From: a virus
DNA length: 64,000 bases
Direction: 5' to 3' (one strand)
IMG/VR virus record: IMGVR_UViG_3300005613_003484
Location: 1 to 64,000 of that record
Shown here: in pieces, positions 1 through 64,000 of the stretch
Layout: each line of letters begins with the position of its first letter
How positions within the stretch are numbered: the stretch's first letter is position 1
Notes under the pieces: generated by a model
Told to the model about the DNA's origin: nothing
What the model saw: the letters and a program-made list of their open reading frames with translations, nothing else
Database searches by the model: none
Position numbers and translations under genes: made by a program

Positions 1-111
1 CTCTGAACCTTTCCAAAGTGTACTTTGGACTTGGCTGCTGATTACCTTTCGGTTTCCAGCAATTCACCCAGTTTCGTCAATACTCTTACGAGTAAGGGAC
101 ACCGATTAGTT
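1..111 (-). ncRNA. Group I intron in psbA (5' part, cut by window edge)
   Basis: The psbA reading frame stops right after codon 60 and is replaced by a recognisable group I intron core. Reading the minus strand, exon end GACATT pairs with GGTGTC at 103-98 to make P1 with a terminal U-G pair at the splice site. A small hairpin with a GTAA (GNRA) loop follows near 81-95 (P2). Then come a P-like element (AATTGCTGGAAACC), a GAAA-capped P5, a Q-like element (AATCAGCAGCC), a CCAAAG/CTTTGG hairpin and an R-like element (GGTTCAGAG) that runs off the window at base 1. A psbA group I intron is known from cyanophage S-PM2. The rest of the intron and exon 2 lie outside this window, so splicing and any intron-encoded gene cannot be judged here. 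Confidence 0.9.
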
Positions 112-291
112 AATGTCTACGGGAGGTGCTCCGATAAAAGCAACGATGAAGCAGACAGTTGCGGCAAGGAGAGTTGGAATCATAAGAGTTCCGAACCATC
201 CGACATAAAGACGGTTGTTTGTGGATGTAACCCACTGACAAAAGGATTCCCACACGTTAATACGTTGGGGTGTAGAAATTGTAGCAGTCAT
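112..291 (-). CDS. psbA: Photosystem II D1 protein, exon 1 (partial)
   Basis: This is the N-terminal 60 residues of D1, the photosystem II reaction-centre protein that is lost quickly in light and that many cyanophages replace with their own copy. The residues [20 protein letters not shown] and the end APPVDI are diagnostic for D1, covering the stromal N-terminus and first membrane helix. The ATG at 291 matches known D1 starts; an upstream in-frame extension to 384 has no support. The next expected residues (DGIREP) are absent because a group I intron begins at 111. Without splicing the frame would end one codon later. A late-type promoter and a structured leader lie upstream. Confidence 0.95.
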
Positions 292-458
292 TTTTGTTAA
301 AAAAGAAATAAGTATGAGTATAGGGTTTACTCGTTTACTGATTTCCTTCATCACCCTCAGATGAAGGTAAGATGAGAGACGCATTTATACTCCCATAGGT
401 CTCGGTTAACGGGAGTTGCAACTTGTTAAGGAACTTTACATTCCTTAACTTGTTGATG
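292..458 (-). promoter_or_regulatory. psbA 5' leader with two stem-loops
   Basis: About 160 bases separate the late promoter from the psbA start. Two clean inverted repeats lie inside: GTTAAGGAA/TTCCTTAAC (425-449, 7-base loop) and CCTTCATC/GATGAAGG (345-367, 7-base loop). Neither is followed by a T run on the minus strand, so they look like leader structure rather than terminators. Structured RNAs called PhotoRC are known upstream of psbA in marine cyanobacteria and phages. Whether this leader fits that family has not been tested here. Confidence 0.5.
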
Positions 459-466
459 TATTTATA
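459..466 (-). promoter_or_regulatory. Late promoter TATAAATA for psbA
   Basis: The minus strand reads TATAAATA, the T4-type late promoter recognised by gp55 with host core polymerase. It is the only promoter-like element seen in the psbA leader. Bases 467-640 hold no gene; besides the GATAAATA site there is one small inverted repeat near 558-577. Confidence 0.65.
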
Positions 467-518
467 ATAACACTGTCAGGGTTTCCTGTCAATAGGTGTT
501 TCCTCCTATACCAAAATT

Positions 519-526
519 GATAAATA
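519..526 (+). promoter_or_regulatory. Possible late promoter GATAAATA, plus strand
   Basis: The octamer GATAAATA lies 115 bases upstream of the only plus-strand gene. The same variant precedes gp20, gp67 and the GIY-YIG gene on the other strand. The distance is long and no other promoter is visible, so this is tentative. Confidence 0.3.
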
Positions 527-640
527 AAAGGTTAAAAAAATAAATAATTCAAAGAACTTTACTTTCTTGAAGTAAAATGAAAACAGTATTTCTGGCGAGT
601 TTAATTACATTAAGAATACTCACTAACGAAGGACTGATCT

Positions 641-964
641 GTGAAAAACGATATCCAAAACCAAAACGACAACCTCCAGAAGTCGCAAGATTCATCAGAC
701 GACCAGCAAAAAACGGTAAAAAGAAAAACACCCCTTTTGAATAAACTCATTCTAATTGTAGGGTGCTCTATTGTTTTATTTGTTGGACTTAATTTTATAA
801 GTTGTAACTTTATGCTTCCTGGAAGTATTCAACACGCAAACTCATTAGGACTACTAAAAAATCCTCCTCCAACAGATTGCAAAGAATCTGAAAGAAGAGG
901 ATATGAAGTATTACTTACAGTATTGACGACTGTGATTGCACTGAAAACAAAGATGGAAGACTAG
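641..964 (+). CDS. Small membrane protein, unknown function
   Basis: A 107-residue protein on the plus strand, opposite to all its neighbours. It starts with GTG after AAGGA. Residues 1-30 are polar and rich in Asn, Gln and Asp; a hydrophobic segment follows at about 33-53, and a weaker one at about 88-102 near the C-terminus. The part between carries two prolines and a Cys-Lys-Glu-Ser stretch. A small membrane protein close to a lysis gene could be a holin or spanin-type protein, but nothing specific supports that. Its stop codon and that of the convergent gene at 961 share the palindrome CTAG. Confidence 0.7.
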   Translation: MKNDIQNQNDNLQKSQDSSDDQQKTVKRKTPLLNKLILIVGCSIVLFVGLNFISCNFMLPGSIQHANSLGLLKNPPPTDCKESERRGYEVLLTVLTTVIALKTKMED

Positions 965-1806
965 ATATTATCAACGATATTATCTCTCCACTCTTCACTC
1001 ATATTCACCATAATTGCTTCTGCTGCTTCTGGTGTTTCAGCATATCCTTCATCAAGAAGGTGTGAGAGGATGATGTCGTAGAGATCATATTCTTCTCTTC
1101 TGAATTTAGAAATATTATTTTGTGGCACATCTGCACCAGGCCATCTATCCCTGAATCTAGGTTCTGCGTATTTTCCGTTAGCACTATAAATTAGTTTTTT
1201 ATCTTTTTTAGTGAAAGTAGTTTTATTTGGAGAATTTCTTAATTTTGGTTTGGTTCTTCTAGCAGTTCCAAAAGAATCTGGATCCATCCTCTTAAGATCT
1301 AAATGAGATGTAGCTCTATCAAATTTGGATCTTCGGTTAGAGCGGCGTGGGTTACCCCCACTAAAGTCAAAGTTTTTTCGTACTCTAACACTATTCATAA
1401 TTCTTTGATTATCTTCATCCTCAGGAGTTCTTCTAGTTTGAGATTTAGATACTGCTCTTATTGCTTTTGCTCTTGATCCCAATTTACTTATTTTAGAACT
1501 ATTGTCTGTGATACGGTGTGGATTACCAATTTTAGCAGCAAAGGATCTTTCTCGATTTGTCCTATCTAAAGTTTCTAAATTTTTAGCTTGTTTTTCTAGT
1601 TCTCTTGCTTTCAACTCTCTTCTTGCTAAATTGGTGGGGGTCGGTCTTCTAGTTCTACCACTTTTTCCCAAATGTTTTTCAACAGATCTTACTGCTAAAT
1701 TATCAGGTAAATTACTTCCTGTATAATCTCTCCACCCCCTCCCCTCATCAAATTGATAAACTTCCATATATGCTTCTTGAAGACTACGAAAATCTTGTGA
1801 GTTCAT
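961..1806 (-). CDS. Candidate internal head protein, basic, with N-terminal processing tag
   Basis: 281 residues, very rich in Arg and Lys over residues 20-230, which suggests DNA binding inside the head. The N-terminus (MNSQDFRSLQEAYMEVYQ) contains LQE followed by Ala-Tyr, a site of the L/I-x-E type cut by T4 prohead protease gp21. The last 40 residues (LLDEGYAETPEAAEA, then MSEEWRDNIV) match a helical repeat in the 560-residue protein at 20242-21924. A late promoter lies 20-27 bases upstream of the start. I infer a late, head-associated protein; no enzyme motif is visible. Confidence 0.75.
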   Translation of the reverse strand: MNSQDFRSLQEAYMEVYQFDEGRGWRDYTGSNLPDNLAVRSVEKHLGKSGRTRRPTPTNLARRELKARELEKQAKNLETLDRTNRERSFAAKIGNPHRITDNSSKISKLGSRAKAIRAVSKSQTRRTPEDEDNQRIMNSVRVRKNFDFSGGNPRRSNRRSKFDRATSHLDLKRMDPDSFGTARRTKPKLRNSPNKTTFTKKDKKLIYSANGKYAEPRFRDRWPGADVPQNNISKFRREEYDLYDIILSHLLDEGYAETPEAAEAIMVNMSEEWRDNIVDNI

Positions 1807-1825
1807 CTTACGAATACTTTTTAGT

Positions 1826-1833
1826 TATTTATA
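1826..1833 (-). promoter_or_regulatory. Late promoter TATAAATA
   Basis: TATAAATA on the minus strand, 20 bases before the start of the basic protein at 961-1806. A second copy at 1913-1920 is formed by the last codons of the endolysin gene. Confidence 0.7.
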
Positions 1834-1859
1834 AATGTCACCCACGCCACCCTCCAGAA

Positions 1860-1907
1860 GGTGTCCGAAGACACCCTTTCCACCTGATAAGTGCTAACAA
1901 GTCAGGT
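1860..1907 (-). terminator. Two hairpins after the endolysin gene
   Basis: On the minus strand the first stem is ACCTGA/TCAGGT (1882-1907). The second is GGTGTC-TTCG-GACACC (1860-1875), with the very stable cUUCGg loop. There is no long T run after it, so this may act as an mRNA 3' end stabiliser or weak terminator. Confidence 0.5.
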
Positions 1908-1911
1908 AATA

Positions 1912-3123
1912 CTATTTATAACCTATCTCTGCAAGACCTTCCCGCCAAAGTTGACCTTCTCTCTTGCGTCTTCTTAACAATCCTGCTTCTACGGAACTTC
2001 CAGGATTTCTATAAAGTTCTAATGCTGCTGGAACTTCATTCCATTTCTTTTCTCTAAGAACTCTGGTAATTGTATTAAAACCAGAGGCACCATAAAAATT
2101 CGCACCAAGGTTATACGCAAAATCCAAAATGGCAGATTTCATCTTATCATTCATTTCGTTCCAATAAGGTATTTTTTGTAGTGAAGGAATAAACTCTTTA
2201 TTAATCTGATAGATTAAAAGTTTTTCACCCTCCTCTTTCGTCATTGTTTCACCAATATGAAATGGTGTTCCATCAATTTTTCTAGTGCTACCATATGCAA
2301 TAGTTATGGGTAATGATCCAGTATGGGGATCATAATATGCTTTGGAACTAAATCCTTCAAACTCTTTAATTAAATTAACGCCAACCAACGGTACTTCATT
2401 GGCATTGTTGGTGTTGGTTGGCGATTCTACTTTTTTTATATCAAAGATTCTTCCCCAACCAGAATTTGCACCTTCAGGAGTCCATCGTCTTTCAAGTACA
2501 GATCTCTTATAAATCGCACCCTTGCCATTATAAACTGATGAAGTATATCCATCATTCAGATCGCCATAAGGATCATTAACAACATAATCTCCTGCAGGGG
2601 TTTTACCAATCACAACACACATATGTCCGCCAGTTGGACGAGAAAGTGTTCCTCTATGGAGAATACCAATTACAACAGGTCTTCCTTCCTCAAGTTCACG
2701 ATCAAGATCATAAAATGAAAGATGATAATCAAATGAAGATTTAATTCCATAAGAATTCAGAACTCTTGTCTGAACAAGATGATCTGTGGTATCACCAATA
2801 GAGAATACTTTTCGGATATATGCATCATCACCTTTTGCACCTTTGAGTGTGCCAGGTTTGAAGTATTCAAGACACATTGCACAAGCAGAAGAATTACAAG
2901 TTCTTTGAGGATCTCTATAATTATCTGTTTGTGGATAATAAGGTACTTCTAGAATATTTGATTTTGGTTTATTTGCTGGTGTTCTATAAATTCTTACCCA
3001 ATTTGCAGAGTCATCCAATAATGGAGAATCTGCGAGATCCACTTCAAATTGCTCTACTGCAGCAACGTGTTTTGGATTCTTTTCGTCGTAATATTTAAAA
3101 AAGTTATGTAAATCTATTTTCAT
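1912..3123 (-). CDS. Two-domain endolysin: C39-like peptidase plus T4-type lysozyme
   Basis: 403 residues with two cell-wall domains. Residues about 58-190 look like a C39_2 papain-like peptidase: YYPQTDN, then Cys76 in RTCNSSACAM, His167 in GGHMCVVIG and Asp184 in VVNDPYGD as the likely triad. Residues about 245-400 are a GH24 muramidase like T4 lysozyme, with Glu256 (KEFEGF), Asp265 (YYDP) and Thr274 (ITIAYGS) in the E-8-D spacing. The protein should cut both the peptide and glycan parts of peptidoglycan at lysis. No signal peptide is seen, so release would need a holin. The stop codon lies inside a TATAAATA motif (1913-1920). It follows the hli genes and a 52-residue gene. Confidence 0.85.
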   Translation of the reverse strand: MKIDLHNFFKYYDEKNPKHVAAVEQFEVDLADSPLLDDSANWVRIYRTPANKPKSNILEVPYYPQTDNYRDPQRTCNSSACAMCLEYFKPGTLKGAKGDDAYIRKVFSIGDTTDHLVQTRVLNSYGIKSSFDYHLSFYDLDRELEEGRPVVIGILHRGTLSRPTGGHMCVVIGKTPAGDYVVNDPYGDLNDGYTSSVYNGKGAIYKRSVLERRWTPEGANSGWGRIFDIKKVESPTNTNNANEVPLVGVNLIKEFEGFSSKAYYDPHTGSLPITIAYGSTRKIDGTPFHIGETMTKEEGEKLLIYQINKEFIPSLQKIPYWNEMNDKMKSAILDFAYNLGANFYGASGFNTITRVLREKKWNEVPAALELYRNPGSSVEAGLLRRRKREGQLWREGLAEIGYK

Positions 3124-3125
3124 GT

Positions 3126-3284
3126 CTAATACCTAAATTCTTCTAATTTATCTAGCAATTCATTAAGGTGTCTACTTGCTAATGCTTTCAGATCGCTCGT
3201 ATAATGAGGTTCTTCTTTTAGTTTATGTTTTTGCTTCAAAATTAAAACTTTGATCTCATCTTTTGTGATGTGATTTCTAGACAC
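3126..3284 (-). CDS. Small conserved-looking protein, 52 residues
   Basis: A short open frame with GTG start whose stop is two bases before the endolysin ATG, which suggests co-translation with it. The product is charged and helical (begins VSRNHITKDEIKVLILK, ends NELLDKLEEFRY) with no motif I recognise. It has no signal peptide or membrane segment. A terminator-like hairpin lies just upstream. Confidence 0.6.
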   Translation of the reverse strand: MSRNHITKDEIKVLILKQKHKLKEEPHYTSDLKALASRHLNELLDKLEEFRY

Positions 3285-3296
3285 AGTAATAAAAAA

Positions 3297-3323
3297 ACTC
3301 TACCTTCTATTTAGAGGTAGAGT
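3297..3323 (-). terminator. Terminator after the hli genes
   Basis: Stem ACTCTACC/GGTAGAGT with an 11-base loop, followed on the minus strand by seven T. It lies between the stop of the short hli gene and the 52-residue gene. Confidence 0.75.
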
Positions 3324-3343
3324 CAAAAAATTTTTTTCTATAT

Positions 3344-3469
3344 TCAGAAAATTCCAGGGATTAATTGGCCGGTGGTGAGATATGTACCGACAGCAATTAC
3401 GAAGCCGACCATAGCAAGTCTTCCTTGATTAACTTCGTTTTCTTTAGTCCATCCGAATTTGATTTTCAT
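3344..3469 (-). CDS. hli: High-light-inducible protein, 41 residues
   Basis: A minimal Hli protein: one chlorophyll-a/b-binding type helix, with QGRLAMVGFVIAVGTY at residues 15-30. The usual E-x-x-N-G-R pigment motif reads E-x-x-Q-G-R here. Hli proteins protect photosystems under light stress; phage copies are thought to keep the host photosynthesising during infection. The start at 3469 is set by a strong GAGGAG ribosome site. It is last in the operon hli, 28-residue peptide, hli. Confidence 0.9.
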   Translation of the reverse strand: MKIKFGWTKENEVNQGRLAMVGFVIAVGTYLTTGQLIPGIF

Positions 3470-3480
3470 TTGTTTTCTCC

Positions 3481-3567
3481 TCAATAAGTTTTTGATAATT
3501 GATTTACAGAATGTGCCAGCAACACAAGAAATGAGATACTAGTCACAGTGAAGATAACTTCAGGCAT
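3481..3567 (-). CDS. 28-residue membrane micropeptide between two hli genes
   Basis: The ATG overlaps the stop of the upstream hli gene as TGATG, a strong sign of translational coupling. The frame encodes 28 residues, with one hydrophobic segment (VIFTVTSISFLVLLAHSV) and a short polar tail. Its stop sits just before the ribosome site of the next hli gene. Size and single helix resemble small photosystem subunits, but I cannot match it to any of them. Confidence 0.5.
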   Translation of the reverse strand: MPEVIFTVTSISFLVLLAHSVNQLSKTY

Positions 3568-3776
3568 CAGAAGACGCCAAAGAAAAAGTTACCTGATAGC
3601 GCATAAGAAATAAAACCTACAACAATTCCAATCATAGCCCAGCGAGAATTTAATTTTTCTGCTCTTTCGGCATATGTTTCTAAACCATAACGCTCAATGT
3701 CTTCTTTTGACATCCACATAGTAGGTTCTTTGGCAAAAATATTCATTTGGCCAAATTCATTTTTTGTAACACTCAT
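3567..3776 (-). CDS. hli: High-light-inducible protein, 69 residues
   Basis: The C-terminal half is a typical Hli helix: ERAEKLNSRWAMIGIVVGF, with the E-x-x-N-S-R pigment-binding motif. The N-terminal 30 residues are polar, as in other cyanophage Hli proteins. It is first in a small operon with the 28-residue peptide and a second hli gene. A perfect sigma70-type promoter lies 28 bases upstream, pointing to early expression. Confidence 0.93.
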   Translation of the reverse strand: MSVTKNEFGQMNIFAKEPTMWMSKEDIERYGLETYAERAEKLNSRWAMIGIVVGFISYALSGNFFFGVF

Positions 3777-3803
3777 ATTGGTAATGTAAAGAATTACAAC
3801 AAT

Positions 3804-3832
3804 ATTATATATGATAAAAAGAGATTTGTCAA
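3804..3832 (-). promoter_or_regulatory. Early sigma70 promoter for the hli operon
   Basis: TTGACA (3832-3827), 17 bases, TATAAT (3809-3804). The -35 box overlaps the stop of the glycosyltransferase gene upstream. Confidence 0.85.
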
Positions 3833-4623
3833 GCCTCTTGCTTAGATGGTTCAGTAATTCTACCCAAATATGGATTAAAAGATGTGATTTCTTCTACTTT
3901 AAATTTTGCTCCCATTTGTTGCCAAAAATTTAAAATTCCATTATAACTATTACGATGAAAAATATCAATGTGTTCTGGGTGAATTGACGAACCCAATTCA
4001 ATTTTATATAAAAAGATGGGAGTTGCATATGTACATCCAGAGTTATAAATTAAATCATCAGCTACTGGACGAGGTTTTACTCCGTTATCAAGTTTATATT
4101 TATTTCCGCGAATGTGATATCTTATCAATTTTTCTGCGTGATGTCTCGTAATTACATAACATGCAGTCGAAAAATCATTTACGAATCTAGTATGAATTGG
4201 AACTACAATATCACCAGTACAAATAATTGCAAGTTGAATTACATCCCAACAATAAGGAACACGAGCGATAAAATCTACCCAAGTAAAGTTCCAATAATGA
4301 GCTGTGCCCATGTCGCAATCATCTTCCATAATAATTGCATAAGGACTGTCAGAAGTATGATACCAATGATTAATTGCTTTTAAGTGAGATGTTACACATC
4401 CAATTTCACCAGAAGTCATCATATCTGGATATTTTCCTTTTATGATATCGCTTAAATCATCTTCTCTACCATCATATGCAGAAATGCGAGTATAGTTTTC
4501 AATCTCCCAATACTCAAATTGTTCCTTCATATACTGCCATCTTTCGGGTTGACCGTCCAGATTTATGCAGTACACTGGTCCAAAGTTTTTTAATTTATAA
4601 ATTGACTTATTCTTGTCTCTCAT
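3829..4623 (-). CDS. GT25-family glycosyltransferase
   Basis: 264 residues with the pattern of LPS-type family 25 transferases: an N-terminal VYCINLDGQPERWQYMKEQF, then GEIGCVTSHLKAINHW and the metal-binding acid cluster IMEDDCD. It would move a sugar from a nucleotide donor to a glycan. It is the last gene of the sugar cassette. The start at 4623 overlaps the stop of the upstream gene as ATGA; an ATG at 4635 is an alternative. Confidence 0.8.
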   Translation of the reverse strand: MRDKNKSIYKLKNFGPVYCINLDGQPERWQYMKEQFEYWEIENYTRISAYDGREDDLSDIIKGKYPDMMTSGEIGCVTSHLKAINHWYHTSDSPYAIIMEDDCDMGTAHYWNFTWVDFIARVPYCWDVIQLAIICTGDIVVPIHTRFVNDFSTACYVITRHHAEKLIRYHIRGNKYKLDNGVKPRPVADDLIYNSGCTYATPIFLYKIELGSSIHPEHIDIFHRNSYNGILNFWQQMGAKFKVEEITSFNPYLGRITEPSKQEA

Positions 4624-5426
4624 ATTCTTATCCATCTTTCTGGTATTAAATCATTAGTATTTTTATCATCATTTCCCTCTCCAAACCATTGAATTGGGGC
4701 AATGACTTTATTAGAATTAGATAACCATGCCCCCCACCAAGAAAAAGAAGAATTTGCAATAATGTGATACTTACACAATGTCATAAGACATAAATCAACA
4801 TATTGGTCTTTTGATTCCGATATCATAAATCTATCCGAATCAAAAATCTGTTGCTTCTTGCACCAACTAATATCATCAGAAAAAATAATAACGGGAATAT
4901 CCGAATCGAAACATTCGAGTGCTTTAATATAATAATCCAAATCTAAAGTTGTGTGATTTGGATTTTTAAGGTAATCAGTTCTCCTAACATGTAAACTAAT
5001 AACATCACGAATAGATCCCACCATCTCTTTGCAGGGTTCTAGAATCTCATTCTTAAAAGAAAAGTCCTCTCGAATTTCATCTTCAATATGGTTAAAATAT
5101 TTTTCTGATTGAAAAAATCCAGCAAGAGTAATTTCATCTGGGCACATATTAAACAAAGTTTGGTCAAAATGAAAATGTTTCTCTTGTGCTACAGGAGCAT
5201 ACCCTCTGTCAAGAAGTTTAATATTATGCGGAAGAGTGTAGGTCATTTTGAATGGGTAGAATAATTCTATCTTCAAATCAAATCCATAAGGATCCTTAAT
5301 TACTTGATTGTGATTCGGAATACAAAAATCATAACCGCGATTTTTTGCAATACCCCTCAATGAAGCATATTGGAACATTTGATTTCCAAGTCTCCCCAAT
5401 TGCCCCAAATGATTAAACGCTAACAT
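4620..5426 (-). CDS. GT11-type alpha-1,2-fucosyltransferase
   Basis: 268 residues. The N-terminal GRLGNQMFQYASLRGIAKNR, the GDP-fucose-binding HVRRTDY and the C-terminal NSSFSWWGAWL are signature motifs of family 11 fucosyltransferases. The donor would be GDP-L-fucose, which the gmd and fcl products of this operon can supply. It is a paralogue of the gene at 6237-7085; both share EDF-FK-EILEPCKE and IFSDDI. It overlaps the upstream gene by 14 bases. Confidence 0.88.
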   Translation of the reverse strand: MLAFNHLGQLGRLGNQMFQYASLRGIAKNRGYDFCIPNHNQVIKDPYGFDLKIELFYPFKMTYTLPHNIKLLDRGYAPVAQEKHFHFDQTLFNMCPDEITLAGFFQSEKYFNHIEDEIREDFSFKNEILEPCKEMVGSIRDVISLHVRRTDYLKNPNHTTLDLDYYIKALECFDSDIPVIIFSDDISWCKKQQIFDSDRFMISESKDQYVDLCLMTLCKYHIIANSSFSWWGAWLSNSNKVIAPIQWFGEGNDDKNTNDLIPERWIRI

Positions 5427-6240
5427 TCAATTGACTCCTTCTCTCCTTAACATAATTCTGAGATTCATAATAACTCATTATAGCATCTTTATCCCAAGTG
5501 CGAATAGTTTGCCAAAGATTATGGTTATCCATAAACTTTGGATTATGATAATGTGAGTTAAAAGTGCGAGAATGGTCAAAGTGATAGACCACATCATTAA
5601 CTCTACCTACATGATAACCCAATGCTTGAAGACGATAATAATACTCACAGTCTTCTGCACCCCAAGAAATAAAGTTTTCGTTCCACATATAAGAATCAAT
5701 ATAAACTTGACGCTTAATCATTTGTCCCCATCCCATTACAGATGGTTGCAATCTACAATTTGGTTGTAAAAGATTCAAATCAAACTTTGATTGAACAAAA
5801 GCATCAAAGAGTGGAATGGGATAATCAACTGCCCATTGATAAACACCACAACCATATGGATAGACAACATCAAATCCACCCTGCACAATCATATTATATG
5901 CAGTTATATAACTTGATACTGGATAAACAACATCCACATCATAATTATAAACAACTTCTGTTTTCGATGCTAGAAGAAGATCATTTAAGATACGAGTCTT
6001 ATAAAAGAATTGATCGTTTGATTGCTCAAAGATATGATGCAGATTCGTTGGGGTATTCCCAAATATTTTTTGAATGACTGGAAGCGCCTTTTCACCAAAG
6101 ACCGAATGAGTATCATTTTCTTTGATAATAATTGTAGACTGTGGAAAATGATGAGTGATATAACCAATCGATGTAATCACATTTTTGAGTCTGTCTTCAC
6201 TCTCAATCCGACAAGGCATTAAGAATGTAAGATTATTCAT
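5413..6240 (-). CDS. GT-A fold glycosyltransferase
   Basis: 275 residues. A D-x-D type motif appears in YNYDVDVVYPV, and the region FISWGAEDCEYYYRLQALGY is the W-G-x-E-D motif of galactosyltransferase-like and chondroitin-synthase-like enzymes. The acceptor and sugar are unknown. The start at 6240 follows GGAG by five bases and overlaps the previous stop as ATGA; an upstream extension is not supported. Confidence 0.78.
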   Translation of the reverse strand: MNNLTFLMPCRIESEDRLKNVITSIGYITHHFPQSTIIIKENDTHSVFGEKALPVIQKIFGNTPTNLHHIFEQSNDQFFYKTRILNDLLLASKTEVVYNYDVDVVYPVSSYITAYNMIVQGGFDVVYPYGCGVYQWAVDYPIPLFDAFVQSKFDLNLLQPNCRLQPSVMGWGQMIKRQVYIDSYMWNENFISWGAEDCEYYYRLQALGYHVGRVNDVVYHFDHSRTFNSHYHNPKFMDNHNLWQTIRTWDKDAIMSYYESQNYVKERRSQLNVSV

Positions 6241-7085
6241 ACTCCAACTCCAAACCAATCTTGTGGGCACAGGTCATCCATAATGTAATGATCGTAATAA
6301 CTACCAAACCACCGTGTAGGATAAATGATTGCTTGTGTTTTATTTTTCATCAACCAAGCACCCCACCAACTCATTGTGCTATTGGCAATAATTCCTCCAG
6401 TGCAAAGAGTCATCATACACAAATCAAAATAAGGAATCAATGCTTGCTGTCTTCCTTGAAGAGTATCACAAGTTTGAGGATATCTCTCATCAAATTCAGA
6501 AAGCATGAACCTATCGCTATCAAAAAATGATTGCTCTCTACACCACCCAATATCATCGGAAAAAACAATAACACATCTATCTTCAGGGAAATGCGTCAGT
6601 GCTTCTTCATAGTATTCAATAGGACACATTGGATGAGCACTTGGATTGACGGCATAATCACCCCTACGCAAGTGCATAAAGATAGGATTATCAAGTTGAT
6701 CTATAACTTCTTTGCAGGGTTCTAGAATCTCATCCTTGAAAGCAAAGTCCTCACGAATGATATCTTTCACATTATCAAAATATTTCTCTGTTGTAAAATA
6801 GTCGTGAAGATTTACATTGTCTGGACAAGTATTAAAAAAGTCTTCAGAAAAGTGAAACTGATTTGAAGAAATGCTTTGAGCGTTCAAATATCCAAAGTTT
6901 TCTTCCTTGACCGAAGACATTTTAAAGCAATCAAATAGACCATAATTTGAATCCCCGTAACTATCTGGAGGAGGAATTAACCAATCAAATCCACGATTTG
7001 TAGCAATTCCACGAAGAGCTGCATATTGAAACATTTGATTTCCCAAACGCCCATTTGATCCTAGGTGATTATAACTTATCGTCAT
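6237..7085 (-). CDS. GT11-type alpha-1,2-fucosyltransferase, second copy
   Basis: 282 residues with GRLGNQMFQYAALRGIATNR near the N-terminus, the donor-binding HLRRGDY and NSTMSWWGAWL near the C-terminus. All are GT11 signatures. It differs from its paralogue at 4620-5426 by an insert near residues 200-220 (RYPQTCDTLQGRQQALIPYF). Two GT11 enzymes suggest two acceptors or two positions on one glycan. Confidence 0.88.
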   Translation of the reverse strand: MTISYNHLGSNGRLGNQMFQYAALRGIATNRGFDWLIPPPDSYGDSNYGLFDCFKMSSVKEENFGYLNAQSISSNQFHFSEDFFNTCPDNVNLHDYFTTEKYFDNVKDIIREDFAFKDEILEPCKEVIDQLDNPIFMHLRRGDYAVNPSAHPMCPIEYYEEALTHFPEDRCVIVFSDDIGWCREQSFFDSDRFMLSEFDERYPQTCDTLQGRQQALIPYFDLCMMTLCTGGIIANSTMSWWGAWLMKNKTQAIIYPTRWFGSYYDHYIMDDLCPQDWFGVGV

Positions 7086-7897
7086 TATTTTTCCAAGTAA
7101 GTTTTATAAATGTAATCTTCATTGATAAGGAAGTTCTCAACAATTTCTAGATTTTCTTTTACCGCATCAAGTTTATCATAATATAGTTCCTCTGTCAACT
7201 GAGAAAGATCAAAGTCATCAGTGAGTATGAGGATGCCTTTTGGATTGAAAAACTTTCCAATATCGGGAGAACCATAATAAATTGGAATGGTTCCAGTAGC
7301 AAAACAATCTTGAATCTTTTCTGTAAAATAAGATTCATAAGAAGCATTTTCGATGGCCACAGAAAACATATAATCTACTAGACCTTCTTCCTTAGATTCA
7401 ATTTCATTGAATCCCCTACCATAAAAATCGACTTTACCTTGAAGTTTTTGTGCCCAAGACAGACGATGCTTATGTCCCTCACACATTACCTTGTTAGAGC
7501 AAATCATGGAGACTAATTTAGTTTTATCATAAAGTTTTGGTTCAGCAATCCAACTTCCATACAAAGGAGAGAACTTAAACTTAGAATGCAATTTAAGTAA
7601 ATCTTTATGATGTGTAAAAATTGCATCATAAACTCGAACATAATGGAGGTAATTTCTCTTCACATCTTCTAATACATCTGGACAAATATTTGCAGATTCT
7701 AATAGCCAGGCATATTTCTTTTTGCTGTGCGTGTCATCAAAAGCGAGACCAATATATCTGTCCACATAAAAAGTCTCTTCTGCTCCAGAATCAACCCACT
7801 TTATGAACTTTGATTCTTGCTTATGAATGGAGGAGGCTTTATTTCCGTTGTCATAGTTATTGAATCCACCTCCAACTAAGTTATACTGTTTTTTCAT
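7085..7897 (-). CDS. GT10-like fucosyltransferase
   Basis: 270 residues with the family 10 core: FSVAIENASYESYFTEKIQD followed by CFATGTIPIYYGSPDIGKFF. This E-N...Y-x-T-E-K...P-x-Y-x-G pattern binds GDP-fucose in alpha-1,3/1,4-fucosyltransferases. The N-terminal half is the acceptor side and is poorly conserved. Its start base is shared with the neighbouring stop region, so translation is likely coupled. Substrate is inferred from the family and from the GDP-fucose genes in the operon. Confidence 0.8.
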   Translation of the reverse strand: MKKQYNLVGGGFNNYDNGNKASSIHKQESKFIKWVDSGAEETFYVDRYIGLAFDDTHSKKKYAWLLESANICPDVLEDVKRNYLHYVRVYDAIFTHHKDLLKLHSKFKFSPLYGSWIAEPKLYDKTKLVSMICSNKVMCEGHKHRLSWAQKLQGKVDFYGRGFNEIESKEEGLVDYMFSVAIENASYESYFTEKIQDCFATGTIPIYYGSPDIGKFFNPKGILILTDDFDLSQLTEELYYDKLDAVKENLEIVENFLINEDYIYKTYLEK

Positions 7898-7898
7898 T

Positions 7899-8786
7899 TC
7901 AAATCATATCAAGTATTGTTTTTTTCAAATTATCTAAACTAGAAAATTTTTCGAATACAAACTCGGAGTCAAATATCATTTGATAAGGATGGCAGTCTGT
8001 TGCTTTTTCTCCAAAGCATAGAAATTTTTTGTTTTTATCAAATATATTTTCTATTACTGCATTAGTAAAAATAAAAGGTCCAGAATATCTTCCGATCATA
8101 ATATTACAAAATTTAGATAAGTATGAAATCTCATACAAATCCTGACCTTGATTTTTAATAATATCTCCAGTATATTTTATATTTTCTTTGCGAAGTTCTA
8201 TATTATGCGTGGTTATAAAGCAAATGTCCGAATAAATGCTAGAAACTTCGTCTATTATTTCTGCCAAATCTCCATTATAATTACATTGACCAGTTAAAGA
8301 TGGACCATTACAAAATAAAACTTTTTTTCTTTTTTCTGTCTCCAAGAAACAATCTATTGATGCAATATTATAATGAGAATAGTCAATTTTACAACCCAAG
8401 TAATATTCAATTGGTTTTAGTTGTAAATTCGAGTTCAACTGTTGAGACAAAAAATTAAATATTTCTGGATATACCAATGAATATAAAGTCTTCAGAGTAC
8501 ATTCACAATATCCAGGAGTGACTAAACTTGCATATTTTCCTATCCAGGTGTTTATGTAGATAGTGTCATCAATAACAAAATTATGTGCGTGTTCATTATT
8601 CCATTGGACTTTTGGCATCTGATCCATAGGAATATATTCTAAACTCAAATCTTTTAATAGATATTCCCCCCAATAATGAGAATAATAAAACTCAGCTTCA
8701 ATAAATTTCATAATGTGCTGAACAAAAGCCCTAGAGAGAAAAATATCTCCTTTGTGGGCATAATTAAAAAATACAATCTTTTTCAT
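7899..8786 (-). CDS. Probable GT-B glycosyltransferase
   Basis: 295 residues, begins KKIVFFNYAHKGDIFLSRAF, which resembles the N-terminal glycine loop region of heptosyltransferase-like (GT9-like) enzymes. A second half with IGRYSGPFIFTNAV and LCFGEKATDCHPYQM fits the nucleotide-sugar side of a GT-B fold. I do not recognise a precise family. Base composition is more AT-rich than in the flanking gmd and GT11 genes. Confidence 0.55.
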   Translation of the reverse strand: MKKIVFFNYAHKGDIFLSRAFVQHIMKFIEAEFYYSHYWGEYLLKDLSLEYIPMDQMPKVQWNNEHAHNFVIDDTIYINTWIGKYASLVTPGYCECTLKTLYSLVYPEIFNFLSQQLNSNLQLKPIEYYLGCKIDYSHYNIASIDCFLETEKRKKVLFCNGPSLTGQCNYNGDLAEIIDEVSSIYSDICFITTHNIELRKENIKYTGDIIKNQGQDLYEISYLSKFCNIMIGRYSGPFIFTNAVIENIFDKNKKFLCFGEKATDCHPYQMIFDSEFVFEKFSSLDNLKKTILDMI

Positions 8787-9719
8787 TTAATTTAGGACAA
8801 TTTTTTTCATAAGTTCAACTATATATTCCTTGGAAAATATACTAGAGTCAGTATTAATAACATAGTTTTGATTTAAGTATTCTAAAAACAAATCATTATC
8901 ATTATCAATCTTAATGATTTCTTCCATCATCAAATCAAAATCATTGTAGTCATAATAATTTATAAAACATTTTGTATTCAAGTCTTTGTGTATATTTTTG
9001 TTCCCCCAATAGATTGGAATAGTATTTGACAACAAAGATTCATATATTTTTTCGCTAATAAGTCCAGATTCGGATACATAGGTGATGTCATTTGGAGACT
9101 TCACGCACCCATGCGAGTTCTCAAAACAAATATTAAACTTATAATTAGAAATACATTGAACCTTGAATAATGAGTTTTCATATTTCAATACATTTCCCAT
9201 TGGTATTTGTTGACTATTGTTCAAGTACGACCCATGGGAATTAATATATTTGTATTTGCTTAGTTTATCGAAAAAATACTTTCTAGGACAAGATGGATAT
9301 CCATTTCCTCTAGAAACAAAAGAACAGAAGTTTTGAGGGATATTATTTATTTTTTGCCTAGGAAGTAGTAAAAACTCATAATCATTTATATATCCATTTT
9401 TGTAGTATTCATAATTATAAAGAAGAATTAGAGGAACTCTATCAAAGAAAGAATCATCAAAATCAAAAAAAGTTAAAGATTTGTATATTAGACTTCTATC
9501 AATATTCCCAGACCAAGACAAAAACGGCTCTCCGGTATAATATATTATTTTAGAGTTTTTGTATTTTTGTATTTGTGGATCTAGATCATTATCTGTCAAT
9601 ACAATGTCTGGGTCTTCCACATCAAATGTTAAATCAAAACACTGAGATAGTGCCCATGTAAATAAATTGTCTGTTGGATTAAACCAACTAAAATTACAAA
9701 AATATCTTATTTTTTTCAT
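8787..9719 (-). CDS. GT10-like fucosyltransferase, second copy
   Basis: 310 residues. The diagnostic region is FNICFENSHG, then GLISEKIYESLLSNTIPIYW with GN after it, the GT10 donor-binding motif. It is longer and more divergent than the copy at 7085-7897. The start is the ATG at 9719; an upstream TTG at 9728 overlaps the previous gene and is less likely. The gene is AT-rich. Confidence 0.78.
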   Translation of the reverse strand: MKKIRYFCNFSWFNPTDNLFTWALSQCFDLTFDVEDPDIVLTDNDLDPQIQKYKNSKIIYYTGEPFLSWSGNIDRSLIYKSLTFFDFDDSFFDRVPLILLYNYEYYKNGYINDYEFLLLPRQKINNIPQNFCSFVSRGNGYPSCPRKYFFDKLSKYKYINSHGSYLNNSQQIPMGNVLKYENSLFKVQCISNYKFNICFENSHGCVKSPNDITYVSESGLISEKIYESLLSNTIPIYWGNKNIHKDLNTKCFINYYDYNDFDLMMEEIIKIDNDNDLFLEYLNQNYVINTDSSIFSKEYIVELMKKIVLN

Positions 9720-9724
9720 TAATG

Positions 9725-10366
9725 TCAAAAAATTTTATTTTCAACTACAGAATCTTTCCCCTCATGAAAAATAATTTTTGGTACACTAGCATACCCAACA
9801 CAGTCGGTATTCCTAAAAGTAAGCTGTAAGTTTGCATCTGCCGTCCAAGTGACAGGATTGTTTCTTTCATATAAAATTTTTGCATATTCTTTCTTAACTG
9901 CAAATCCAATTGTAGAATCTGGATAAAAGTATCCATTTTTATCTATTTTTATCAAGTTAGAACTGTAATTTGGTGAGGGACTCATATCTTGATGTCCATA
10001 GCCAAGATAAAATAATTGCCAATCTTCTGGAAGTTGATCAAATACTTTATCCATCATTTTTAGACTTTTATCATCTATACATGCATCGTCTTCTAGAATT
10101 AAACAACTTTTAACATCATTGTCAATTATATACCGATAAATCATATTAAAGCTTTCGGAACATCCTATTTGTCCAGGGTATCTGAGTTGACATCCATTAT
10201 CATAATAAGATTGTATATCAAGATCTTCATAACTAACGCCATAAAAGAATGAATAATCTATTCCGTTTAATCTCAATTTTATTCTCTCTTGTCTTTCTTT
10301 TGAAAATTCGTGGTTCGTTGTCAAAACCAAAACTTGTTCAAAGTATTTGTTAAATAAATGTTTCAT
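9725..10366 (-). CDS. GT25-family glycosyltransferase, second copy
   Basis: 213 residues. The N-terminal VLVLTTNHEFSKERQERI, the motif GQIGCSESFNMIYRYII and the acid cluster LILEDDACIDD match family 25 transferases. It is shorter than the copy at 3829-4623. It lies in the AT-rich part of the cassette between two putative GT-B genes. Confidence 0.75.
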   Translation of the reverse strand: MKHLFNKYFEQVLVLTTNHEFSKERQERIKLRLNGIDYSFFYGVSYEDLDIQSYYDNGCQLRYPGQIGCSESFNMIYRYIIDNDVKSCLILEDDACIDDKSLKMMDKVFDQLPEDWQLFYLGYGHQDMSPSPNYSSNLIKIDKNGYFYPDSTIGFAVKKEYAKILYERNNPVTWTADANLQLTFRNTDCVGYASVPKIIFHEGKDSVVENKIF

Positions 10367-11059
10367 TTAAAAAATTCCTATTACACCATTTAATCCTTTA
10401 GAATGAATTGATTCTGGATAATTTCTAACATAGTTATGCCTATAGATTTTTGGTTTATCCATTCTATATGAGTTAACCATATCCAAAAATCCAGTTTGCA
10501 TCATATGAATTTCTTCGGCATTTTCAAGTAGTTTAATATAATCAAACATCTTAAATTGAAAATCATTACGAATTACTTTATATTCATCCGTAACTTTAGT
10601 CATATCAATATTATATCCTCTCTTTGGGTCATCCAATACAAAGATATATTTTTCACCATCAGGATTTAGAGTTTTACAAACTTCTTCTTCTTTTTCCAAA
10701 TCTCTTTCAAAATAAAACTCATCAAATCTAACTTGGAAATCAAGACCTGCAAGATGATAGAACGCTTCATCAAAGGTCATTCTATCTAAACAACTATCCA
10801 AATTTTGGAATCCAGGCTTAATTAAATTATTTTTGACTGTCTTATTACTTTCAACAAATCTTACAGCATCCTCTTCAATATCGAAGTTGAAAATTTCTAG
10901 ATTATCTAAATCACGATACATATAACTCACATTGTCATAGTAATGTGTATAACAAAAGAGAACTATATTATCGTATTTTTTACAAAAATGACGCACCATA
11001 CCATTACAAATAATATGGTCGCCAAGTCCTAGATGGTGATGAATATACTTGAGTGACAT
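10367..11059 (-). CDS. Probable GT-B type transferase
   Basis: 230 residues, begins YIHHHLGLGDHIICNGMVRH, which resembles the G-x-G-D start of GT9-like or related GT-B enzymes. The C-terminal region (EEIHMMQTGFLDMVNSYRM) could be the donor side. Similar short proteins occur in cyanophage and cyanobacterial polysaccharide clusters. Function is inferred mainly from position. Confidence 0.5.
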   Translation of the reverse strand: MSLKYIHHHLGLGDHIICNGMVRHFCKKYDNIVLFCYTHYYDNVSYMYRDLDNLEIFNFDIEEDAVRFVESNKTVKNNLIKPGFQNLDSCLDRMTFDEAFYHLAGLDFQVRFDEFYFERDLEKEEEVCKTLNPDGEKYIFVLDDPKRGYNIDMTKVTDEYKVIRNDFQFKMFDYIKLLENAEEIHMMQTGFLDMVNSYRMDKPKIYRHNYVRNYPESIHSKGLNGVIGIF

Positions 11060-11060
11060 A

Positions 11061-11405
11061 TCACTTAACTCCCTTATAAAGTTTTACAGAATCCTCACGA
11101 AGTGTTCTTCCAGTTGCAATGGCATTATCCACAAGAAGATTAACTGCCTGCACTAGACGAGGACGCTTGACCTTAAAGCAGATATCAATTTTACGCTTCA
11201 ACTCAGCAACCTCTGTATCAGTCTTTGCCTCTTGAATTGCATCTTCCAACATCCACATACGAGTGTGGAGGATAGAAAGTTTTTCAATTACTTCACCAAG
11301 ATTATCAGTCTCAATGTATTCAACATCAGGAAGTTCTCTACGAGAAAGAACTTCATCAATAGTCTCTTTAATACATTGGTCAATTAAATCGCCAAACTTA
11401 CTCAT
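11061..11405 (-). CDS. Small helical protein in the sugar cassette
   Basis: 114 residues, mostly helical and charged. The central part (LHTRMWMLEDAIQEAKTD, then AELKRKIDICFKVKRPRLV) recalls DUF4254-type proteins of LPS clusters, but the match is weak. It has no membrane or catalytic motif. It overlaps the aminotransferase-family gene by four bases and must be cotranscribed with the transferases. Confidence 0.6.
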   Translation of the reverse strand: MSKFGDLIDQCIKETIDEVLSRRELPDVEYIETDNLGEVIEKLSILHTRMWMLEDAIQEAKTDTEVAELKRKIDICFKVKRPRLVQAVNLLVDNAIATGRTLREDSVKLYKGVK

Positions 11406-12574
11406 AACTCTCCTAAGATTTTTTCCAAAAGATTCATATCTTTGTTAGAAACAAACTGATTGTTTCCAATGTAGACTCCATTCTCGTGAAGAATATCTAC
11501 ATTTAAGTTTTCTGTTTTACCACCGATTGAGTATCCTTTGAGATAAGGTTGCCTTAAAAGATTTCCACCAACCACTGGTCTATATTCAATTTTATATTTG
11601 TTTAGTAAAGAAATTAATCTTGTTTTAATCTCTTTAGTTTTACAAATGAAAGGAAAACAGAAGCAACTATTACCTTCATTATACACTATTGGATAGAAAT
11701 TGTCTCTATTTTTTTGAGAGGACATAATTTCTACAAATCTAAAATATGACTTATCTCTATTGCCAATAAACTTATCAAGCCTCTTTAGTTGAGATAATCC
11801 TAATACAGCTCCAAACTCAGTATTCCTAAAGTTATATCCATCACTTACAAATAGAAATGACTTTTCTATTTCTGGATTTTTATTCTTATAGTATTTGAAT
11901 TGGTCTGAGACTCTTGCCAGTCCGTGTGACCTTTTCATTTTCATCAAATCATATAGTTCCCAACTATCAGTAGAAATCATTCCACCTTCTACAGTAGACA
12001 TATGATGCCCAAAATAAAAACTAAATGTTGCACCAAGACTAGTTTTACCTATCTTATTTCCATTCTTATCAAGACATCCGTGAGACTCACAAACATCATC
12101 AATAAACAATGCATTTGGAAGTATTTTTTTATATTCTTCAACTTCTGCTGGAATTCCAAGTAGATGAGTTACAAATACTAATTTAATATCTGGATGTAAC
12201 TCAGATATAGTTTTAAGATTGTCTAAATCAAAACTATAATTTTCAAGATTTACGTCACAAAAAATAGGAGTAAGACCTAGTTGAATAATTGGATTGATGT
12301 TTGTAACCCAAGTGCAAGATGGAACTAAAACTTTGTCACCTTTTTGGAGACCATACTTTTCTATGATTGCAGAGACTAATAAAAAATTTGCAGTGCTTCC
12401 AGAAGTTACAAATAAAGAATATCTACAACCCAACCACTTTGACCACTCTTTCTCAAATTGCTCAACATTTTTACCCTGAGTAAACTTGTCGGAAGTTAAA
12501 ACAAATTTAGCAAGTTGAAATCTATCCCATAAAGAGATAGAGTTTTTCATAAGTGGCCACTTATAGTCTGACAT
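11402..12574 (-). CDS. ColD-like GDP-4-keto-6-deoxymannose 3-dehydratase (DegT fold)
   Basis: 390 residues of the DegT/DnrJ/EryC1/StrS PLP family. The PLP pocket is clear: SGSTANFLL near 58-66, FIDDVCESHG near 157-166 (Asp and His), and SFYFGHHMSTVEGGM. In aminotransferases this last motif carries the Schiff-base lysine; here position 190 is His, followed by His191. His at this place is the mark of 3-dehydratases such as ColD (388 residues, catalytic His188) and E1. The expected reaction removes the C3 hydroxyl of the GMD product, leading to a 3,6-dideoxy sugar such as colitose. Next to fcl and gmd. Confidence 0.8.
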   Translation of the reverse strand: MSDYKWPLMKNSISLWDRFQLAKFVLTSDKFTQGKNVEQFEKEWSKWLGCRYSLFVTSGSTANFLLVSAIIEKYGLQKGDKVLVPSCTWVTNINPIIQLGLTPIFCDVNLENYSFDLDNLKTISELHPDIKLVFVTHLLGIPAEVEEYKKILPNALFIDDVCESHGCLDKNGNKIGKTSLGATFSFYFGHHMSTVEGGMISTDSWELYDLMKMKRSHGLARVSDQFKYYKNKNPEIEKSFLFVSDGYNFRNTEFGAVLGLSQLKRLDKFIGNRDKSYFRFVEIMSSQKNRDNFYPIVYNEGNSCFCFPFICKTKEIKTRLISLLNKYKIEYRPVVGGNLLRQPYLKGYSIGGKTENLNVDILHENGVYIGNNQFVSNKDMNLLEKILGEL

Positions 12575-13505
12575 AATTACTCCTATTTTTTAGAAACCAA
12601 TCAATTGTAGTCTTCAAACCATCTTCAAGGGAGGTTTTTGCCTTCCATCCCAAGGAACTCATTTTTGAAGTGTCCAATGCTCTACGAGGAGTACCATTTG
12701 GTTTACTTACATCCCAGATTAACTTACCATTATACCCAACAAGTCTTGCAACGATCTCAGAGAGTTCTTTAATACTCACTTCTCTCTCAGGTCCAATGTT
12801 AATAATTTCTGGGTCTTCATAGTTATTCATCAGGAAAACAAGGCCATCGGCAAGATCATCCGAGAAAAGAAACTCTCTAGTCGGACTACCATCACCAAAG
12901 CAGACAACACTTTCCGAACCAGAATCTTTTGCAGTAACAAACTTATTGATAAAGCTTGGAATTACATGGCATTGTTCAATAATAAAATTATCATTAATAC
13001 CATAAAGATTATTGGGCATTACAGATACAGTTGGAAATCCATACTGATCTGTATATTTTTTACACATCATATATCCAGCAATTTTTGCTAGTGAATATGA
13101 AATATTTGTCTCTTCAAGAGGTCCTGTCATCAAATACTCTTCTTTGATCGGCACCGGAGCATGTTTTGGGTAGATGCAGGCCGATCCTAAAAAGAGCAAT
13201 TTCTTACACCCATTACGATATGCTGCGTCAATTACATTTGTCTGAATCTGCAAATTTTCCCGAATAAAATCAGCGGGAATTGCTTTATTATAACCAATAC
13301 CACCCACTTTTGCTGCGCCCAGAAAAACATAATCTGGTCTTTCTTCAGCAAAAAATTCATCAACATCTTTTTGAACCCTCAAATCCAATTGTGCCCTAGA
13401 GCGAGTCAATAGATTAGTATATCCATTGGATGTTAGTTGTCTAGAAATTGCAGACCCAACAAGACCTCTATGTCCCGCAATAAAAATTTTAGAATCAATT
13501 TCCAT
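12561..13505 (-). CDS. fcl: GDP-L-fucose synthase (epimerase/reductase)
   Basis: 314 residues, an SDR enzyme that makes GDP-L-fucose from GDP-4-keto-6-deoxymannose. The NADP loop is [11 protein letters not shown]. The catalytic set is visible: Ser and Cys in GSACIYPK, Tyr and Lys in [10 protein letters not shown], and the epimerase His in [15 protein letters not shown] is also typical. A related enzyme (ColC) finishes colitose from the ColD product; sequence reading alone does not tell which product dominates. It overlaps both neighbours. Confidence 0.92.
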
Positions 13506-14502
13506 TAATACACATATCCTGAACTAATTGTTTAAAAGAAATTTTAGGTTCCCAACCCAGAATTTCCTTTGCTTTAGTAGCATCACCTAATAAAGTCTCT
13601 ACTTCAGCAGGTCGAAAATATTTAGGATTGACTGCGATTACCATATTACCAGTATTCGTATCATATCCTGCTTCATCAAAACCTTCACCTTCCCATGCAA
13701 TATTAATACCAAAGTAAGGTGCAGCTTCTTCAACAAATTGTCTAACTGAATATTGTTCTCCAGTAGCAATTACGTAATCATCTGGAGAATCTTGCTGCAG
13801 CATCAACCACATTGCTTCCACAAAATCTTTTGCATGTCCCCAATCTCTCTTTGCATTTAGATTTCCGAGATATAATATGTTTTGTTCCCCAGTTGAAATT
13901 CGTGAAAGTCCTCTAGTGATTTTTCTTGTGACAAAAGTTTCTCCTCTGCGAGGGGATTCGTGATTGAAAAGAATTCCAGAACTTGCATGTAATCCGTATG
14001 ATTCTCTGTAATTTTTAATGATCCAGTATCCATAAACTTTTGCAACTCCATAAGGTGATCGTGGATAAAATGGAGTTGTTTCTTTTTGAGGAACTTCTTG
14101 AACTAATCCAAACATTTCCGAAGTTGATGCTTGGTATATACGAACTTTATCTTCCATACCAAGAAGACGCACTGCTTCAAGAACACGAAGAGTTCCTAAT
14201 GCATCAACCTGTCCAGTATACTCAGGCATTTCAAAAGAAACTTTTACATGACTCTGAGCACCAAGATTATAAATTTCTGTTGGCTGCACTTTTTGAATAA
14301 CACTGACAAGATTCGTAGAATCAGTCAGATCCCCATAATGAAGATGCAATTGATCATAAATGTGATCAATTCGTTTTGTATTAATGGATGATGATCGACG
14401 AATAATACCGTGAACCTCATATCCTTTTTCTAATAGTAGCTCGGCAAGATAAGATCCATCTTGACCTGTCACGCCAGTGATCAAAGCAATTTTTTTATTC
14501 AC
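13495..14502 (-). CDS. gmd: GDP-mannose 4,6-dehydratase
   Basis: 335 residues, the first enzyme of the pathway. NADP loop [30 protein letters not shown], catalytic Thr in QASTSEMFG, and Tyr-x3-Lys in [10 protein letters not shown] are all GMD features. It converts host GDP-D-mannose to the 4-keto-6-deoxy intermediate used by both the fcl and ColD-like products. Length is slightly short of bacterial GMD (about 350-370) but no motif is missing. Confidence 0.93.
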
Positions 14503-14505
14503 ACA

Positions 14506-15330
14506 TTAAACCCCACAATTCGTAAAATTCACTTGCCCATTTCTTGTTGCCCAAATTGGATATTCCCTTCCATATGTATTCCAGATCTTTGCCTGCTCTT
14601 TTCCAACCGGAACTCCGGATAGTCCAGCTGCATTCCAAATTGTTTCATATGTATCATCCTCATGAAAAGTAAAGTCGTGAGATTCCGATTTCTTCTTTAG
14701 TAGTAGAGACCAAATTGACTGATCGTGTCGATTTTCCCTGAAAATAGTATCATTAGGGAGAGTTGATAGACTATCGTCTAAGTATTTCCCCCCATCGTCA
14801 ACGCAAATATCCATCCAATCCTCAACAAGTTTCTTTACCATTGGGGTATTCTTCAAAAAGAAAATTGTAGATATAATTTGTCTCGTCATCAAATATACAT
14901 CATTGTCACCAATAATGCGACGATAGGTATCCATTTTTGTCCATTGTATCTCTGGAAGATCTAAAGTAAAAAATACTCCCTGGGTCTCAATGCACTCTTT
15001 ATAATATTGTTGGAGTTTGTCTAGACCATTTTTGTTTAACTCACATCCAGAGTCAACATAAAGTAAAACATCATTTTCTGTAATAGAATTTAATGCTTGT
15101 AGGATAAAATAAGGTTTACATGCATAATATCCATAATATCGTCGCTGCATACCAACACGAGGTTTCATCATTGGCTTTGCATGTGTTTCCCAAAAAGTAT
15201 TATTTTCTAAGTCTTGTTCTCCATATTCCAAGATAGACTTAAATACTCCGAAGTTCTCTGCCTGCTTTTTAATTCTATTTTTCCCAATAGAAAAGTTATT
15301 GTCACCAAAATATGTTAAATGTAAATCCAT
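14506..15330 (-). CDS. Glycosyltransferase, first gene of the sugar cassette
   Basis: 274 residues. LLYVDSGCELNKNG carries a D-x-[SG] type acid motif of GT-A enzymes, and RHDQSIWSLLLKK resembles the C-terminal His/Asp region of small GT-A transferases. Family not assigned. It lies directly behind an early promoter and is probably the first cistron of a 14-gene operon extending to 3829. Confidence 0.65.
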   Translation of the reverse strand: MDLHLTYFGDNNFSIGKNRIKKQAENFGVFKSILEYGEQDLENNTFWETHAKPMMKPRVGMQRRYYGYYACKPYFILQALNSITENDVLLYVDSGCELNKNGLDKLQQYYKECIETQGVFFTLDLPEIQWTKMDTYRRIIGDNDVYLMTRQIISTIFFLKNTPMVKKLVEDWMDICVDDGGKYLDDSLSTLPNDTIFRENRHDQSIWSLLLKKKSESHDFTFHEDDTYETIWNAAGLSGVPVGKEQAKIWNTYGREYPIWATRNGQVNFTNCGV

Positions 15331-15354
15331 GCTTCAGTTATCACCGATCTATGT

Positions 15355-15384
15355 ATTATACCAAAAAAGAGGAGTTGTTGTCAA
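15355..15384 (-). promoter_or_regulatory. Early sigma70 promoter of the sugar cassette
   Basis: TTGACA (15384-15379), 18 bases, TATAAT (15360-15355). The first start codon is 25 bases further. No other strong promoter or terminator was seen down to 3829, so this one probably serves the whole cassette. Confidence 0.85.
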
Positions 15385-15392
15385 CCCATGAC

Positions 15393-15617
15393 TTAAGCTG
15401 GAACATCTACTTGAAGATCTTCGGATAAAAGACTCAAAATTAGTTCATAATCAGCTTCCGATTCTTGATAAAATTGAACTCCTTGTTCTTCATAAAATTT
15501 CTTAACTTTTTTGAAAAGTTTTGGTTGATCATATTCTAAATCAATTTCTCGGTTTGCTGCGCGAGTAAGAGTGTAAATTGATTTGCGAAATTTGGAATTA
15601 AAAGAATAGTCAGACAT
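15393..15617 (-). CDS. Small early protein, unknown function
   Basis: 74 residues from the ATG at 15617 (MSDYSFNSKFRKSIYTLTRA), or 80 from 15635. The 15635 ATG lies about where transcription should begin, and longer versions run into the promoter. The protein is charged and helical, with an acidic C-terminus. The family is not recognised. Confidence 0.6.
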   Translation of the reverse strand: MSDYSFNSKFRKSIYTLTRAANREIDLEYDQPKLFKKVKKFYEEQGVQFYQESEADYELILSLLSEDLQVDVPA

Positions 15618-15639
15618 GTGTTGAATTAAATTCATTTTT

Positions 15640-15668
15640 ATTATATGGGAATAAAGCAGTCGTGTCAA
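15640..15668 (-). promoter_or_regulatory. Early sigma70 promoter
   Basis: TTGACA (15668-15663), 17 bases, TATAAT (15645-15640): a consensus host-type promoter for the small gene at 15393. Confidence 0.88.
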
Positions 15669-15689
15669 GGGGCAAATGATTAAAATTTT

Positions 15690-15878
15690 TTATGATGCTT
15701 CTTCGTGGTCTGTGTGAATTCTTATCAAATCATCATCACTAGAGCCAAATGAAGAATTATATGGCATTACTATTGCATTTCCGTAACTACTAGTTACTAT
15801 AAATGACTCCCCATTTTCAACTTTTTCCATCAAATTGTCAAAATTAGTTTGAAACTGTTCTACCGTGAATGATTCCAT
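15690..15878 (-). CDS. Phd/YefM-like antitoxin-type protein
   Basis: 62 residues. FTVEQFQTNFDNLMEKVENG, then FIVTSSYGNAIVMPY is the fold signature of Phd/YefM antitoxins: a DNA-binding N-terminal dimer domain. The C-terminal 20 residues are acidic. No toxin gene is adjacent; both neighbours encode small proteins unlike RelE or Doc. It may regulate its own early promoter or neutralise a host toxin. Both are inference. Confidence 0.75.
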   Translation of the reverse strand: MESFTVEQFQTNFDNLMEKVENGESFIVTSSYGNAIVMPYNSSFGSSDDDLIRIHTDHEEAS

Positions 15879-15905
15879 TTTACATTATCAATTTTTTATG
15901 ACTAT

Positions 15906-15934
15906 ATCATACTACAAGTTAGAATTGCAGTCAA
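15906..15934 (-). promoter_or_regulatory. Early sigma70 promoter
   Basis: TTGACT (15934-15929), 17 bases, TATGAT (15911-15906), directly upstream of the Phd-like gene. The -35 box overlaps the stop codon of the 39-residue gene. Confidence 0.7.
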
Positions 15935-16050
15935 GTCTCGTCTTCAGTCCCATCTTCGTATGAACATGGTTCTTCAAATAACTCAATCATTTTTTGTTGC
16001 AAAACTCTTTGCTGTAAATTTTCTATATCTTCTTCAGTTAGTTCTACCAC
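15931..16050 (-). CDS. Micro-gene, 39 residues
   Basis: GTG start inside the 3' end of the 53-residue gene, preceded by GGGAG at short spacing. The product is acidic (VVELTEEDIENLQQRVLQQK, then ELFEEPCS). Overlap and codon content look like a real coupled gene, but no family is recognised and the short ribosome-site spacing is a weak point. Confidence 0.45.
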   Translation of the reverse strand: MVELTEEDIENLQQRVLQQKMIELFEEPCSYEDGTEDET

Positions 16051-16195
16051 CGTCTCCCTTAAAAAACTTTTCTAATGGATCTTTTTTAGTTTTAGATATT
16101 TCTACTGCTCTTCGATAAAACATGTTATTTGTATTTCCAGATGCTTCAAATGTAGCTTTAATTTTTAGCCAATTTTCGTATGTATGTTGATCCAT
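16034..16195 (-). CDS. Small conserved-looking protein, 53 residues
   Basis: ATG at 16195; product MDQHTYENWLKIKATFEASG then NTNNMFYRRA and DPLEKFFKGDGG. It is helical and basic in the middle, with no motif of known function. I recall similar short proteins from other cyanophages, but cannot name a family. It overlaps the 39-residue gene by 17 bases. Confidence 0.6.
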   Translation of the reverse strand: MDQHTYENWLKIKATFEASGNTNNMFYRRAVEISKTKKDPLEKFFKGDGGRTN

Positions 16196-16219
16196 TTATA
16201 AGATGTTATATTACCATTA

Positions 16220-16246
16220 ATTATAATCGATAATATTTTAGGTCAA
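16220..16246 (-). promoter_or_regulatory. Weak early promoter candidate
   Basis: TTGACC (16246-16241), 15 bases, TATAAT (16225-16220). Spacing is short, so activity is uncertain. Confidence 0.4.
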
Positions 16247-16263
16247 AATTATGTTATGAAATC

Positions 16264-16635
16264 TTAATATCCGTGATTCATAATTGTTTTTGTATACTTT
16301 CTTAATATTTCACCAGCTCTTGAATTTGCTTCATTTTCACATTCACTTCCAGTTTCTCCGCTCATTTCTTTGCCACTTTGTTTTTGTTGATAATGAACTA
16401 GTTCATGAGCAATAGTTCTACAAACATCTAATGGATGTCTTTTTGCGATTTGGATTTTAATTTCATCCGTACCAAGATTAAAACAACCAAATGTTTTATT
16501 ATCTACAGAAAACTGTGGATCATCTATGACAGTAATTTTTGGTAAGGTAGATAAATTAAGTTCGTCTTTAACAAAGTCCATGAAATCTTTGACCTGGACT
16601 TTTTTTGATTCACATAGAAACTCTTTAAATTTCAT
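16264..16635 (-). CDS. Zinc metallopeptidase with capsid-targeting-like N-terminus
   Basis: 123 residues. The zinc motif is His77-Glu78-x-x-His81 in TIAHELVHYQQ, with a likely third ligand Glu102 in ENEANSRAG, as in gluzincin or SprT-like peptidases. The N-terminus MKFKEFLCES resembles T4 internal-protein targeting peptides (MKTYQEFIAEA), with an L-C-E site for the gp21 prohead protease. A late promoter lies 13-20 bases upstream, unlike the early genes around it. I infer a peptidase packaged in the head and injected with the DNA. Confidence 0.7.
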   Translation of the reverse strand: MKFKEFLCESKKVQVKDFMDFVKDELNLSTLPKITVIDDPQFSVDNKTFGCFNLGTDEIKIQIAKRHPLDVCRTIAHELVHYQQKQSGKEMSGETGSECENEANSRAGEILRKYTKTIMNHGY

Positions 16636-16647
16636 GAGTTTTTTATA

Positions 16648-16655
16648 TATTTATA
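16648..16655 (-). promoter_or_regulatory. Late promoter TATAAATA
   Basis: Minus-strand TATAAATA 13 bases before the metallopeptidase start. Confidence 0.7.
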
Positions 16656-16672
16656 GATTATATTTTTAAATC

Positions 16673-16933
16673 TTATCTAACTTCAAAATCTAATTTACGA
16701 ACTTTCCTATTTCTTCTCTGTTCTTGCCACATAATATCTTCATTTGTAAGGAATTTTTTACATTTATTTTTTTCATATCCAGAGTTTAACATAACTATTT
16801 GCCCTAAGTCAACAGCAGATATTTTATCTCCATTTATGGTTGCCATGTTGGGACAACCGCAACTTATTGTTTTACTAAGATGTCCTTCTATTTCCTTCCC
16901 GCAGGATCGACATCTAATTTTTATATTTTCCAT
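16673..16933 (-). CDS. Zinc-ribbon-like small protein
   Basis: 86 residues. Two Cys pairs near the N-terminus (RCRSCGKEIEG at about 7-17 and ISCGCPNM at about 23-30) look like a zinc ribbon. The C-terminus is basic (QEQRRNRKVRKLDFEVR). It may bind DNA, RNA or a protein; function unknown. A late promoter overlaps the 3' flank of the upstream tRNA gene. Confidence 0.7.
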   Translation of the reverse strand: MENIKIRCRSCGKEIEGHLSKTISCGCPNMATINGDKISAVDLGQIVMLNSGYEKNKCKKFLTNEDIMWQEQRRNRKVRKLDFEVR

Positions 16934-16964
16934 TTTATATTAAAGTATACCCATTCATTTTTTA

Positions 16965-16972
16965 TATTTATA
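16965..16972 (-). promoter_or_regulatory. Late promoter TATAAATA
   Basis: Minus-strand TATAAATA directly after the last base of the tRNA-Val gene and 32 bases before the zinc-ribbon gene. Confidence 0.65.
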
Positions 16973-16973
16973 A

Positions 16974-17046
16974 TGCCCGATACAGGTTCCGCCCCTGTCA
17001 ATGCCACTTTGTAAGAGTGGTCTCTTCACTAGCTGAGTCATCGGGC
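16974..17046 (-). tRNA. tRNA-Val(UAC) with unusual T-loop
   Basis: Acceptor GCCCGAT/ATCGGGC with A73, anticodon arm CCACT-CTTACAA-AGTGG giving anticodon UAC (Val, GUA codons), and T-stem ACAGG/CCTGT. The anticodon loop equals that of E. coli tRNA-Val. The T-loop reads GGCGGAA instead of the usual TTCRAxx, the D-stem has only three good pairs, and position 8 is not T. It is either an atypical functional tRNA or a decaying one. No CCA is encoded. Confidence 0.65.
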
Positions 17047-17055
17047 AAAAAGACA

Positions 17056-17217
17056 TTAATTGTCTAAAAGATACTCAACAGTATTTGCAATATCGGACAT
17101 TGCAACGCGAAGTTCAGATTGTTGTCCCGATTCCATTTTATAAGGATCTGATTGCTCATCACAAAGAGTCCATCTCCATTGTTTATTATGCTCAGAAAAC
17201 CACAAATTTATTTTCAT
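17056..17217 (-). CDS. Small conserved-looking protein, 53 residues
   Basis: ATG at 17217. The product begins MKINLWFSEHNKQWRWTLCD and ends ANTVEYLLDN. Tryptophan-rich N-terminus and a helical C-terminus; no known domain. Its start lies four bases after the stop of the 52-residue gene at 17221-17379, so the two are likely one early operon. Confidence 0.65.
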   Translation of the reverse strand: MKINLWFSEHNKQWRWTLCDEQSDPYKMESGQQSELRVAMSDIANTVEYLLDN

Positions 17218-17220
17218 AAT

Positions 17221-17379
17221 TCAAAATGTTTCATATTTAGAGTGATCAATTTTAATCCAATTCAGAAGAGCATAATATTCAACAAGTTCTTCTGCATCTT
17301 TTTGCGAATCAAGGTGATTCATATAAAACTCAATTGCCTTGATTGCATTTTGACGATCTTTTTGAGAAAGTAAAGACAT
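17221..17379 (-). CDS. Small early protein, 52 residues
   Basis: Start chosen at the ATG at 17379 (MSLLSQKDRQNAIKAIEFYM); longer versions would run into the promoter. Mostly helical with charged residues, no motif. A consensus early promoter lies upstream, so it should be among the first genes expressed. Confidence 0.65.
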   Translation of the reverse strand: MSLLSQKDRQNAIKAIEFYMNHLDSQKDAEELVEYYALLNWIKIDHSKYETF

Positions 17380-17407
17380 TACATTCAATATAAAAATTTG
17401 CAGTATT

Positions 17408-17446
17408 ATTATACTACAAAAAGAAAGAGGTGTCAAGCACCTCTTT
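17408..17446 (-). promoter_or_regulatory. Fused terminator hairpin and early promoter
   Basis: Stem AAAGAGGTG/CACCTCTTT (17424-17446, 5-base loop) followed by CTTTTT forms a terminator on the minus strand. The same bases carry TTGACA (17436-17431), and 17 bases later TATAAT (17413-17408). The -35 box spans the loop and stem, and the T tract is the promoter spacer. Confidence 0.82.
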
Positions 17447-17473
17447 AACATATTATTTAGATTTTAAGACATA

Positions 17474-17490
17474 ATCGGAATAAATCCGAT
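17474..17490 (-). terminator. Small hairpin after the porin gene
   Basis: Stem ATCGGA/TCCGAT with a 5-base loop, seven bases after the porin stop codon. It has no T run; the stronger terminator is the hairpin at 17424-17446. Confidence 0.4.
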
Positions 17491-17496
17491 CATCCA

Positions 17497-18318
17497 TCAA
17501 AATTTGAATCCAGCACCGACAGTACCAACAAGAGAGTAGTTATCTACACTATTGTCACCAAAGGGGAACTTCACATTTGCAAAGGCAACGAAGTTCTTAC
17601 TGACACTGACCTCAGTACCAACAACACCATAACCACTAGTATTCTCACCATACATGTTGTAGGTATTATCAGCACCACCAATTGCACCACCGACACCAGC
17701 ACCAGCAAAAACGTTCCAGGAAGCAACCTTAGAACCATCACTCAGAGTACGACGACCAACAGGGAAATCAATCGTTGCAGCACCACCCAGAGTGGTTTGA
17801 TTATTATCCATAAATGACAGTTCAGGGCGCAGAGAAACTGCAACATTATTGTCCCACTCATAAAGACGAGCACGACCAGTCAGAGTAGCACCAGCAGCGT
17901 AGTCATTACCCTCAGGATTACCATCGGTAGAATAACCACTGAATGCAAGACCAGCATAATTACCAACTCCAAGTTCACGGCGCTCGGCAGCAACTTCAAG
18001 AGCAGTCAGCCTCGGACCATACTCAGCACGAAGAGCAGCAGCAAGAGCGGCATCAGCAGCAGTATAAAACTCAACAATGTTGGAGAGACAATGATTTGTA
18101 AGTGCGGCCATTTGAGCACGAGTGGCTGGTTCACCAGGACGGAAGGTTCCATCAGGAAACCCTTCAGCACAACCATAACGCTCCTTCAGGTTTAGAATTG
18201 CCTGATAAGCCCAATTGGTAGGTTGCACATCAGGAAACTGTCCCTGTGGCGTTGCCATAGCAGGAGCAGCAAATGAAGTGGCAGCAACAGCACCAGCAAC
18301 AATAGAACGAAGTTTCAT
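17497..18318 (-). CDS. SLH-domain outer-membrane porin-like protein
   Basis: 273 residues. Signal peptide at 1-22 (ends APAMA), then an S-layer homology domain at about 27-85 (FPDVQPTNWAYQAILNLKER, FPDGTFRPGEPATRAQMAAL), a short helical linker, and a C-terminal part with alternating hydrophobic residues ending in Phe (VGTVGAGFKF), typical of an outer-membrane beta-barrel. Cyanobacterial porins have this order (SLH then barrel), but they are usually about twice as long. The gene is GC-richer than its neighbours, which suggests host origin. A role in altering the host envelope is possible. Confidence 0.8.
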   Translation of the reverse strand: MKLRSIVAGAVAATSFAAPAMATPQGQFPDVQPTNWAYQAILNLKERYGCAEGFPDGTFRPGEPATRAQMAALTNHCLSNIVEFYTAADAALAAALRAEYGPRLTALEVAAERRELGVGNYAGLAFSGYSTDGNPEGNDYAAGATLTGRARLYEWDNNVAVSLRPELSFMDNNQTTLGGAATIDFPVGRRTLSDGSKVASWNVFAGAGVGGAIGGADNTYNMYGENTSGYGVVGTEVSVSKNFVAFANVKFPFGDNSVDNYSLVGTVGAGFKF

Positions 18319-18345
18319 ACGTTAAGAAAAATTAACTACAGGACG

Positions 18346-18353
18346 TATTTATG
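18346..18353 (-). promoter_or_regulatory. Late-like promoter CATAAATA
   Basis: One mismatch to TATAAATA, 28 bases before the porin start. No better promoter is visible there. Confidence 0.45.
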
Positions 18354-18387
18354 TATTCCCCATCACATTTTCTTAATGTTTGGGGAA

Positions 18388-18458
18388 AGCGGATGGTGGG
18401 AATCGAACCCACAACCTCTGCTTGGAAGGCAGACGTTTTACCATTAAACTACACCCGC
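18388..18458 (-). tRNA. tRNA-Gly(UCC)
   Basis: 71 bases with a full cloverleaf: acceptor GCGGGTG/CATCCGC with U73 (typical for Gly), anticodon arm around CTTCCAA giving UCC for GGA codons, and T-loop GTTCGATTC. No CCA end is encoded. Confidence 0.95.
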
Positions 18459-18474
18459 ACAATATATAGGAAGG

Positions 18475-18569
18475 ACGCCGAGAGTGCCCTCGGCGTACCA
18501 GGCACTTGGTTTGTTTCGGATATGATGATCCCGAAACATATGATAGAATCGGATATTTCCGACCCTATC
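18475..18569 (-). ncRNA. Three tandem stem-loops between two tRNA genes
   Basis: On the minus strand: stem 18569-18542 (12 pairs, AATA loop, two G-U pairs that exist only on this strand), stem 18537-18513 (GTTTCGG/CCGAAAC) and stem 18496-18475 (ACGCCGAG/CTCGGCGT). None is followed by a T tract. The stretch is GC-richer than its surroundings and has no open frame of note. It may be a structured RNA or a set of processing signals between tRNA-Arg and tRNA-Gly. Confidence 0.55.
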
Positions 18570-18571
18570 AA

Positions 18572-18645
18572 CGCCTCAGGTTGGGATCGAACCAACGACC
18601 GATCGCTTAGAAGGCGATTGCTCTATTCCGCTGAGCTACTGAGGC
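18572..18645 (-). tRNA. tRNA-Arg(UCU)
   Basis: 74 bases: acceptor GCCTCAG/CTGAGGC with G73, D-arm TAGCTCAGCGGAATAGAGC, anticodon loop CTTCTAA giving UCU for AGA codons, T-loop GTTCGATCC. No CCA end is encoded. Confidence 0.95.
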
Positions 18646-18659
18646 ATGTGGTTATTATA

Positions 18660-19034
18660 TCACTCCTTAGGACAGTCGTCAATCCAAGGAGCACATAATC
18701 TCATAGGACCTCCAAGAAGTGAATCACCGGGTTCTTCAATGAATCTCGGTTCTGGTATTTTAACCTCTCCTGTGTCTCCTGTCAAGCCCTCATACTCACG
18801 AATTGCTTTATCTACAGTTCGTTCGACTTTCCTTTCGACAATACCAGGATCTTTTTGTAGTTCTGGTATGAGAGGACTGTCTGGATCAAAGTATAGAATC
18901 GCTTCATACACAACATCCCAGACTTTTGCTTCTTCAACTTTGAAAATTCCGGCAAGAGCAGCAACTAATAAAGTTAAGATTATAATAGTCTTTAGTGATG
19001 CTTTCTTCTTACCGAAATGAAAATTAAATTTCAT
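18660..19034 (-). CDS. Single-pass membrane protein, unknown function
   Basis: 124 residues with an N-terminal anchor (TIIILTLLVAALAGIF at about 16-31) after a basic start, then a soluble part with a Pro-rich end (KIPEPRFIEEP) and two Cys. An inner-membrane protein next to the RlpA-like gene could belong to envelope remodelling or a spanin system; this is only inferred from position. Its ribosome site GGGGAG is paired in a hairpin against the start codon. Confidence 0.65.
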   Translation of the reverse strand: MKFNFHFGKKKASLKTIIILTLLVAALAGIFKVEEAKVWDVVYEAILYFDPDSPLIPELQKDPGIVERKVERTVDKAIREYEGLTGDTGEVKIPEPRFIEEPGDSLLGGPMRLCAPWIDDCPKE

Positions 19035-19052
19035 GGGGAGAATTCACTCCCC
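19035..19052 (-). promoter_or_regulatory. Hairpin hiding the ribosome site of the membrane protein
   Basis: GGGGAG, 6-base loop, CTCCCC, then directly ATG at 19034. The first arm is the only Shine-Dalgarno sequence, so the fold would block initiation until it opens. Confidence 0.55.
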
Positions 19053-19062
19053 ACTATTTAGT

Positions 19063-19425
19063 TCAGACTCTTGAATAACAAACCCTTACATGTCCTTGTG
19101 ATGGACTTGCGATAGAAGAGAATGCACCATAAGAAAGATCAAGATCTCGACCTCCAACATATGGTCCTCGGTCATTTACCCGAACAATCACCGATCTGCC
19201 ATTTGACTGATTCGTCACTTTCAGTCTGGTCCCAAATGGTAGCCAACGATGTGCCACCGAATTACCATATGCATTGTAGGTTTCACCATTGGCAGTTGTT
19301 CTGCCATGATAACCATCACCTACTCCATAATGTGATGCGGAAGTACATCCGCTTGATGCCTTTGCCTCTGGGGTTACAAATCCCAGTGCTGCAATGGCGA
19401 AAAGGAAAGTTGAAAATAAACGCAC
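19063..19425 (-). CDS. RlpA-like double-psi barrel protein
   Basis: 120 residues from the GTG at 19425. Residues 1-23 form a signal peptide (RLFSTFLFAIAALGF, then PEAKA). The rest is the RlpA domain: ASHYGVGDGYHGRTTANGE, then LPFGTRLKVTNQSNGRSVIV and RVNDRGPYVGGRDLDLSYGA, with the D-R-G-P catalytic-type motif. RlpA proteins bind or cut peptidoglycan glycan strands. There is no clear ribosome site; a GTG at 19506 gives a longer frame but would place a structured leader inside the coding region. Confidence 0.8.
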   Translation of the reverse strand: MRLFSTFLFAIAALGFVTPEAKASSGCTSASHYGVGDGYHGRTTANGETYNAYGNSVAHRWLPFGTRLKVTNQSNGRSVIVRVNDRGPYVGGRDLDLSYGAFSSIASPSQGHVRVCYSRV

Positions 19426-19520
19426 TAAATTAAATTGAACTCTACATCCGTCTAGGAAAAGCGCACTTCCCCGTCTCAGGGGCAGATCCCACGGCTCTGA
19501 AGTCACGTCAAAATCGCATG
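19426..19520 (-). promoter_or_regulatory. GC-rich structured leader of the RlpA-like gene
   Basis: About 95 bases between the promoter and the GTG start, with possible pairings CCCC/GGGG (6-base loop), ACTTC/GAAGT and CCGT/ACGG that could nest or form a pseudoknot. It does not match any riboswitch I can name. A mini-frame ATG-CGA-TTT-TGA lies at its start. Confidence 0.35.
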
Positions 19521-19528
19521 ACCATCAA

Positions 19529-19557
19529 ATTATAAGTGAGTATTTATACCTTGTCAA
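19529..19557 (-). promoter_or_regulatory. Overlapping early and late promoters
   Basis: TTGACA (19557-19552), 17 bases, TATAAT (19534-19529) is a consensus early promoter. Its spacer contains TATAAATA (19548-19541), a late promoter. The gene behind it could be on throughout infection. The -35 box overlaps the stop of the GIY-YIG gene. Confidence 0.8.
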
Positions 19558-19991
19558 CCCTTAAAGTAATCTTTACGGTAGTACCGTCCCAAAATATTTG
19601 AATTGTAGAACGCAGGAATCCCATCGTCAAGGGCTTCCGTGAGCACATTATTCAAAAATAACTGACGTGTTTCCTCATAATTCACACGTCCAGGAGTCTC
19701 ATGCAAAGAAAGAATCTCTCTCTTGAAATTTTCCTTTCCGTACTTTGCAATATCTTCCTTTAATTCTGGACAAGATCCATAATAATTTTTCCAGTCGCTT
19801 TCTGTTGTAACTCTTCGACTCTTTCCCTTTGGTTTCCTTTTCGACCAAAAGTACTTTCTCCCAACATATCGACGCTTGGTGGTCTTACAGGTAATACGGT
19901 AAACAAACCCATAGTAATCCCCAATATCAGAGCTCCCAAACGGATTCCCATAATAGATCCAGGGATTGTTATATTCTGTACTTTTAGACAC
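19554..19991 (-). CDS. GIY-YIG (SegE-like) endonuclease
   Basis: 145 residues. GFVYRITC followed by RRYVGRKYFWSKR fits the GIY-YIG core in the SegE-like variant; a Glu in RVNYEETRQLF may be the metal ligand, and an Asn (FYNSN) lies near the end. In T-even phages such free-standing genes are homing endonucleases that cut DNA lacking them. It is flanked by small early genes, with a GATAAATA motif upstream. Confidence 0.7.
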   Translation of the reverse strand: MSKSTEYNNPWIYYGNPFGSSDIGDYYGFVYRITCKTTKRRYVGRKYFWSKRKPKGKSRRVTTESDWKNYYGSCPELKEDIAKYGKENFKREILSLHETPGRVNYEETRQLFLNNVLTEALDDGIPAFYNSNILGRYYRKDYFKG

Positions 19992-20015
19992 TCATTCAGG
20001 AATTTATTTCCCTAA

Positions 20016-20023
20016 TATTTATC
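20016..20023 (-). promoter_or_regulatory. Late promoter variant GATAAATA
   Basis: The stop codon TGA of the upstream small gene forms the start of the motif (TGATAAATA). It lies 25 bases before the GIY-YIG gene. Confidence 0.5.
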
Positions 20024-20177
20024 AGTCTGGGTATCCATCATCATCATCAAAAATTTCATCGTAATCAGTATACTTATTTCTCATATATGAATCCGTATCA
20101 GAATAAATCTCTGACTCTAATTCCTCTAAGATTTGTCTTAGAGCACTTACTAAAACTTTAAGCTTAGCTCTATTCAT
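20022..20177 (-). CDS. Small acidic early protein, 51 residues
   Basis: Start at the ATG at 20177 after GGAGAAAAAG. Product MNRAKLKVLVSALRQILEEL then an acidic tail (DDDDGYPD). Helical N-terminus, no known domain. Its promoter is fused to the terminator of the upstream virion gene. Confidence 0.65.
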   Translation of the reverse strand: MNRAKLKVLVSALRQILEELESEIYSDTDSYMRNKYTDYDEIFDDDDGYPD

Positions 20178-20199
20178 CTTTTTCTCCTTTGACAAGCCG

Positions 20200-20236
20200 A
20201 TTCTACACAAAAAAGGGGGGGTATGTCAACCCCCCT
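20200..20236 (-). promoter_or_regulatory. Fused terminator hairpin and early promoter
   Basis: Stem AGGGGGG/CCCCCCT (20214-20236) followed by a T run on the minus strand is a terminator. TTGACA (20229-20224) lies in its loop, and TAGAAT (20205-20200) follows after 18 bases. Same design as at 17408-17446. Confidence 0.8.
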
Positions 20237-20241
20237 GAAAT

Positions 20242-21924
20242 TTAAGATCCTAAACTTCCTTTTTTATCACCCGAGTACCTTCCATATACAGCATCAATCA
20301 TTTTTTGTTCGGGAGTTCTAGTGTCAATAGGTTTTTTTCTTGCTGGTGGTTTTTTTCCCTGGTTTCTATATTCCCATGGATTAAAATATTGCTCACCATA
20401 CATTTCCTGAATTTCAAGAACTTGATCGGTGAGAATATCAATTGCCTCCTCATCCATCTCAGAAAGAATGTAAAGAGCTTCATCATGATCTTCTGCCTCA
20501 CCCATGACCTGTAGATATTCGATCATGGCCTCTTCTAATTGGCAGATATCAAGAATCTCATTGATCCACTCATCACTCATACCCTCAAGCATGTCAAAAG
20601 CGCCCTCTAAGGTGTCTGCGTACCCCTCAGAGAGGAGGAAGTCAATTAGTTGCTCAATGTCCTCCTTCATGCCGCTCTGGCGCATTCTGTCCTTATCTCT
20701 TACAGATGGTCTGTACTTATTCATTCTTGCCTTTTCAGCTTCTGGAGACTGATTAGCAGGACCAAGGACAGATTTGGCAGCTTTCTTCATTGTACGAAGA
20801 ATTCCCTCATCAACAGTCTCTTCACCCATAGACTTTAGAGTCTTTTGAATAACATCATATCCTGCCTGTCCTGGTTTTACTTTCTTGGCAAGTGCTTTAT
20901 TTGCTTTAGTCCAGGTTGCATAATCCTTTTCTGGATCACCAGTTTGTTTTTGTGGTGCTGGTTTTGCAGGTGCAGGTTTAGGTGCAGGAGCAGCAGTAGG
21001 TGCAGGTGCAGGAGGTGTGGTCTTACGTCTTTTTTCTTGTCTCTTTGCTTCTGCTTCTCTCTTCGCCGCCTCTTGTCTTGCTCTGTTTGCTTCAGCAGAC
21101 CTTTCATCAGATTTTTTCTGTGCTGCTTTTTCTTTTGCAATTTTTTCTCTTGCAATTCCACCTTCGCCATATCCGTAACCGGCAGCTACTCTAGCCCTTT
21201 CACCTTCTCTCGCTCGCTGAACATCTTTTGCAAGTTGATATCTATCTTGTGCAGCTTGAGTTGGTTTAACTTTTTGAGTTTTTCCAGTCTTCTTGTCTAG
21301 AGATACCCACTCACCACCCTTTTTAGCAAGAACGGTTTGCTCATCAATTTCTTCTACATATTCAAACTCTTCATAAGTTGGGATTTCATTCTTTTTCTTA
21401 TTGTTTGAAGGGGGTTCAGGAATTTTGTGTAGTGTTTCTCTTGTTTTCTTTCCAGCATATCCAGCCCATTTCTTCACTTTTCCACCAGTTAGATAATCAT
21501 CAAGAGCAGATCCTACTCCAGTTGCAACTCCATACTTGGCTGCCTTTCTTGCCATACTATGGAACTTTGGATTTTGCCAGACTTTCTTAGCGGCACTACT
21601 AACAGCAGTTCTAATACCCTCATCAAGTCTTGCATAGACAGCACCTTCAACGTATTGAAGTTTTGTATCAAAATTACCTTGCTCATTGATATAAGGTAAA
21701 GCAGTTTCACTTTCTAGTGCTTCTTCAAATCTCTCTACAAGTTTTCCAGCAGAAGCAGTGGAAACAAACTCATTTACATCAGATTCGGAATATCCCTCAC
21801 TGACCATATAAACACCAATGGTGTTTACAAGAGTTTTTTCAAACTCCTTAATTGCGTTATAATCTTCCGTCCCGACTTTACTATATGACTCAACGAGTCC
21901 CTTTAATTGATTGGAGGGTTGCAT
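20242..21924 (-). CDS. Large candidate head or virion protein with helical repeats
   Basis: 560 residues from the ATG at 21924. The N-terminus MQPSNQLKGLVESYSKVG has an L-V-E site near residue 12, like gp21 cleavage sites. Residues about 230-360 are low-complexity (Lys, Glu, Ala, Pro) with an APAPTAAPAPKPAPAKP tract. The C-terminal third carries two copies of a helical unit (FLLSEGYADTLEGAFDMLEG, then MGEAEDHDEALYILSEM), the first matching the end of the 281-residue protein at 961-1806. Late promoter upstream. No enzyme motif. Confidence 0.75.
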   Translation of the reverse strand: MQPSNQLKGLVESYSKVGTEDYNAIKEFEKTLVNTIGVYMVSEGYSESDVNEFVSTASAGKLVERFEEALESETALPYINEQGNFDTKLQYVEGAVYARLDEGIRTAVSSAAKKVWQNPKFHSMARKAAKYGVATGVGSALDDYLTGGKVKKWAGYAGKKTRETLHKIPEPPSNNKKKNEIPTYEEFEYVEEIDEQTVLAKKGGEWVSLDKKTGKTQKVKPTQAAQDRYQLAKDVQRAREGERARVAAGYGYGEGGIAREKIAKEKAAQKKSDERSAEANRARQEAAKREAEAKRQEKRRKTTPPAPAPTAAPAPKPAPAKPAPQKQTGDPEKDYATWTKANKALAKKVKPGQAGYDVIQKTLKSMGEETVDEGILRTMKKAAKSVLGPANQSPEAEKARMNKYRPSVRDKDRMRQSGMKEDIEQLIDFLLSEGYADTLEGAFDMLEGMSDEWINEILDICQLEEAMIEYLQVMGEAEDHDEALYILSEMDEEAIDILTDQVLEIQEMYGEQYFNPWEYRNQGKKPPARKKPIDTRTPEQKMIDAVYGRYSGDKKGSLGS

Positions 21925-21950
21925 CTTTTCAGTAAACTTTTTTCTAGATT

Positions 21951-21958
21951 TATTTATA
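21951..21958 (-). promoter_or_regulatory. Late promoter TATAAATA fused to a terminator
   Basis: TATAAATA starts at the end of the T run of the nrdB terminator. It drives the 560-residue virion candidate, 26 bases downstream. Confidence 0.8.
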
Positions 21959-21982
21959 AAAAAAGAGGGGCAGGTGCCCCTC
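21959..21982 (-). terminator. Terminator after nrdB
   Basis: Stem GAGGGGC-ACCT-GCCCCTC right after the nrdB stop codon, followed by a run of T on the minus strand. Confidence 0.88.
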
Positions 21983-21986
21983 TTAA

Positions 21987-23129
21987 TCAAAGTTGAAATC
22001 CAGAAAACTTATTGCTTTCCATATCCTGTTTAATTCCACCAACAATATAAGACTCAACTTCTGTTTCTTGTGGGGCCACTTGAAGACCTTTTGAAGAAAT
22101 CCAGTGTTCAGTCCAAGGAAGTGGATTGTTTTTGGAAGAGATTTCATAAATTGGTTTGATTCCAATCGCCTTTAATCGACGATTGGCAATCCATTCAACA
22201 TATTTTTGAAGTAGTTTCTGATTCAAACCAATCATAGATCCGTCTCTGAACAGATATTCTGCCCAAAGTTTTTCTTGATTGACAGCATTTTCAAAAGTCT
22301 TAATTACCCAAGACTCTTCTTCTTTGGCAATTTTCTTCATATCAGGATCATCACCATTTGCCCAATTCTTCAGAATGTTTTGAGTAATAACTAAGTGCTG
22401 ATTTTCGTCCCTTGCGATGAGGGATATAATTTTAGCACTTCCTTCCATGAGTTTAAGCTCACCGAAGGCAAATGAACATGCGAATGACACATAGAATCGT
22501 ATGCCCTCCAGAATGTTGACATTTGCGACTGCACGGTAGAGTTTTCTTTTGAGATCATAAAGATTTGATTCAGCTGCAGGAACACCCTCTAATACATGAA
22601 TCCATTCATTACCTGATGAATAAGATGATGCGGACTGAATAAAATCATTATAGGATTCAGTTACACTATGAGCACGTTCTAGAATACGGTCATCTGTGAG
22701 GATTGTATCAAAAACATCAGAAGGATCTGCATAAACATTTTTGATAATATATGTATAGGATCTGGAATGAATCATTTCCATAAATTCCCATACTTTCATA
22801 CACCCTTCCAATTCAGGCAAAGAGCAATATGGTGCAAATGCCATACTTGGCCCTCTTCCTTGAACAGAATCAAGCATTACCTGATACTTCAAATTTGAAG
22901 TAAAGATATGCTTTTGTTCTGGGCGAAGAGTTTGATAATCAGCTCGATCCTTTTGAAGAGAAACTTCTTCTGGTCTCCAAAAATATCCTAATTGTTGAGT
23001 CGTTAGTTTTTCAAAAATTGGATACTTGTAAGTGTCATACCTTTGAATTCCCAAAGGTTTTCCAAAGAACATAGGTTGTTTTGTAGTATCAACAGTTTCA
23101 GAATTGAAAACAGTGATAGAGTCAACCAT
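21987..23129 (-). CDS. nrdB: Ribonucleotide reductase class Ia, small subunit
   Basis: 380 residues. Iron ligands and radical site are intact: EMIHSRSYTYII (Glu, His and the radical Tyr) and ARDENQHLVITQ (E-x-x-H). The protein makes dNTPs from host ribonucleotides together with NrdA, feeding phage replication. The start at 23129 follows AGGAGA at good spacing; an earlier in-frame start overlaps nrdA and has no ribosome site. A strong terminator follows. Confidence 0.96.
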   Translation of the reverse strand: MVDSITVFNSETVDTTKQPMFFGKPLGIQRYDTYKYPIFEKLTTQQLGYFWRPEEVSLQKDRADYQTLRPEQKHIFTSNLKYQVMLDSVQGRGPSMAFAPYCSLPELEGCMKVWEFMEMIHSRSYTYIIKNVYADPSDVFDTILTDDRILERAHSVTESYNDFIQSASSYSSGNEWIHVLEGVPAAESNLYDLKRKLYRAVANVNILEGIRFYVSFACSFAFGELKLMEGSAKIISLIARDENQHLVITQNILKNWANGDDPDMKKIAKEEESWVIKTFENAVNQEKLWAEYLFRDGSMIGLNQKLLQKYVEWIANRRLKAIGIKPIYEISSKNNPLPWTEHWISSKGLQVAPQETEVESYIVGGIKQDMESNKFSGFQL

Positions 23130-23154
23130 CTTTGAGTTCTCCTGAGTGTTTGTT

Positions 23155-25449
23155 TTAAATTTTACAAGACTCACAATCTTCCTCCTGTGCGTTTTCTAGT
23201 TCGTTCAATAGATTGTTAAGTTTATCAGAATTGTCAGAAACCTCATCGGTCTTAAGATCATGGGTATTCTGATAATAGGATGTTTTCCATCCATATTTGT
23301 AAGTTGTTAGAAGATCCTGAGCCATCACAGAAACTGGAACTTCATTGTCTGGATAGTGTTCTGGATTATAACTCCAGTTTCCACTAATCGCCTGATCAAA
23401 AAATTTCTGCATAACAGAAACAATTTTGACATAACCATCGTTTGATGGCATATCCCACAGCAATGTGTAGTTGTTTTTAAGTGTAGCATATTGAGGGACA
23501 ATTTGCTTAAGGGGGCCCTTCTTGGATTTCTTGATTGACAAAAATCCGCGAGGAGGTTCAATTCCATTTGTAGCATTTGATACCACAGAACTACTTTCAG
23601 ATGGCATCTGTGCAGATAAAGTTGAGTGCCTTAGACCATGAGAAAGAATATCAGCACGTAAAGACTCCCAATCATGTTGATATTCTATAGAACTAATTTC
23701 GTCCACGTCCTTCTTATATGTATCGATTGGAAGAATTCCGTCTGCATACTTAGTTCTATGGAAGTATTCACAAGCACCTTTTTCTTTTGCAATTTGATTT
23801 GATGCTTTCAGTAGATAATATTGGAATGACTCAGAGAGACCATGTACTGCATCCCATGCCTCCTGTGAATCATATTTGAATCCAAGTTTGGCAAGATAGT
23901 GTGCCAGACCAATGAAACCGACTCCAAGCGATCTCCGTGCCTTTGTGGCTAATTCTGCTGCAATGATTGGATACTTCTGATAATCAATGAGTTCTTCAAG
24001 ACCACGAACGGCAAGATTACAAAGTTCTTCAAGTTCCTCATCAGATTTTACTCTACCGACATTAATTGCAGAAAGAATACACAATGCAATTTCACCATCA
24101 CCATCAATGTGCTGAAGTGGTTTTGTTGGAAGTGTGATTTCTTGGCAAAGGTTACTCATCTCAACTTTATCCTTGAAAGATGAGTGAGAATTACAATGAT
24201 CAATATTCATGATGTAAATACGACCAGTTTCTGCTCGTTCTTTTAGAAGGTCTAGAATGAGTTCTTGGGCACCGATTCGCTTTTTGGGGATTGAATCGTC
24301 TGATTCGTAATTGATGTACATAGAATCAAACTCAGGAGTCCCAAAAGCATCATATAACCCAGGGACATCATGGGGAGAAAATAAAGTGATTTCTCCGTTT
24401 TGAATGAATCTTTCATAGAAGATTTTGCTGATCTGTATCGAATAATCCAGTTTCCGTACACGGTTATCCTCCGTTCCTTTATTATTTTTTAGAACTAGAA
24501 TGTCTTCTATTTCTTGGTGCCAAATGGGAAAATGGACAGTAGCTGATCCGCCACGGATTCCATTTTGTGTGCAGCATCGTACAGTTGATTCAAACTTTTT
24601 AAGGAAAGGAATAACGCCTGTGTGCTGAACTTCTCCGCCTCTGATCTTACTGTTGATGCCACGAATTCTCCCCGCATTAATGCCGATTCCAGCCCTTTGT
24701 GCGACATAACGGCCAATAGCCATATCGCTAGAAAAGATACTATCGAGGGTGTCATCAACATCAACCAGAACACAAGATGCAAATTGGCGAAGAGGCGTTC
24801 TGACTCCCGCCATGATTGGGGTTGGGATGTTGAGTTTGTGTTTTGAGATTGCATCGTAATACCTCTTGACGTAGGAAAGTCTTTTTTCTTTAGGGTATTC
24901 TGCAAAGATTGTCAATGCAATCATCATGTACATGAATTGTGGGGTTTCATAAACTTTCCCACTACTCCTATCCTGAACAAGATACTTGTCTACAACTTGA
25001 CGAAGACCAGCATATGTGAATAGAAAATCTCGACTGTGATCAATGAATTGATCTACCTTTGCAAATTCTTCTTTTGTATAATTATCAAGGATTGCTGCGT
25101 CATATACGCCACAATCAATACATTTCTTAACATGATCTAGGAGAGTTGGAAACTCCCGAATCTTGTCATAAATTTGCTTTCGGATTGAAAACAAAAGTAG
25201 TCTTGCAGCTACATATTGATAGTTGGGATGATCCAAATCAATTAAATCTGATGCAGATCGAATCAAGATCTTTTGAATTTCTTCAGTAGTAATCCCATCA
25301 TAAAATTGAATACCAGATTGAATTTCAACCTGAGATGCAGAAACTCCCGCAAGATCTTTACATGCTTCATCGACCATAACGTGCATTTTTTCAAGGTCGA
25401 TTGATTCGACTAGACCACTTCTTTTAATTACGTGAATTCCGTTGCTCAT
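23155..25449 (-). CDS. nrdA: Ribonucleotide reductase class Ia, large subunit
   Basis: 764 residues, slightly longer than E. coli NrdA (761). An N-terminal ATP-cone-like region is followed by the 10-strand barrel with the active-site Cys in RQFASCVLVD, the redox Cys near MSNLCQEITLP, and the C-terminal Cys pair CESCKI that takes electrons from glutaredoxin or thioredoxin. The ATG at 25449 overlaps the primase stop as ATGA. Only 25 bases separate it from nrdB. Confidence 0.96.
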   Translation of the reverse strand: MSNGIHVIKRSGLVESIDLEKMHVMVDEACKDLAGVSASQVEIQSGIQFYDGITTEEIQKILIRSASDLIDLDHPNYQYVAARLLLFSIRKQIYDKIREFPTLLDHVKKCIDCGVYDAAILDNYTKEEFAKVDQFIDHSRDFLFTYAGLRQVVDKYLVQDRSSGKVYETPQFMYMMIALTIFAEYPKEKRLSYVKRYYDAISKHKLNIPTPIMAGVRTPLRQFASCVLVDVDDTLDSIFSSDMAIGRYVAQRAGIGINAGRIRGINSKIRGGEVQHTGVIPFLKKFESTVRCCTQNGIRGGSATVHFPIWHQEIEDILVLKNNKGTEDNRVRKLDYSIQISKIFYERFIQNGEITLFSPHDVPGLYDAFGTPEFDSMYINYESDDSIPKKRIGAQELILDLLKERAETGRIYIMNIDHCNSHSSFKDKVEMSNLCQEITLPTKPLQHIDGDGEIALCILSAINVGRVKSDEELEELCNLAVRGLEELIDYQKYPIIAAELATKARRSLGVGFIGLAHYLAKLGFKYDSQEAWDAVHGLSESFQYYLLKASNQIAKEKGACEYFHRTKYADGILPIDTYKKDVDEISSIEYQHDWESLRADILSHGLRHSTLSAQMPSESSSVVSNATNGIEPPRGFLSIKKSKKGPLKQIVPQYATLKNNYTLLWDMPSNDGYVKIVSVMQKFFDQAISGNWSYNPEHYPDNEVPVSVMAQDLLTTYKYGWKTSYYQNTHDLKTDEVSDNSDKLNNLLNELENAQEEDCESCKI

Positions 25450-26414
25450 ATCTTTTTCCAATTTAAGAATTTTAGTTTTGCTTCCAGACCGGAGTATGTA
25501 TTAGATTTTATCACACTTTGAACATCATGTCCAGATAAAACCATGTCATTGATATCCTTTTCGGTTACATGACTTGGCCAGATGACGACCTTTTCGTTTC
25601 TTTCAATACAAGATTCAATTCTCCTGACAATCTCTCGATTGCGGGGTTCATTATCATAAACAAAAACGAGATCGCTTCCCTCAAGACAACGAACGTCACC
25701 ATCGCTGCCACACAAAGCCACACTATTGCTAAGGAAAGTGCTGTCGAAGGGTCCTTCGACCACATAGATTGGTAATTCTTTATTGATTGTATCAAGTCCA
25801 TATATCTTTGGTACTCCTTCAGCAAGCATTACAGTAATGTATTTAACAGATTTTTTATCTAATGCTCTTCCTTGAAATCCAACCAAACTTTTTTCCTGGT
25901 ATAGAGGAATAATAATCCTGGGTTCTTGACGTAAATTTTTATAGTGATCATTTCCAAATGTTTCTACAAAAGCACGAAAGTCTTCTGCATAATAGAATTT
26001 GGTAGGATCAACTTTACGGTTCTGAAGATAGGTGCCAGCACTTTCTATGTCAGAACATAATGGCAAATGAATACGTTGTGTAAAATTTGGTTTCTCAAAA
26101 ACAAACTTAGATTCATCTGGTAAAGACTTTTTTCTTGAAAAACCACTCTTGAATTTTTCAAGATAATACTGTTTGTGTAATTGAGAATCAACATCCTTTA
26201 AAAAGTTATTAAAGGATAAACTTATCCCACAATTATGACACTTAAAGTTTGTATTGTTTTTTACAGAATATAGGTATCCTCTTGCCTTGTTCTTATTCCT
26301 TTTTGAGTCACCACAAATTGGACATCTAAAATTATATAAGTTTGACTTGACCTTCTTAAACTTGTGTAAACGTGGGGAGAGTAGACTGATGTACTTGGAA
26401 TCTATCAGATCCAT
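25446..26414 (-). CDS. 61: DNA primase (T4 gp61-like)
   Basis: 322 residues. An N-terminal zinc ribbon has CPICGDSKRNKN then FKCHNCGISL; a Toprim domain follows with YVVEGPFDSTFL and VFVYDNEPRNREIV. It makes RNA primers with the gp41 helicase at the fork. The reading frame overlaps the upstream coiled-coil gene by 59 bases. Confidence 0.9.
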   Translation of the reverse strand: MDLIDSKYISLLSPRLHKFKKVKSNLYNFRCPICGDSKRNKNKARGYLYSVKNNTNFKCHNCGISLSFNNFLKDVDSQLHKQYYLEKFKSGFSRKKSLPDESKFVFEKPNFTQRIHLPLCSDIESAGTYLQNRKVDPTKFYYAEDFRAFVETFGNDHYKNLRQEPRIIIPLYQEKSLVGFQGRALDKKSVKYITVMLAEGVPKIYGLDTINKELPIYVVEGPFDSTFLSNSVALCGSDGDVRCLEGSDLVFVYDNEPRNREIVRRIESCIERNEKVVIWPSHVTEKDINDMVLSGHDVQSVIKSNTYSGLEAKLKFLNWKKI

Positions 26415-26808
26415 TTGCGGGTTGAACTTCTCTATGGATCATACCGACATTTTCGCTGCGTGTCAAGGTAAGTCCAACATGGGGCAAAATCTGAATTAAG
26501 GAAAGAATCGCCGTGAGTGTCGCCCCTGCAGTCCAGACAATCCTTTGCAATTCACCAAACTTTCTTTCAAGACTTATAATGTCATTTTCAAGTTTTTTTG
26601 TGAGAGAGATCATTGCCTCCTCAGCCTTATCAGAATCCTCTAGTCTTTGTTCGTGTCTTTCTAAAATAATTGCAACTCGATTGCTGTTCTCTTGAATGGA
26701 TGAAACCGCTCTTTCCAGTTTATCCATCATCTCTTTAGAAAGAGATTCATAAATGTCAATTTTTTGTTCAAGAACCGCGAGTCTTTCCACTTTTCTTGTG
26801 CCGAACAT
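26356..26808 (-). CDS. Coiled-coil protein with a hydrophobic segment
   Basis: 150 residues. Long heptad pattern at about 7-90 (VERLAVLEQKIDIYESLSKE, then AVSSIQENSNRVAIILERHE), followed by a membrane-like stretch (IVWTAGATLTAILSLIQILP at about 89-108). Similar phage proteins exist as conserved hypotheticals; a holin or membrane anchor role is possible. Its 3' end overlaps the primase start, and the last 40 residues may be poorly conserved for that reason. Confidence 0.65.
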   Translation of the reverse strand: MFGTRKVERLAVLEQKIDIYESLSKEMMDKLERAVSSIQENSNRVAIILERHEQRLEDSDKAEEAMISLTKKLENDIISLERKFGELQRIVWTAGATLTAILSLIQILPHVGLTLTRSENVGMIHREVQPANGSDRFQVHQSTLPTFTQV

Positions 26809-27025
26809 TTTTTTTGATCCTTTTAAGTGAATTTTGATAGAAACTACTTAGAGTTTTGTACCTTTTCTTCCTTCCATCAAAATCCATAACTGGGTCATAA
26901 CCTGCTGTGGGAGAACCGGAATCTGTTTGACCGCTTCCACGATAGAATGCCCCACCACCGGAAGAAAAACTCATTTCTTCACGAATCATTTGAATTATTC
27001 TATCCAATAGATATTTATTTCTCAT
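26768..27025 (-). CDS. Small virion candidate mimicking the gp23 N-terminal arm
   Basis: 85 residues from the ATG at 27025, which overlaps the previous stop as ATGA. After a helical start (RNKYLLDRIIQMIREEM) comes SFSSGGGAFYRGSG then TDSGSPTAGYDPVM. gp23 (56528-57949) has SFSTGGGAYYRGSG then TDSGTPTGGFDPVL at residues 63-91: 22 of 28 aligned positions agree. An I-R-E site just before the segment looks like a gp21 cleavage site, as does L-Q-E in gp23. The C-terminus is strongly basic. I infer a processed head protein that binds where the capsid arm binds. Confidence 0.75.
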   Translation of the reverse strand: MRNKYLLDRIIQMIREEMSFSSGGGAFYRGSGQTDSGSPTAGYDPVMDFDGRKKRYKTLSSFYQNSLKRIKKNVRHKKSGKTRGS

Positions 27026-27393
27026 ACGTCTTTGAGGATTTGCATACACTTATCATCTATTGGAATATCTGTCAATGTTGACTTTGGATATTCTGAGAAT
27101 CGGTTTAAAAAAACTAGAAAGGTTTTAGCACAGGGCCAAAGACTTTCTTCTAATTTATAGAAAAGAAGTGGGACAGTCGCTTCGCCAAAAACATTAAAAA
27201 GAATTATCAAGTGGTTTAAAATTAGATTAACCTTTAATGCACCAGAAGACTCATATCTTTTGAAGAGTCTTTTAATATATTTAAATCTCTTCATATCTTC
27301 ATAAAAGTCATCCTCAGTTATCGACTGAGGATTGTCATAATATTTAATGGCAAAAAGAAGATAATTCTTATCGTTCAACTCAGAAAACTTCAT
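27022..27393 (-). CDS. Conserved phage protein (DUF7207-like)
   Basis: 123 residues, helical. FAIKYYDNPQSITEDDFYED, then RFKYIKRLFKRYESSGALK and ILFNVFGEATVPLLFYKLEE match a family of short conserved proteins in T4-like phages. Function is unknown; often found near structural genes. It overlaps the capsid-arm-like gene by four bases. Confidence 0.75.
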   Translation of the reverse strand: MKFSELNDKNYLLFAIKYYDNPQSITEDDFYEDMKRFKYIKRLFKRYESSGALKVNLILNHLIILFNVFGEATVPLLFYKLEESLWPCAKTFLVFLNRFSEYPKSTLTDIPIDDKCMQILKDV

Positions 27394-27396
27394 TTA

Positions 27397-27987
27397 TCAA
27401 GCAATTGGGTAATCTCTATTTCCAGTGGTGATGCCAGACATGGCGACTAGTGTCTCTGCCTTAATGCGAAGATTGCCATGGTTGTCGGTATAGGTCACAA
27501 CTCCGACCCATCCACCATGAGTTACTGCATCTAGATAATCGCTTCTACCGCTCACAGGATCGCTTGTAGTGAGTCCTAGAGTGCCAGCAGTGACAGCATA
27601 GATCTTAGAGTTATAATCACGCTGATCATCGGAGGATGAGGGTGCAAAGGCGGGATCAGTGTCCATGTAGATTGGTTGCTCACTGAAAATCATATATCTG
27701 CTGCTGTAATCATTTCCAGCATCCCAATCTCTAGTGTCAATCGCCGTTGTGGTAATTGACATACTGGTGGAACTTGCAATAGAAGTGATCACACCAAACC
27801 CAGAAGTTTGGCCAAGACCCAGAGTGATTACATTGCCAACTTCAAGATTGGTGAAAGTACAAACGCCAATGCCGCCAGTAACTGTACCACCAGAAGTAAC
27901 AGTAACGATTCCGAGACCAGTTCCTACATTTGCTAAAGCGTTAATGCTACTAACGCCGATGTTGTCGTTGTTTCCCCAGAGAGCCAT
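27397..27987 (-). CDS. Virion structural protein, beta-rich
   Basis: 196 residues. The N-terminal half is Gly, Thr and Val-rich (VTVTSGGTVTGGIGVCTFTN), with the look of a short Ig-like or decoration domain; the rest includes YMIFSEQPIYMDTDPAFAPS and a C-terminal HGNLRIKAETLVAMSG. I recall similar proteins from other cyanophages listed as structural. A late promoter lies 35 bases upstream. Confidence 0.7.
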   Translation of the reverse strand: MALWGNNDNIGVSSINALANVGTGLGIVTVTSGGTVTGGIGVCTFTNLEVGNVITLGLGQTSGFGVITSIASSTSMSITTTAIDTRDWDAGNDYSSRYMIFSEQPIYMDTDPAFAPSSSDDQRDYNSKIYAVTAGTLGLTTSDPVSGRSDYLDAVTHGGWVGVVTYTDNHGNLRIKAETLVAMSGITTGNRDYPIA

Positions 27988-28021
27988 GTCTTTGCCCGTG
28001 TTAAATCTCTTTTTATATTTG

Positions 28022-28055
28022 TATTTATAAAAATGGGGGACCTAGTAATCCCCCA
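28022..28055 (-). promoter_or_regulatory. Terminator hairpin fused to a late promoter
   Basis: Stem TGGGGGA/TCCCCCA (28034-28055, 8-base loop), then a short T run that merges into TATAAATA (28029-28022). It ends the small-gene transcript and starts the structural gene at 27397. Confidence 0.82.
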
Positions 28056-28060
28056 AAAAA

Positions 28061-28228
28061 TTATTTCTTTTTTCTATTTGAAAAGACTATTGCCTTCAAT
28101 GCGTTTCTAATGAAACGATAGACACCGTTTGCTTTGACGTGTGGGTTCTCCCCAAGATACTCAGAGATAGCCCATCCAATTGCTAAAATCACGGTTAATC
28201 CGTGACTAGCAAGAAGACACTCAATCAT
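28061..28228 (-). CDS. Small membrane protein, 55 residues
   Basis: ATG at 28228 overlaps the stop of the upstream small gene as ATGA. The N-terminal half is one hydrophobic helix (LTVILAIGWAISEYLG), the C-terminal half is basic (RFIRNALKAIVFSNRKKK). This is the usual shape of a tail-anchored or holin-like peptide, but no family is recognised. Confidence 0.6.
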   Translation of the reverse strand: MIECLLASHGLTVILAIGWAISEYLGENPHVKANGVYRFIRNALKAIVFSNRKKK

Positions 28229-28395
28229 TTCAGAAGAGCACTTCTAACGATCTCCACAATAGAATCATCAATATCATTGTCAGTGGAATCAGAATAACGC
28301 TCAAGGAGTTTTACAACAAACTCTTTGACTTCTTTACTATTCCAAAACCAATCAACAATCTTTTCGCCTAAAGATAAAAGGATGTTCCAGTTCAT
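28225..28395 (-). CDS. Small protein, 56 residues
   Basis: MNWNILLSLGEKIVDWFWNS followed by a helical stretch and an acidic end. Amphipathic, with three Trp in the first 20 residues. Coupled to the small membrane gene by an ATGA overlap. Function unknown. Confidence 0.55.
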   Translation of the reverse strand: MNWNILLSLGEKIVDWFWNSKEVKEFVVKLLERYSDSTDNDIDDSIVEIVRSALLK

Positions 28396-28407
28396 TTTAG
28401 TAAAAGA

Positions 28408-28430
28408 TTACCTACTCTTTATATAGGTAA
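28408..28430 (-). terminator. Possible terminator
   Basis: Stem TTACCT/AGGTAA with an 11-base loop, followed by TCTTTT, between the 566-residue gene and the two small genes. Confidence 0.5.
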
Positions 28431-28442
28431 GTTAACTCTTAC

Positions 28443-30143
28443 TTAACCTCCTTTGCCTGATTTCCAAGATCCACCCTTTGACTTATACCATTTTGACGCC
28501 CAGGCGTTTGCATAAGCTGATGGATAAACATCAAACTTTTTCTTTGCAAGAGTCTTTGCCTGAGACCAGAGACTTGAATTGGTTGGAGAATTTTCTTCGA
28601 TGAAGTATTCTTCAGATTGTGCTCTCTTTAGATGCTCTTTACTCTTCTCAAGTTCCTGCATGTATTTGTCTCTAAACTTCCCCTTTTGCTTCATCATTTT
28701 AATAAGATATTCTCTACTTGGAGTAGAAGCAGATTCCATGGGATTGATTTTAACTTTATTATTAACTTTTCTATTATCCGTCACTTTTTTTGCAGTTTCG
28801 GAATCAACCTCACCATTCATTTGCTCAAAGAATTCCTCTCTCCAATCATAGAATTGAGTTGATTCATTCTTAGAATACTTTTTCTCAGGAAGTCCCTTAT
28901 GTTTAGTTGAAGCAAACTTTTTCGCCTCTTTTCCTGTTATTGAAGATGCCGCTTTGGCAACTTCAGGAGAAGGCGCTTTCATTTCACCTTTTTTTACAGC
29001 ATGAACCATGCCCATAAATTTTTGCTGCTTTTTGCTTACAGCTTTCTCAGATAGTTCTAGATCTTCTTTAACCCTTCTCTTCTTAATTGCTTTTCCGATG
29101 GCCTTTCTTCTCTTGTGAAGATACTTATCAGATTTATCCACATCACCATCATTGTCAATATCAGAATCTTCTTGACCCACTGGATCAAGTGATTCTTTCA
29201 TACCTTCATTTTCATCTTCATCCTCAAGTTTAAGTTCATCAGGAGCATACTTTACCTTTTTACCATCTTCACGCTTAACAGTATAATACTTACCTTTTTC
29301 TTCAGGACCAACCTTTACAACTTCACCTTCCATCCCACTATTTTTACAAATGACTTCATCACCAACTTTGAAATGGGATTCATGAACACCATTCATTTCT
29401 TCTTCCTTTCTCTTACCAAAGGTTTTATGAACCAGTTTATCTAACTTTTTATGAAACTTAGTTTCTGATGCTTTACTTGCACCGCCATTCTTTGCTTCTT
29501 TCACATCATCTTTTTTCTTTTCATCTTTCTCTTTTTCAGAAGTCTTTCCAGCAGTTACAGCCGCTGTCTGTTCACCTCTCTCTGCTTCACCCTCATATGG
29601 TTCACCATATTCAGTCATTTCGACTGAAGAGATATTTGGATTTGCTCTTAACTGAGCAATTTTTTGTCTGGTTGCATAACGAACATAAGTTCTTCCAGTT
29701 GCTTTATCAGTAACACGAACTTTATATTTTTTATCAGGACCTTCGCCTTTAAATGCTTCACCTACAGGTTCCCCATACTTATTCTTATTATACATTGGGG
29801 ATTGTAGCAGACTCTTAAGTCTGGCAGTTCTCTTTTTACTATTTGCAATAATTGCTTTTTGAACAGGACCATATGCCTCACCAAAAAGTCTCTTTTTAAC
29901 TTCAGACTTTTCTGGACCGCTCATAGAGGTGTTGGACATATACTGATTATATGCCGCTTGTAATTCGATACCTTCTCTACGGGCACGATAACGAATATCA
30001 TATACAGCTTGACGAATCTTCTTAGCAGACTTCTCTTCAGTGGTGCCACCACCAGAGTCTTGCGTCTTTTGTCTATCAGATGGGGATACTACTGGACCTC
30101 CAACTTTTCTAGCTGGCAATTCTTCAAAAAAGGTTTTATTCAT
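28443..30143 (-). CDS. Large virion candidate with KOW, EF-hand-like and DUF5872-like parts
   Basis: 566 residues, very rich in Lys and Glu. A KOW-like segment (HFKVGDEVICKNSGMEGEVV) lies at about 255-300, an EF-hand or dockerin-like loop (DSDIDNDGDVDKSDKYL) at about 325-340, and the C-terminus carries KKKFDVYPSAYANAWASKWY, the mark of DUF5872-type domains. The modular, charged make-up fits a protein packaged with DNA. It overlaps the nucleotidyltransferase gene by four bases. Confidence 0.65.
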   Translation of the reverse strand: MNKTFFEELPARKVGGPVVSPSDRQKTQDSGGGTTEEKSAKKIRQAVYDIRYRARREGIELQAAYNQYMSNTSMSGPEKSEVKKRLFGEAYGPVQKAIIANSKKRTARLKSLLQSPMYNKNKYGEPVGEAFKGEGPDKKYKVRVTDKATGRTYVRYATRQKIAQLRANPNISSVEMTEYGEPYEGEAERGEQTAAVTAGKTSEKEKDEKKKDDVKEAKNGGASKASETKFHKKLDKLVHKTFGKRKEEEMNGVHESHFKVGDEVICKNSGMEGEVVKVGPEEKGKYYTVKREDGKKVKYAPDELKLEDEDENEGMKESLDPVGQEDSDIDNDGDVDKSDKYLHKRRKAIGKAIKKRRVKEDLELSEKAVSKKQQKFMGMVHAVKKGEMKAPSPEVAKAASSITGKEAKKFASTKHKGLPEKKYSKNESTQFYDWREEFFEQMNGEVDSETAKKVTDNRKVNNKVKINPMESASTPSREYLIKMMKQKGKFRDKYMQELEKSKEHLKRAQSEEYFIEENSPTNSSLWSQAKTLAKKKFDVYPSAYANAWASKWYKSKGGSWKSGKGG

Positions 30144-31159
30144 TTCCTTTTAATTTTACGCTTTTTTGTACTTTTATTTATGAATGACTGAATCTTCTCC
30201 CTAGGAGTCATCCTTTGAACATATTCACGATAGGAGTCTGTTCCCACTTCATAAACTTCATTTAGGTCTTTAATCCATGATTTGAAGAGATAACCTTCTC
30301 TTGTAACACAAATGATATAATTTGTTCCTCTTCTAATAATCTTTCCGATGAACCCAGTATTTAAGTTTTCTACCAAAGATCCAACTTGAAAGATTTTGCC
30401 ATTTACAAAGTTTTCACGCAAACCATTCCAATCAAATTTTGGAGCAACTTCCCATAGATTATATTTGATGTTTGCATCAACACCCATTTGATTGCAGACT
30501 TCCACATATAGTTTTTTCACATCTCTAGTCTTCAGGTTTTTTGAGATGCCTGATGAGAATGCTTTGAAATCATTATTCAAAACAGCCTCTCTCAGTTTTG
30601 ATGAAGAAATACCTTCAACACCTTTTGAGTTTGAATCCCTCTTTCCAGCATTGATAATATTAATCTCTTCAAATGAATACAACTTACCATTATACTTTTG
30701 CGTTAGATTTGAATACTCTGATACTCTATCGTCACCAGCTACAATATTGACTTTGCGATATCCCAACTCATGTGCTTCTTTTAGAATATCAAAAATGGTT
30801 CTAATACCTGTATCATATACAATATTCTCAGCATGAGATGGGAACATTTTTTTCATAAACTCAACTTTTGTCTTTGAGTCTAGTGGATTTATTTTCTTAT
30901 CTTGTGTATGACTTGGATATATCTTATATTCACCTTCTTCTCCTGCAATTTGCTCAGCAAGAGTAAAAAGTCTTTCATGGCCAATTGTTGGTGGATTGAA
31001 TCTTCCATATGCAACTGTCAGGGATTCGTTCACTTTTGGTTTTTCATAGGTCATCTTATCCCTAGAGTACTTCTGCCCACGATTCTTGTCAAGGGAAATT
31101 GGTTCCGATTTCTCGGAAATGCCATAAGCGTTTTTTATGAAAGATTTAAAAGTTTTCAT
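30140..31159 (-). CDS. Cytidylyltransferase-fold protein with head-targeting-like N-terminus
   Basis: 339 residues from the ATG at 31159. The nucleotidyltransferase core shows GRFNPPTIGHERLF (H-x-G-H type) and ISSSKLREAVL, as in NadM/CTP-transferase enzymes. The N-terminus MKTFKSFIKNAYGISEK resembles T4 capsid-targeting peptides, with an I-S-E site at 14-16. The C-terminal 100 residues form a small beta-rich domain. In cyanophages such proteins are often annotated as prohead core or nucleotidyltransferase; both may be true. Substrate unknown. Confidence 0.75.
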   Translation of the reverse strand: MKTFKSFIKNAYGISEKSEPISLDKNRGQKYSRDKMTYEKPKVNESLTVAYGRFNPPTIGHERLFTLAEQIAGEEGEYKIYPSHTQDKKINPLDSKTKVEFMKKMFPSHAENIVYDTGIRTIFDILKEAHELGYRKVNIVAGDDRVSEYSNLTQKYNGKLYSFEEINIINAGKRDSNSKGVEGISSSKLREAVLNNDFKAFSSGISKNLKTRDVKKLYVEVCNQMGVDANIKYNLWEVAPKFDWNGLRENFVNGKIFQVGSLVENLNTGFIGKIIRRGTNYIICVTREGYLFKSWIKDLNEVYEVGTDSYREYVQRMTPREKIQSFINKSTKKRKIKRK

Positions 31160-31163
31160 TATT

Positions 31164-31868
31164 TCAAAATTCAACTATGAGAGCGTTCCCTGGTGGACGA
31201 GAAACTACGACTATTCTAGAAGAAGATCCCTCACTTGGAGATTTCCCCAATATTGTGGGATATCCATATCTATTTTTTGATTCTGGATCAAATCTTTGAT
31301 CAGATCTCCTTTTCCTCAACCTCAAATATAAGTTTTCAGACTTTGCAAAAGACCTTGCATCAATCAATCGGCCATTCAAAGTCAATCTTCCAGGACTTTG
31401 ATTGGAGGAAACATTCATGGAACCAATATACAGATAATTAATTGGACCTCCAATTGCAGGTGTACCAAGAACAATCTCTTCTTTATATTCCTCGCTTATT
31501 TTACCATACACATCTCCAATATTATCACCCTCTTCATATCCTTCTGAAATTAAACGTTTATTTGCTGCTTCTAAAAACCTACCAACAAGACCAGGATAAG
31601 ATTTTTCTATTCCCCTTAAACCTCCTCCAGCAATACTTGGTGTATTTGTCCCTTTCATTGAAATCTTATAAGTTTCATTTTTTGTCTGAAGGGCGACATC
31701 AGGATACTGTTCATTGCCCGCGAATGTTCTTCCCGAAATCTTTTCGGCAGAAATCACATTTTGTATTCTGGTTGATCCAGCGACTAAAAGAAATGGTTTT
31801 TGGGAAACTTTATAATAATCATTTATGATACGAATAAATCCTAATTCTTGTCTCTGCAAGAGATTCAT
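31164..31868 (-). CDS. Unknown protein, possible nuclease-like fold
   Basis: 234 residues. The stretch YPDVALQTKN, then YKISMKG could be a P-D-x(n)-S-x-K motif of the PD-(D/E)xK nuclease fold, but the rest does not confirm it. The C-terminus is rich in Arg and Ser and ends NALIVEF. It begins only a few bases after the mazG terminator and no ribosome site is evident, so its expression is unclear. Confidence 0.5.
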   Translation of the reverse strand: MNLLQRQELGFIRIINDYYKVSQKPFLLVAGSTRIQNVISAEKISGRTFAGNEQYPDVALQTKNETYKISMKGTNTPSIAGGGLRGIEKSYPGLVGRFLEAANKRLISEGYEEGDNIGDVYGKISEEYKEEIVLGTPAIGGPINYLYIGSMNVSSNQSPGRLTLNGRLIDARSFAKSENLYLRLRKRRSDQRFDPESKNRYGYPTILGKSPSEGSSSRIVVVSRPPGNALIVEF

Positions 31869-31871
31869 AAG

Positions 31872-31908
31872 ATAAAAAAAAAATCCCTCTAGTTATTTAG
31901 AGGGATTT
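31872..31908 (-). terminator. Strong terminator after mazG
   Basis: Stem AAATCCCTCT/AGAGGGATTT with an 8-base loop, followed by a run of about ten T on the minus strand. Confidence 0.9.
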
Positions 31909-31913
31909 CAAAA

Positions 31914-32324
31914 TCAGCGATCATCAGCAGATCTATTTTCTGAGTAATAAACATCAAAGTCACCACCTGGATAGCGTTTCATTAACTTTTTGACGTTTGT
32001 TTCAATCACATCATCAAAAGAAACTCCAAGAGCAACACATGCTTGGGCGACATACCACATTACGTCACCAAGTTCAATCTTAAGATGTTCTAGATTATCT
32101 TCATTGGCAGGTTTTCCTTGGAAGATAATCTTTTTAACAATCTCCATAAATTCTCCACCTTCTGCAGAAATGCCAACAGCAGCAGTTAGAAGACGTTGAA
32201 TTGGAACACCCTCTTCATTAAGAACGGCTAGTCTTTGAGCAAAGTCAAAATAATTCTTTGATGGATCACTTGTTACTGCATCTACAAATTCTTGATATCG
32301 ATTAAAATTTACTTGCTTAGTCAT
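31914..32324 (-). CDS. mazG: MazG-type nucleotide pyrophosphohydrolase
   Basis: 136 residues. The E-x-x-E...E-x-x-D metal site is visible: SAEGGEFMEIVKKIIFQGK then LKIELGDVMWYVAQ. MazG enzymes hydrolyse nucleoside triphosphates; cyanophage versions were once thought to lower ppGpp and have also been linked to dGTP turnover. It closes the gp41 operon, with a strong terminator just after. Confidence 0.9.
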   Translation of the reverse strand: MTKQVNFNRYQEFVDAVTSDPSKNYFDFAQRLAVLNEEGVPIQRLLTAAVGISAEGGEFMEIVKKIIFQGKPANEDNLEHLKIELGDVMWYVAQACVALGVSFDDVIETNVKKLMKRYPGGDFDVYYSENRSADDR

Positions 32325-32571
32325 GATAGTTTGTGATAAAAGGTTCTAATTCTGATTGTGGTAAAACTTGTTGCATTGGAAGTTCAAGATCGGGACTTAC
32401 CCTAACATAAGGAACATCCACGGTTTTTGGAGTTGGTGGAAGAAGAACTGTTACATATGTAAATCCCGGATGCATTTCACATAAAGAAATTGCATCTCTT
32501 TCTGAACCACAGTGACAATATCGAAGTCCATCAATATTTCTGACTTCATAATATCTAGGATTATACTCCAT
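32317..32571 (-). CDS. Small protein, unknown function
   Basis: 84 residues from the ATG at 32571 (MEYNPRYYEVRNIDGLRYCH). A Cys-His-Cys-Gly stretch is followed by SERDAISLCEMHPGFTYVTV; the C-terminal third is Pro- and Glu-rich. Possibly a small metal site. It sits between gp41 and mazG and overlaps mazG. Confidence 0.6.
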   Translation of the reverse strand: MEYNPRYYEVRNIDGLRYCHCGSERDAISLCEMHPGFTYVTVLLPPTPKTVDVPYVRVSPDLELPMQQVLPQSELEPFITNYHD

Positions 32572-32606
32572 GGATAATCCATTTTCATTTTTAAGATTTA
32601 AATCAC

Positions 32607-33977
32607 TCAAAATTGAAATCCCTTAAACTTGTCTTTCGGATCTTCATCATTATACTCCTCATCTTTTCCACTGTCAACTAGTGTTTGTTCTGATTGTTCA
32701 CAGTCATAGATACGCATTTTAGCACGATCAATACCGAGAACAAATCTCTTATGCATTGTTGGATCATTATAGCGATTCTTTAATTGTTTCACCATAATTT
32801 GTCCCAACTCCTCAAGCTCATCTGTTTTAATAAGGGCAAGCATAAGATCAGCAGTAGCAGGGAGACCAAAGGATTCAGAAGTGTCAGTAAGGTCAATGTC
32901 AGAGCTAGAATAACCAGAACGAGTGGTCTGCGTGGCAGAAACGATAGGGACGTTTGCTTCACAAGCCAACCCTCTAAGTTCTTCTGCAATTGACTTAATA
33001 TACGAATAAGAATTAACAGAGCTATTTCCCCGATACCTGCTGGAAGCACAAATATTAAGGTAATCGATAAAAATGATATTAGGTCTAAATGACTTTTTAA
33101 GTGCAAGTTCATTAAGAAGTGCCTTAAAGTGTCCACTATGAGCAGAAGCAGTAGGATACTCTTTAATTATAAGATTACCTTGAGTCTTTTTCATAAGAGA
33201 ATTGACCTTACTCTCAAACATTGGTTTGGGAAGATCTGCAAGTTCTTGAATATTAATATTCAAAAGGTTTGCATCGATTCTCTCTGCAATCTTCTCTTCT
33301 GCCATCTCAAGAGTGATATAAAGTACGTTATATCCCTGCAGAAGACATGCAGAAGCCATGTGACACATGAAAAGAGATTTGCCTACACCAGTTCCAGCAA
33401 GAGCAATGTTAAGTGTTTTATTTGGAAGACCACCTTTAGTAATTTTGTTAAGGTAATCAATATCAAAAGGAATACGATCTTCTTTTCGATGATATGACTC
33501 AAATCTCTCTTGATAGTCCTGAAGATAATCATGGCCGATATGATTATCAAAAGATACTGCCAATGCAGTACTCAAGATATTTGGAATAGCATCCCGACTC
33601 TTTTTCTCATCCTTACCATCAGCAATGTAAATTGATTCCATCAGTGCAAGATAGATTGCACGATCCCGACACCACTTTTCAGTAGAGTCCATCAACCATT
33701 GCTGATCTGCTGGATTCTCATCAAGTTTTTCAATACATTTTTTTGCAGTCTTGATATCTTCATCACTCAAATCAGAACGATTTGAAATCTCAATCTCAAG
33801 AGCTTCTAGACTAATCAAACTATCATAATTTACTACAAATTCAGCAATCTCTAAAAAGATTGTTTTTTGAACTCTATCCTCAAAATATTCTGGTTGAATG
33901 AATGGAATAACTTTTCTGGTGTAATCATCATTGTGAATTAGATTTCTTAGAATTGTGATTTCAATTTGTTCCATCAA
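32607..33977 (-). CDS. 41: Replicative DNA helicase (T4 gp41-like)
   Basis: 456 residues of the DnaB/RecA-fold family. Walker A is ALAGTGVGKSLFM; Walker B region is NIIFIDYLNICAS; other motifs include PIVSATQTTRSGY and MVKQLKNRYNDP. It unwinds DNA ahead of the polymerase and works with the gp61 primase. Overlaps uvsX by four bases. Confidence 0.95.
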   Translation of the reverse strand: MMEQIEITILRNLIHNDDYTRKVIPFIQPEYFEDRVQKTIFLEIAEFVVNYDSLISLEALEIEISNRSDLSDEDIKTAKKCIEKLDENPADQQWLMDSTEKWCRDRAIYLALMESIYIADGKDEKKSRDAIPNILSTALAVSFDNHIGHDYLQDYQERFESYHRKEDRIPFDIDYLNKITKGGLPNKTLNIALAGTGVGKSLFMCHMASACLLQGYNVLYITLEMAEEKIAERIDANLLNINIQELADLPKPMFESKVNSLMKKTQGNLIIKEYPTASAHSGHFKALLNELALKKSFRPNIIFIDYLNICASSRYRGNSSVNSYSYIKSIAEELRGLACEANVPIVSATQTTRSGYSSSDIDLTDTSESFGLPATADLMLALIKTDELEELGQIMVKQLKNRYNDPTMHKRFVLGIDRAKMRIYDCEQSEQTLVDSGKDEEYNDEDPKDKFKGFQF

Positions 33978-34978
33978 GACCCATAACTAAACTCTTTCTT
34001 TGCAATCTCATCCAGTTGTTGCATTACTTCTTCAGTGAAATACTTTTCGGGGTTTTTGTAAATTTCTTTGGCATAGATTTTCTTTCCGTCAATCTCATAA
34101 CGACCCGCCACATTCTTCCAAAGTCCACCGATTTCTCCAAGCTCCAAGAGACCATAGAATCGGTCCAATCCCCTCTCATCATAGTATAACCTAATCTCAA
34201 CGTCTTTGTTCTCTTTACTTAAACGCGACTTAGCAGTCTTTGCCTTGATAATGTTTCCAATGATTTCCGTTCCATCCTTCTCCTTTTTCTTGCTAAGATA
34301 AATGATCGTAGAGGCAGCGTACTTAAGACCGCTACCACCACCCATTTCTTTTGTAGGAACATAAGCACCGATGACATCGTAGGTATGATTGGTTACAATC
34401 ATTGGAATGTTTGCTTGACCCAACTTCAGAGTTAGCATTCTAAAAGCACCCTTGACCAGTTGGGATTTGGTCATATCACGAACTTGTTTATCGTTGAGTG
34501 CATCAGTAATCTCCTTTTCGGTAGAAAGCATACCTAAGGAGTCTAACACAAAAATGCAAGGTTTGCGTTCTTCTGCTGGTTTCTTTAAGTATATATCAAC
34601 TGCTTTAAGTGCCTTCGATCTAAAGTCCTCAATTGTAACAACGTTTACAACAACAGTTCGATCAAGATCTAATCCACGATTCTCTAGAAGAGACTTGTTA
34701 ACTGCAGCTTCTGTGTCAAAGTATAAACAGTACCCATCAGGATGAGTATCAAGAAAATTCTTGACGACAGCAAGGCTGAAAAAGGTTTTGCCAGTAGAAG
34801 ACTCACCAGCAATGGCAGTAATCTTATTACCAGATACACCGCCAAATACACTACCTGAAACCAGTGCATTAAAAATGTACGAACCTGTGTCCACATAAGT
34901 TTCAGTCTCATCAATATCTGATGCGAGTTTTGTGAAGTCATCGCCAATTTCTTTTACGATATCTTTTAAGAAGTCCAT
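33974..34978 (-). CDS. uvsX: UvsX recombinase (RecA-like)
   Basis: 334 residues. Walker A is AIAGESSTGKTFFSL, Walker B lies in CIFVLDSLGML, and the ATP-site region IPMIVTNHTYDV follows. It forms the strand-exchange filament for recombination-dependent replication, loaded by UvsY (54844-55272). The start overlaps the gp43 stop as TAATG. Confidence 0.94.
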   Translation of the reverse strand: MDFLKDIVKEIGDDFTKLASDIDETETYVDTGSYIFNALVSGSVFGGVSGNKITAIAGESSTGKTFFSLAVVKNFLDTHPDGYCLYFDTEAAVNKSLLENRGLDLDRTVVVNVVTIEDFRSKALKAVDIYLKKPAEERKPCIFVLDSLGMLSTEKEITDALNDKQVRDMTKSQLVKGAFRMLTLKLGQANIPMIVTNHTYDVIGAYVPTKEMGGGSGLKYAASTIIYLSKKKEKDGTEIIGNIIKAKTAKSRLSKENKDVEIRLYYDERGLDRFYGLLELGEIGGLWKNVAGRYEIDGKKIYAKEIYKNPEKYFTEEVMQQLDEIAKKEFSYGS

Positions 34979-36324
34979 TATGCAAAAAAGCTCTCCAAGC
35001 TAATAGTTTTTTCTACAGACCAACCAATTGCATCGAGAATTGCCCTTAGAGGTTCTACAAATGCCTTGTCAAATTGTAGTTCATGGTCAACGTATTTGTC
35101 AAGACCAAGTTCTTTGGGGAAGTCTTGAATGAAGGAAAATATGTTCTCATGAATAATATTTGGAACCTTCAGGTAACAGAATTTAATTTTCTCCCCATTC
35201 TGAATTAAGGAATACTTGTTTGTCAGTTTCTTTTCCTTTATGTAGTGATTATACAAAAGAGCACCACGAACATGAATTGGAGTCCCCTTTCTGTAAATTG
35301 TTTTCTTGTCTTGGAACTTTTCAACATCACTTACAGAACGTGGGAATGAAATTTCTTCAGCTGAAAGTTTCTTGAAATCCTTTCTTGACTTCTCAATAAA
35401 GTTAATCACATCATCTTCAGTGCCGACCATGACAAGTTTAAGTGCATCCTTAATCATCTTACGGCAAGGTGCTGGAGTCGAAGACTTAACTGCTTCGATG
35501 CCCATAATCTTGAGTTTTGGTTCTTCATAACGAACACCCTCACTATCCCATACATTGAGAATATAACGCTTCTTCGCAGTCCAAATACCACGATCAGCGA
35601 TATTCTCTCTCTTCATTTGCATTTTTTGTTCATACGCCGAAACGTAGTCCGCAAGTTCCTGATAACTAGCGTCGATGAACGGTTCCAATTTATCTTTGCA
35701 GATCTTATCAAGTATGTCAACAATTGCTGCTTTATCGCCAGATTTATTAGCAAAAAATTTAGAAACAAGAGGTCCAAGGTTAAGATAAATTGAGTCAGTG
35801 TCAGATGCGATGACATAATCTACACCTTCGGTTTTTAAAAGGTTATTTAGATATGCATTCATCTTATTCTCAATCCATCGGATTGACACTTGTCCCGATA
35901 GTGTAATTGCCTCTGCGTTTGCAAGTTTATAATACCTAAAGTATTGATTCCCAATGGCACCATAAGCAGAGTTCAAAGAAATCTTTTTTGCCATCTGAAT
36001 ATTATTACATCTAGCAATTTCTTTCTTAACTTTCTCCGAGGGATTTTTTTCATACTCTTTTTTAGCTTGAATCATTCTCTTTTTGAAAACGACTCGTTCA
36101 CTGTACATTTTATCCATAAGTTCAGGAAGCATACCCTTTACTTTACGATAGAGTGCCCCGTTTGCAGTCATAGTAAGATTTACCTTCTTTAAAGGTTCTA
36201 AATCCAAATTTTGATTGAGAAGTTTATCAACATTTACTTGATTAGAAAGTTCCATTACTTTCTTAAGTGCTTCCAATTCTTCTTTAATCTCTTGAGGGGA
36301 CATTTGTCGGACATCTTTCCACAT
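34978..36324 (-). CDS. 43: DNA polymerase gp43, C-terminal half of a split gene
   Basis: 448 residues from the ATG at 36324, seven bases after GGAG. It holds polymerase motif B (KISLNSAYGAIGNQYFRYY) and motif C (YVIASDTDSIYLNL) plus the thumb. The exonuclease and motif A lie in the separate upstream gene (36935-38206). An HNH gene sits between. The start MWKDV joins smoothly to the N-half end at AELEKM, so the ancestral gene probably read ...EKM-WKD... The two halves likely assemble into one enzyme, as known for split gp43 in some Aeromonas phages. Confidence 0.92.
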   Translation of the reverse strand: MWKDVRQMSPQEIKEELEALKKVMELSNQVNVDKLLNQNLDLEPLKKVNLTMTANGALYRKVKGMLPELMDKMYSERVVFKKRMIQAKKEYEKNPSEKVKKEIARCNNIQMAKKISLNSAYGAIGNQYFRYYKLANAEAITLSGQVSIRWIENKMNAYLNNLLKTEGVDYVIASDTDSIYLNLGPLVSKFFANKSGDKAAIVDILDKICKDKLEPFIDASYQELADYVSAYEQKMQMKRENIADRGIWTAKKRYILNVWDSEGVRYEEPKLKIMGIEAVKSSTPAPCRKMIKDALKLVMVGTEDDVINFIEKSRKDFKKLSAEEISFPRSVSDVEKFQDKKTIYRKGTPIHVRGALLYNHYIKEKKLTNKYSLIQNGEKIKFCYLKVPNIIHENIFSFIQDFPKELGLDKYVDHELQFDKAFVEPLRAILDAIGWSVEKTISLESFFA

Positions 36325-36325
36325 A

Positions 36326-36892
36326 TTATATCTCCACAACTTTATTATGTTTTTTGCGGTTTTCACTCATAGTAATAATTTGTAAGTTTTCTTCGTGATG
36401 CTTTCCACCTTTAGAAATTGGAATAATGTGATCTACTTCGTGAGGAATGTTAGTTTCTTTGGTTAGTCGTTTTGCCTCACAATAGATTTCATGTATCTTT
36501 TCTTGATCTGCAGTTTCGTCAAAAGCATCTTTCATTCTACATCTTCTACGAGCAGCAACAGAATTTAATACTGCCCTCTTATGATCCTCACCCAAATATC
36601 TAAATTTTGTAGAGCAAGAATGAGAACAAAACCGAAGTTTCCATTTTTCATTTATTGCTCTAAATCTACTAACCATAAATTCAATTCCACAATTTTCACA
36701 ATAAAGAACTTCTTTTCTTTCTTTGTTTTTATTTTCCAGATGTTTAGGTTTTTGTAAATTGAACTTTTTTATTTTTTGTTTTATAAGTGGATCAGAGCAT
36801 CCAAAAAATTCGGCACATTCTTTACGACTTTTGTTTTCAATAATATAAAGTTGATGTAGTTGTTCTTTTGTTATATTAAATTTTGGTTGCAT
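36326..36892 (-). CDS. HNH homing-type endonuclease inserted in gp43
   Basis: 188 residues. The N-terminal part has a helix-turn-helix-like stretch (SRKECAEFFGCSDPLIKQKI), followed by a zinc pair (LYCENCGIEFM, CSHSC) and the HNH motif at the C-terminus (IPHEVDHIIPISKGGKHHEE, then NLQIITMSENRKKHN). It lies exactly between the two halves of the polymerase gene and has its own late promoter. It is a free-standing gene: I found no intron core around it. Confidence 0.9.
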   Translation of the reverse strand: MQPKFNITKEQLHQLYIIENKSRKECAEFFGCSDPLIKQKIKKFNLQKPKHLENKNKERKEVLYCENCGIEFMVSRFRAINEKWKLRFCSHSCSTKFRYLGEDHKRAVLNSVAARRRCRMKDAFDETADQEKIHEIYCEAKRLTKETNIPHEVDHIIPISKGGKHHEENLQIITMSENRKKHNKVVEI

Positions 36893-36913
36893 TTAATTTT
36901 ATCCACACTTTAT

Positions 36914-36921
36914 TATTTATA
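36914..36921 (-). promoter_or_regulatory. Late promoter TATAAATA inside the gp43 insertion
   Basis: Minus-strand TATAAATA 22 bases before the HNH gene. It could also drive the C-terminal half of gp43 late in infection. Confidence 0.75.
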
Positions 36922-36934
36922 AGGTGAGGATATT

Positions 36935-38206
36935 CTACAACATTTTTTCTAACTCTGCAATACGGTTATTAAGTTCGTGCTTTTCAACAAGTGTTTCTGG
37001 TGAAATTGCGTACTGCATGATCAAATGCGGATACAGTGAGTTAAGGTCAAAACTGACCACATAATCATATCTTCCAGGAATTGGTTCCTTCACATAGGCA
37101 CCAGCATACTTGTCATCTTTATTACCACCAGTCTTTGGTGGAATTACGATATTCTTTCTCTTCAAGTAGTTGTAGATAATTGCATCCCACATACGAACTT
37201 GATAAAACACATCGTTATAGTTGACCTTTGCATCATAGGCCATCGTCAGAGCAAGTTCAATCAATTTCATCTTGTCTTCCAAACGGTCAACAAGTTCTAC
37301 GTCGATGATATTATACTCTACAAACTTCTGCCAATTATTTGTGTAGAAATCTTTAAAAGTATCAAACTCTGAGTGATCTAGTTTCTTTTGGCCAAGTTCA
37401 ACGAATGCAATATGATCCAGTCGATATGACTCTTGATTTGTATAAGTGAATTTTTTATAAAGATTCAAATAATCCAATTGAGTAATTCCACCAACATCAA
37501 TACTGATGTTCTTTCTCCCAGAGATAAAAACCTCCTTTTCTGTTACAAGACCCCATGGAGAAAGTCTTTTCATGAGTTTCTCACCCAGAACACGATTCAT
37601 ACGCCTTGTAATATAAGGCATATCATAGAGTTCAATATTCCATCCAGTCACAATGTCTGGGGTATTATCCATCCACCAATGAATAAAGTCATTAAGAAGA
37701 TCGTACTCAGAATGAAACTGGCGGAATTTGACTTTTGGATTTGTGCTATTAAATGGACCAAGACCCCAGGTAATAATATTCTTTGTAGTATAATCTTGAA
37801 TCGTAATCAGAAGAATTTCTTCAGATACATTAAAGACATCTGGGAATCCGTTTTCTGATGCAACCTCAATATCTAAACTATAAAGAGAGATTTTTGAAAT
37901 ATCAAAGTTGATGTGATCTTCTGGATACTTATCGGAGATGTATTGATAGATAAACCTCTCATTACCATAAATGGTAAAATCATCGACGCCATCATACTTC
38001 TTAATAAAATCCCGACACTCACGAACAGATCCTGGTTGAATTGCTTCAACATAGTGCCCATCTAAAGTTTTGTACTTTGTTTTCTTTTTTGAAGATACAA
38101 AAAGAGTCGGATTGAATTTCTCTCTGGTCATGAAACTTTTTCCGTTTTCATAACCCCTGACAAGAAATTGGTCTCCGACCATTTGAATGTTTGTGTAAAA
38201 TCTCAT
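36935..38206 (-). CDS. 43: DNA polymerase gp43, N-terminal half of a split gene
   Basis: 423 residues. It carries the 3'-5' exonuclease motifs (YSLDIEVASENGFPD, TGWNIELYDMPYI, YNIIDVELVDRLE) and polymerase motif A (VVSFDLNSLYPHLI). The frame ends ...NNRIAELEKML and stop. Motifs B and C are in the next-but-one gene. Nothing suggests decay: no internal stop or frameshift. It overlaps the Sm-like gene upstream by four bases. Confidence 0.93.
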   Translation of the reverse strand: MRFYTNIQMVGDQFLVRGYENGKSFMTREKFNPTLFVSSKKKTKYKTLDGHYVEAIQPGSVRECRDFIKKYDGVDDFTIYGNERFIYQYISDKYPEDHINFDISKISLYSLDIEVASENGFPDVFNVSEEILLITIQDYTTKNIITWGLGPFNSTNPKVKFRQFHSEYDLLNDFIHWWMDNTPDIVTGWNIELYDMPYITRRMNRVLGEKLMKRLSPWGLVTEKEVFISGRKNISIDVGGITQLDYLNLYKKFTYTNQESYRLDHIAFVELGQKKLDHSEFDTFKDFYTNNWQKFVEYNIIDVELVDRLEDKMKLIELALTMAYDAKVNYNDVFYQVRMWDAIIYNYLKRKNIVIPPKTGGNKDDKYAGAYVKEPIPGRYDYVVSFDLNSLYPHLIMQYAISPETLVEKHELNNRIAELEKML

Positions 38207-38487
38207 TCCTTAATAAAGTCTTTGTAGGCGCTTACCAGTTTTTCATGTGGTTCGACAATAGTCAGTATAGCATCAGAATGAATCATTAGAGTGTGCTGAC
38301 TCGTAATTTCTCCTTTGGGCCAGCGAATCATTCTATTATCAATATCTGGTTCTTCACTCTTGCAAAGAATTTGAACTGGATTGATGAGTTTGCAATCAGG
38401 TTGTCCAGATAGTGGTTCAACTTCAATTTGTTCGATTTCAGAAATCAATACAATATCAATATTCTTCAGAAGGAGGCATTGAATCAT
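38203..38487 (-). CDS. Sm-like fold protein, small version
   Basis: 94 residues from the ATG at 38487. CLLLKNIDIVLISEIEQIEV, then LINPVQILC and a C-terminal AILTIVEPHEKLVSAYKDFI follow the strand order of two other proteins in this window (38456-38812 and 52942-53379). The pattern suggests an Sm/LSm-type barrel. It overlaps the upstream paralogue by 32 bases and leads into gp43. Confidence 0.6.
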   Translation of the reverse strand: MIQCLLLKNIDIVLISEIEQIEVEPLSGQPDCKLINPVQILCKSEEPDIDNRMIRWPKGEITSQHTLMIHSDAILTIVEPHEKLVSAYKDFIKE

Positions 38488-38812
38488 TTTGTTCACCGCG
38501 AGAATTGTACATAGTAATTATATCATCAATGGGATCCACAATAGCAACAACCCAATCCAGAGGAACAGCAATTTTCTTTTCCTTAGTAAGACGAATCCAT
38601 GGAGTCATTGTAATTTCAACCTTTTCTCCATTTTCCTCAATTTCGCTTTCTTCCATGAGAATTCTTGGTTCTTGACTCACGTAATTCTCAATGACTACTA
38701 CAGGGTCATTAAAAAGATATGCAAAGACCTTTCCATTCTTTTCCGAAGTCAGTTCTTTGGCATCTGTAAGAACTTGCTCTCCAGATTTCAGAAGTACTAG
38801 TTTAATGCTCAT
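38456..38812 (-). CDS. Sm-like fold protein
   Basis: 118 residues from the ATG at 38812. SIKLVLLKSGEQVLTDAKEL at the N-terminus looks like the first strands of an Sm fold (G-E-x-V). Then FNDPVVVIENY, ITMTPWIRLTKEKKIAVPLD and DWVVAIVDPIDDIITMYNSR align with the protein at 52942-53379. Role unknown; RNA binding is a guess from the fold. The start is set by the early promoter that begins directly upstream. Confidence 0.65.
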   Translation of the reverse strand: MSIKLVLLKSGEQVLTDAKELTSEKNGKVFAYLFNDPVVVIENYVSQEPRILMEESEIEENGEKVEITMTPWIRLTKEKKIAVPLDWVVAIVDPIDDIITMYNSRGEQNDSMPPSEEY

Positions 38813-38833
38813 TTGATTCAAAAACTTTCCCAT

Positions 38834-38871
38834 ATTATAAGACCCCGCTTGGTCTTTGTCAAGCGGGGTCT
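38834..38871 (-). promoter_or_regulatory. Hairpin fused to an early promoter
   Basis: A 12-base-pair stem (38840-38871, 8-base loop) follows hsp20. TTGACA (38862-38857) starts in its first arm, the second arm is the 17-base spacer, and TATAAT (38839-38834) abuts the stem. It drives the Sm-like genes and gp43. Confidence 0.85.
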
Positions 38872-38901
38872 GGCGACGATATTGGGATTGCCCCAAACTA
38901 T

Positions 38902-39336
38902 TTAGAGATAATCCTTTCTCCTATGATGCTCAGGAACAATCTTTCCAAGAGTGATTCTCAAAAGCCCATCCTCAAAATCAACTGATCTAACTTCCGTGTC
39001 ATCAGAGAGTGTCCAGGAACGTGTAAATGACCGTTGAGCCAAACCTTTGTGTAGATACTGGGTTTGTGTCTCTTTATCCTCTTTTTGACCTTCAACAAAG
39101 AGTTTACCATCTTGTGTGTAGACATAAACTTCTTTCTTTTTAAATCCGGCAAGAGCAATTTCCAAGCGAGATTCTACATTGCTTACATGAATTAGATTGT
39201 AAGGTGGATAGTTTGCGGTTGTTTCATGAAGGGTGAAGAGTCTATCAAAATACTCATCCATTCCAATTGTATTGCGATTGATTCTTTCCAAAAGAGCAGG
39301 AAGATCCGATACCTGATATTTCATCAGTTTACTCAT
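38902..39336 (-). CDS. hsp20: Small heat-shock protein Hsp20
   Basis: 144 residues with an alpha-crystallin domain: NLIHVSNVESRLEIALAGFK, then SFTRSWTLSDDTEVRSVDFE and DGLLRITLGKIVP. Hsp20 chaperones are common in cyanomyoviruses and may help fold phage or photosystem proteins. The start is supported by AAGGAG. Confidence 0.93.
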   Translation of the reverse strand: MSKLMKYQVSDLPALLERINRNTIGMDEYFDRLFTLHETTANYPPYNLIHVSNVESRLEIALAGFKKKEVYVYTQDGKLFVEGQKEDKETQTQYLHKGLAQRSFTRSWTLSDDTEVRSVDFEDGLLRITLGKIVPEHHRRKDYL

Positions 39337-39415
39337 TTTAGTAACTCCTTTTTAAGCGAGGTTTGATTTTGTGGACCCTTTCGGCATCCAACATTATTTA
39401 ACCATAAAACGAAAA

Positions 39416-39486
39416 AAAGAGGAACGGTGAAAACCGAACCTCTTTATGGGGTGTTCCGACTTTTGTAGAGACCGCACGAAGGTCTC
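39416..39486 (-). terminator. Two hairpins after regA
   Basis: GAGACC/GGTCTC (39468-39486), then AAAGAGG/CCTCTTT with an inner CGGT/ACCG (39416-39445) followed by a T run on the minus strand. They separate regA from hsp20. No gene lies in 39337-39494. Confidence 0.8.
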
Positions 39487-39494
39487 AATACTAT

Positions 39495-39932
39495 TTATTC
39501 AGTCTCTTGAACTTTTTTTCGCTTTCCAATATTATATTTGGTTTCAAGAATCCAGTCACCCTTTTCTTTATATGAAAGAACTTTGATTTGATTCAGTGGT
39601 GCGATATTTTCAATTTGAGAAACTTCACAGACTCCAATTAGCCCCCAATCTGCTAAGAGTTGAATAATTCGATTTCTCCTTTGCACATCATTCACAGTTA
39701 GATTTGCTCTTTTACCATCAAGTGCAAAGAGTTCTTTAAAGTGAACAATGAAATATTTTCCTTGCTTATGTAGAATATGGCAAGATTGATATAGTTTCTT
39801 TTCTTTACGAGAAGCAACTCCAATTCTTGTTAGAGTTTCACGAACCTTAAGAAAATCATCGGGTTCATTTAAAGTAATTTCCACCATTTGATCTGGTGAC
39901 CACTGAACTTCAGGTTCATTAACGATACTCAT
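39495..39932 (-). CDS. regA: RegA translational repressor
   Basis: 145 residues. VEITLNEPDDFLKVRETLTR, KLYQSCHILHKQGKYFIVHF and LADWGLIGV match T4 RegA closely. RegA binds mRNA start sites of early genes and blocks translation. The start at 39932 overlaps the gp62 stop as ATGA; an inner ATG at 39887 gives the exact T4 start and is also possible. Confidence 0.94.
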   Translation of the reverse strand: MSIVNEPEVQWSPDQMVEITLNEPDDFLKVRETLTRIGVASRKEKKLYQSCHILHKQGKYFIVHFKELFALDGKRANLTVNDVQRRNRIIQLLADWGLIGVCEVSQIENIAPLNQIKVLSYKEKGDWILETKYNIGKRKKVQETE

Positions 39933-40315
39933 TTTGTTCCTCCAGTCTCAAGTTTTGATTTAATAAAGTCGATTTGTTCTTTGGTAAGAATTTTCAAAGC
40001 TTGGAGTGCTTTTTCATTACTATAGTTATAGTATGACTTGACACATTCAAGATCTTTGACTGCCTCTTTACGAAGCCAAGGAGAAAATCTTTTTCTCTTT
40101 CTCAGAATATTTATGTAAAAGTCATATTGCAACTTTTTATCTAAGGAGGATTTCATATTCATCTCATTAGCATACATGAGAGAATCTATCTCTCCAGATA
40201 AGCAACGATTGATGATATATGGAGAATACTGACGTATGCTTTCAGAATCTTCATCCATAATATTGTTTTTGGTTTGGTTGATAGAGTTCAACCAATCTTT
40301 CAATTCATACTTCAT
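39929..40315 (-). CDS. 62: Clamp loader small subunit (gp62)
   Basis: 128 residues. ELKDWLNSINQTKNNIMD, then YSPYIINRCLSGEIDSLMYA and RKRKRFSPWLRKEA are typical of gp62. It joins gp44 to load the gp45 clamp. It follows the DUF4338-like gene with an ATGA overlap. Confidence 0.88.
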   Translation of the reverse strand: MKYELKDWLNSINQTKNNIMDEDSESIRQYSPYIINRCLSGEIDSLMYANEMNMKSSLDKKLQYDFYINILRKRKRFSPWLRKEAVKDLECVKSYYNYSNEKALQALKILTKEQIDFIKSKLETGGTK

Positions 40316-41418
40316 CTTATAATTTGAATGTCGTCAGTTTCTGTCCAGAGTTCAATTCTATCACGGAATCTTCCTTCTGCTTTGAGTTTTTCGTAACGTT
40401 TACTTGCCTTCTTCTTCCACCATTTAATGATGTTTTCAAGTTCAAACTTCTCCCAATTTTGACCACGACGAAGTTGAGTTTGTTCTCCAGCAAGAACTTC
40501 ACGAACATTTTCATAACCATACTCAGAAGTATAAAATCTCTTCTTCTCAGTTAAAGAAAATGCCTTTGACATAACATCATTGAACTCATCAAGTTTTTCT
40601 TGATCTTGCAAACATTTTTTAATGATCGAAATCATTTTTGTTTGCCTCTTCATTTTCTTTGAAGATGCCTTGTTATCTGTCAGAGGATTCCCCCCATTCA
40701 AATAAGTGAAGCGATCATGAAGTTTATGAAACTGATCGTCATGAAGTAATGGAGTAAATTTACTCTCAGTCAATCCCCGAAATCTCATGAATGGTTTAAG
40801 ACCATCATACTGAGAACATGAAGTTGTGGATCCGTAGAGTGAAGTAGTTTCAAAGAGACAAATATCTTTTTCAAACTTTTTACTAATGAATTCTCTTGTA
40901 AAATGAGAACAACATAGCAATGAAAGAAGTTTTCCTCCGAGATAGTTGTACCCAAAAGGTTGAGTGGGAACAATTACAAATCCCATACATGCATGTTGAT
41001 TAAACAAGCGAAGATCGGGAGATTTTCCAATCCAATTATTTCTTGGTTTGGAATTGATTGTTGGAGATCCAATACGAATAAACCCAACAACTGTATTTGT
41101 TGTAGTCTCTTTTACAATCCACTTATGTTCTCTTCCAGGAATATTCTGCTCATTATTATGAGACGAGACGGCGGCAAGGAGACTTCGATAATACCTCTGA
41201 TCAAATCCGTCTTTACCTACAGGAAGAATGGTAAAATTCATTTCCTCTGGATGAATATCTGCATTAAAGATATCATCAGAAAATGATGAAACTGCAGACA
41301 TTTGATCCAAAACTTCTTTCTTTACATATCGAAGATAATCTTCAATGGTCTGAAGATTCTTGAAGTAGTTAATGAATTCATTTGCAGCCCATAAGGCATC
41401 ATCATTAGAGATATTCAT
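40312..41418 (-). CDS. DUF4338 (DruA-like) protein between gp44 and gp62
   Basis: 368 residues. The central part follows the DUF4338 pattern: VVGFIRIGSPTINSKPRNNW then IGKSPDLR; MGFVIVPTQPFGYNYLGGKL then LSLLCC; ICLFETTSLYGSTTSCSQYD, then KPFMRFRGLT. DUF4338 is best known from DruA of Druantia defence systems, where its activity is not settled. Here it lies inside the clamp-loader operon with ATGA overlaps on both sides, so a role in replication or DNA handling is more likely than defence. The C-terminus is basic. Confidence 0.65.
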   Translation of the reverse strand: MNISNDDALWAANEFINYFKNLQTIEDYLRYVKKEVLDQMSAVSSFSDDIFNADIHPEEMNFTILPVGKDGFDQRYYRSLLAAVSSHNNEQNIPGREHKWIVKETTTNTVVGFIRIGSPTINSKPRNNWIGKSPDLRLFNQHACMGFVIVPTQPFGYNYLGGKLLSLLCCSHFTREFISKKFEKDICLFETTSLYGSTTSCSQYDGLKPFMRFRGLTESKFTPLLHDDQFHKLHDRFTYLNGGNPLTDNKASSKKMKRQTKMISIIKKCLQDQEKLDEFNDVMSKAFSLTEKKRFYTSEYGYENVREVLAGEQTQLRRGQNWEKFELENIIKWWKKKASKRYEKLKAEGRFRDRIELWTETDDIQIIR

Positions 41419-42365
41419 TTGAAGTTACATTCAACCATAATTTCTGTAAGTGCTGCAAGAAGATTAATTTCCTGATCAGCAACAAATGCGATCTGATACT
41501 GATATTTAGCTATGATCAAAACTGCTGCAGCAATAGAAGGTCCCTCCAAGCGATCATAAAGAGCATCATAAACGTTCCGAAGAATCACACCAGGATCATT
41601 GTCAAGATTGTTTACAACCCATTTACGAACCTCTTTGAAGTTCTTTGCGGATAGAGAACGCATGAGATCTTCAATGTTGACATCAGAGAATGTCGCTAGA
41701 ATGCCACTATCAATCTTACCACTGACAGCATACTTTTGACACTCATTTAGAACACGTCTCCAATCTGGAAAGTGTTTGTTGATCAGTTGTGCAAGAACTT
41801 TTGGATCATATTCAACATTCTCTTTCTCAAGAATAGTCCTGAGACGGTTGAAGAAGTCTGCTGCAATTTTGGGTTTATCACTTTTGTTTGTTGTGAATTC
41901 AATAACTGCACATCGAGAGTGAAGTGGTTCGATGATTCGGTTTTTGAAGTTGCAGGTGAAGATGAATCGGCAGTTTTTATGAAACGTTTCAATATTTGCC
42001 CGTAAGAGGAGTTGTACGTCGTGGGTTGTATTATCTGCCTCATCAATGATGATGACTTTGTGTTTACCATTTGCTTGAAGTGATGCGGTCGAAGCAAAGT
42101 TTTTTGCCTGGTTCCGTACCGTGTCCAAAAATCGTCCTTCATCAGATCCATTAATGACATAACAATCTACTCCTAACTCATTACATAATGCTTTTGCCAC
42201 CGTCGTCTTCCCACATCCTGCAGGTCCTGCAAGAAGTAAATTTGGAATCTCACCACTATTCAGAAAATTTTGAAATGTTTTTTTTGTGTCTTCAGGAAGA
42301 ATACAATCTTCAATTGTTTGAGGACGATACTTTTCAACCCAAAGAAACTCATTGTGATAATTCAT
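41415..42365 (-). CDS. 44: Clamp loader large subunit (gp44)
   Basis: 316 residues of the AAA+ clamp-loader family. Opening motif WVEKYRPQTIEDCILPED, Walker A LLLAGPAGCGKTTVAKAL, Walker B VIIIDEADNTTHD, sensor 1 FIFTCNFKNRI and arginine finger in LHSRCAVIEF. The start at 42365 overlaps the upstream oxygenase gene by 17 bases; an upstream in-frame ATG is less likely. Confidence 0.95.
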   Translation of the reverse strand: MNYHNEFLWVEKYRPQTIEDCILPEDTKKTFQNFLNSGEIPNLLLAGPAGCGKTTVAKALCNELGVDCYVINGSDEGRFLDTVRNQAKNFASTASLQANGKHKVIIIDEADNTTHDVQLLLRANIETFHKNCRFIFTCNFKNRIIEPLHSRCAVIEFTTNKSDKPKIAADFFNRLRTILEKENVEYDPKVLAQLINKHFPDWRRVLNECQKYAVSGKIDSGILATFSDVNIEDLMRSLSAKNFKEVRKWVVNNLDNDPGVILRNVYDALYDRLEGPSIAAAVLIIAKYQYQIAFVADQEINLLAALTEIMVECNFK

Positions 42366-42918
42366 TTTCAATTCGTTCAACATCAAGACAAAGGTTAAAA
42401 TTTAAATTGGAGCTAATAATAGTCTTTCTGGTATCATATAAGACTTTTGGAGATCTATGTGGAATATATGAATCAAATATAATTATATCACCTTCTTGAA
42501 CATCTGGACGAAATGTTTTTTTCGTCCTTATATCAAAAAATTCTGTCGCCAAAGAAGAATCTTCCAACTCGACATAATAAACATATGAGATAGATGCAAA
42601 TGGATGTACGTGCCAAACATGAGCATCATTTTTTATGTACTGCTGAAACCAATAATTATCAATTTTTATTGATGGAGTGTAATAATAATCAAGAATAAAA
42701 TCATAAAAATCCCTTGCATTTTCCTCAAAAAAGGAAAAATATTTTTCTATTTGACGTGAAGATTTTTCCATTTGTGTGAAATAATCAGTTTTATAAACTG
42801 AACTTTCATCATCGCCAGGAAGAATTCCACCACCATTAAAATTATCAATTTCATTGAGAACAAAATCTTTAATTTTTTGATGATTCTTTAGAGTATATTT
42901 TATAAGTCGATCTTTCAT
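42349..42918 (-). CDS. 2OG-Fe(II) oxygenase-like protein
   Basis: 189 residues. HVWHVHPFASISYVYYVEL resembles the metal-binding start of the barrel, and SYIPHRSPKVLYDTRKTIIS supplies the distal His and the Arg that binds 2-oxoglutarate. T4-like cyanophages carry many such genes with unknown substrates. The start at 42918 is two bases after the previous stop. Confidence 0.7.
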   Translation of the reverse strand: MKDRLIKYTLKNHQKIKDFVLNEIDNFNGGGILPGDDESSVYKTDYFTQMEKSSRQIEKYFSFFEENARDFYDFILDYYYTPSIKIDNYWFQQYIKNDAHVWHVHPFASISYVYYVELEDSSLATEFFDIRTKKTFRPDVQEGDIIIFDSYIPHRSPKVLYDTRKTIISSNLNFNLCLDVERIENELSQ

Positions 42919-42920
42919 AA

Positions 42921-43433
42921 TCAAATCCATTCAGGTTTACGATTGGGAATGCGAAGATAATTGTCCTTCACCCAAGGTTTAGATGCAATATACATCTTGT
43001 ATGCATCAAATGTCGAAATACTATTGTCAAGTTTAAATTCATCTGGCATAGCTCTAGCAAACGGAGTATGGTCAGAATAATTTACATTTGGAAAAATTTC
43101 ATTTGCAACCATGAGAGTATTATAGCATGTATGTTTTTTATCATACCTTTCAAAATATTCTTGACACAGTGCAAATCCATGAACGATTAACCATCTAGCA
43201 TTCTCAATTGTTTGATTTGCCCAAATCGTGCATGGATGATTGCGAAAAGCACCCTTCTCAGTGGCATAGGGAGTACCGTCTGCCTTGGGAAGAGTGCCGT
43301 ATCCATGTCCCCACTTGTCTGATGCCACGATAGAAAGCATTTGACAGGTCTCTAAGGGCATCTTGACGATGTGTTTGTCTGGAAGCACTCGGGCGCTCTT
43401 AGCGGGGTTTGGGCTAGTCACAAAGATGTTCAT
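42921..43433 (-). CDS. Conserved phage protein, function uncertain
   Basis: 170 residues. MNIFVTSPNPAKSARVLPDK, then HIVKMPLETCQMLS and HPCTIWANQTIENARWLIVH are typical of a widespread phage family sometimes annotated as a pyrimidine-dimer glycosylase. It bears no clear similarity to T4 DenV, so the repair role is not supported here. A stem-loop separates it from gp45. Confidence 0.7.
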   Translation of the reverse strand: MNIFVTSPNPAKSARVLPDKHIVKMPLETCQMLSIVASDKWGHGYGTLPKADGTPYATEKGAFRNHPCTIWANQTIENARWLIVHGFALCQEYFERYDKKHTCYNTLMVANEIFPNVNYSDHTPFARAMPDEFKLDNSISTFDAYKMYIASKPWVKDNYLRIPNRKPEWI

Positions 43434-43434
43434 G

Positions 43435-43452
43435 GTGAAGCGGTTGCTTCAC
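43435..43452 (-). promoter_or_regulatory. Hairpin between gp45 and the next gene
   Basis: Perfect stem GTGAAGC-AACC-GCTTCAC with the gp45 stop codon in its first arm, ending one base before the next ATG. It may modulate coupling of translation. Confidence 0.5.
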
Positions 43453-44123
43453 TCATTATACACAGAGTCTGGTTCCAGTGCAATGAAATATGTGAGGGGA
43501 TGTGATTCCAGTGCATTTGTAAATTGAGCCAAACACTGTCGGGAGATCACTACATCATAGTTTCCAGGAAGAATCTTGATGTTCTCGACTTTAAAGTTGA
43601 ACGTAAACTCCTTATCGGTCTCACCAACAATAATTGAATGATCATTTGATGTATCGTTCTTTTTATCACGAACAGCAAGACGAATCACACCAGCACCACC
43701 GATGACAGATAGATCAGGAAGATCCAGAGTATTTGCTGCTTGAAGCAATTGACTCAAATGGCTTGGTGTAATTCCAAATGAAACATCTTTACTTGGAAGA
43801 ACTAGCGGTTTTTCTGGAGGGGAAACGATTACATTAGGATCGGCAAAGAAATATCGGGAACGATTTTTACCTTCTCTGATAGTGACGTAGTTATCTTCAC
43901 TAAAGTCAAGTTCAGGATCATTATAGATCCGAAGAACTTTTAGAAACTGAGGAAGATCATAGATTGCAAAGTCCTTCTCAAATTCTTCCTTAACTTCCGC
44001 TTCAGCAAGAATGTTTTTCATTACTGAAATTGTGCGGAGTTTCTTTCCCTTATGAATCAGAATGGACTGATTGATTTCAGAAAAGTTATTCAGAGTAGCA
44101 ATGGTTTGCTTAGAAAGTTTCAT
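43449..44123 (-). CDS. 45: Sliding clamp (gp45)
   Basis: 224 residues, the usual size for gp45. MKLSKQTIATLNNFSEINQS and the following beta-alpha repeats match cyanophage and T4 clamps. It forms the ring that holds gp43 on DNA and activates late transcription together with gp55. Confidence 0.93.
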   Translation of the reverse strand: MKLSKQTIATLNNFSEINQSILIHKGKKLRTISVMKNILAEAEVKEEFEKDFAIYDLPQFLKVLRIYNDPELDFSEDNYVTIREGKNRSRYFFADPNVIVSPPEKPLVLPSKDVSFGITPSHLSQLLQAANTLDLPDLSVIGGAGVIRLAVRDKKNDTSNDHSIIVGETDKEFTFNFKVENIKILPGNYDVVISRQCLAQFTNALESHPLTYFIALEPDSVYNE

Positions 44124-44622
44124 AATGATCAGTAGGTTTTGTGTGAAGACCAGAGAAGTGGTACAGAAGAATACAATAATGGATTGCTTTCAAAATGTCA
44201 AGTTTTGATTTACCATTTTTCTTACCAAAACGAGACAGGTATTTGATTGCATTGGAACGACAGAATGGTTCTGCATCACCAATACTTTCAATCAAGTCAA
44301 GAGTTTGAGTCTTAGATTCTTGAGAAGTATAATGAGAATTATATGTTCCAGAAATATAATCTTGAATTTCTTTTACTGTCAGATCTTCACTATATTTCCA
44401 GTGACCATTATTGTTTTCCATTTTACTCAGTGTGAACTTCAATTCACCATTATCTTGTTTTTCTTTTTCAATGTTAATCATTTCATTAGTCCATCCATCA
44501 TTATATGCAGAGGTATATCTCTGATATGTGTCTTTAGCTAATTTATCCAGAGGATCATCATTCATAATACGTTCTTCATCCATTTTTAATTCTTCGTAAA
44601 GTAAACTCCATGAATTAGTCAT
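44110..44622 (-). CDS. DUF3310 domain protein
   Basis: 170 residues from the ATG at 44622, overlapping pebS by eight bases. The C-terminal region RSNAIKYLSRFGKKNGKSKL then DILKAIHYCILLYHF is the DUF3310 signature found in many phages, often annotated as nucleotide kinase without proof. The N-terminal part is a charged helix. Confidence 0.75.
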   Translation of the reverse strand: MTNSWSLLYEELKMDEERIMNDDPLDKLAKDTYQRYTSAYNDGWTNEMINIEKEKQDNGELKFTLSKMENNNGHWKYSEDLTVKEIQDYISGTYNSHYTSQESKTQTLDLIESIGDAEPFCRSNAIKYLSRFGKKNGKSKLDILKAIHYCILLYHFSGLHTKPTDHYETF

Positions 44623-45241
44623 AACAGAAAAGGAAATCATTAACTAATGATTCTGCTCGTTCTTTACCAAATTTACTGGAAAGATATCCAGCAACAGGAT
44701 CAAGTGCTTTCATATATTTGTCAAAATCCCCATAAGTAGATTCGGCAGCAAAACCATTTGGCCTTGAAGATTCTAACATATTTTTGTAGATAGTCAAGTA
44801 CTTTTTGAACATTTCAAGATGATCATTTACATCAGAAGATGTACACTTTGCAATGTATATGTTTTCTGAGAAATGATTTCCAGGTTCAAAAAATCTAAAT
44901 GATCCATCTGCCTTTGGAAGATCTGGATGGGAGAATAGATAATTTTCTACTGGATGTTGGAAATCAAATACAACAATAACTTTTTTCTCAAAGAATCCCA
45001 TCAGGTCCATACCAAAACAGGGAAGGTTGGATCCGGTTTTAGGATAAATGATGTTGTTGTAAATACAAGATTTTTTATCCCATATTTCAACCTCTCTCGA
45101 CTTAATAATATACTCATTTGTATAAATTTTAGCAGTTAATTCATTACCTTTTGTAGACCATTCAGCCCAGGTGTCAGATAATTCAAGATCGGGGAAAGTT
45201 TCAAATAAAACTTTTTTGTAGTCTTTCCATAAATCATTCAT
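44615..45241 (-). CDS. pebS: Phycoerythrobilin synthase-like bilin reductase
   Basis: 208 residues of the ferredoxin-dependent bilin reductase family. IIYPKTGSNLPCFGMDLM, VIVVFDFQHPVENYLFS and DKYMKALDPVAGYLSSKF match phage PebS closely, with the two catalytic Asp at 79 and 181. PebS reduces biliverdin to phycoerythrobilin in two steps, a job that needs two host enzymes. It is a little shorter than P-SSM2 PebS at the N-terminus. No heme oxygenase or ferredoxin gene is seen in this window. Confidence 0.88.
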   Translation of the reverse strand: MNDLWKDYKKVLFETFPDLELSDTWAEWSTKGNELTAKIYTNEYIIKSREVEIWDKKSCIYNNIIYPKTGSNLPCFGMDLMGFFEKKVIVVFDFQHPVENYLFSHPDLPKADGSFRFFEPGNHFSENIYIAKCTSSDVNDHLEMFKKYLTIYKNMLESSRPNGFAAESTYGDFDKYMKALDPVAGYLSSKFGKERAESLVNDFLFCYD

Positions 45242-45786
45242 AATTCTTCAAATAAAAATGCAAGTGTTTTTCTTTCTTTATTACAAAATCGGTTTGGTGC
45301 TGATCCCTTGTGTTCCATCATAGCATTAAAAAGAACTCCGCAGTTTGGAAGAAATGGCAAACCCAAATATTCACCAGGACTAGTTTCAACTGTCAATTCA
45401 CCCCCCCAGGATAAGTCCCATTCATAATCCATAAAAACAACAAATGACCAATATTCAATTTGAAAGTCGTCAGGGTGAAAATTAGACTCCTGCCCAAAAA
45501 ACTGAATATTAGTGTTGATTCGGATTAATTGCAACTCCCTTTCAAGAATTTTTTTGCAATGGTATTTTGCAATTATTGATGCATCCATGAACCTTAAATT
45601 TTCTCCAATATCTGGACCAACATTGCAAAATAGTTCCCCAAATAAGGGGGAACTATTTTTTTCTCTTTTTTCAAAAATCCACGAATTGTTGATAGAATTA
45701 AATTCATCTAAGATTAAGTTATAATAGTCCAGTTTAAAAATGTTCTTTACGTAAAAAACATTTTTAGATTTTTTCTCCCATTCCAT
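45238..45786 (-). CDS. 2OG-Fe(II) oxygenase
   Basis: 182 residues. Metal ligands His104 and Asp106 (NFHPDDFQIEYW), distal His159 (MMEHKGSAPN) and the cosubstrate Arg172 (ERKTLAFLFEE) give the complete H-x-D...H...R set. DLSWGGELTVET is also typical. Substrate unknown. It overlaps cobS at the start and pebS at the end. Confidence 0.82.
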   Translation of the reverse strand: MEWEKKSKNVFYVKNIFKLDYYNLILDEFNSINNSWIFEKREKNSSPLFGELFCNVGPDIGENLRFMDASIIAKYHCKKILERELQLIRINTNIQFFGQESNFHPDDFQIEYWSFVVFMDYEWDLSWGGELTVETSPGEYLGLPFLPNCGVLFNAMMEHKGSAPNRFCNKERKTLAFLFEEL

Positions 45787-46861
45787 CTTTTACCTCAAGA
45801 GTAAAGTCAACATCCACTTTGTCATAGAGTTCAAGGAAAGATTGCTTTGTTTCATCATCGAAACGATTCACACAGACTTGAATCGCCTTTGCCTTATCTT
45901 GAAAGATGCTATATGCACGGATAATGTGAACAAGACGACGAGTGCTGATGATTTCTTCGATACCACCATCATAGAAGGTTTTACGAATAATGTCACCCCA
46001 ATCTACAAGACGCTTGCAGAAATCACGATCTTCCACACCAAGATCCAGAGCGATACCTTCTAGGATCTTCTGCTCAGTTGCAGGAGTTGGATAAGACTGC
46101 TCAAAGGTCACAGGAAAACGTTCTAGGAATGCTTCATTGAGCACGTTAGTTCCAATAAACCGGCCGTCGTCCGAACCTTTGCCTTTAGTATTGGCGGTTG
46201 CGATGACATTGAATCCATCTGTTGGTTGAACAAACTTTCCAATCTTTTTAAGGAATACTCCTTTCCCTTCCAGGATAGATTGGAGACAGAGAATTTTGTT
46301 ACTGGCAAGGTCAATCTCGTCAAGGAGCAAAATAGCTCCTCGCTGGAGTGCTTCAATGACTGGGCCATTGTGCCAGACGGTATCACCATCGATAAGACGG
46401 AAACCGCCAATAAGATCATCTTCATCAGTTTCAATCGTAATGTTTACACGAATCAGTTCCCGACCCAGTTGAGCACATGCTTGCTCAACACTGAACGTTT
46501 TACCATTACCCGAAAGACCCGTAATGAACGTAGGATAAAAGAGACGGGACTGAATAATTTTCTTAACATCATTGAAGTTACCAAACTTGACGAAAGTATC
46601 ATCTTTTTCAGGAATAAGATTCTGTTCTACTGCAGGAATTGCTGCTGGTGCTTTGTAGGAACGCTCAATTTCTTCAACTTTTTCTTCATTCACATCAAGA
46701 TTCCAACGACCACGGGAGACTTTGTATTTAGAAATTTTTTGAGTGACGGTGCAATAGTTTGAATCATTCATTGCACACCATGCACGAACATCACCAGAAG
46801 TGATATTGTTGCCATAAAGATTACGAAGAGAGGAGAGGATGAAGTCAGAAGAAAGAGTCAT
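45764..46861 (-). CDS. cobS: CobS-like MoxR-type AAA+ ATPase
   Basis: 365 residues from the ATG at 46861. Walker A TFITGLSGNGKTFSVEQA, Walker B ILLLDEIDLASNKIL, sensor 1 FNVIATANTKGKGSD. In bacteria CobS is the ATPase of aerobic cobaltochelatase. In cyanophages it is a core gene whose real role is debated. The partner with a VWA domain is the next gene upstream (46944-49115). Confidence 0.9.
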   Translation of the reverse strand: MTLSSDFILSSLRNLYGNNITSGDVRAWCAMNDSNYCTVTQKISKYKVSRGRWNLDVNEEKVEEIERSYKAPAAIPAVEQNLIPEKDDTFVKFGNFNDVKKIIQSRLFYPTFITGLSGNGKTFSVEQACAQLGRELIRVNITIETDEDDLIGGFRLIDGDTVWHNGPVIEALQRGAILLLDEIDLASNKILCLQSILEGKGVFLKKIGKFVQPTDGFNVIATANTKGKGSDDGRFIGTNVLNEAFLERFPVTFEQSYPTPATEQKILEGIALDLGVEDRDFCKRLVDWGDIIRKTFYDGGIEEIISTRRLVHIIRAYSIFQDKAKAIQVCVNRFDDETKQSFLELYDKVDVDFTLEVKDGMGEKI

Positions 46862-46899
46862 GATGTAATTTGTTTGAACAATGTAAGTATAGAGCGGTT

Positions 46900-46918
46900 G
46901 GGGTGGGTTGACCACCCC
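46900..46918 (-). promoter_or_regulatory. Hairpin before cobS
   Basis: GGGGTGG-TCAAC-CCACCCC between the CobT-like stop and the cobS start. There is no T run; a TATACT box (46891-46886) follows but without a clear -35 box. Confidence 0.5.
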
Positions 46919-46943
46919 CTTGTGACAGTTTAAGGATTGACCC

Positions 46944-49115
46944 TCAGGCGATGAGGGAGACAAACTCTCCAAGAATTTTTTTGTTCATCTTCTTAGATGA
47001 AAGAGACTTTTTGAATGCATTACGAATTTGAATCTTCGTTGCACAATCTGCAACTTCAAACTCACTATCCTGAGAAAGTGCATTCGATGAGATGCCAAAG
47101 TATGCATCATATCCAGTTTCTTTTAAAGTAAAACTACGTGTTTTTTTCCAGATAGATTCCAACCTAGAACGTTCCTCTATTGAAGAGGTATGCATACGAA
47201 TGAAGGAGTGTGCATTGCGAGATTCAATAATCCGAATCCCAATAAAATTAGTTGATGGAAAACGATCTTGAAGATTATTCAGAAGAGTTTGAGTAAACTC
47301 ATGATAGTTATAACCAAATGAATATGTCTTTCCAGTTTTACGATCCCTCAAAAATGTTGTTTCTGGATTGATGGAACGTGCTCCAAGTCGAGTTTCATTT
47401 TCCCATTTCAAATTAATTTCAGAGTGACGATTTAGGTGATGAGCTTCACCATCAGTCAAGACTACACACTGAACTTTTTGAAGTTTGTTCTCTTTCTGAA
47501 ATTTTGGAATAATTTGATTCAAACAGATCAAAGATTCATTGAGAGGTGTTCCAGAAAGACTTGCACGGGATGGAGCATCATAACTAACACCATTTTTGTA
47601 TCCAAATACGAGTCTCCAAATGTTCTTCATGCAGTTTTCAAATTCTGAAGATTTGATTCGATTGCTCAGAAAATTTAAAAGACAAAAGTCTTGATCAACA
47701 ATCAATTGTCCATCTTTAGCTTCATAATGCTTTGGAGGATAGATTGGTTTGTTATTTTCATCATATGTTACGTTTTTCCAATTATTTGTAAAGGCATAAA
47801 CTTCAAATGGAATGTTAGTTTTTTTACAGAACCAAATGAGATTAAAGAGTTGTTTGATTGTGTCCTGCAGAACAGGTGCCATAGAACCAGACCAATCAAG
47901 AATAAAAATCAATCCATGATTTTTTCCATCAGAAAGAGTTGTCACTTTCTTGAATAGATCTTCATTGTACTTATAGGTATGTAATTTTGAACAATCCAAA
48001 ATTCCAGTTTTGGAAATGGATGCCCGAGCATATGAATCTGCAGACTTTTTACATTCAAACTCCTTCACCAAATAATTGACTTCTTTCTGTGCAGACTTTT
48101 TAAATTTTTGGTATTCAGAATCTGCATCTGAAAATAGAGCATAACACTTTCCACCATATACTTGTCTAAGTTCATCACTTGACCGCTGTTGTTGAGAAAA
48201 AGAATCATTAATATATTCATGGAATTCTTTATAATCAACTACTGCTGAATCTAGATTAATTTCAGGAATTTCAACATAGCAGTTTTCAGAACCATGCTTA
48301 TTAACTAGACTTTTGATTTTTTCTGACAGGGAAGAATCTGTACGAACTTCAGGTTCTTTCTCCTCACTCTCAGTCTTATTGACAGGAGTATCAACATCAC
48401 CTTCAGTCGTATCTTCTTGATTGTTAGAAGTCTCTTCAGATGGTTGAGATTCATCAACATCATTGTCAGAATTTTGAGGTTGAATCTCTTCATCTGAGGA
48501 AGCTCCCGAAGAGTTTGAACCCGTTTGTTCATGAGTATTTGGAAACTCAATCTTCTGCTGTTCGTTTTCTTGATTTTTGCAATATTTGTACAGTTCTTCT
48601 GCAGCAATGAGAACATCAGCAAAAGTACTACAATCTGAGATCATTTCAATAATCTCATCTTCCTCATCTGAAAAAAGAACATCAATGTAGTTACCAATTT
48701 TGAAATAAAGATTGGCACGATCAGCGAGATTAAAAGTTCTCAGATCTTCACCCTCAATGGAGAAGAAATCTTGATCTGAAAGTTCTTTATATCCTTTATA
48801 AAAGGTCTTGGAAAGACCAGGGTATTTACCCTTCATCAATTTCTCAATACGAGCATCTTCTACAATGTTTACGAATTGGTGTGGAATGGTTACATTCTCA
48901 GTCCAATCCTCATCGGGCGTATAAAGGGCATGGCCGACCTCATGGCCCACCAGAAGGTCGTAGACGGTGTTCGATGCCTTTTCCCACAAAGGAAGCGTCA
49001 GGACCCGTGTGTGGACGTTAAAGCAAGCGGTCTCAACGGACTTGTGCTCAACCACTAGATCCTCAGTGGCAAGGAGTTTGGCAAGTTGAGACTTGATTTC
49101 GTATTGAACTGCCAT
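46944..49115 (-). CDS. CobT-like protein: metallopeptidase motif plus VWA domain
   Basis: 723 residues. Near the N-terminus LLVGHEVGHALYTPDEDW has a full zinc motif His58-Glu-x-x-His62 with a likely third ligand in NIVEDARIEKLM (about 83-94). An acidic low-complexity stretch follows at about 190-260. The C-terminal third is a VWA domain with the MIDAS motif FILDWSGSMAP (Asp near 406). It pairs with the CobS-like ATPase as MoxR and VWA proteins do. Cobalt chelation is the family guess; the peptidase motif argues for another or additional job. Confidence 0.82.
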   Translation of the reverse strand: MAVQYEIKSQLAKLLATEDLVVEHKSVETACFNVHTRVLTLPLWEKASNTVYDLLVGHEVGHALYTPDEDWTENVTIPHQFVNIVEDARIEKLMKGKYPGLSKTFYKGYKELSDQDFFSIEGEDLRTFNLADRANLYFKIGNYIDVLFSDEEDEIIEMISDCSTFADVLIAAEELYKYCKNQENEQQKIEFPNTHEQTGSNSSGASSDEEIQPQNSDNDVDESQPSEETSNNQEDTTEGDVDTPVNKTESEEKEPEVRTDSSLSEKIKSLVNKHGSENCYVEIPEINLDSAVVDYKEFHEYINDSFSQQQRSSDELRQVYGGKCYALFSDADSEYQKFKKSAQKEVNYLVKEFECKKSADSYARASISKTGILDCSKLHTYKYNEDLFKKVTTLSDGKNHGLIFILDWSGSMAPVLQDTIKQLFNLIWFCKKTNIPFEVYAFTNNWKNVTYDENNKPIYPPKHYEAKDGQLIVDQDFCLLNFLSNRIKSSEFENCMKNIWRLVFGYKNGVSYDAPSRASLSGTPLNESLICLNQIIPKFQKENKLQKVQCVVLTDGEAHHLNRHSEINLKWENETRLGARSINPETTFLRDRKTGKTYSFGYNYHEFTQTLLNNLQDRFPSTNFIGIRIIESRNAHSFIRMHTSSIEERSRLESIWKKTRSFTLKETGYDAYFGISSNALSQDSEFEVADCATKIQIRNAFKKSLSSKKMNKKILGEFVSLIA

Positions 49116-49130
49116 GGGGGTGTTTGTCGA

Positions 49131-49289
49131 TTACCCACATATCATACAAGAAGACCCCCCTTTGCGGGAGGTCTTGTGACACTTTTTGAAGTGGTTCAAC
49201 GCTTGCTTTCGGGCTCGGAGTCTTCCTTTACAGGTCCCCTTGCCCTTCTTTTCTTTGTTGGAGTTGTGTTGCCAGTTTGGAGTTGTCAT
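49131..49289 (-). CDS. Small basic Cys-containing protein, 52 residues
   Basis: The ATG at 49289 overlaps the gp46 stop as ATGA. Product MTTPNWQHNSNKEKKGKGTC, then RLRARKQALNHFKKCHK, ending CMICG. Four Cys and two His could bind zinc. The last part of the coding region contains the terminator hairpin at 49151-49175, so termination would stop the message near its own end. Confidence 0.5.
   Translation of the reverse strand: MTTPNWQHNSNKEKKGKGTCKGRLRARKQALNHFKKCHKTSRKGGSSCMICG
49151..49175 (-). terminator. Hairpin at the end of the gp46 operon
   Basis: Ten-pair stem AAGACCTCCC/GGGGGGTCTT with a GCAAA loop, then CTTGT on the minus strand. The T run is weak. Confidence 0.6.
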
Positions 49290-50998
49290 GAGACGATCCT
49301 GGAGAACCCTTTTATCTTATCAAATTTAATGACGTTTTCAAACTTGTCATATAGTCCTTCTTTATGAGAAATAATGAATATATTAGCATCTTTAATGACA
49401 TAACGAATAATCTTCAGAAACTCATCCGTACCAAACCCATCAAGAGAACTATCAAATACTTCATCCATGATCAATAGATTAGTATTTACAGAGTTTTTAG
49501 CTCTTGCAACTTCTCTCCATGTAAAGAGAAGTGCCAAATCAATTCTCATCTTTTCACCTTCAGAGAAGGATGAATATGAGAACTTCTCATGAATTGGAGA
49601 TTGTACAGTTTCATTGAATTCCTCATCAAGTTTGAAGTTGATGTAGAAATCCATCATGGTAAGATAGCGATTAATCTGCTGATTAATCAAAGGAAGATAC
49701 TTTTTGATAATCTCCCGTTTTACACCACCATCTTTTAGAAGAGAAAATCCAAATTCATAATAATTCAACTGGTCTTTTTGTTCAGAAAGATCATCATAAA
49801 TCTTCTCCAAATCCTTTTGAAAGGAAATTAATTTGTCATGTTCAGTATTTCTGTTTTCAAGTTGATGGGTAAGTTTTTGAATTTCAGATTCAAGTTCATT
49901 GATCTGCCTCTGAACACCAGATATTGTTGAATTGTTTTTAGAAATCTCATAATTGAGATTGACGGTCTCCTTACTAATTGACTTGAACTTTTGCTCTCTT
50001 GTTTCTTCTTCTAGAATTGCTTTTTCCAGTTCTTCATAACCAGACTGCAATTCCTTTGCTTTATTTTGAGCATCTTCAATTCTATTTAACCTAAACTCTT
50101 GGTCTATGTTCTGTGTACATGTAGGGCATACCGTATTTTCATTAAAAAATTTATGCTCATTTGTAATAGTTAATACCTTTTGAGACAACTTTCCTTTCAG
50201 GTTTCCCAACTTACGAAGTTTCTCTGAGGCTCCATCAAATTTTTTTAACTCATCCTGAAGTTTCTCTAGATCATCAGAAATCTTTTTATTTTCATCCATA
50301 TAATTGCCAATTTCATTTGTAAGATTGGCAATCTTTTTTTTGTTGGCATTTATATTGGCATTTCCTCGATTCTCAAGTTCTTCAATAAAAGACTTCTGCA
50401 TCTTGATCTTCTCAAGAACTCCATCTTTTTTAATTTCAAGAATTTTAGTCTTTTCACGAAAGATCTTAATCTTCTCCTTTATGATTGAATTCATTGCAGA
50501 GAAGATTTTGATGTCAAGAAGATCTTCAATAACTTCTCTTCTATGCCCACTGGACAGTTGCATAAAAGGAACAAATGTTGATGATCCCAAAATAACAACT
50601 TGTGTAAAAGATTTATGATTCAGTTTTAAAATATTATCTTCTAAGATTCTTTGATTTGATCGATCATCTGCTTCTTTATGAAGCGTTTTTCCATTTACTT
50701 CAATATCAAAGATGTTCGGTTTCATTCCTCTCCGAACAAAATAATTTTTATTACCAACACTAAATTCAATCTCAACTAAACAATCTCTTTCATTGGTTGT
50801 GTTGACCAATTGAGGTTTGTTAATTTTGCGAAATGGTTTATTGAATAAAACAAATGTAAGGGCATCTAAAAGAGTTGATTTTCCAGATCCATTTGGACCA
50901 ACAATAATTGTATTATTGGTCTGAACAAAATCAATTTCAGTCCATTGGTTTCCAGTACTTAAGAAATTACGCCAACGAATTTTTTTAAAGGTGATCAT
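49286..50998 (-). CDS. 46: Recombination endonuclease subunit gp46 (Rad50/SbcC-like)
   Basis: 570 residues. Walker A IIVGPNGSGKSTLLDALT, a long coiled coil with the zinc hook VCPTC near the middle, the signature YSSFSEGEKMRIDLALLFTW and Walker B LLIMDEVFDSSLD. With gp47 it resects DNA ends for recombination and helps degrade host DNA. Confidence 0.95.
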   Translation of the reverse strand: MITFKKIRWRNFLSTGNQWTEIDFVQTNNTIIVGPNGSGKSTLLDALTFVLFNKPFRKINKPQLVNTTNERDCLVEIEFSVGNKNYFVRRGMKPNIFDIEVNGKTLHKEADDRSNQRILEDNILKLNHKSFTQVVILGSSTFVPFMQLSSGHRREVIEDLLDIKIFSAMNSIIKEKIKIFREKTKILEIKKDGVLEKIKMQKSFIEELENRGNANINANKKKIANLTNEIGNYMDENKKISDDLEKLQDELKKFDGASEKLRKLGNLKGKLSQKVLTITNEHKFFNENTVCPTCTQNIDQEFRLNRIEDAQNKAKELQSGYEELEKAILEEETREQKFKSISKETVNLNYEISKNNSTISGVQRQINELESEIQKLTHQLENRNTEHDKLISFQKDLEKIYDDLSEQKDQLNYYEFGFSLLKDGGVKREIIKKYLPLINQQINRYLTMMDFYINFKLDEEFNETVQSPIHEKFSYSSFSEGEKMRIDLALLFTWREVARAKNSVNTNLLIMDEVFDSSLDGFGTDEFLKIIRYVIKDANIFIISHKEGLYDKFENVIKFDKIKGFSRIVS

Positions 50999-51001
50999 AT
51001 T

Positions 51002-51265
51002 TCAATTTACAGGTGGAATTACAAAATCATCTGGTGTAATTATAGTATAACTTAATCCATTTGAAATACAAGTCTTAATTGCCATTTCTGGATCAACTTC
51101 TACAACTTTAACAATTCTTTTTTCAGTACTTTCTTGCTCTAACATCATAGCATATCTTTCAGCATCATCCTCTTCTTCAAAGAAAAACAAAACCTTTTCA
51201 TAATTCTTATTAACTACTGCATATGCACCCTCTGCAAATTTTGTTTTTTGGATGAGCATATACAT
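51002..51265 (-). CDS. DUF3110-like protein
   Basis: 87 residues from the ATG at 51265. AYAVVNKNYEKVLFFFEEED then DAERYAMMLEQ and a C-terminal GLSYTIITPDDFVIPP match DUF3110, a short family mostly found in cyanobacteria. The gene lies between gp47 and gp46, where T4 also has a small gene. Function unknown. Confidence 0.7.
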   Translation of the reverse strand: MYMLIQKTKFAEGAYAVVNKNYEKVLFFFEEEDDAERYAMMLEQESTEKRIVKVVEVDPEMAIKTCISNGLSYTIITPDDFVIPPVN

Positions 51266-51266
51266 G

Positions 51267-52316
51267 CTAGTCAACCTCGCAAGCTTCACTATAGACTTTT
51301 TCTAAAATGGATTTCATTTTTGAAACATCTAAACTGAATTCTGAATCATCAATATATCTATTCAGGATTGAAAGAGTATTTTCAACATTTTCAGTGTCTA
51401 GATCTTCAGATTGATAATAACCATTAAAGTCAAAATTTTCAACAATTTTTAAATCATTAACTCCAGATGCATAAAGTTTATCAACGAACTTATCAAACTG
51501 ACTAATGCTTGATTTCTTGTTTACAATGACCTTTACAATTTTATCTTTGTAAGGTTCAGCATTGAAAGTTTGATGTGGAGTATCTTCGTAAGAGATGATA
51601 TGAAATAACCGATGTGGATTATTGACTGGAGTGTGTTCTAGGGTTTCTGTATCAAAGATATGAAAACCTCTGGTCTCATCTACATCATGCCAATAAATCT
51701 CATATGGATTCCCAAGATAGTAAACGTTATCTTGAAAGTTTCTGTGATGATAATGTCCAGAGAAAACTTTTTTAAACTTTTGATATGTTGATTTATCGTC
51801 TCCGTGCTCCACAATATAAGAGCGATTTGCATAAAAACCCTTCATTTCAAGATGACCAAAAGCAACCTTTGCAGAAGTTTTGGCCATCATCTCTAGAGTT
51901 TGTTCACGATTTTCATCATTCATCCAAGGGATAAAGAAAGTTTGTAGATTCCCAATTGTAAGTTCTGTAGGAGATCCATAAACAATAACATTACTATACT
52001 CTCGTAAAAGAAGATCAACAGAGTTAATTTCGTTGGTATCTTTATAGTAAGCAGTGTGATTACCGACGATTGTATGAACAGTGATGCCCATATCGCGGAG
52101 AATATCATAATAGTTCTCTTTAGCCCAACTGAGAGACCAAAAATCAATCCCCTTACGAGTGTCAAAAGTATCACCCATATCGATGACAGTATCGATATTT
52201 TCTCTTTCAAGAGTTGGAAAAAACACATCATCATAGAACTTTTTGAAGTAGTCATGAAGATTCTTGTTTCCCTTTCTTGCGCCGAAATGTTGATCAGTGA
52301 TAATAGCGATCTTCAT
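51267..52316 (-). CDS. 47: Recombination endonuclease subunit gp47 (Mre11/SbcD-like)
   Basis: 349 residues. Metallophosphatase motifs: ITDQHFGARKG, VIDMGDTFDTR, TIVGNHTAYYKD, AFGHLEMKG and VFSGHYHHRN. It is the nuclease of the gp46/gp47 complex. The start overlaps the gp55 stop as ATGA. Confidence 0.95.
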   Translation of the reverse strand: MKIAIITDQHFGARKGNKNLHDYFKKFYDDVFFPTLERENIDTVIDMGDTFDTRKGIDFWSLSWAKENYYDILRDMGITVHTIVGNHTAYYKDTNEINSVDLLLREYSNVIVYGSPTELTIGNLQTFFIPWMNDENREQTLEMMAKTSAKVAFGHLEMKGFYANRSYIVEHGDDKSTYQKFKKVFSGHYHHRNFQDNVYYLGNPYEIYWHDVDETRGFHIFDTETLEHTPVNNPHRLFHIISYEDTPHQTFNAEPYKDKIVKVIVNKKSSISQFDKFVDKLYASGVNDLKIVENFDFNGYYQSEDLDTENVENTLSILNRYIDDSEFSLDVSKMKSILEKVYSEACEVD

Positions 52317-52825
52317 CGATTCAGTTTATACTGGATGTTTTCTTTAATCGTATTATAGTCTGAACTAGTACCAGAAAGCAAGCTTTCGTCAACTGACATG
52401 ACTTCAGCAAATCCTGACTTTTCAATGATTCGACTTTTAACTTCCAGTTGTCTCTTTTCCTTTTGAATCTTACGAAGAAATGCAAAGTTAATGATCTGAG
52501 TAAAGTATGCAAATGGATTGCTACTCTTTGCGGGATCAAAGTTTCGGATGTATTGAATGCAGTTTTCAATGCCATCAGAAATCATATCATCTTTAAACAC
52601 ATAATTTACAAAATTTGGTTTATGTGCTAAATGATCCCCAATCTTCTTGAAACAAGATCCAAGGTATTCATGAGTCTTTCTGAAGTCTCTAGACTCTTTG
52701 AGAAGATCAAGTTTTGTCTTGCCTTCACTCTCGGCATTAATTAAGTATTCTCTATACTTGACAATATGAAATAAAAATTCCTTATTGTTAACGTAATGTT
52801 CTGGTTTCTTTTTAGTTCTGGTCAT
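52313..52825 (-). CDS. 55: Late sigma factor gp55
   Basis: 170 residues. The helical region GDHLAHKPNFVNYVFKDDMI, then IQYIRNFDPAKSSNPFAYFT and QIINFAFLRKIQKEKRQLE matches sigma region 2 as in gp55. It directs polymerase to TATAAATA promoters such as those listed here. An early promoter lies just upstream. Confidence 0.92.
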   Translation of the reverse strand: MTRTKKKPEHYVNNKEFLFHIVKYREYLINAESEGKTKLDLLKESRDFRKTHEYLGSCFKKIGDHLAHKPNFVNYVFKDDMISDGIENCIQYIRNFDPAKSSNPFAYFTQIINFAFLRKIQKEKRQLEVKSRIIEKSGFAEVMSVDESLLSGTSSDYNTIKENIQYKLNR

Positions 52826-52849
52826 TATGAATAACTTTTAGTTATTGAA

Positions 52850-52879
52850 ATTATAACATAACGAACAGGGCCTTGACAA
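52850..52879 (-). promoter_or_regulatory. Early sigma70-type promoter for gp55
   Basis: TTGTCA (52879-52874), 18 bases, TATAAT (52855-52850), 25 bases before the gp55 start. The rest of 52826-52941 holds no gene. Confidence 0.65.
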
Positions 52880-52941
52880 GTATCAAAAACATGAGTAGAC
52901 TCTGGCTTGTCTGGGATAAAGATGAGCTATAGCTTTAGCTA

Positions 52942-53379
52942 TTATTCTTTACGATCTTTAAGATCTAGATGAAATAACTTCTCTAAGCTTTTTTTAGTTT
53001 CATCTACAGACCCTAAGAATCCCATATTTTTAGAGACTGATCTTTCATTATCAAGTTGATCATCTTCATCATCAAAATCATCTGAGTTTGAATTAATAAA
53101 AGATTTGTATAATGAAATGAGATCTATGTCATGTATTTCAGACATTGTGATGACTTTTGAAAGTCGAATAAAGTAAATTCCATCATTTGTAAGTTTCATC
53201 CAAGGCTCAATTTTTATATGATGATGATTTCGATTTGTGATATAAGTAATGACCACAGGATCTTGTAATATCAGAATTGGATCATCATCAGTATCATCCA
53301 CCATCATCAAACAAAAGATCTCCTCTCCAGAAACTAATTTTAATGCACAGTAAAATTCCTTTTCTAGATCTGAATTCAT
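52942..53379 (-). CDS. Sm-like fold protein
   Basis: 145 residues. FYCALKLVSGEEIFCLMMVD at the N-terminus, then LILQDPVVITYI, IKIEPWMKLTNDGIYFIRLS and DIDLISLYKSFI align with the proteins at 38456 and 38203 in the same order. The C-terminal 40 residues are acidic then basic. It overlaps uvsW by four bases. A small barrel of the Sm type is inferred from the strand pattern. Confidence 0.6.
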   Translation of the reverse strand: MNSDLEKEFYCALKLVSGEEIFCLMMVDDTDDDPILILQDPVVITYITNRNHHHIKIEPWMKLTNDGIYFIRLSKVITMSEIHDIDLISLYKSFINSNSDDFDDEDDQLDNERSVSKNMGFLGSVDETKKSLEKLFHLDLKDRKE

Positions 53380-54839
53380 TTTGATAATGCGACGTTTATA
53401 ATTTCATAATTGAATTTTTCTTCTTTATATACTTTAATTCTTTCGACTAAATGATTTAAGGTATAATTTCTGTTTTTGTTAAAAGTGATATCATCAGCAA
53501 TATCATATAGAGTTGCTTTTAACTTACTATCACTCTTTCTCAAGACCCTACCAATTGACTGTAGGTTTCTGATTCTTGATTTTGAAGGGGACGCAAAGAT
53601 AACATTATGAAGATTTTTAATGTTAATTCCAGTACTGAAGGTCCCATAAGATGCAACAATGATTGCGTTAGTTTGAGATTCCGTGATTTTACGAACTCTT
53701 TCCCTATCTTCGGTATCCACGCCACCATAAACGAAGAAAACCTTTCGTCCTTTTGTTGCTGATTTATTTATCATATCAAATAACGGCTGACCATGAGATT
53801 CAACTCTGGTAAACAACACCAATGTGTTTCCTTTTTGATCTAAAGTTAAGTTTTTGATGAATGTATTTCTCTTCTCATTGTCACATAAATATCGAATCTC
53901 TTCTTGATAACTATCAAACAATCTTGGATGATGTTTGAGAATGATGATCTTAATATCTAAATTTGAAAGAAATTTATTCTCAATCAGTTCCTTTGTCTTA
54001 ATTGTAGAATAAGATGGTCCAAACAATCCTTCCAAAATCCATTTATGTGTCTGACTTCCATCCAATGTTCCAGTAAATCCAAATCGATACTTTGCATCGG
54101 CAAGTTTGGTCATGATACTTACCAAAGACTTAGATTTGAAGAGATGAGCTTCATCTCCAACAACTACTTCAAATCTTTCAAAATACTTTCGATCTAACTT
54201 ATAAATTGATTGCCAAGTGGTAATAATGACTTGATTATTAGTCTCTCGTTCTTTTCCTCCATAGATTTTATGACAATATGATCCCACATCCCATCCATAA
54301 TCAGCAAAGTCCTTATACATTTGCTCTACAAGAGACGTTGTGGGAACAATGATAAGTGTATCTTTTCCCTTCTCAACATAATATCTGACCACAGAATAAA
54401 TCATCAGAGATTTACCTGATCCAGTCGGTGACACGATAAGTCTTCGATTACACTTCAGTGCATCATAGACTGCTTGTATTTGATAATCTCTGGGTTTATG
54501 TACAGAGATTGATGTCATATAATCTTTGACTCCCTCATAGGAAATCATTTTGTTTAAATCAATTGGAAGACCATAGTATTTGTTATCTTGAAACTCAAAC
54601 TTGTATCCATGGTCTTCACAGAACTTTAGAAGTTTATCTAGAAGTCCAATATAAAGTTCTCCAGTTTGAATATTGAATAATCTAATCTTTCCATCCCACC
54701 AACGATTACGATATTGGGGCATGTACTTAGCCCCTTCAACATCGAATGTAAATTGATCTGATATTTCGTGCTTAATATGAGGTTCAGTTTTGATTTTTAA
54801 ATAAACTTCATTTTTCTTGGAAATAATTAGATCACTCAT
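53376..54839 (-). CDS. uvsW: UvsW helicase
   Basis: 487 residues of superfamily 2. Walker A IVSPTGSGKSLMIYSVV, motif II VVGDEAHLF, motif III FGFTGTLDG and motif VI QSIGRVLRKSDS. UvsW acts on D-loops, R-loops and stalled forks and shifts replication from origin to recombination mode. It lies next to uvsY. Confidence 0.95.
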   Translation of the reverse strand: MSDLIISKKNEVYLKIKTEPHIKHEISDQFTFDVEGAKYMPQYRNRWWDGKIRLFNIQTGELYIGLLDKLLKFCEDHGYKFEFQDNKYYGLPIDLNKMISYEGVKDYMTSISVHKPRDYQIQAVYDALKCNRRLIVSPTGSGKSLMIYSVVRYYVEKGKDTLIIVPTTSLVEQMYKDFADYGWDVGSYCHKIYGGKERETNNQVIITTWQSIYKLDRKYFERFEVVVGDEAHLFKSKSLVSIMTKLADAKYRFGFTGTLDGSQTHKWILEGLFGPSYSTIKTKELIENKFLSNLDIKIIILKHHPRLFDSYQEEIRYLCDNEKRNTFIKNLTLDQKGNTLVLFTRVESHGQPLFDMINKSATKGRKVFFVYGGVDTEDRERVRKITESQTNAIIVASYGTFSTGINIKNLHNVIFASPSKSRIRNLQSIGRVLRKSDSKLKATLYDIADDITFNKNRNYTLNHLVERIKVYKEEKFNYEIINVALSK

Positions 54840-54843
54840 TCCG

Positions 54844-55272
54844 CTACATTCCTGATGTAAATTTCAACCAATCGATGGCGTTCTTTATTATGTATCCACG
54901 ATTTGAAAGTGATTTTATGATTTCTTCCAAGTAGCGAAGCATCGTGTCATAATATCGAATCTTCATATCGACTTTTGAAAGTCTCTCATCGGCGCTCATA
55001 TGCCTCTGTATGCTCTCCTTTTCCCTGACCTTATAGGGAAATGGTTCTTCCTCGTAAACGCTTGGTTCTGCCTTTCCTGTGTAGTAGTTATAGCGTTCTA
55101 GATATAACTTGTCGTATGTTTCTTTTGATCGTTCTCTTAGTAGCAATACTGTATTGTAAAGTTCATAGTATTTTGCATGAAGTTGTGGAATTTTAAGTGA
55201 TTCATTTGCGAGATCATCTTTATCAATCTCAGAATCACGATTCCACATCTTCTGAATTTCATCAAGATTCAT
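54844..55272 (-). CDS. uvsY: UvsY recombination mediator
   Basis: 142 residues. LYLERYNYYTGKAEPSVYEE, HMSADERLSKVDMKIRYYDT and IKSLSNRGYIIKNAIDWLKF match T4 UvsY in order and length. It loads UvsX onto gp32-coated DNA. Confidence 0.92.
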   Translation of the reverse strand: MNLDEIQKMWNRDSEIDKDDLANESLKIPQLHAKYYELYNTVLLLRERSKETYDKLYLERYNYYTGKAEPSVYEEEPFPYKVREKESIQRHMSADERLSKVDMKIRYYDTMLRYLEEIIKSLSNRGYIIKNAIDWLKFTSGM

Positions 55273-55814
55273 AAATCAATTCCAAGCATGTTCGTAACTT
55301 CGTATATACTATACTTGAAAACAGCCCTTGCTGTAAAGTACTGTTCGCTCTGTATCTTACTATCAAACTCCAAACCACTAAGACTCACAGGAAACATATC
55401 CCTGAACTTGATTTTGAAATTTGGTCTGAGATTGCTATTTAAAACTATAAGAGTCCCATCAGAAAACTGTTCCTGATAATCCTCAATATTATCACTATTC
55501 GTTACTAGATCCTTAAACTGTTGTGGAGTCTCTGGAAATCCAAGACCAGTCATCCAGTTATGAACTGCCATGTAATTTTCAAAATCCTCATCCACAAGAA
55601 ATGTCATCTCAAAATCAGTATATTCCAAAATTTCTCCAGGAATATCTAAATTTTTGAGATATGATGGTTGAATTGCAGTCCCTAATCGAATCTCTGGAAT
55701 ATTTGCCGTCTGACAAAAGAAATCAATTTTAGGGTTCTTGGCAATAATAAATTCAAATCCACTAGGAGTTAAAAAATTACGATTTTGGATTTGTCTTGAA
55801 AATGCACTTGTCAT
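55269..55814 (-). CDS. 3: Tail completion protein gp3
   Basis: 181 residues. GFEFIIAKNPKIDFFCQTAN, then DIPGEILEYTDFEMTFLVDE and YSIYEVTNMLGIDL resemble the gp3 tail-terminator proteins of cyanophages, close in size to T4 gp3 (176). It would cap the tail tube before joining. The order gp23, gp3, uvsY is typical of cyanomyoviruses. Confidence 0.78.
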   Translation of the reverse strand: MTSAFSRQIQNRNFLTPSGFEFIIAKNPKIDFFCQTANIPEIRLGTAIQPSYLKNLDIPGEILEYTDFEMTFLVDEDFENYMAVHNWMTGLGFPETPQQFKDLVTNSDNIEDYQEQFSDGTLIVLNSNLRPNFKIKFRDMFPVSLSGLEFDSKIQSEQYFTARAVFKYSIYEVTNMLGIDL

Positions 55815-55820
55815 GATCTA

Positions 55821-56096
55821 TCACTCCTTATCAGTTTCAGTTTCTATAGTTCCGAATTTTCTTGTAGTTGTCTTTCCGGGTTTTTTCATAGTTTTTCTAC
55901 CAAACGCTCTTAAAGCTTTAAGACCAGTAGAAAGGGCTGGACCAGCACCAAGTTTTACTGCAGCTGCAGTTGCACCAAGTTGTGCAAGATCTCCTATTGG
56001 AGAACGAGTCTTTCCACCTTTTTCCATATCTTTTCTGACACCTGGAGGAAGACTTTGCTTATAAGCATTCTCACAAAAGGTTCTAAAGTTCTTCAT
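55821..56096 (-). CDS. Small head-protein candidate
   Basis: 91 residues, basic and Gly/Ala-rich in the middle (LAQLGATAAAVKLGAGPALS). The N-terminus MKNFRTFCENAYKQS belongs to the same tag group as the nucleotidyltransferase (MKTFKSFIKNAY) and resembles T4 capsid-targeting peptides. It is placed between gp23 and gp3, behind the HNH gene. Function inferred only. Confidence 0.6.
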   Translation of the reverse strand: MKNFRTFCENAYKQSLPPGVRKDMEKGGKTRSPIGDLAQLGATAAAVKLGAGPALSTGLKALRAFGRKTMKKPGKTTTRKFGTIETETDKE

Positions 56097-56110
56097 GTTT
56101 TTATTTGTAT

Positions 56111-56443
56111 TTAGCGGTGCTCCTTGTAATGACGGACTCTATGACAGTTAGAACAAATCATAATACACTTCTTTGCTTCTTCCATAATAGTGTTAAGGTT
56201 TCCGTCCAACCTAGGTGCTATCTCAAAGGATTTGGTTGATGTGTCCAAATGGTGAAAGTCGTAACAGCAAGGAGGAAAACTGCCTCCACAATCATGGCAT
56301 ACATCACCAAAATGCCCTACAAGCTTTGCCTTTCTTTCATCACGTCTCCTCATTACATACATTTTGTGTTTTTCTTTGTCTCTCTTCCACCCATTCTTGT
56401 CAACATAGGTGTCGCCAATATTTGGATCAGATGGTCTAGGCAT
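56111..56443 (-). CDS. HNH endonuclease downstream of gp23
   Basis: 110 residues. Zinc pairs and HNH core: VCHDCGGSFPPCCYDFHHLD and CIMICSNCHRVRHYKEH. Such free-standing HNH genes are homing endonucleases that target conserved sites nearby, here perhaps gp23. A late promoter and terminator lie just upstream, so it is a self-contained insertion. Confidence 0.88.
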   Translation of the reverse strand: MPRPSDPNIGDTYVDKNGWKRDKEKHKMYVMRRRDERKAKLVGHFGDVCHDCGGSFPPCCYDFHHLDTSTKSFEIAPRLDGNLNTIMEEAKKCIMICSNCHRVRHYKEHR

Positions 56444-56466
56444 GTTAAATATGCATATTTCAAATT

Positions 56467-56499
56467 TATTTATAAAAAAAGACCCCTATGGGAGGGGTC
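56467..56499 (-). promoter_or_regulatory. gp23 terminator fused to a late promoter
   Basis: Stem GACCCCT/AGGGGTC (56481-56499) with a 5-base loop, then a T run that becomes TATAAATA (56474-56467). It ends gp23 and starts the HNH gene. Confidence 0.85.
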
Positions 56500-56527
56500 G
56501 AATGGATAACGGGAAAGACCCGCAAGC

Positions 56528-57949
56528 TTACATCAAGTTCTTAACAGAAACTCTTCTGTAGTAGCGGTTGGTGCCTGCCTTAATAGCACCGAAGGCAGTA
56601 TCAGTACCTTCAGCGAAGGGATTAGCGACCATGCCGTAGCGGGTCTTAAATCCGATCTTGGGCTGGAAGGTGTTCTCTCCAACGGCACGTACCATCTGTA
56701 GAGGTACATAGGGGCAGTAGAAGAGACCAGCGTCATAAGGTGAAGAACCCTTATAACCAACAACGTAATACTGGAGTGCAGTGTTGTTAGCAGCGAAGGG
56801 GTCGATATAAACGCGATACTTACCGTTGATGGTTCCAGCAAAGGTGTTGCCAGTGTCGTCAACGTTAAGGTTAGCGTTGAGGGCAGGGGTGTAATCAAGT
56901 ACACCAGCCATGGTGAGAGCAGAAGCAACATCAGCAGAAGTTAGGATGATGTTACCCTTTCCTCTACGAGTTCTCTGAGCGATCTGGTTAGCGTCTCTTT
57001 CAATTTGGAAGAGAAGACCCTTGAACTTCTCAACAGACCAACGACCGTTGGAGTCGATATCGAGGTCAAACTGACCAGCGGTAGCGGTGTTGAGTTGAGC
57101 ACCAGACTCAGCAGACTTATAGATGGTTCTGATTACTTCGCGGTTGATCTCGGCAAGAATCTCAGTAGAGAGAATGTTGGCGAGTTCTGCTTCAGCGTTC
57201 AGACCATGAATAGCCTTGAGGTCTTGTGCTAGTTCTAGGGAGTACTCTGCCTTGAGTGCTCTGGACTTCGCAGTCACGGTGACTTTCTCGATGGAGAATG
57301 CCATCTGGTTGAAGTCAGTTCCGCTCTCGCCTAGGGCTTCAGAGTCGGTAACTGCCATACCCTGACCTACGCTGTAGGTGCTAGGAGCAGCATTAGGATC
57401 GAGAACACCAGGATTAGAACCACGCTGGAGGGTAGTACCGAAACCAACAGCACCGCCGCTGTCAGAACCACCAGTGTAGTCACCCTGAGTGGTGGCATAA
57501 GCAGAGTTCTGAGCAGAGAATGCAGAATCGGGCTCGTTGAATAGGGCCTCGGTTCCAGTCATGTTCTCATAGCGAGAACGCATTGCGAAGATAAGTCCAG
57601 TAGGACCGTTCATGGGTTGAACGCCAGCAAGGTCATAAGCGACCAAGTTGGGCATGGAGCGTCTGATTAGAGAAATCAGAACGGGGTCAAAACCACCAGT
57701 TGGAGTGCCGCTATCAGTTCCGCCAGAACCGCGATAGTAAGCACCACCACCAGTGGAGAAAGAGTTGGTGGGTTGCTCTTGGAGGTCAAAACCGCCATCA
57801 GCAAAGGCTTTTTCCTCTCTGAGGAAACGCTCTTGATTTTCTAGAAGTTGGGCAGTTACAGCTCTACGATGTGAATCTTTGATCGCATCGCAACCTTCAT
57901 AATCTAGAAGGGGAGCCCACTTCTCTAGGAGTTGGGGATTGTTGTACAT
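56528..57949 (-). CDS. 23: Major capsid protein gp23
   Basis: 473 residues. FDPVLISLIRRSMPNLVAYD, then LAGVQPMNGPTGLIFAMRSR is the hallmark of cyanophage gp23. A likely gp21 cut follows L-Q-E58, so the mature chain would begin QPTNSFSTGGGAYYRG. That new N-terminal arm (63-91) is copied in the small protein at 26768-27025. A late promoter lies 44 bases upstream; codon use is GC-richer than in other genes here, as expected for a very highly expressed gene. Confidence 0.98.
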   Translation of the reverse strand: MYNNPQLLEKWAPLLDYEGCDAIKDSHRRAVTAQLLENQERFLREEKAFADGGFDLQEQPTNSFSTGGGAYYRGSGGTDSGTPTGGFDPVLISLIRRSMPNLVAYDLAGVQPMNGPTGLIFAMRSRYENMTGTEALFNEPDSAFSAQNSAYATTQGDYTGGSDSGGAVGFGTTLQRGSNPGVLDPNAAPSTYSVGQGMAVTDSEALGESGTDFNQMAFSIEKVTVTAKSRALKAEYSLELAQDLKAIHGLNAEAELANILSTEILAEINREVIRTIYKSAESGAQLNTATAGQFDLDIDSNGRWSVEKFKGLLFQIERDANQIAQRTRRGKGNIILTSADVASALTMAGVLDYTPALNANLNVDDTGNTFAGTINGKYRVYIDPFAANNTALQYYVVGYKGSSPYDAGLFYCPYVPLQMVRAVGENTFQPKIGFKTRYGMVANPFAEGTDTAFGAIKAGTNRYYRRVSVKNLM

Positions 57950-57992
57950 CTTTCTAGTGTTAGATTGCAGTTTAAGGGTTTCTTATCAAAAA

Positions 57993-58000
57993 TATTTATA
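57993..58000 (-). promoter_or_regulatory. Late promoter TATAAATA for gp23
   Basis: Minus-strand TATAAATA between the gp22 stop and gp23, 44 bases before the start codon. Confidence 0.85.
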
Positions 58001-58012
58001 AAGAGGTTAACT

Positions 58013-59059
58013 TCACTTAATTCTTGAGAGGGTTTCAAGGTAACGGGTCATTGAACCAGAAACATCGGGTCCACTGCCTGTACCCTCAGAAAGAGTCTCA
58101 GGACTATCAGTTACGTTAGCACTGGGAAAATATGATTCTCTCAGTGTGGTTAACTTATCACGGTAAGATTCTTCACCCTCAAACTCAACACCTTCTGCAA
58201 GAGAAGCGAGTTTTTCCTTCTGAGTTAAAGCGAGTCCTTCAGAGACATCGCTAAAGATTGTTTCAGCCGTAGCTTCTCCAAGTCTTCTGTTCAGTTGGAT
58301 ATTTCTCTCGATTTGCTCGTTGAGCTTGGTCTCCATGTCATCAAGTTTTTCTACCATATTCTCGACCACATCATATTTATCTTCAGGGATTGAAACATAA
58401 TGATCTTCAAAAAGACTTCTCATTCCTTGGAGGAATGATTCAGTCATCTCAGACTTCAGACCATGCTCGATCTGAAGTGCATTCTCTTCGATCCATTCTT
58501 GAGAAACATACTCAAGATATGAATCAACTCTTTCGGTCATCTCTTCTTTGAGATTCTCTAGTTCTTCTGCTAGAGCAAGTGCATATTTCTCTGCGATTGC
58601 TTCCTTAGCTTCTTCGATTCTTACACGAACAGCAGCTTCAAAAACAGTTTTTGCCTTTTCTTGAAACTCTTCGGAAAGTTCTTCACCAGCAAAGAGAGCA
58701 GCAACGTCTTCATCAACGTTGACTTCTTCTTCTACTTCTTCTACTTCTTCTTCAGGTTCAACTTCAGAGATTACTTCCTCAGAGTCTTCTTCAACCTCCT
58801 CTCTACGCATTCCTTTCATAGTTTCTGCAGGTTTTGCTCCTCTGTTGACTACATCCTTAACTTGTGATAAGGATGCACCAGGATCTCTTAGTTTTGCTGA
58901 ATCGTCGTCAGGTCTGTAGTTTTCAGGTGTGGGACCACCGAGGTCTTCAATCTGGGCATGGCCAGGAACATATGAATTTTTAGTGGAAGCATCCATACCT
59001 TCACCTGCCTTTGCGCCCTTAGACACGACGTTATCCATTTCTTGTAAATTGGCGGACAT
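58013..59059 (-). CDS. 22: Prohead scaffold protein gp22
   Basis: 348 residues, very acidic, mostly helical and coiled coil, with an EVEPEEEVEEVEEEVNVDED tract at about residues 98-117. The C-terminus (GSGPDVSGSMTRYLETLSRI) is typical of cyanophage gp22. It forms the inner core of the prohead and is later digested by gp21. Confidence 0.9.
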   Translation of the reverse strand: MSANLQEMDNVVSKGAKAGEGMDASTKNSYVPGHAQIEDLGGPTPENYRPDDDSAKLRDPGASLSQVKDVVNRGAKPAETMKGMRREEVEEDSEEVISEVEPEEEVEEVEEEVNVDEDVAALFAGEELSEEFQEKAKTVFEAAVRVRIEEAKEAIAEKYALALAEELENLKEEMTERVDSYLEYVSQEWIEENALQIEHGLKSEMTESFLQGMRSLFEDHYVSIPEDKYDVVENMVEKLDDMETKLNEQIERNIQLNRRLGEATAETIFSDVSEGLALTQKEKLASLAEGVEFEGEESYRDKLTTLRESYFPSANVTDSPETLSEGTGSGPDVSGSMTRYLETLSRIK

Positions 59060-59100
59060 TTGAACTCTCCGAATCTAGATCTTAAGTGAAAATCTATACT

Positions 59101-59108
59101 TATTTATA
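59101..59108 (-). promoter_or_regulatory. Late promoter TATAAATA for gp22
   Basis: Minus-strand TATAAATA overlapping the end of the gp21 region, 42 bases before the gp22 start. Confidence 0.8.
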
Positions 59109-59110
59109 AT

Positions 59111-59761
59111 TTATAGATTTGATAGGAAGTCTTTAAACAGATTTAATTTGTTTTCTTCCAGTCTTTTTTGATCAACAAGTGTGTTGATCTTCTTATAAGT
59201 TTTCTCCGCAAATCTTTCACGAAGAATTCCACCATCCCAAACCCATTCCTTACCTTCCATAATGCCATTCACAAAGGCATCAGGAGCAGAGGGATCAGCA
59301 ACAATATCTGCAGCGGTGGCAAGAGAAAAGTCATCATTTACCATGTTATATCCTTCTTTTGTTGGAGTTAAAGTTCCAACACCTCTTGAAGATACACCAA
59401 GTTTTACACCATCATTGAGAAGAGCTTCAGCAATCTTTCCCATTGGAGTGGAAAGAATTTTTGCTTTACCAATAAAGTTATTACCTTCTCTTTGAAGTGA
59501 AACAATCTTATGAGAAACTCTATCTAGATTAATTGTTGGACCATCAGGATGTCCAAGTTCACCTAGAGCACGACCTTTCTTGATGAAATTCTCATTATAT
59601 CTACTCACTTCTCTTTCAAGAACATTGCAACTATACATTCTTCTGTTTCTATTGGCGATGTTTCCCTGAAGGAAAACGCCCTCGATGTAAAGATGCTTCT
59701 TACCGTTGCGTTGTTCAACGATAATTTCTACTTGTTCGATCTCTTCTCTGATGAGTTTCAT
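59111..59761 (-). CDS. 21: Prohead protease gp21
   Basis: 216 residues of the herpes-type assembly-protease fold. RALGELGHPDGPTINLDRVS (His region) and VKLGVSSRGVGTLTP (Ser region) carry the active site. It digests the core and trims gp23 and internal proteins at L/I-x-E sites. Confidence 0.95.
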   Translation of the reverse strand: MKLIREEIEQVEIIVEQRNGKKHLYIEGVFLQGNIANRNRRMYSCNVLEREVSRYNENFIKKGRALGELGHPDGPTINLDRVSHKIVSLQREGNNFIGKAKILSTPMGKIAEALLNDGVKLGVSSRGVGTLTPTKEGYNMVNDDFSLATAADIVADPSAPDAFVNGIMEGKEWVWDGGILRERFAEKTYKKINTLVDQKRLEENKLNLFKDFLSNL

Positions 59762-59765
59762 TTCT

Positions 59766-60032
59766 TTAGTCTGTAAATCCTACTTTTGCACCTAAGACTG
59801 CTGCATTTGCTGCAAGAACCATATCACCGTGCTTTTTCTCAAGATATTCTGTTGCTCCAGCTGCCATTGTCATTGACCCAATTCCTTGATAATCGGAATC
59901 TAGTAAAGTGACAAGATGAGCACCAGTATCAGAGTTATGTAAACGAACTACAGTCGCCTGAGAAAAACTGGAAGCGGTTCCAACTGTTGTTGGTAGAGCA
60001 GATTCTGCTCCAAGAAGCAAAGTTCTTGCCAT
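59766..60032 (-). CDS. Small virion candidate in the head operon
   Basis: 88 residues from the ATG at 60032. ATVVRLHNSDTGAHLVTLLD then MTMAAGATEYLEKKHGDMVL suggests a small beta-rich domain. Position is that of T4 gp68, but the sequence does not resemble it. The start overlaps the upstream stop. Confidence 0.65.
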   Translation of the reverse strand: MARTLLLGAESALPTTVGTASSFSQATVVRLHNSDTGAHLVTLLDSDYQGIGSMTMAAGATEYLEKKHGDMVLAANAAVLGAKVGFTD

Positions 60033-60217
60033 CACTCTTCCTCTTCAAACTCAGATTCAGTTTCATAATCCGCTTCACCACCAAATAGTGATGCTGCAGC
60101 TAAAGGACGTAATTCATCAATCTTATCAGCGGACTTTGAATAAAGAACGTCTTTAATCGTATCACTTACTTGTGATGCTGATGAATCACTAAAAATCAAA
60201 TCGACAATATCTTCCAT
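60032..60217 (-). CDS. 67: Prohead core protein gp67-like
   Basis: 61 residues with an acidic tail (ETESEFEEEE), as in gp67. The N-terminal half is helical (DIVDLIFSDSSASQVSDTIK). Position between gp20 and gp21 fits. A late promoter variant lies just upstream. Confidence 0.75.
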   Translation of the reverse strand: MEDIVDLIFSDSSASQVSDTIKDVLYSKSADKIDELRPLAAASLFGGEADYETESEFEEEE

Positions 60218-60243
60218 TGTAATGGTTGCAGTAAACTAAAAAC

Positions 60244-60251
60244 TATTTATC
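60244..60251 (-). promoter_or_regulatory. Late promoter variant GATAAATA
   Basis: Directly follows the gp20 stop codon TAG on the minus strand; drives the gp67-like gene. Confidence 0.5.
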
Positions 60252-61907
60252 CTATTGTGGCTCTTCACCTTTTGGTGCTTGAGTTGAGGTTTCATCAGGA
60301 TTTGGATCCTTAGGAACATTGCCCATCATTCCACCGCCACCAGATTGATCAATTGGATTTCCAAATTCATCAACTGGCATATTTGGATCAGGAAGTATTC
60401 CTTTCTTAATTTCATCTTCAATTTGTGCATCAATCTCAAGAATCTCTTCATCAGTTTGTTGAAGAACTTTTCGACGAAGATACTCAACAGAATAATACTT
60501 GCCAAGATATGGTTCAGCTAGTTGAGCAAGTCCAAGTCTTCCTTCTAGAAGTTCTTTTTCCTTCAATTCAGCAAAGTGATTATCATACATATAATCAAAC
60601 TGAATATGCTCAACAAGAATATCCCAATCTTGTGGTGTACAAATATTCTTCAATAGACACTGAGTTTTTAGCATATCCAAGAACATATTGCTGAAACGCT
60701 TTCTCAAACGTCCAACAAACTTAGAGAACTTAAGTTCATCTCTTAGAATTTCAGAAGATCTTCCTAGATTGAATCCACCCTCAGCTGCAATTCTTGATTC
60801 TGGAACTCCTAGTGATCTGTATAATTTCTTCTGGAAATACTGAACATCACTCAGTTCGCCAAGATTTTGTCCACCAGGAAGTGTGGAGATTTCAGTTCCT
60901 CTACCACCCTCACGTCTTGGTAGCCAGAAATCTTCTAGCATAGACATATATTTCTTATCATCACGAACTTCTCCAGTAGAAGCATCGTAAACTAACTTAT
61001 TACGATAGCGATTCATCACATCTTTGAGATATTGTTCCGCCTTAATTTTAGGTAGATTTCCAACATCAATATAGAAAATTCTACGCTCAGGAGCTCTGGA
61101 CAATCTGTAGATGACTAGAGAATCCTCAATCATGCGAAGTTGATTGAGAGACTTAATTGCTTTATGAAGATATGATAGAACAACTCCTTTATTTCGATCT
61201 ACCAGACCAGATGTGCAGTAGGTGATTGAATCTTTTGAGAATTTAATTCCCTTTGTTCCAGAATATCTATCGCCCATTCCACCAGCATAAGTTGGTCTGG
61301 GCATATACATGAAATACTCATTAATCTCTGGAAACTTTACCGCTTCCTGATTTCCACGGGTATTTTTGAAGATATCGGCCCTTTCATCCTTCTTCTTTTC
61401 TTCACGAACATAACGCATTTTAAGAGCGTCAATATATCTCAGTTCCTGAATTCCCTCATGTGGATTCTTAATATCGATTACTTTATGATAATAAAGTCTA
61501 CCATCAACATACCAATTCCTAAAGATTTCATGTGATTTTGAATCAAAGTTCAAAAGGTCTTTGATATTTTTAAACTCTTCCCTAATCTTCTTTTTAATTC
61601 CATCACTTGCTGGTAAATTATCAAGATTAATTGTAACGGGAGTATCGTTTAGATCACTTACAATCGCCTCATTTACAAGATCTTCAATGGCAGTATCACA
61701 CTCAGGATGAAGTGCCATTTCACGATATCTTTTTACAAGTTCAAATTCAGATTTATATACACCTTCTAAGTCAAGATATTGACCATAGAAGTTACTTGCG
61801 ATATAATGATCAACCCCGTCCTCATTATTTTGAGGAACGGGGGAGACCACGGTCTTGGGTTTATTATTATTTTCATCCTCAATAGAGAATCCAAAAAGTC
61901 TCGCCAT
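60252..61907 (-). CDS. 20: Portal protein gp20
   Basis: 551 residues. YREMALHPECDTAIEDLVNE, RLSRAPERRIFYIDVGNLPK and FWLPRREGGRGTEISTLPGG are classic gp20 signatures used in cyanophage diversity surveys. It forms the 12-fold portal ring where packaging and tail joining occur. Confidence 0.98.
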   Translation of the reverse strand: MARLFGFSIEDENNNKPKTVVSPVPQNNEDGVDHYIASNFYGQYLDLEGVYKSEFELVKRYREMALHPECDTAIEDLVNEAIVSDLNDTPVTINLDNLPASDGIKKKIREEFKNIKDLLNFDSKSHEIFRNWYVDGRLYYHKVIDIKNPHEGIQELRYIDALKMRYVREEKKKDERADIFKNTRGNQEAVKFPEINEYFMYMPRPTYAGGMGDRYSGTKGIKFSKDSITYCTSGLVDRNKGVVLSYLHKAIKSLNQLRMIEDSLVIYRLSRAPERRIFYIDVGNLPKIKAEQYLKDVMNRYRNKLVYDASTGEVRDDKKYMSMLEDFWLPRREGGRGTEISTLPGGQNLGELSDVQYFQKKLYRSLGVPESRIAAEGGFNLGRSSEILRDELKFSKFVGRLRKRFSNMFLDMLKTQCLLKNICTPQDWDILVEHIQFDYMYDNHFAELKEKELLEGRLGLAQLAEPYLGKYYSVEYLRRKVLQQTDEEILEIDAQIEDEIKKGILPDPNMPVDEFGNPIDQSGGGGMMGNVPKDPNPDETSTQAPKGEEPQ

Positions 61908-61934
61908 GTTATAAAGAATCTACGTTAATGAACT

Positions 61935-61942
61935 TATTTATC
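61935..61942 (-). promoter_or_regulatory. Late promoter variant GATAAATA for gp20
   Basis: The gp19 stop codon is part of the motif (TGATAAATA). It lies 28 bases before gp20. Confidence 0.55.
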
Positions 61943-62516
61943 AGACAATATCACCGCCATTTCCTTGAGCTTCCCAATATTGAACTTGTAGTTCAACAGT
62001 AAACTCTTCAAGAACATCTGAAGAATCATAGGAAAGATCAATCTGTGAAATGTTAGTGGGGAATACATCAAAGAAACGATACTTTCTTAGAACTTCACCC
62101 TCTCTATTCAATTGATAAACATATGCCTCAGCCTGATAATCAGCAGGATTAGTCGCTCCAGTTGCATTGGAAACGTTATTCATGCTGTTCATCCACTGCT
62201 CAAACGCACCTCTGAGTGCAAAGTCAACATCGTTGATGATGGTGATTGTCCAAGTATCGAAAGTTCTGTCTCCAGCAATTTTGAGAAGACGACCACGGAA
62301 AGCAACATCAATTGGTGCGATGTTTGATGCAGGAAGTGCTGCAGTCTTGACAAGGAATCTTGCCTTTTCTAAGATTGTGTTTGAAACTGGGGATGATGTT
62401 GGGAAAGACAGGACAACTTCAAATAAGTTGGGTCTGGCACCACCACCAGCTAACTTATTTTTGAAGTCAGAAATAGTCCTTAAGGTAGGGGGATTAACTT
62501 GATCTCTGGATGCCAT
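61941..62516 (-). CDS. 19: Tail tube protein gp19
   Basis: 191 residues. PNLFEVVLSFPTSSPV near the start, FDTWTITIINDVDFALRGAF in the middle, and YRFFDVFPTNISQIDLSYDS near the end are typical. It stacks as hexamers to make the inner tube. Confidence 0.95.
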   Translation of the reverse strand: MASRDQVNPPTLRTISDFKNKLAGGGARPNLFEVVLSFPTSSPVSNTILEKARFLVKTAALPASNIAPIDVAFRGRLLKIAGDRTFDTWTITIINDVDFALRGAFEQWMNSMNNVSNATGATNPADYQAEAYVYQLNREGEVLRKYRFFDVFPTNISQIDLSYDSSDVLEEFTVELQVQYWEAQGNGGDIV

Positions 62517-62533
62517 TTGTTTTGACCTCTAAA

Positions 62534-64000
62534 TTAAACGTTTCCGATGATTTCTTCAAAGGAAACACCTGTGCGAGTAGCGACAAAGGTGAGTCCAACA
62601 AAATTAATAGAGCGAGCGGGTTTCACAAAAATGTCAGCGATAAATTCATTACGATCAATAACAGCAGCTGTGTTATTGGTTTCATCACAAACAACAACAA
62701 ACTCTTGAATTCCTCTATTAGATTGAACTTCACGTAGGAAGGGTTCAACACTATTTACGAAATTACTTCTTGTAATCTCATCGTTGAACTCAAAGAGTTG
62801 ATCTCTGGCAACAGCAGCAATTGCTTTTTCGATATAGAGGAATAGACGGCGAACGTTAATTCTGTCAAATGCAGATGCCTTTGCAAGACCTGTCTTATCT
62901 CCGAAGAGAACAATTCCAGATCCAGGAAGGAAAGTCACTGGGTTGATTCTATTTGAATAGAGACGATCTCTCTGAGTCTGACTAGGATTATAAGGAAGTT
63001 TGACAGCGTTTAGGATTGCACCTCTTGTAGTACCCGCAGGAGAGAACCAAGGGAAAGCGTTAATATCAGTTCTCGCACATGTTCCAGCAATGTCTCCATT
63101 GAGAGGAACATATCTAAACTTATCACTAAATCTGTCATACATGTATTTGTAACCACTATCAAATACCGCAAAGGAACTTGAAGTGATTGGTGAGAAGAAA
63201 CCGATTACATTATCTGTAATAGTTTCATCTTCTCTTACAACAGATTCTGTTGAAGATTCATTGAAGATTGCAGATCTATAAGGTGAGAGGAATGCAATTG
63301 CATCCTTTCTTCTTTCAGCAATATCAATTGCCTTGAGACCAATCGCTTGAGCTTGTTCCTTAGTATAATTTGCTGATCCCATGAGAATGAAATCAACATC
63401 ATACTCATCTGGATTGTTTAGAACTTCAAATCCAGCATTTAGATTTGATACTGAAGCTTGTAGAGAAGTGGTAGTTGTTAGACCAGAAGTTCCATTGTAG
63501 TTTGTACCACCTGCAAGAGTTGCAGTGGTGTTACCATAACCAGCAAAAGAAACTCCACTTGCGTTTTGATCCCAGGAAGTGTCAGTTACAAGAGTGAATC
63601 CGGCATCAGTATTAAGTTTGAAATCAATTGCAACTGCTCCTGCAGGTTGACCACCAGCAAAAATATATCCAGAACCACTTCTTACAAACTCTCTGTAATA
63701 AGAAACGGATCCGTTTTCAAAGATTGCATCCTTTGCTTTGGATAGATTTAGATGCTTTTCAAGAATAGTTCCAGGATTTCCTGTGATGTCACCATCATCA
63801 TCAATAACAACGATATGAGTTTCATCGAATCTTGCATTTCTTGCCTCTGCATAAGCAGAAGTTCCTGGTTTGGGTGCAATCTGATTCCAGAAAATCTCAG
63901 AATTGGTTAATGTAATTTTTTGTGCATCAAACCAATCCGTGGGATTTCCGTCAGAAATTGTTGCGACACCAACACCTGAACTGTTATAAACTTCAATTTG
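62534..64000 (-). CDS. 18: Tail sheath protein gp18 (5' end beyond window)
   Basis: About 488 C-terminal residues; the frame stays open to the window end and the start lies outside. FVNSVEPFLREVQSNRGIQE, FIADIFVKPARSINFVGLTF and DRINVRRLFLYIEKAIAAVA are sheath-protein signatures. It forms the contractile sheath around gp19. Its stop is followed by gp19 after 17 bases. Confidence 0.96.
   Translation of the reverse strand, partial: QIEVYNSSGVGVATISDGNPTDWFDAQKITLTNSEIFWNQIAPKPGTSAYAEARNARFDETHIVVIDDDGDITGNPGTILEKHLNLSKAKDAIFENGSVSYYREFVRSGSGYIFAGGQPAGAVAIDFKLNTDAGFTLVTDTSWDQNASGVSFAGYGNTTATLAGGTNYNGTSGLTTTTSLQASVSNLNAGFEVLNNPDEYDVDFILMGSANYTKEQAQAIGLKAIDIAERRKDAIAFLSPYRSAIFNESSTESVVREDETITDNVIGFFSPITSSSFAVFDSGYKYMYDRFSDKFRYVPLNGDIAGTCARTDINAFPWFSPAGTTRGAILNAVKLPYNPSQTQRDRLYSNRINPVTFLPGSGIVLFGDKTGLAKASAFDRINVRRLFLYIEKAIAAVARDQLFEFNDEITRSNFVNSVEPFLREVQSNRGIQEFVVVCDETNNTAAVIDRNEFIADIFVKPARSINFVGLTFVATRTGVSFEEIIGNV

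Follow-up and report, generated by a model that had tools for sequence, protein, structure and literature searches.

The window analysed here, bases 1 to 64,000 of the 66,539-base IMG/VR record IMGVR_UViG_3300005613_003484, carries the DNA polymerase gene gp43 in two pieces separated by a gene for a homing-type HNH endonuclease, and comparison with related loci indicates that the cut, the helices connecting the two pieces and the nuclease travel as one mobile cassette that turns a one-piece gp43 into a two-piece one. A homing cassette in gp43 would explain the split, its spread, the exchange of nucleases and the retained split, and we place the probability of this reading at about 85%. What the sequence comparison establishes is the anatomy of the unit, its recurrence, its lateral spread, the selection acting on its three genes and the exchange and decay of its nuclease. 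The evidence base consists of metagenomic contigs, with no complete genome among the split records. The isolate nearest to the window at the gp43 locus is Synechococcus phage S-T4, and the source virus is probably a marine T4-like cyanophage, its host group being judged from that of its relatives.

Organization of the split gp43 locus

On the minus strand, the genes are arranged in the order regA, hsp20, small ORFs, gp43-N, HNH, gp43-C, uvsX and replicative helicase (Table 1). The N-half comprises the N-terminal part, the 3'-5' exonuclease (DNA_pol_B_exo1) and the first part of the palm with motif A (SFDLNSLYP), and the C-half comprises the fingers, the remaining palm with motif B (KKISLNSAYG) and motif C (SDTDS), and the thumb; both match PHROG 262 alike, with E ~1e-175. 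The cut falls in the palm ahead of the fingers and separates motif A from motif B; the PolB exonuclease thus shares a chain with motif A, and motif C is on the other. With the exonuclease and motif A in gp43-N and motifs B and C in gp43-C, activity should therefore need both chains. The first-pass annotation of this DNA had described a polymerase gene divided between motifs A and B by an HNH gene, and the ORFs, their order, their strand and the placement of the motifs are all as it claimed. The GTG start proposed for gp43-C by the ORF finder (36366) falls within the HNH gene, and the ATG start lies at 36324. An assembly error is excluded, since dozens of contigs independently show the arrangement. 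A full-length gp43 elsewhere, which the same annotation had named as the finding that would count against it, was encountered neither in the entire 66.5 kb record, which holds no second polymerase, nor next to the split gene in another six split records, which measure 60-140 kb.

Table 1. Features of the split gp43 locus, in coordinates of the window.
Feature	Coordinates	Strand	Basis
gp43-N, 423 aa, ends ELEKML then stop (...NNRIAELEKML)	36935..38206	-	ORFs, Pfam, PHROG, alignment to S-T4/S-CAM7 gp43
Imperfect inverted repeat TATCCTCAC...GTGTGGATA, late promoter in loop	36900..36932	-	Comparison of relatives
T4-type late promoter octamer TATAAATA, between gp43-N and HNH	36914..36921	-	Octamer count and conservation
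HNH homing-type endonuclease, 188 aa	36326..36892	-	Pfam, PHROG, alignment of relatives; dN/dS
GGAG, ribosome-binding-site-like, for gp43-C, within HNH 3' end	36332..36335	-	7 bases before ATG at 36324
gp43-C, 448 aa, starts MWKDVRQM	34978..36324	-	ORFs, Pfam, PHROG; start ATGTGGAARGAY in 88 contigs
Predicted extent of mobile cassette, against L003	36110..36988	-	Identity profile; edges good to ~25 nt

The HNH protein is laid out with an HTH-like N-terminus, two Cys pairs in mid-protein and the HNH at its C-terminus. It matches the Pfam HNH family PF01844 with 33.7 bits (cut-off 21.4; E 4e-8), and residues D154, H155, N169 and N178 are invariant in 23 relatives. Comparison of its profile with the PDB yielded no meaningful match, and the structure model obtained for it (mean pLDDT 50) was too poor for use. 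As judged by Rfam, Pfam and spacing, the gene is free-standing, outside any intron or intein. The protein would be expected to cut cassette-free gp43.

The late promoter and the separate GGAG site for the C-half that had been proposed from the window sequence were both recovered. The window holds 12 late-promoter octamers, where shuffled sequences give 4.5 +/- 1.9, and every one of the 12 is on the minus strand. The octamer between gp43-N and the nuclease gene is retained in 24 of 26 distinct relatives; expression from this cassette promoter would presumably be late and, as the first-pass annotation suggested, might supply extra C-half at that stage. The inverted repeat around it is likewise retained in relatives and is perfect in several. 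The GGAG inside the HNH end is likely to be the gp43-C ribosome site. The ATGT noted earlier at both junctions did not hold up as a conserved feature of the N junction, where 7 of 26 relatives present ATGC, ATGA or ATAT, and an origin of ATGT as a target duplication was rejected because the N-side copy is not conserved. In window 36900-36932, and at the equivalent place in loci with a GIY-YIG-type nuclease (see below), the promoter is flanked or followed by inverted TATCC/GGATA motifs, which are a possible operator for the HTH common to both nuclease types.

Distribution of the cassette

A search with the HNH protein returned 51 IMG/VR loci, every one of which (51/51) lies inside the same split gp43. 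Searching for the start of the C-half (ATGTGGAARGAY) returned 88 IMG/VR contigs; a gp43 C-half was confirmed at 81 of the 81 loci examined (80 of these contigs plus the window), and its own start codon is retained by every C-half. The cassette was present in none of 50,697 phage records searched for isolates, no relative of it was found in GTDB genomes, and a literature search produced no earlier account of the present cyanophage split.

Lateral spread of the cassette among gp43 alleles

The identity profile of the window against the contig L003 runs at ~75-80% outside the cassette and mostly at 96-100% within it, with sharp edges. The block takes in the last ~50 nt of gp43-N, the intergenic segment, the HNH gene and the first ~210 nt of gp43-C; in terms of DNA identity, the polymerase outside it is mostly 63-88% identical, compared with 98% in the N-tail, 98.6% in HNH and 97% in the C-head. 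The cassette has similar edges in the pair L014/L040. Phages with ~70-77% identical polymerases share HNH, the N-tail and often the C-head at 96-99%, again with sharp edges, and in L222 versus L045 the HNH gene is 95.9% identical against ~69% in both halves, the right edge coinciding with the C-half start. Across 27 loci, the identities of the N- and C-halves correlate at 0.70 (pairs with N <85%) and those of HNH with either half at 0.12-0.16; the loci were picked by HNH similarity, which raises the mean HNH identity but leaves the within-pair contrast unaffected. A high-identity block, together with halves that track each other but not HNH, argues for homing with short co-conversion.

Trees inferred for each polymerase half, leaving out the loop, intermingle split and one-piece genes, with 16 and 13 changes between the two states; at least 9 and at least 10 of these are forced by well-supported branches, although these are quick trees and recombination in gp43 can inflate such counts. 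The first-pass annotation had guessed that the HNH protein is of the homing type, and the identity pattern and the scattered phylogeny give this strong support. The same scatter could be mimicked by recombination of gp43 and of HNH copies after a single old split that was then inherited vertically. In keeping with that explanation gp43 is mosaic, the N-half and C-half trees disagreeing in places, but holding the split genes as one clade was rejected (p 1.6e-71), and the region of high identity has the cassette at its centre and ends abruptly on either side. Furthermore, split genes pair at the tips with short-loop one-piece genes in both half trees: the window polymerase groups with the one-piece, short-loop gp43 of S-T4, and the other cases are L003/L098, L209/L285 and L210 near L207. 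A single old split is hence improbable, and a cassette moving by homing remains the reading pursued below.

Loop forms of one-piece and split genes

The SPET-to-NGA loop measures ~36 residues in most one-piece cyanophage gp43 genes and ~67 residues in a few (S-CAM7, L139/L226, L213, L224, L229, L230), whereas in split genes it reaches ~75 residues divided over both chains; by length, split genes thus correspond to long-loop genes plus ~8 residues (the MWKDVR.M region). In S-T4, the window's nearest relative, the loop is short and quite unlike that of the split genes. Among unsplit long-loop genes the closest, L213 (ELNSRIAELESSGENDDELKSLKKVKELS), reads ELESSGENDDELKSLKK at the junction, 8-9 residues shorter than the joined halves, and may be either an ancestor-like form or a re-fused descendant. 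The earlier claim that joining the halves as EKM-WKD reveals the sequence before insertion could not be upheld, as no such polymerase allele was found: a pattern scan of the whole collection gave zero unsplit polymerases with the joined sequence, returning only five unrelated loci, and most relatives are short-loop. The comparison with unsplit relatives that had been proposed as a check yielded no exact empty site, but it did reveal that the loop of one-piece genes differs from the joined halves. Because the unsplit relatives carry a shorter or different loop, the cassette would have brought flanking coding sequence along. At the level of sequence comparison, the identity profiles and the trees indicate that the cassette has moved laterally into alleles lacking it, converting their flanks along with it.

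The halves could in principle be rebuilt into one polymerase chain through self-splicing of an intron or through a split intein, and group I introns have been reported in gp43 of phages 25 and JSE (PMC2993671). At the window locus, however, no Rfam intron and no ribozyme core were found, and the HNH ORF fills nearly the whole insert, with only 42 nt between the gp43-N stop and the HNH ATG and 1 nt between the HNH stop and the gp43-C ATG. No intein domain was detected with Pfam, inserts range from 50 to ~1100 nt, some being mere remnants, with both halves still open, and each C-half has a start codon of its own. Splicing, which had been named at the outset as grounds for abandoning the two-piece interpretation, is accordingly very unlikely.

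Insert variants, decay and selection

The insert at the same gp43 site consists of HNH alone or of HNH accompanied by another gene, which may be a Dam-type methylase, a small zinc-type ORF or an ORF of unknown kind. The Dam-type adenine methylase gene (PF05869, E 2.8e-30) lies between HNH and gp43-C in L005, L007, L013 and L015, and its product could protect against the homing nuclease or be mere cargo. Some loci harbor instead of HNH a GIY-YIG-type nuclease, the Pfam match of which is weak (E 3e-4, below cut-off); such a protein with a C-terminal HTH is encoded between the gp43 halves in L055, L062, L063, L225 and others. The C-terminus of the GIY-YIG protein resembles the N-terminal HTH of the HNH protein (45-54% over ~40-55 residues), and to all appearances the catalytic parts have been swapped around a shared HTH DNA-binding part. 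One contig, L334 (IMG/VR 3300049043_000027), presents HNH, GIY-YIG and methylase matches between its gp43 halves, with broken frames and low identity, and may be error-rich.

In at least 15 contigs, amounting to about 8 distinct sequences since several are near-copies, gp43 is still split and the nuclease is reduced to a remnant of 50-223 nt or absent. The remnants usually retain the 3' end of the nuclease gene, which is the expected place of the C-half ribosome site. The gp43 halves and HNH are all under purifying selection. The median dN/dS of HNH is 0.115, and the values for the gp43 halves range over 0.03-0.19 in split pairs versus 0.025-0.08 in one-piece pairs, a slight excess in some split pairs that may reflect noise or relaxed constraint; purifying selection on the halves persists without the nuclease (pair L214/L219). 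As the record represents only part of a larger genome, a second polymerase could lie outside it, but a dead split gene with replication carried out by another polymerase is highly improbable, given that both halves keep all motifs and a low dN/dS, even in phages whose nuclease has gone, and that the split polymerase is the only one in the six further split records.

Proposed mechanism of splitting and assembly

The structure model of the unsplit L213 protein, which matches the fold of RB69 gp43, has a mediocre mean pLDDT of 69.7 over the whole protein and local values of ~78-91 around two helices (residues 409-422 and 426-441); these are connected through a short turn, close to which the split is located. 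Across split genes, hydrophobic residues recur every 3-4 positions in both helices, the first residues on the C side being fixed by the search pattern. The two helices probably pair across chains and help the halves to meet. Assembly of gp43-N with gp43-C is to be expected, and the purifying selection on both fits with it.

The proposed cassette would consist of the end helix and stop of the N-half, the late promoter, HNH (or GIY-YIG), occasional cargo and, for the C-half, its ribosome site together with the helix at its start. In a mixed infection, the nuclease would cleave a cassette-free gp43, into which repair would then copy the cassette along with adjacent coding sequence, from a few tens of bp to ~200 bp. 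The resident 36-residue loop would thereby give way to a longer one, predicted to form a helical hairpin with its break close to the turn, and a one-piece polymerase would become a two-piece one in a single step. The two chains would be made separately and fold together, probably aided by the two amphipathic helices; the nuclease may later decay while the split persists.

More tentatively, and at somewhat less than even odds, the helices may constitute a docking hairpin borne by the cassette, letting any invaded one-piece gp43 work at once as two chains. If true, this would be a protein counterpart of the splicing by which introns and inteins invade essential genes unharmed, and it would account for short-loop recipients acquiring nuclease and long loop jointly, and for the use of one landing pad by different nucleases and cargo.

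Relation to known two-piece enzymes

Aeromonas phages 25 and 44RR encode a T4-type gp43 as two ORFs (43A/43B), with the homing gene seg43(25) in phage 25 and without it in 44RR (PMC2988022), and the gp43 halves of phage 25 are reported to be active and to purify together (Petrov et al. 2010, cited after the review PMC2988022). The 44RR gene is split in the fingers (43A 498 aa, 43B 391 aa), whereas the window gp43 is not split at that position but in a palm loop before the fingers; the system described here also differs in its HNH or GIY-YIG+HTH nucleases, its cyanophage host group and the presence of the cassette in many lineages. New with respect to phages 25 and 44RR, then, as far as the sequences tell, are the split site, the nucleases, the host group and the evidence that the split itself moves. 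In Aeromonas phage Aeh1, the free-standing HNH gene mobE splits nrdA and the halves yield an active enzyme (PMC2988022). As in the window, a free-standing HNH gene divides an essential enzyme gene, but host gene and nuclease are different, and PMC2988022 does not report, for that system, repeated transfer in which nuclease and cargo can be exchanged. I-TevI, mobE(Aeh1) and segB have a late promoter and an inverted repeat directly before the endonuclease gene (PMC2988022), a control region that the promoter and repeat of the window resemble, although in the window, unlike in those systems, no strong ribosome site can be seen that the hairpin would cover.

Enzymes broken in two by homing genes were previously known as single curiosities; here, one mobile unit would repeatedly split the replicative polymerase of environmental phages. 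Every stage can be seen, from a presumably active nuclease through its exchange for another and the addition of a methylase to a decayed remnant and a split that outlasts it. The system makes it testable how a selfish gene breaks an essential enzyme without killing its carrier, and it offers a natural two-piece PolB enzyme. Marker surveys based on gp43, and gene callers, may truncate such split genes.

A second, independent two-piece long-loop gp43 was observed in L230 (IMG/VR 3300017739_002380, about 560-1200), which, unlike the window, is split in the fingers at approximately the 44RR position and has small non-nuclease ORFs between its halves. Elsewhere in the window, positions 3829-10366 hold a run of glycosyltransferase genes (families 25, 11, 10 and 7C-like), fucosyltransferase-type included.
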